Below, one piece after another: positions 1 to 8,565 of a DNA stretch of 8,565 nt (positions are counted from its first letter, which is position 1; every line of letters begins with the position of its first letter). The stretch is from the NCBI GenBank assembly GCA_021157815.1, contig JAGGVT010000158.1, positions 1-8,565 on the forward strand, given 5' to 3'. The position numbers were made by a program, and so were the translations under genes. The DNA is from a bacterium (GTDB lineage: Bacteria; JAJVIF01; JAGGVT01). The notes under the pieces were generated by a model. That model did not search any database and was not told the DNA's origin. It was given only the letters and a program-made list of their open reading frames with translations.

Positions 1-40
1 AACTTGATTCAGAATCCACGTCTTCCAGGCTTGAAGATGG

Positions 41-61
41 ATTCCGGGTCAAGCCCGGAAT
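41..61. repeat. Short GC-rich palindrome of dispersed-repeat type
   Basis: An 8-base perfect inverted repeat (ATTCCGGG at 41-48, CCCGGAAT at 54-61) has a 5-base loop; a T-G wobble would add a ninth pair. It is followed by GACA. Palindromes of this wording, ending in GGAATGACA, are a familiar type of intergenic dispersed repeat in many bacterial genomes; that comparison is from memory. There is no T-run on either side, so it is a poor intrinsic terminator. It lies downstream of the nuo terminator. Copy number in the genome cannot be judged from this window. Confidence 0.5.
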
Positions 62-171
62 GACATTGAATATACTTGATGGTTTTATTATGATTTTCTG
101 GTCTATTAAACCTTTTTCAACAGCCCCCAGAGACCAGCGCTACGATGTTCGGGAAGGGATTTCGTTCGTTG

Positions 172-208
172 AAAATAAAAAATACGACCCGGACTTTGAG
201 ATCCGGGT
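172..208 (-). terminator. Rho-independent terminator after nuoM
   Basis: Read on the minus strand, a perfect 7-base stem (ACCCGGA with TCCGGGT; plus-strand arms 202-208 and 187-193) encloses an 8-base loop. It is followed by CGTA and then a T-rich run (TTTTTTATTTT, plus-strand 172-182). It begins 47 bases after the nuoM stop codon. The position and strand fit termination of the nuo transcript. On the plus strand no T-run follows the stem, so it looks one-directional. It implies that the transcription unit ends at nuoM. Confidence 0.72.
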
Positions 209-255
209 GGTTGATTTATATCTGAGGTTATAGTCTTTGGAAATTATTACACGCT

Positions 256-1977
256 TTAACCACCGGATGAGAACATATTCATGAAATCGAGGAAGCCGGT
301 GACTGTGCCGCTGAACAGGTTGATTAAAAGGTCTGGCCTGATGCCGAAAACGATGATTAACACTACTAGAGGCCAGAGCGTTACCTGCTCGCGCCAGTCG
401 ATGTCGGTCAGGTTTTTCCATTTTTCGTTAGGTTCGCCGAGGAACATTCGCTGTATCATCCATAACATGTAAGCGGCTGTGATTAGAATTCCGAAAACTG
501 AAATCACGACCGCCACTCTCATCATGTTCACACCGTTATACATCAGGGTTGAACCAAACGCGCCAAGGAGCGACATGAACTCACCCCAGAATCCTGCGAG
601 TCCCGGCAGTCCGAGGTTTGCCATACAGCATATATACATGATAATCGCATATACACGCATGTATTTCATCAGGCCGCCGAATCCGTTTATATCCCTCGTA
701 TGCGCCCTGTCATATATAACACCTACAAGCAGGAAGAGGGCACCCGATATAAACCCGTGAATTAACACCTGCATCATGGCGCCGGTGTATCCCATCTGGT
801 TCATTGAGGCGAATCCAAGAAGGATAAAACCCATATGCCCGATTGATGAATATGCCACAAGCCGTTTGAGATCATCCTGCGCCATTGCGACGCATGCGCC
901 ATACACGATGTTAACCACCGCCAGAGCAACCATAAGGGGAATGAAATAGTGTGTCGCTTCAGGGAAATTCGGGAATGTGATTCGCACCATGCCGTACGCG
1001 CCCATTTTCAGAAGGACTCCGGCAAGGATTACAGAAACCGCTGTAGGCGCTTCTACATGGGCATCAGGAAGCCACGTGTGGAACGGGAAAAGCGGCAGTT
1101 TGATTGCGAATCCAAGGAAAGTTGCGAGCCATATCCATCGCCCGATTACAACAGGCACATTGCCCTGGAGATATTTCTGTATGAGCAGCATGTCGAAATC
1201 GTGCTGGCCCGCGACGAAATACATAAACAGAATACCGACAAGGAGGAAAATTGATCCGAAGAAAGTATATAGGAAGAACTTCATCGCGGCATATTCCTTG
1301 CGAGGCCCTCCCCATATGCCAATTAGGAAATACATCGGAACAAGCATCAATTCCCAGAATATATAGAACAGCACATAGTTAAGGGACACAAATGTGCCCA
1401 GCATTGCTACATACAAAAGGAGATACCATGCAAAATACTCCTTTATGCGCTTTTTTATACCCCAGCTGCCGATACATGCGATGAGGCCTAGTAATCCAGT
1501 CAGAATAAGAAGTGGAAATGAGAAGCCATCGACACCGATATGGTAATTCATGTTCATGACAAGCACTGAATCCTCGCCGGGAGATGGACTCGGCGGGTCG
1601 GTAATTCTAATCCACTTGATGTTTTCATCGAAATGCATGCCTTCCTGCAATCCGCCATCGAAGAAAGGGATGAGATAAAGAGTAAGCAGAAACGGAATCA
1701 GGCAGTATATCACGGAGACTATTTTTATTGCTCTTCCATCGTTGCGATGAAGCAGGAGAATGCTAAACATGCCAACCAGAGGTATAAATACAATCTTCGA
1801 GAGCATGTTGTTGATGCTGACATTCGTACCCCAGTTAGCAACAATCGGATGAAGCCAGAGGACATAAACAACGCCAAGCAGTATCGCGCTTATTACATAC
1901 GATATCAGTTTCACCGCGCCTTCGCTGAATTGCGTGTCTTTCAGTTCATCTTGTTTTTGTGCGTTTACATTGTCCAT
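256..1977 (-). CDS. nuoM: NADH-quinone oxidoreductase subunit M (NuoM), antiporter-like proton-pumping subunit
   Basis: NuoM is one of three Mrp-antiporter-like subunits of the complex I membrane arm and translocates protons when quinone is reduced. The 573-residue product shows the family core: GVDGFSFPLL near 148-157, the TM5 glutamate in FYIFWELM (E209), the TM7 lysine in FAIKLPLFPFHTWLPDAHVEAPT (K293, H300), a further lysine at K324, YSSIGHMGF near 376-384, and the TM12 region LPGLAGFWGEF with E466. About 14 membrane segments are expected. It is longer than the usual roughly 490-520 residues because of a charged N-terminal stretch (about 1-22) and a Pro/Ser-rich loop near 128-136. The ATG start is supported by a strong Shine-Dalgarno sequence, GGAGGT, 11 bases upstream. 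It is the last gene before the terminator, 210 bases after nuoL. Family assignment is secure. Confidence 0.97.
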   Translation of the reverse strand: MDNVNAQKQDELKDTQFSEGAVKLISYVISAILLGVVYVLWLHPIVANWGTNVSINNMLSKIVFIPLVGMFSILLLHRNDGRAIKIVSVIYCLIPFLLTLYLIPFFDGGLQEGMHFDENIKWIRITDPPSPSPGEDSVLVMNMNYHIGVDGFSFPLLILTGLLGLIACIGSWGIKKRIKEYFAWYLLLYVAMLGTFVSLNYVLFYIFWELMLVPMYFLIGIWGGPRKEYAAMKFFLYTFFGSIFLLVGILFMYFVAGQHDFDMLLIQKYLQGNVPVVIGRWIWLATFLGFAIKLPLFPFHTWLPDAHVEAPTAVSVILAGVLLKMGAYGMVRITFPNFPEATHYFIPLMVALAVVNIVYGACVAMAQDDLKRLVAYSSIGHMGFILLGFASMNQMGYTGAMMQVLIHGFISGALFLLVGVIYDRAHTRDINGFGGLMKYMRVYAIIMYICCMANLGLPGLAGFWGEFMSLLGAFGSTLMYNGVNMMRVAVVISVFGILITAAYMLWMIQRMFLGEPNEKWKNLTDIDWREQVTLWPLVVLIIVFGIRPDLLINLFSGTVTGFLDFMNMFSSGG

Positions 1978-1988
1978 CTTAAATAGTG

Positions 1989-2005
1989 ACCTCCACCGAA
2001 TGGAG
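1989..2005 (-). promoter_or_regulatory. nuoM ribosome binding site inside a small hairpin
   Basis: On the minus strand the sequence GGAGGT (plus 1989-1994) is a near-ideal Shine-Dalgarno sequence 11 bases before the nuoM ATG. It is by far the strongest in the window. Its GGAG forms part of the 3' arm of a perfect 5-base stem, CTCCA (plus 2001-2005) with TGGAG (plus 1991-1995), closing a TTCGG loop. In RNA this would partly hide the ribosome binding site. The binding site itself is well supported. A regulatory role for the hairpin is inference, since five pairs may only slow initiation mildly. Confidence 0.6.
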
Positions 2006-2187
2006 CCTTTTTATATTGTTTGTTTCTTCAGTCGCATCACGCTAAAGCATGGTGTTATTTCAGTATAAGGTCTCATTAATTCACCGTCTGAAAAAAACCA
2101 CATATGATGATAATTTACCGAATGATTCATTATTGCGCCTTGCTGATATACACCAGCAGAAACTTAGAATCGAAAAAACATTAAGCA

Positions 2188-4626
2188 TCACATTGCTCCG
2201 AATTGCGCTTTTATTAACAAAATTACCGCTTTAATATTAAACAGGGTCGTGTGTCCCTGGATAATCATGTAGCTGAGAACACAGAAGACGATTATGAGGT
2301 AGTAATTCTGGACATAACCGCTCTGCATATATTTAATTCCGCGTGATATGCTGTCAATAACCGCCGCCACACCGTTTACAATGCCATCGATGATTCCCTG
2401 GTCGAACCAGCGTGTAACTCTCGTGAAAAACACTGTAACACTGGCAACGGCGTTCACGAATCCGTCTATGACATACATGTCAACAGCTCGTAAGAACATG
2501 TTAAACACAAGGAGTTTTTCAACTATGTATCTTTGTATATATTCATCGCAGTAGTATTTGTTATATACGATGTCGTAGAGCTTGGGATATTGCCGTTTCC
2601 AGGAATCCTTCATCTTGCGGCCATCCTCGCGGAAGAAGACCCAGTATCCAGCGGCTATTCCAGATAAAACAGCCAATAGCGCGAGCAGCTGCGGGATAAT
2701 AATCCACGATGGATGCGCACTGTGAGACCCGCTGTGGGCAGTATCATGCAGTTTGTCAACGTCCGCAGAGCCATGAATATCAGCGGCTGCATGGCCGTGA
2801 GCTAATTCGCCCCTGTCCATTGTCGTGCCTGTTACTCTCTGGCCGCCCTGCGCTAATGCAGGTTTGGATTCGTTTATTACAACAGCAGTTTGTTCACCGC
2901 CGCCAAAATGATGTTCGACATACAGTGACGAATTGAACATGTCTGAATAGCCGTATTTGACAGGCCAACCGAAAAACAGCGCGAATACTGCCAGAATAAT
3001 CAGAGGGACAGTCATGACCGCGGGTGATTCTTTCGGGGTCATCTCCTCGATTGAATAACCGTGCCTTTCCGATTCAGGAATCAGTTCACGCCTGTTTTTG
3101 CCAAAGAAGACCATGAAAATCATGCGTGTCATGTAGAAGCATGTGAGAACCGCTCCAGTTATGCCAAGAATGAAAACAATCCACAATTCAGGATGATCCA
3201 CATATGCCGCCCCGAACGCGTGTTCGAAAATCATGTCCTTTGAAAAGAAACCAGCTGTTCCGGGGAATCCCATAAGGGCAAGAGTTCCCGCGCCGAATAC
3301 AACAAAAGTAAGCGGCATGTATTTACGAAGCCCGCCCATGTATCGCATGTCCTGCACATGATGGCAGCCGTATATGACAGCGCCGCTTCCAAGAAAGAGA
3401 AGCGCTTTGAAATAGGCATGCGTTGTCATGTGGAAAACCGCGGCGCCCATTGCGCCGACACCGAGCGCCATGACCATGTAACCGAGCTGTGAGATTGTAG
3501 AATATGCCAGAACGCGTTTGATATCGTATTGCGTCACACCGATTGTCGCCGCCATGAATGCTGTAAACGCGCCTATGAGTGCGACAACAAGCAGGGCTGG
3601 CGAGAATCCTGTTCCCAGCGGGTCAAAAACGAAATATGTTCTCGCGACGAGATAGACACCGGCGGCGACCATCGTAGCGGCGTGAATAAGAGCGCTGACC
3701 GGAGTTGGACCTTCCATGGCATCGGGAAGCCAGATGTGCAGCGGGAATTGCGCGCTTTTTCCGATTGTTCCCATGAAAAACAGCAATGCCGCCGCAGTGA
3801 GAAGGTACATCGGAATGCCATTGCTAAACTGCCGGCTATATTGAACTATTTCACTGAACGATGCTGTGTTGATTCCGTACTCGTGAATCAGTTTGGCAAA
3901 ATCATCGAATCTGAATGTAATCGGTTGTCCGGTTTGAAGCCAGATGCCCATGAGGACGAAAACGCCCAGGAAGAATCCGAGGTCGCCTATTCGTGTTACA
4001 AGAAACGCTTTCTTCTGCGCGTTGATTGCGCTCTTTTTAAGCCAGAAGAATCCGATAAGGAGATAGGAGCAAAGCCCCATTAATTCCCATGAAATGAGGA
4101 AAGTCAGGAAGTTGTCGCTTAGGACCATTCCAAGCATAGACGCTGCGAACAGCGAATGGAAGCAGTAATAGCGGACAATGTGTTTCTCGCCCTTCATGTA
4201 TCCCCAGCTGTAAATCTGGATAAGGAACGCGACCCATGCAACCATGAAAACCACAGCCGCGGACATGTTGTCGAGAAGGATTCCGACTTGAATTTCATGC
4301 GCGCCGATATTAAACCATGATTTGTGAATCGTCTCGGTTGAGAAGAGAAGCGTTTGAGCGACCTGGCTGCCGTTGACTACTGGAAGTTGATGAGTCCAGA
4401 AGTGATAGAAAATCCATGTCGCGATTATTCCGCTGAAACCGATGCCCAGAATTGATGTTGTTTTCATCAAAGTCTGGTAAACAAAACTGTCGCGAATATT
4501 TTTTGGCAGGATAACCTGACAGAAGAAGATCAAAAAGCAGGCGATTATCGGGCAAAGTGGAATCCACATCCCAAGTTGTGCAAGTTGGAATCCGAGACTT
4601 CCTGTTATATACGCTGCTTCATTCAT
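2188..4626 (-). CDS. nuoL: NADH-quinone oxidoreductase subunit L (NuoL), distal antiporter-like subunit with lateral helix
   Basis: NuoL sits at the tip of the complex I membrane arm, pumps protons, and carries a long lateral helix along the arm. The 812-residue product has the signature residues: TM5 glutamate in SWELMGLCSYLLIGF (E181), the TM7 lysine in GKSAQFPLHIWLPDAMEGPTPVSA split around K290 and H297, histidines H399 and H403 with K407, and the TM12 lysine in GFFSKDMIF (K463, D464). The C-terminal part, with the DGFVNAV and DGIVNGVAAV repeats near 721-756, matches the lateral-helix region. It is well above the usual roughly 610-660 residues. Much of the excess is a hydrophilic, His-rich loop at about 571-640. 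The ATG at 4624-4626 has no recognisable Shine-Dalgarno sequence, and an inverted-repeat element begins 14 bases upstream. Confidence 0.97.
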   Translation of the reverse strand: MNEAAYITGSLGFQLAQLGMWIPLCPIIACFLIFFCQVILPKNIRDSFVYQTLMKTTSILGIGFSGIIATWIFYHFWTHQLPVVNGSQVAQTLLFSTETIHKSWFNIGAHEIQVGILLDNMSAAVVFMVAWVAFLIQIYSWGYMKGEKHIVRYYCFHSLFAASMLGMVLSDNFLTFLISWELMGLCSYLLIGFFWLKKSAINAQKKAFLVTRIGDLGFFLGVFVLMGIWLQTGQPITFRFDDFAKLIHEYGINTASFSEIVQYSRQFSNGIPMYLLTAAALLFFMGTIGKSAQFPLHIWLPDAMEGPTPVSALIHAATMVAAGVYLVARTYFVFDPLGTGFSPALLVVALIGAFTAFMAATIGVTQYDIKRVLAYSTISQLGYMVMALGVGAMGAAVFHMTTHAYFKALLFLGSGAVIYGCHHVQDMRYMGGLRKYMPLTFVVFGAGTLALMGFPGTAGFFSKDMIFEHAFGAAYVDHPELWIVFILGITGAVLTCFYMTRMIFMVFFGKNRRELIPESERHGYSIEEMTPKESPAVMTVPLIILAVFALFFGWPVKYGYSDMFNSSLYVEHHFGGGEQTAVVINESKPALAQGGQRVTGTTMDRGELAHGHAAADIHGSADVDKLHDTAHSGSHSAHPSWIIIPQLLALLAVLSGIAAGYWVFFREDGRKMKDSWKRQYPKLYDIVYNKYYCDEYIQRYIVEKLLVFNMFLRAVDMYVIDGFVNAVASVTVFFTRVTRWFDQGIIDGIVNGVAAVIDSISRGIKYMQSGYVQNYYLIIVFCVLSYMIIQGHTTLFNIKAVILLIKAQFGAM

Positions 4627-4640
4627 GTTTATTTTTTATG

Positions 4641-4792
4641 TGTTGTGGGGTGTAAAAAAGGGGACAGTCCACAACAAGATTCAATTCTGGCATTATCAAT
4701 TAACATTTTTCAAATACCCAGCGTTTATCGTATCTATAAACTTTTTGGGACATTCCCCTTTTTTACAGTCCCCTTTTTTACAGCCCACAACA
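4641..4792. repeat. 152-base element with 28-base terminal inverted repeats (MITE-like or REP/BIME-like)
   Basis: Positions 4641-4668 and 4765-4792 are inverted repeats matching at 26 of 28 bases, separated by 96 bases. Both arms contain TGTAAAAAAGGGGAC. The left arm also closes on itself (TGTTGTGG 4641-4648 with CCACAACA 4669-4676). The right arm is preceded by a tandem 15-base duplication, TCCCCTTTTTTACAG at 4754-4768 and 4769-4783. The wording, A-run plus GGGGACAGTCC, resembles palindromic repeats that I recall near REP-associated tyrosine transposases in diverse bacteria; that link is from memory. No transposase gene and no clear target-site duplication are visible, so a non-autonomous or long-resident copy is likely. 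It lies between nuoK and nuoL, and as RNA it could fold into a long stem-loop just upstream of the nuoL start. Confidence 0.75.
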
Positions 4793-4847
4793 TGCTTCTA
4801 AATCTAATATTTTCAATAAACGAAACCAGGAATCCATATATTTCGCT

Positions 4848-5204
4848 CTACCACTTGAGCAGATTCAGGTTATCAACATCAATTGAACGATGATGCCTGT
4901 ACATCGCGATAATGAGTGCAAGCCCGAGCGCGATTTCACATGCCGCAATTGTAATTACAAATATCACGAATATCTGTCCAACAGGAGATGAAACATCCTC
5001 CTGCGCCCTGAAAGTCTGATATGTGAACGTAGGTCCCCATTTGGCGCTAAACGCGACGAGATTCAAGCACCCCGCGTTCAGCATCAGTTCAAGAGAGAGC
5101 AGGATTCCAATGGCGTTTCGCCTGCTCATCGCACCATAAAGCCCAATTGAAAACAAGAGAGCAGAAACAACAAGGACATGATATACGGGTATTACCTGTG
5201 CCAT
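4848..5204 (-). CDS. nuoK: NADH-quinone oxidoreductase subunit K (NuoK)
   Basis: NuoK is the small three-helix membrane subunit related to MrpC that links the quinone site to the antiporter-like pumps. The product keeps the family hallmarks: FSIGLYGAMSRRNAIGILLSLE before ELMLNAG with the TM2 glutamate E39, AACEIALGLAL with the TM3 glutamate E90, and the typical end RSIDVDNLNLLKW. I chose the ATG at 5202-5204 (118 residues), because GGTGA lies 8 bases upstream and the N-terminus then matches the family. A GTG at 5214-5216 in the same frame would add four residues (MKEK) but lacks a Shine-Dalgarno sequence. The glutamates are 51 residues apart, against 36 in E. coli (E36, E72), owing to a longer TM2-TM3 loop at about 56-76. 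The gene follows nuoJ by 51 bases. Confidence 0.95.
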   Translation of the reverse strand: MAQVIPVYHVLVVSALLFSIGLYGAMSRRNAIGILLSLELMLNAGCLNLVAFSAKWGPTFTYQTFRAQEDVSSPVGQIFVIFVITIAACEIALGLALIIAMYRHHRSIDVDNLNLLKW

Positions 5205-5255
5205 TTTTTCTTTCACCGTAAAGGTGTTTTGTTATACTAAATCCTAATTTAGTTC

Positions 5256-5786
5256 CTAATCCTTTTTTGCCAGCATTAAAGCGCCGATCATTGTAATAGT
5301 CAGGATAAAACCAGTGACCCAGAAAACAAGCGTGTAACTAAGCATTAACGATCTGCCAATCATTTTAGTGTTGTCCATCGGCGCTACAGTTGGGTCAACC
5401 TCATAATTCCAGTTGCCATACGCCAGTGTCGCGATTAACACAAGCGCCATAGCCATAGAAAGGAGCATCGCCCAGATCGACTGTCGGTTTTTGTAGATGA
5501 TATCCCGCCCGATGATACGTTTGGAGAGCATCAAAGCAAAGAAGATAAGGACAGTTACAGCGCCAGCGTAAATCAGTATTTCAGCCGCGGCGAGAAATTC
5601 AGCGCCGAATATGACATAAATCCCCGCGGTGCAAATAAATGCCAGACAAAGGCTGAGCGTGCAGTGAACGATATTGCGCATCATGACAACGCCGACAGCC
5701 GCGCCCAAAAGCGCAAACGAAAAAACCCAGAAATAAAATAACGGGTTTACGAAAAATAAATGAACTGGATTAACTGTCGTTTCCAT
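5256..5786 (-). CDS. nuoJ: NADH-quinone oxidoreductase subunit J (NuoJ)
   Basis: NuoJ is the five-helix membrane subunit next to NuoA, K and H. Its third helix is thought to change conformation when the quinone reaction is coupled to pumping. The 176-residue product matches the family from about residue 17 onward (FYFWVFSFALLGAAVGVVM). It contains the diagnostic TM3 segment GAEFLAAAEILIYAGAV (61-77) followed by a hydrophobic stretch ending at FFALML. Five hydrophobic segments are visible, with a short soluble loop near 122-142 before the last one. Length is ordinary for the family. The ATG at 5784-5786 lies inside the end of nuoI (17-base overlap), preceded by GAGAAG in the nuoI tail as a plausible ribosome binding site, so translation is probably coupled to nuoI. 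Confidence 0.96.
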   Translation of the reverse strand: METTVNPVHLFFVNPLFYFWVFSFALLGAAVGVVMMRNIVHCTLSLCLAFICTAGIYVIFGAEFLAAAEILIYAGAVTVLIFFALMLSKRIIGRDIIYKNRQSIWAMLLSMAMALVLIATLAYGNWNYEVDPTVAPMDNTKMIGRSLMLSYTLVFWVTGFILTITMIGALMLAKKD

Positions 5787-6522
5787 CGGTCTTCTCTTCA
5801 GGCTTCTCCTTGTTTTCGTCTTCCGGTTCAGGTGATTCCTTTACCGTTTTCTCTTTATCAAGATCAACGGATGGTTTCGCATCCTGTTTTTTAGCTGCCG
5901 GTTTCGCTGGCGATTTCTTTTTTGCCGCTTTGATTGCCTGCATATTAGCCCACTCATCATCGGATGCCCGCCGTTGAATGTCTTCCATCCTGACTTTCAA
6001 AAAGCCGGTTCCCCTGCCTGTGTCGGAATATTCATAGTTTTTCCCGAGTATAATGCAGGATTCAGGGCAAACCTCCTGGCAAAGTCCGCAAAAGAGGCAT
6101 TTACCCAAATCCACATTATATTCCAGCAGGTCGCGTTTTCTCTTTTCGCTTTCGCTTTTTTCAAATTTTAACTCGATGCAGCCAATCGGACAAATATTCA
6201 CGCAGGCGTTGCAGCATGTACAGATTTGTTCGCCGTCCGGTGATACCAGCAGTTCATGCCTGCCCCTGAAACCGTCCGCGATTGGCAGTTTCTCTTCCGG
6301 GTATTTGACAGTAACTTTCGGAGCAATCATCGCGGCTTTTGTTACGTTCAAGCCCTTGACCAGTCCGAAGAGCGGAACCACATGGCCAAGCATTCTTTTG
6401 ATTAACGGCTCGGGTTTTGCGAATTCGGTATCCAGGAATTCAAGCAGATCCTGAGCGTAATCAGCGCCAATCGGCTGGTCGGCAATTCTTTCCGTTGTGG
6501 TATTTTTGTCGTTTTCTATCAT
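5770..6522 (-). CDS. nuoI: NADH-quinone oxidoreductase subunit I (NuoI), 2x[4Fe-4S] ferredoxin-like subunit
   Basis: NuoI carries clusters N6a and N6b and passes electrons along the peripheral arm toward N2 and quinone. The 250-residue product has two canonical CxxCxxCxxxCP motifs: C101, C104, C107, C111 and C142, C145, C148, C152, 31 residues apart. An N-terminal region with LIKRMLGHVVPLFGLVKGLN (39-58) matches the membrane-contacting helix of the family. From about residue 197 the protein becomes a low-complexity tail rich in Lys, Glu, Pro and Ala, first basic and then acidic, which is not part of the usual subunit of roughly 160-200 residues. The start ATG at 6520-6522 has an A/T-rich leader without a Shine-Dalgarno sequence. 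Upstream lies a 303-base repeat-rich spacer; downstream it overlaps nuoJ by 17 bases. Confidence 0.96.
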   Translation of the reverse strand: MIENDKNTTTERIADQPIGADYAQDLLEFLDTEFAKPEPLIKRMLGHVVPLFGLVKGLNVTKAAMIAPKVTVKYPEEKLPIADGFRGRHELLVSPDGEQICTCCNACVNICPIGCIELKFEKSESEKRKRDLLEYNVDLGKCLFCGLCQEVCPESCIILGKNYEYSDTGRGTGFLKVRMEDIQRRASDDEWANMQAIKAAKKKSPAKPAAKKQDAKPSVDLDKEKTVKESPEPEDENKEKPEEKTDGNDS

Positions 6523-6558
6523 TTAATTTACGTTTGTTTCGTTTAGTTACCGTTTTTT

Positions 6559-6605
6559 CCGGGAAATGGATTCCCGGGCTACATTCTGCAGACTGGAAGT
6601 CCGCA
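6559..6605. repeat. Two adjacent short hairpins, possible dispersed repeat
   Basis: A perfect 7-base inverted repeat (CCGGGAA 6559-6565, TTCCCGG 6571-6577, 5-base spacer) is followed after 9 bases by a second palindrome (6587-6594 with 6598-6605, 3-base loop). On the minus strand the second stem is fully paired over 8 positions with one G-U pair, while on the plus strand that position is an A-C mismatch, so the folding RNA would be the nuo transcript. No T-run follows on the minus strand, so this is not an intrinsic terminator. The composite looks like an intergenic dispersed repeat, but only one copy is visible here. It lies between nuoH and nuoI, just downstream in the transcript of the octamer array. 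Confidence 0.45.
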
Positions 6606-6627
6606 CCACAAATTATCTGGGTTACAT

Positions 6628-6827
6628 GCTAACTTTCTAACCTGCTAACTTGCTAACTTACTAACCTGCTAACTTGCTAACTTGCTAACCTGCTAACCTA
6701 CTAACCTACTAACCTGCTAACTTACTAACCTGCTAACTTACTAACTTACTAACCTGCTAACCTACTAACCTACTAACCTGCTAACCTGCTAACTTGCTAA
6801 CCTGCTAACCTGCTAACTTGTTAACTC
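6628..6827. repeat. Tandem octamer array, 25 units of (G/A)CTAAC(C/T)T
   Basis: Twenty-four consecutive units of exactly 8 bases, plus a degenerate 25th (GTTAACTC, 6820-6827), run without a single insertion or deletion. All 24 share CTAAC at unit positions 2-6 and T at position 8. Only position 1 (G or A, once T) and position 7 (C or T) vary. In the sense of the nuo transcript the unit is A-R-GTTAG-Y. The array fills most of the nuoH-nuoI spacer, and its last unit overlaps the nuoH stop codon (6826-6828). Since 8 is not a multiple of 3 and each unit contains TAG in the sense strand, all three sense frames are closed. It is a minisatellite-like tract; there are no spacer sequences, so it is not a CRISPR array. 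Function is unknown. Confidence 0.95.
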
Positions 6828-8565
6828 ACTCACTCATTATTTCCTGCTTGCCAACAACGCTTTTGTATTCCTCTATTTCAGATTCATCCTCCAAAATCGC
6901 GGGGATGAATTTAACCCCTTTTCTCTTCGCGATAATATAGTCCTTTATCATTATGGCAACAAGCGCGATTGTTATCAGATAAAAGAACCACATTATTGAC
7001 AGTTCGATTGTCTTTGTGCCAAACCAAAGAGTATAGATGTCATACCCCATGAATCCAAGAATAAACGCAATTTGAGCATAAAGGAGTTTGGGCTGGATGA
7101 CTTTTCTGTATGGGTAAAACACATCGGATATGATTGGCAGTGATATGCAGAGCATTAAGAATCGCACGGCTGGATATTTGAACGGTTTCGCGAGATTTCC
7201 GAACCAGAGAATCCAGTTCGTCTCTCCTATATTGTGAAGGTTCCAGTCGCAGAAATGGAAATAACCAATCACAAGAAGGTTGATTATCGCGATTGGGAGA
7301 AGCACTTTCCATGCAAAATCCGTTAACTGGTCGATTCTCAACCGAGGGAAAGTCGCTCTGAACCATATCATCACAGAAACAAGGATTGCCACCTTAAGGA
7401 AGAACCAGCAGAAGTAATAGAAATATTCACCGACACTGTGCGCGATAATGTCCATCCCGGGAATTGCGGGGCCCATCCATCCGCCGAGGAAGCAGGTTAC
7501 AGCAATCGCGCTAACGAGAATCATGTTGCCGTACTCGCCAAGGAAGAACAAACCGAATTTAATTCCGGTGTATTCGGTGTGGAATCCGGCGACAATCTCG
7601 CTTTCGCCCTCTGGAAGGTCGAAAGGCGACCGGTTCGTTTCAGCGACAGCCGAGATGAAGTAAACGATAAATCCTATCAGCAGAGGGATAACAAAGGGCA
7701 ATCGCGGTGATCCTTTTGTGCGTTCTCTCTCATCGTATTTCAAACGCAATTCCTGCCCGGCTATGTGCACCTCTTTTTTCTTCTGGGCTGGCAGTGTTAT
7801 ATATTCGCTATTGAATCTTGTTTTGTAATCCGACCAGATTGCAGCGGTATTGGCATCTGCGGGATCAGTTTCAGTTCGATTCAGGAAATTGGTCATTGCA
7901 GCCCAATCGAGCATATTCGACCTGTCGAAATCATACGCTCGAGTTCGAATATAATCCACTTCAAGAAAGGTGTTCAGTTCAGATGGAGAAATATATTTCT
8001 GCGCATTGACGATATCCACCATCGACAGGCTTCCAGTGAGGAGGACAACTGTCAGGAGTGTAAGAATAACTGGAACTTCATAGGAGATAATCTGTCCGGC
8101 GCTTCTGATACCACCAATCATCGAGTATTTATTATTGGAACCGAATCCGGCGATGACAATCCCGACCACGACAAGCGAGCTCATGGAAAGGACAAACATC
8201 AGTCCGATTCCCAAATCAGTGCCAATCATTGGCACCTGAACAAGAAGGGGCATTTCCTGATTGGGGATGTTAAGAAGGAGTGTCGCGTTCGACATTGGAA
8301 TAGCCAGGAAACAAACGGCCATCGGGGCAAAAGCTACAATAGGCGCGAAGAACCAGATAATCCAGTCAACGCGCACCGGCACGATATCTTCTTTTATTAA
8401 CAGCTTGACAGCATCGCAGAGCGGTTGGAGAAGTCCCTGCCAACCACAACGATTTGGTCCCAGTCGATAATGCGCCCACGCGAGTATTTTCCTCTCAAGC
8501 AGTGTCAGATAAGCGATAGCGAGTATCAATGGCAAAATTACGCAGATGAAAATCAACGCGCCCAT
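6826..8565 (-). CDS. nuoH: NADH-quinone oxidoreductase subunit H (NuoH), enlarged; 5' end possibly beyond window
   Basis: NuoH forms the membrane part of the quinone-binding chamber and joins the peripheral and membrane arms. Family signatures are clear: [24 protein letters not shown] and [10 protein letters not shown] (22-63), [16 protein letters not shown] (151-166, E163), and [16 protein letters not shown] followed by [10 protein letters not shown] (308-334), with the acidic quinone-site loop intact. At 579 residues it far exceeds the usual roughly 320-350. Two additions explain this: about 100 hydrophilic residues (about 188-288) between [12 protein letters not shown] and the helix before AETNR, and a C-terminal extension (about 437-579) with about three more hydrophobic segments and an acidic end. 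The ATG is the very last codon of the window, and only 23 residues precede LERK's ERK against about 34-35 in E. coli and Thermus, so the true start may lie upstream. Confidence 0.95.

Follow-up and report, generated by a model that had tools for sequence, protein, structure and literature searches.

The nuo locus and its octamer array

The window analysed here makes up one entire contig (8565 bases) of a draft genome of 3.2 Mb in 221 contigs. It contains nuoH, nuoI, nuoJ, nuoK, nuoL and nuoM, all on the minus strand and assigned by Pfam match together with gene order; the features around the nuoH-nuoI boundary are given in Table 1. The nuoH product is unusually long (579 aa), and its Pfam match is split in two by a stretch of ~100 aa, ahead of residue 292, that does not match. 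Additionally, a short 15-bp tandem repeat (ACAGTCCCCTTTTTT) is present between nuoL and nuoK (window positions 4750-4783).

Table 1. Features at the nuoH-nuoI boundary of the window
Feature	Position	Strand	Basis
nuoI-like ferredoxin subunit (4Fe-4S dicluster), next gene downstream of the array	5770..6522	-	Pfam
REP-like palindrome GTAGCCCGGGAATCCATTTCCCGG with a GTAG tag, lying 3' of the array; belongs to a dispersed family	6559..6582	-	
Octamer array, (YARGTTAG)n in transcript sense	6627..6825	-	TRF, pattern count
nuoH (NADHdh, PF00146), TGA stop at 6826-6828, frame runs to the contig end	6826..8565	-	Pfam

The period-8 array between nuoH and nuoI, which had been reported in a first-pass annotation, is real: TRF assigned it 24.9 copies of period 8 with zero indels, and the 3-unit pattern has 22 matches in the window against 0 in 200 shuffles. 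It consists of 24 full units and one degenerate unit. Variation had been described as limited to unit positions 1 and 7, which holds for units 1-24 (in the frame of that annotation, G/A with one T at position 1 and C/T at position 7) but not for unit 25, adjoining nuoH, which reads GTTAACTC and has an altered core. On the minus strand, the nuoH stop is followed directly by GTTAACAAGTTAGCAGG, and the junction in gene direction is GAGTGA-GTTAACAA-GTTAGCAG... The array is polar, with a sharp end at 6825, at the nuoH stop, and a decaying end near 6627.

Distribution of the octamer family

The search of the genome and its relatives that the first-pass annotation had proposed yielded 1613 exact 3-unit matches in the draft genome, against 0 for a reversed-pattern control, and none in three same-class relatives. 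The pattern of an array end was found at 118 places in the draft, which corresponds to on the order of 100-120 arrays in this genome. Among 56 other, more distant genomes there was one short, chance-like 3-unit match in all; a degenerate octamer pattern gave a handful of short runs outside the source genome in 385 sampled genomes, and in 39 genomes of one other phylum the family was not found beyond two short runs. The same-class relative G002 has a few perfect octamer arrays of other units (TCTCCCTA, GACCTACC; L262 15974-16012 and L263 10824-10876), and these do not follow the placement rule of the YARGTTAG family described below.

The arrays were characterised in 875 kb of the genome, picked mostly for listed arrays, using simple, uncurated ORF calls and a threshold of at least 5 units. 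This sample contains 95 arrays, with a median of 17 units (range 5 to 40), so that, as in dispersed short tandem repeats (minisatellites/VNTRs), head-to-tail units of one consensus are present at many loci. A compound tandem repeat of ~75 bp was also found, in five copies that each combine a short octamer run and a spacer (L068 18762-19137).

The genes carrying arrays are functionally mixed and include prophage head genes. A regulatory or spacer device particular to the interval between nuoH and nuoI, as initially suggested, would account for an array set between two complex I genes, but the occurrence of the same family behind unrelated genes throughout the genome largely refutes it. A nuo-specific role is therefore not supported and is considered highly improbable, and the nuo copy needs no nuo-specific function.

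Position and orientation relative to genes

None of the 95 arrays lies inside a gene (875 kb, simple ORF calls). When arrays are read in the GTTAG sense, the left neighbour points into the array in 67 of the 91 arrays having a left neighbour, and in 58 of these 67 the array starts -24 to +11 nt from the stop codon of that neighbour. By a measure that does not depend on gene calling, an ORF of at least 100 codons ends within -15..+24 nt of the array start in 58/91 cases, compared with 2.7% of random positions and 4/88 at the other end of the array on the opposite strand (left versus right end, p=2e-18). Between co-directional genes, 48 arrays run with the gene sense and 9 against it (p=1.5e-7).

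In 27 arrays the stop codon is itself the TAG of a unit, and in 20 of the 27 it is the TAG of the first unit (p=2e-5), even though the TAG of the second or third unit would do equally well; array and reading frame therefore tend to share the same phase. About a third of the arrays have no detectable stop codon at their start, and one lies 3' of a tRNA gene and two 3' of terminators. Across the genome-wide family, the gene-side (5') end is sharp and the far (3') end decays.

Intrinsic terminators follow arrays at the same rate as other genes (16/55 versus 83/292). Most arrays are therefore probably transcribed as part of the 3' UTR, and a function as terminator substitutes was rejected, as the downstream terminator rate is unchanged. 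The earlier idea of an element acting in the transcript sense fits the strong co-orientation and the stop-codon placement.

Array turnover and the prophage copies

The same four common unit types are shared among arrays, with a unit order private to each array and a composition that differs from array to array. Neighbouring units in an array tend to differ. Within an array, blocks of 3-7 units are repeated in tandem far more often than expected under a second-order Markov model, which, together with the array-specific composition, points to local duplication and deletion. Recent copying of whole arrays between loci was rejected because no unit order is shared beyond the Markov model. The synthesis of arrays at gene ends by reverse transcription of an RNA template, in a telomerase-like manner, would agree with a common unit alphabet in array-specific order and with the polarity of the arrays; against it, the genome (91% complete) has no RVT_1 match and the block duplications indicate turnover at the DNA level, so that such an origin is given very little credence.

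A tailed-phage prophage (portal, protease, major head and adaptor genes) is present at L109 (G000:C167), with octamer arrays between its head genes. The portal, protease and major-head genes have arrays at their 3' ends, and therefore acquired DNA has also been occupied by arrays. A contig from a viral collection (L243, IMGVR_UViG_3300016457_001200) is ~99.9% identical to the prophage region, the two differing over 9.4 kb by ten substitutions and two indels. Both indels, of 120 and 40 bp, lie inside arrays and correspond to 15 and 5 whole units. This supports real variation in array length between near-identical copies, with assembly collapse as a possible contributor, and agrees with the earlier expectation that unit number could differ between strains; unit number thus varies among close relatives, as in minisatellites/VNTRs, on the evidence of two near-identical assemblies in which collapse is possible.

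That the length or the very presence of the arrays is an artefact of assembly is most improbable. The draft is in 221 contigs, some with ends near arrays, and repeats can collapse in short-read assemblies, but the arrays are heterogeneous, each with a unit order of its own, and arrays at the same sites as in the prophage are carried by a separate viral contig, one of them identical over 300 nt. Arrays change in length by whole units, through local duplication or deletion of blocks of several units.

Unit conservation and RNA folding

Among 1537 units genome-wide, T5 and T6 are almost never altered. The core varies at its other end, with A to G in 26, A to T in 11 and G to A in 42 of the 95 arrays, and variants occurring once per array number 0 at T5/T6, 10 at A7 and 13 at G8. 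The first-pass claim that GTTAG never changes, true of units 1-24 in the nuo array, is therefore reduced to GTT hardly changing, and the constraint proposed for part of the unit is partly supported, by GTT but not by AG. Mutation context or homogenisation could contribute to this near-invariance. GTTAG is not avoided elsewhere in the genome (observed/expected 0.91). In the whole sample, the spacer bases Y and R are correlated, with CAG and TAA favoured over CAA and TAG (odds ratio 5.2).

Self-pairing at GUUAGY, via G-U pairs, is predicted for the sense RNA. Predicted folding is restricted to this strand (-25.6 kcal/mol per 104 nt, against -4.4 for the antisense), and the array region of the window is predicted to fold better than shuffles (z -5.5). 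Permuted octamers of equal composition are predicted to fold equally well (fraction 0.52), and variant frequencies do not correspond to predicted folding cost. For these reasons an RNA rod of GUUAGY pairs was rejected as a target of selection, and no structural role is claimed here.

The repeats could nevertheless be functional 3'-UTR elements, in which GUUAGYAR repeats after the stop of some ~100 genes would recruit a protein or influence the mRNA end (its stability, termination or protection from readthrough). The strict co-orientation, the placement at stop codons, the near-invariant GTT with its distribution of singleton variants, the sense-only predicted fold and its excess over shuffles in the window, as well as the scarcity of short arrays, all speak for such a function. 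On the other side are the equal folding of permuted octamers and the indifference of variants to folding cost, as well as unit numbers that range from 5 to 40 and differ between near-identical strains, carriers that are functionally mixed and include prophage genes, and the absence of the family from same-class relatives. On balance, this explanation is considered unlikely. A more elaborate form is more doubtful still, namely that ~100 genes, including those of the prophage, carry a co-oriented octamer tract from the stop codon that acts in the mRNA 3' UTR via repeated GUU-centred sites and is delivered by a mechanism recognising gene 3' ends. Neutrality alone, for its part, leaves both the sharp stop-codon placement and the near-invariant GTT unaccounted for.

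REP palindromes and the proposed origin of the arrays

The genome also has a palindromic REP family with a GTAR tag (GTARCCCGG...CCGGG), having 136 sites in the 875 kb, one of which is the window member in Table 1. REP-like palindromes are found 3' of 30/95 arrays, compared with 29/292 other gene ends. The association is specific for GTAG REPs; with dispersed repeats in general, arrays are only weakly associated relative to other long gaps (52/68 versus 152/249). Nine Y1_Tnp genes (RAYT-like) are present; two are flanked by REPs, and one of those two also by an octamer array. Two Y1 transposase genes with inverted REP copies on their flanks (L255 1305-2087 and L256 362-1652) form a RAYT-REP arrangement.

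GTAG REPs described elsewhere are found 3' to genes, and the neighbouring ORF often takes its TAG stop from them (PMC3733652). Because REPs occur 3' of arrays, Y1 genes are flanked by REPs, and GTAG REPs elsewhere have this habit of supplying stops, it is plausible that the arrays spread in connection with the GTAG-REP/RAYT system that the genome also contains, although this step is weaker than the others proposed here. No target-site duplication of the kind expected of classical transposon insertion was found at array ends.

Array lengths between 3 and about 24 units are evenly represented, and there are just two 2-unit cases. Slippage growth from single-unit seeds was rejected as the main origin, as there is no excess of GTTAG behind stops without arrays and 2-unit arrays are almost lacking. 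Given the few short arrays and the lack of seeds behind other stops, it is proposed that arrays arrive as pre-formed multi-unit tracts rather than by growth from one-unit seeds. Their tolerance at stop codons would follow from the TAG in the unit, by which the three sense frames are all closed within 24 nt. The nuo array thus probably belongs to a dispersed, lineage-specific family of octamer minisatellites that sit mostly at gene 3' ends and are close to GTAG-REP biology.

Comparison with known repeat systems

Similarly to GTAG REPs, which are moved by RAYT (PMC3733652), the octamer arrays are dispersed, intergenic and mostly 3' of genes, giving a TAG to the ORF, and both GTAG REPs and Y1 transposases are present in the array-bearing genome. 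They differ in being tandem arrays and not palindromes with a GTAG tag: the array itself is not a DNA palindrome and folds weakly as DNA, and its movement by RAYT is putative. The mycobacterial interspersed repetitive units (MIRUs) are likewise mobile-looking, sit at codon boundaries and disturb expression little, and are described as inserted at start codons, each unit containing a coupled ORF (PMC12548453), whereas the unit here is 8 bp, is found at stop codons, has stops in all sense frames and contains no coupled ORF. Integron attC arrays offer no match, as the genome has no integron integrase over the TIGR02249 cut-off.

The Brucella octamer VNTRs (HOOF-Prints) are likewise a family of 8-bp units at several loci, with hypervariable unit number; eight loci were studied there, against ~100 here, and the excerpt of that work mentions no stop-codon placement (PMC1513380). 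The heptamer GATAGRA of Chloroflexus aurantiacus (22 satellites) and an octamer family of Mesorhizobium ciceri also have one short unit of limited degeneracy dispersed in one genome, with fewer copies than here and, in the excerpted text, no report of orientation to genes (PMC6749651). The YARGTTAG family represents a new variant among dispersed bacterial minisatellites, marked by an unusual rule of placement.

The repeat family is larger than first reported, but it is not specific to nuo. Bacterial dispersed satellites are usually described without a positional rule, whereas this family has a quantitative one: it is co-oriented, begins at the stop codon, has a first unit that gives TAG and decays with polarity. 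The rule ties the arrays to REP/RAYT elements, which occupy the same niche, and makes it possible to test whether they originated by targeted insertion or through selection in the 3' UTR.
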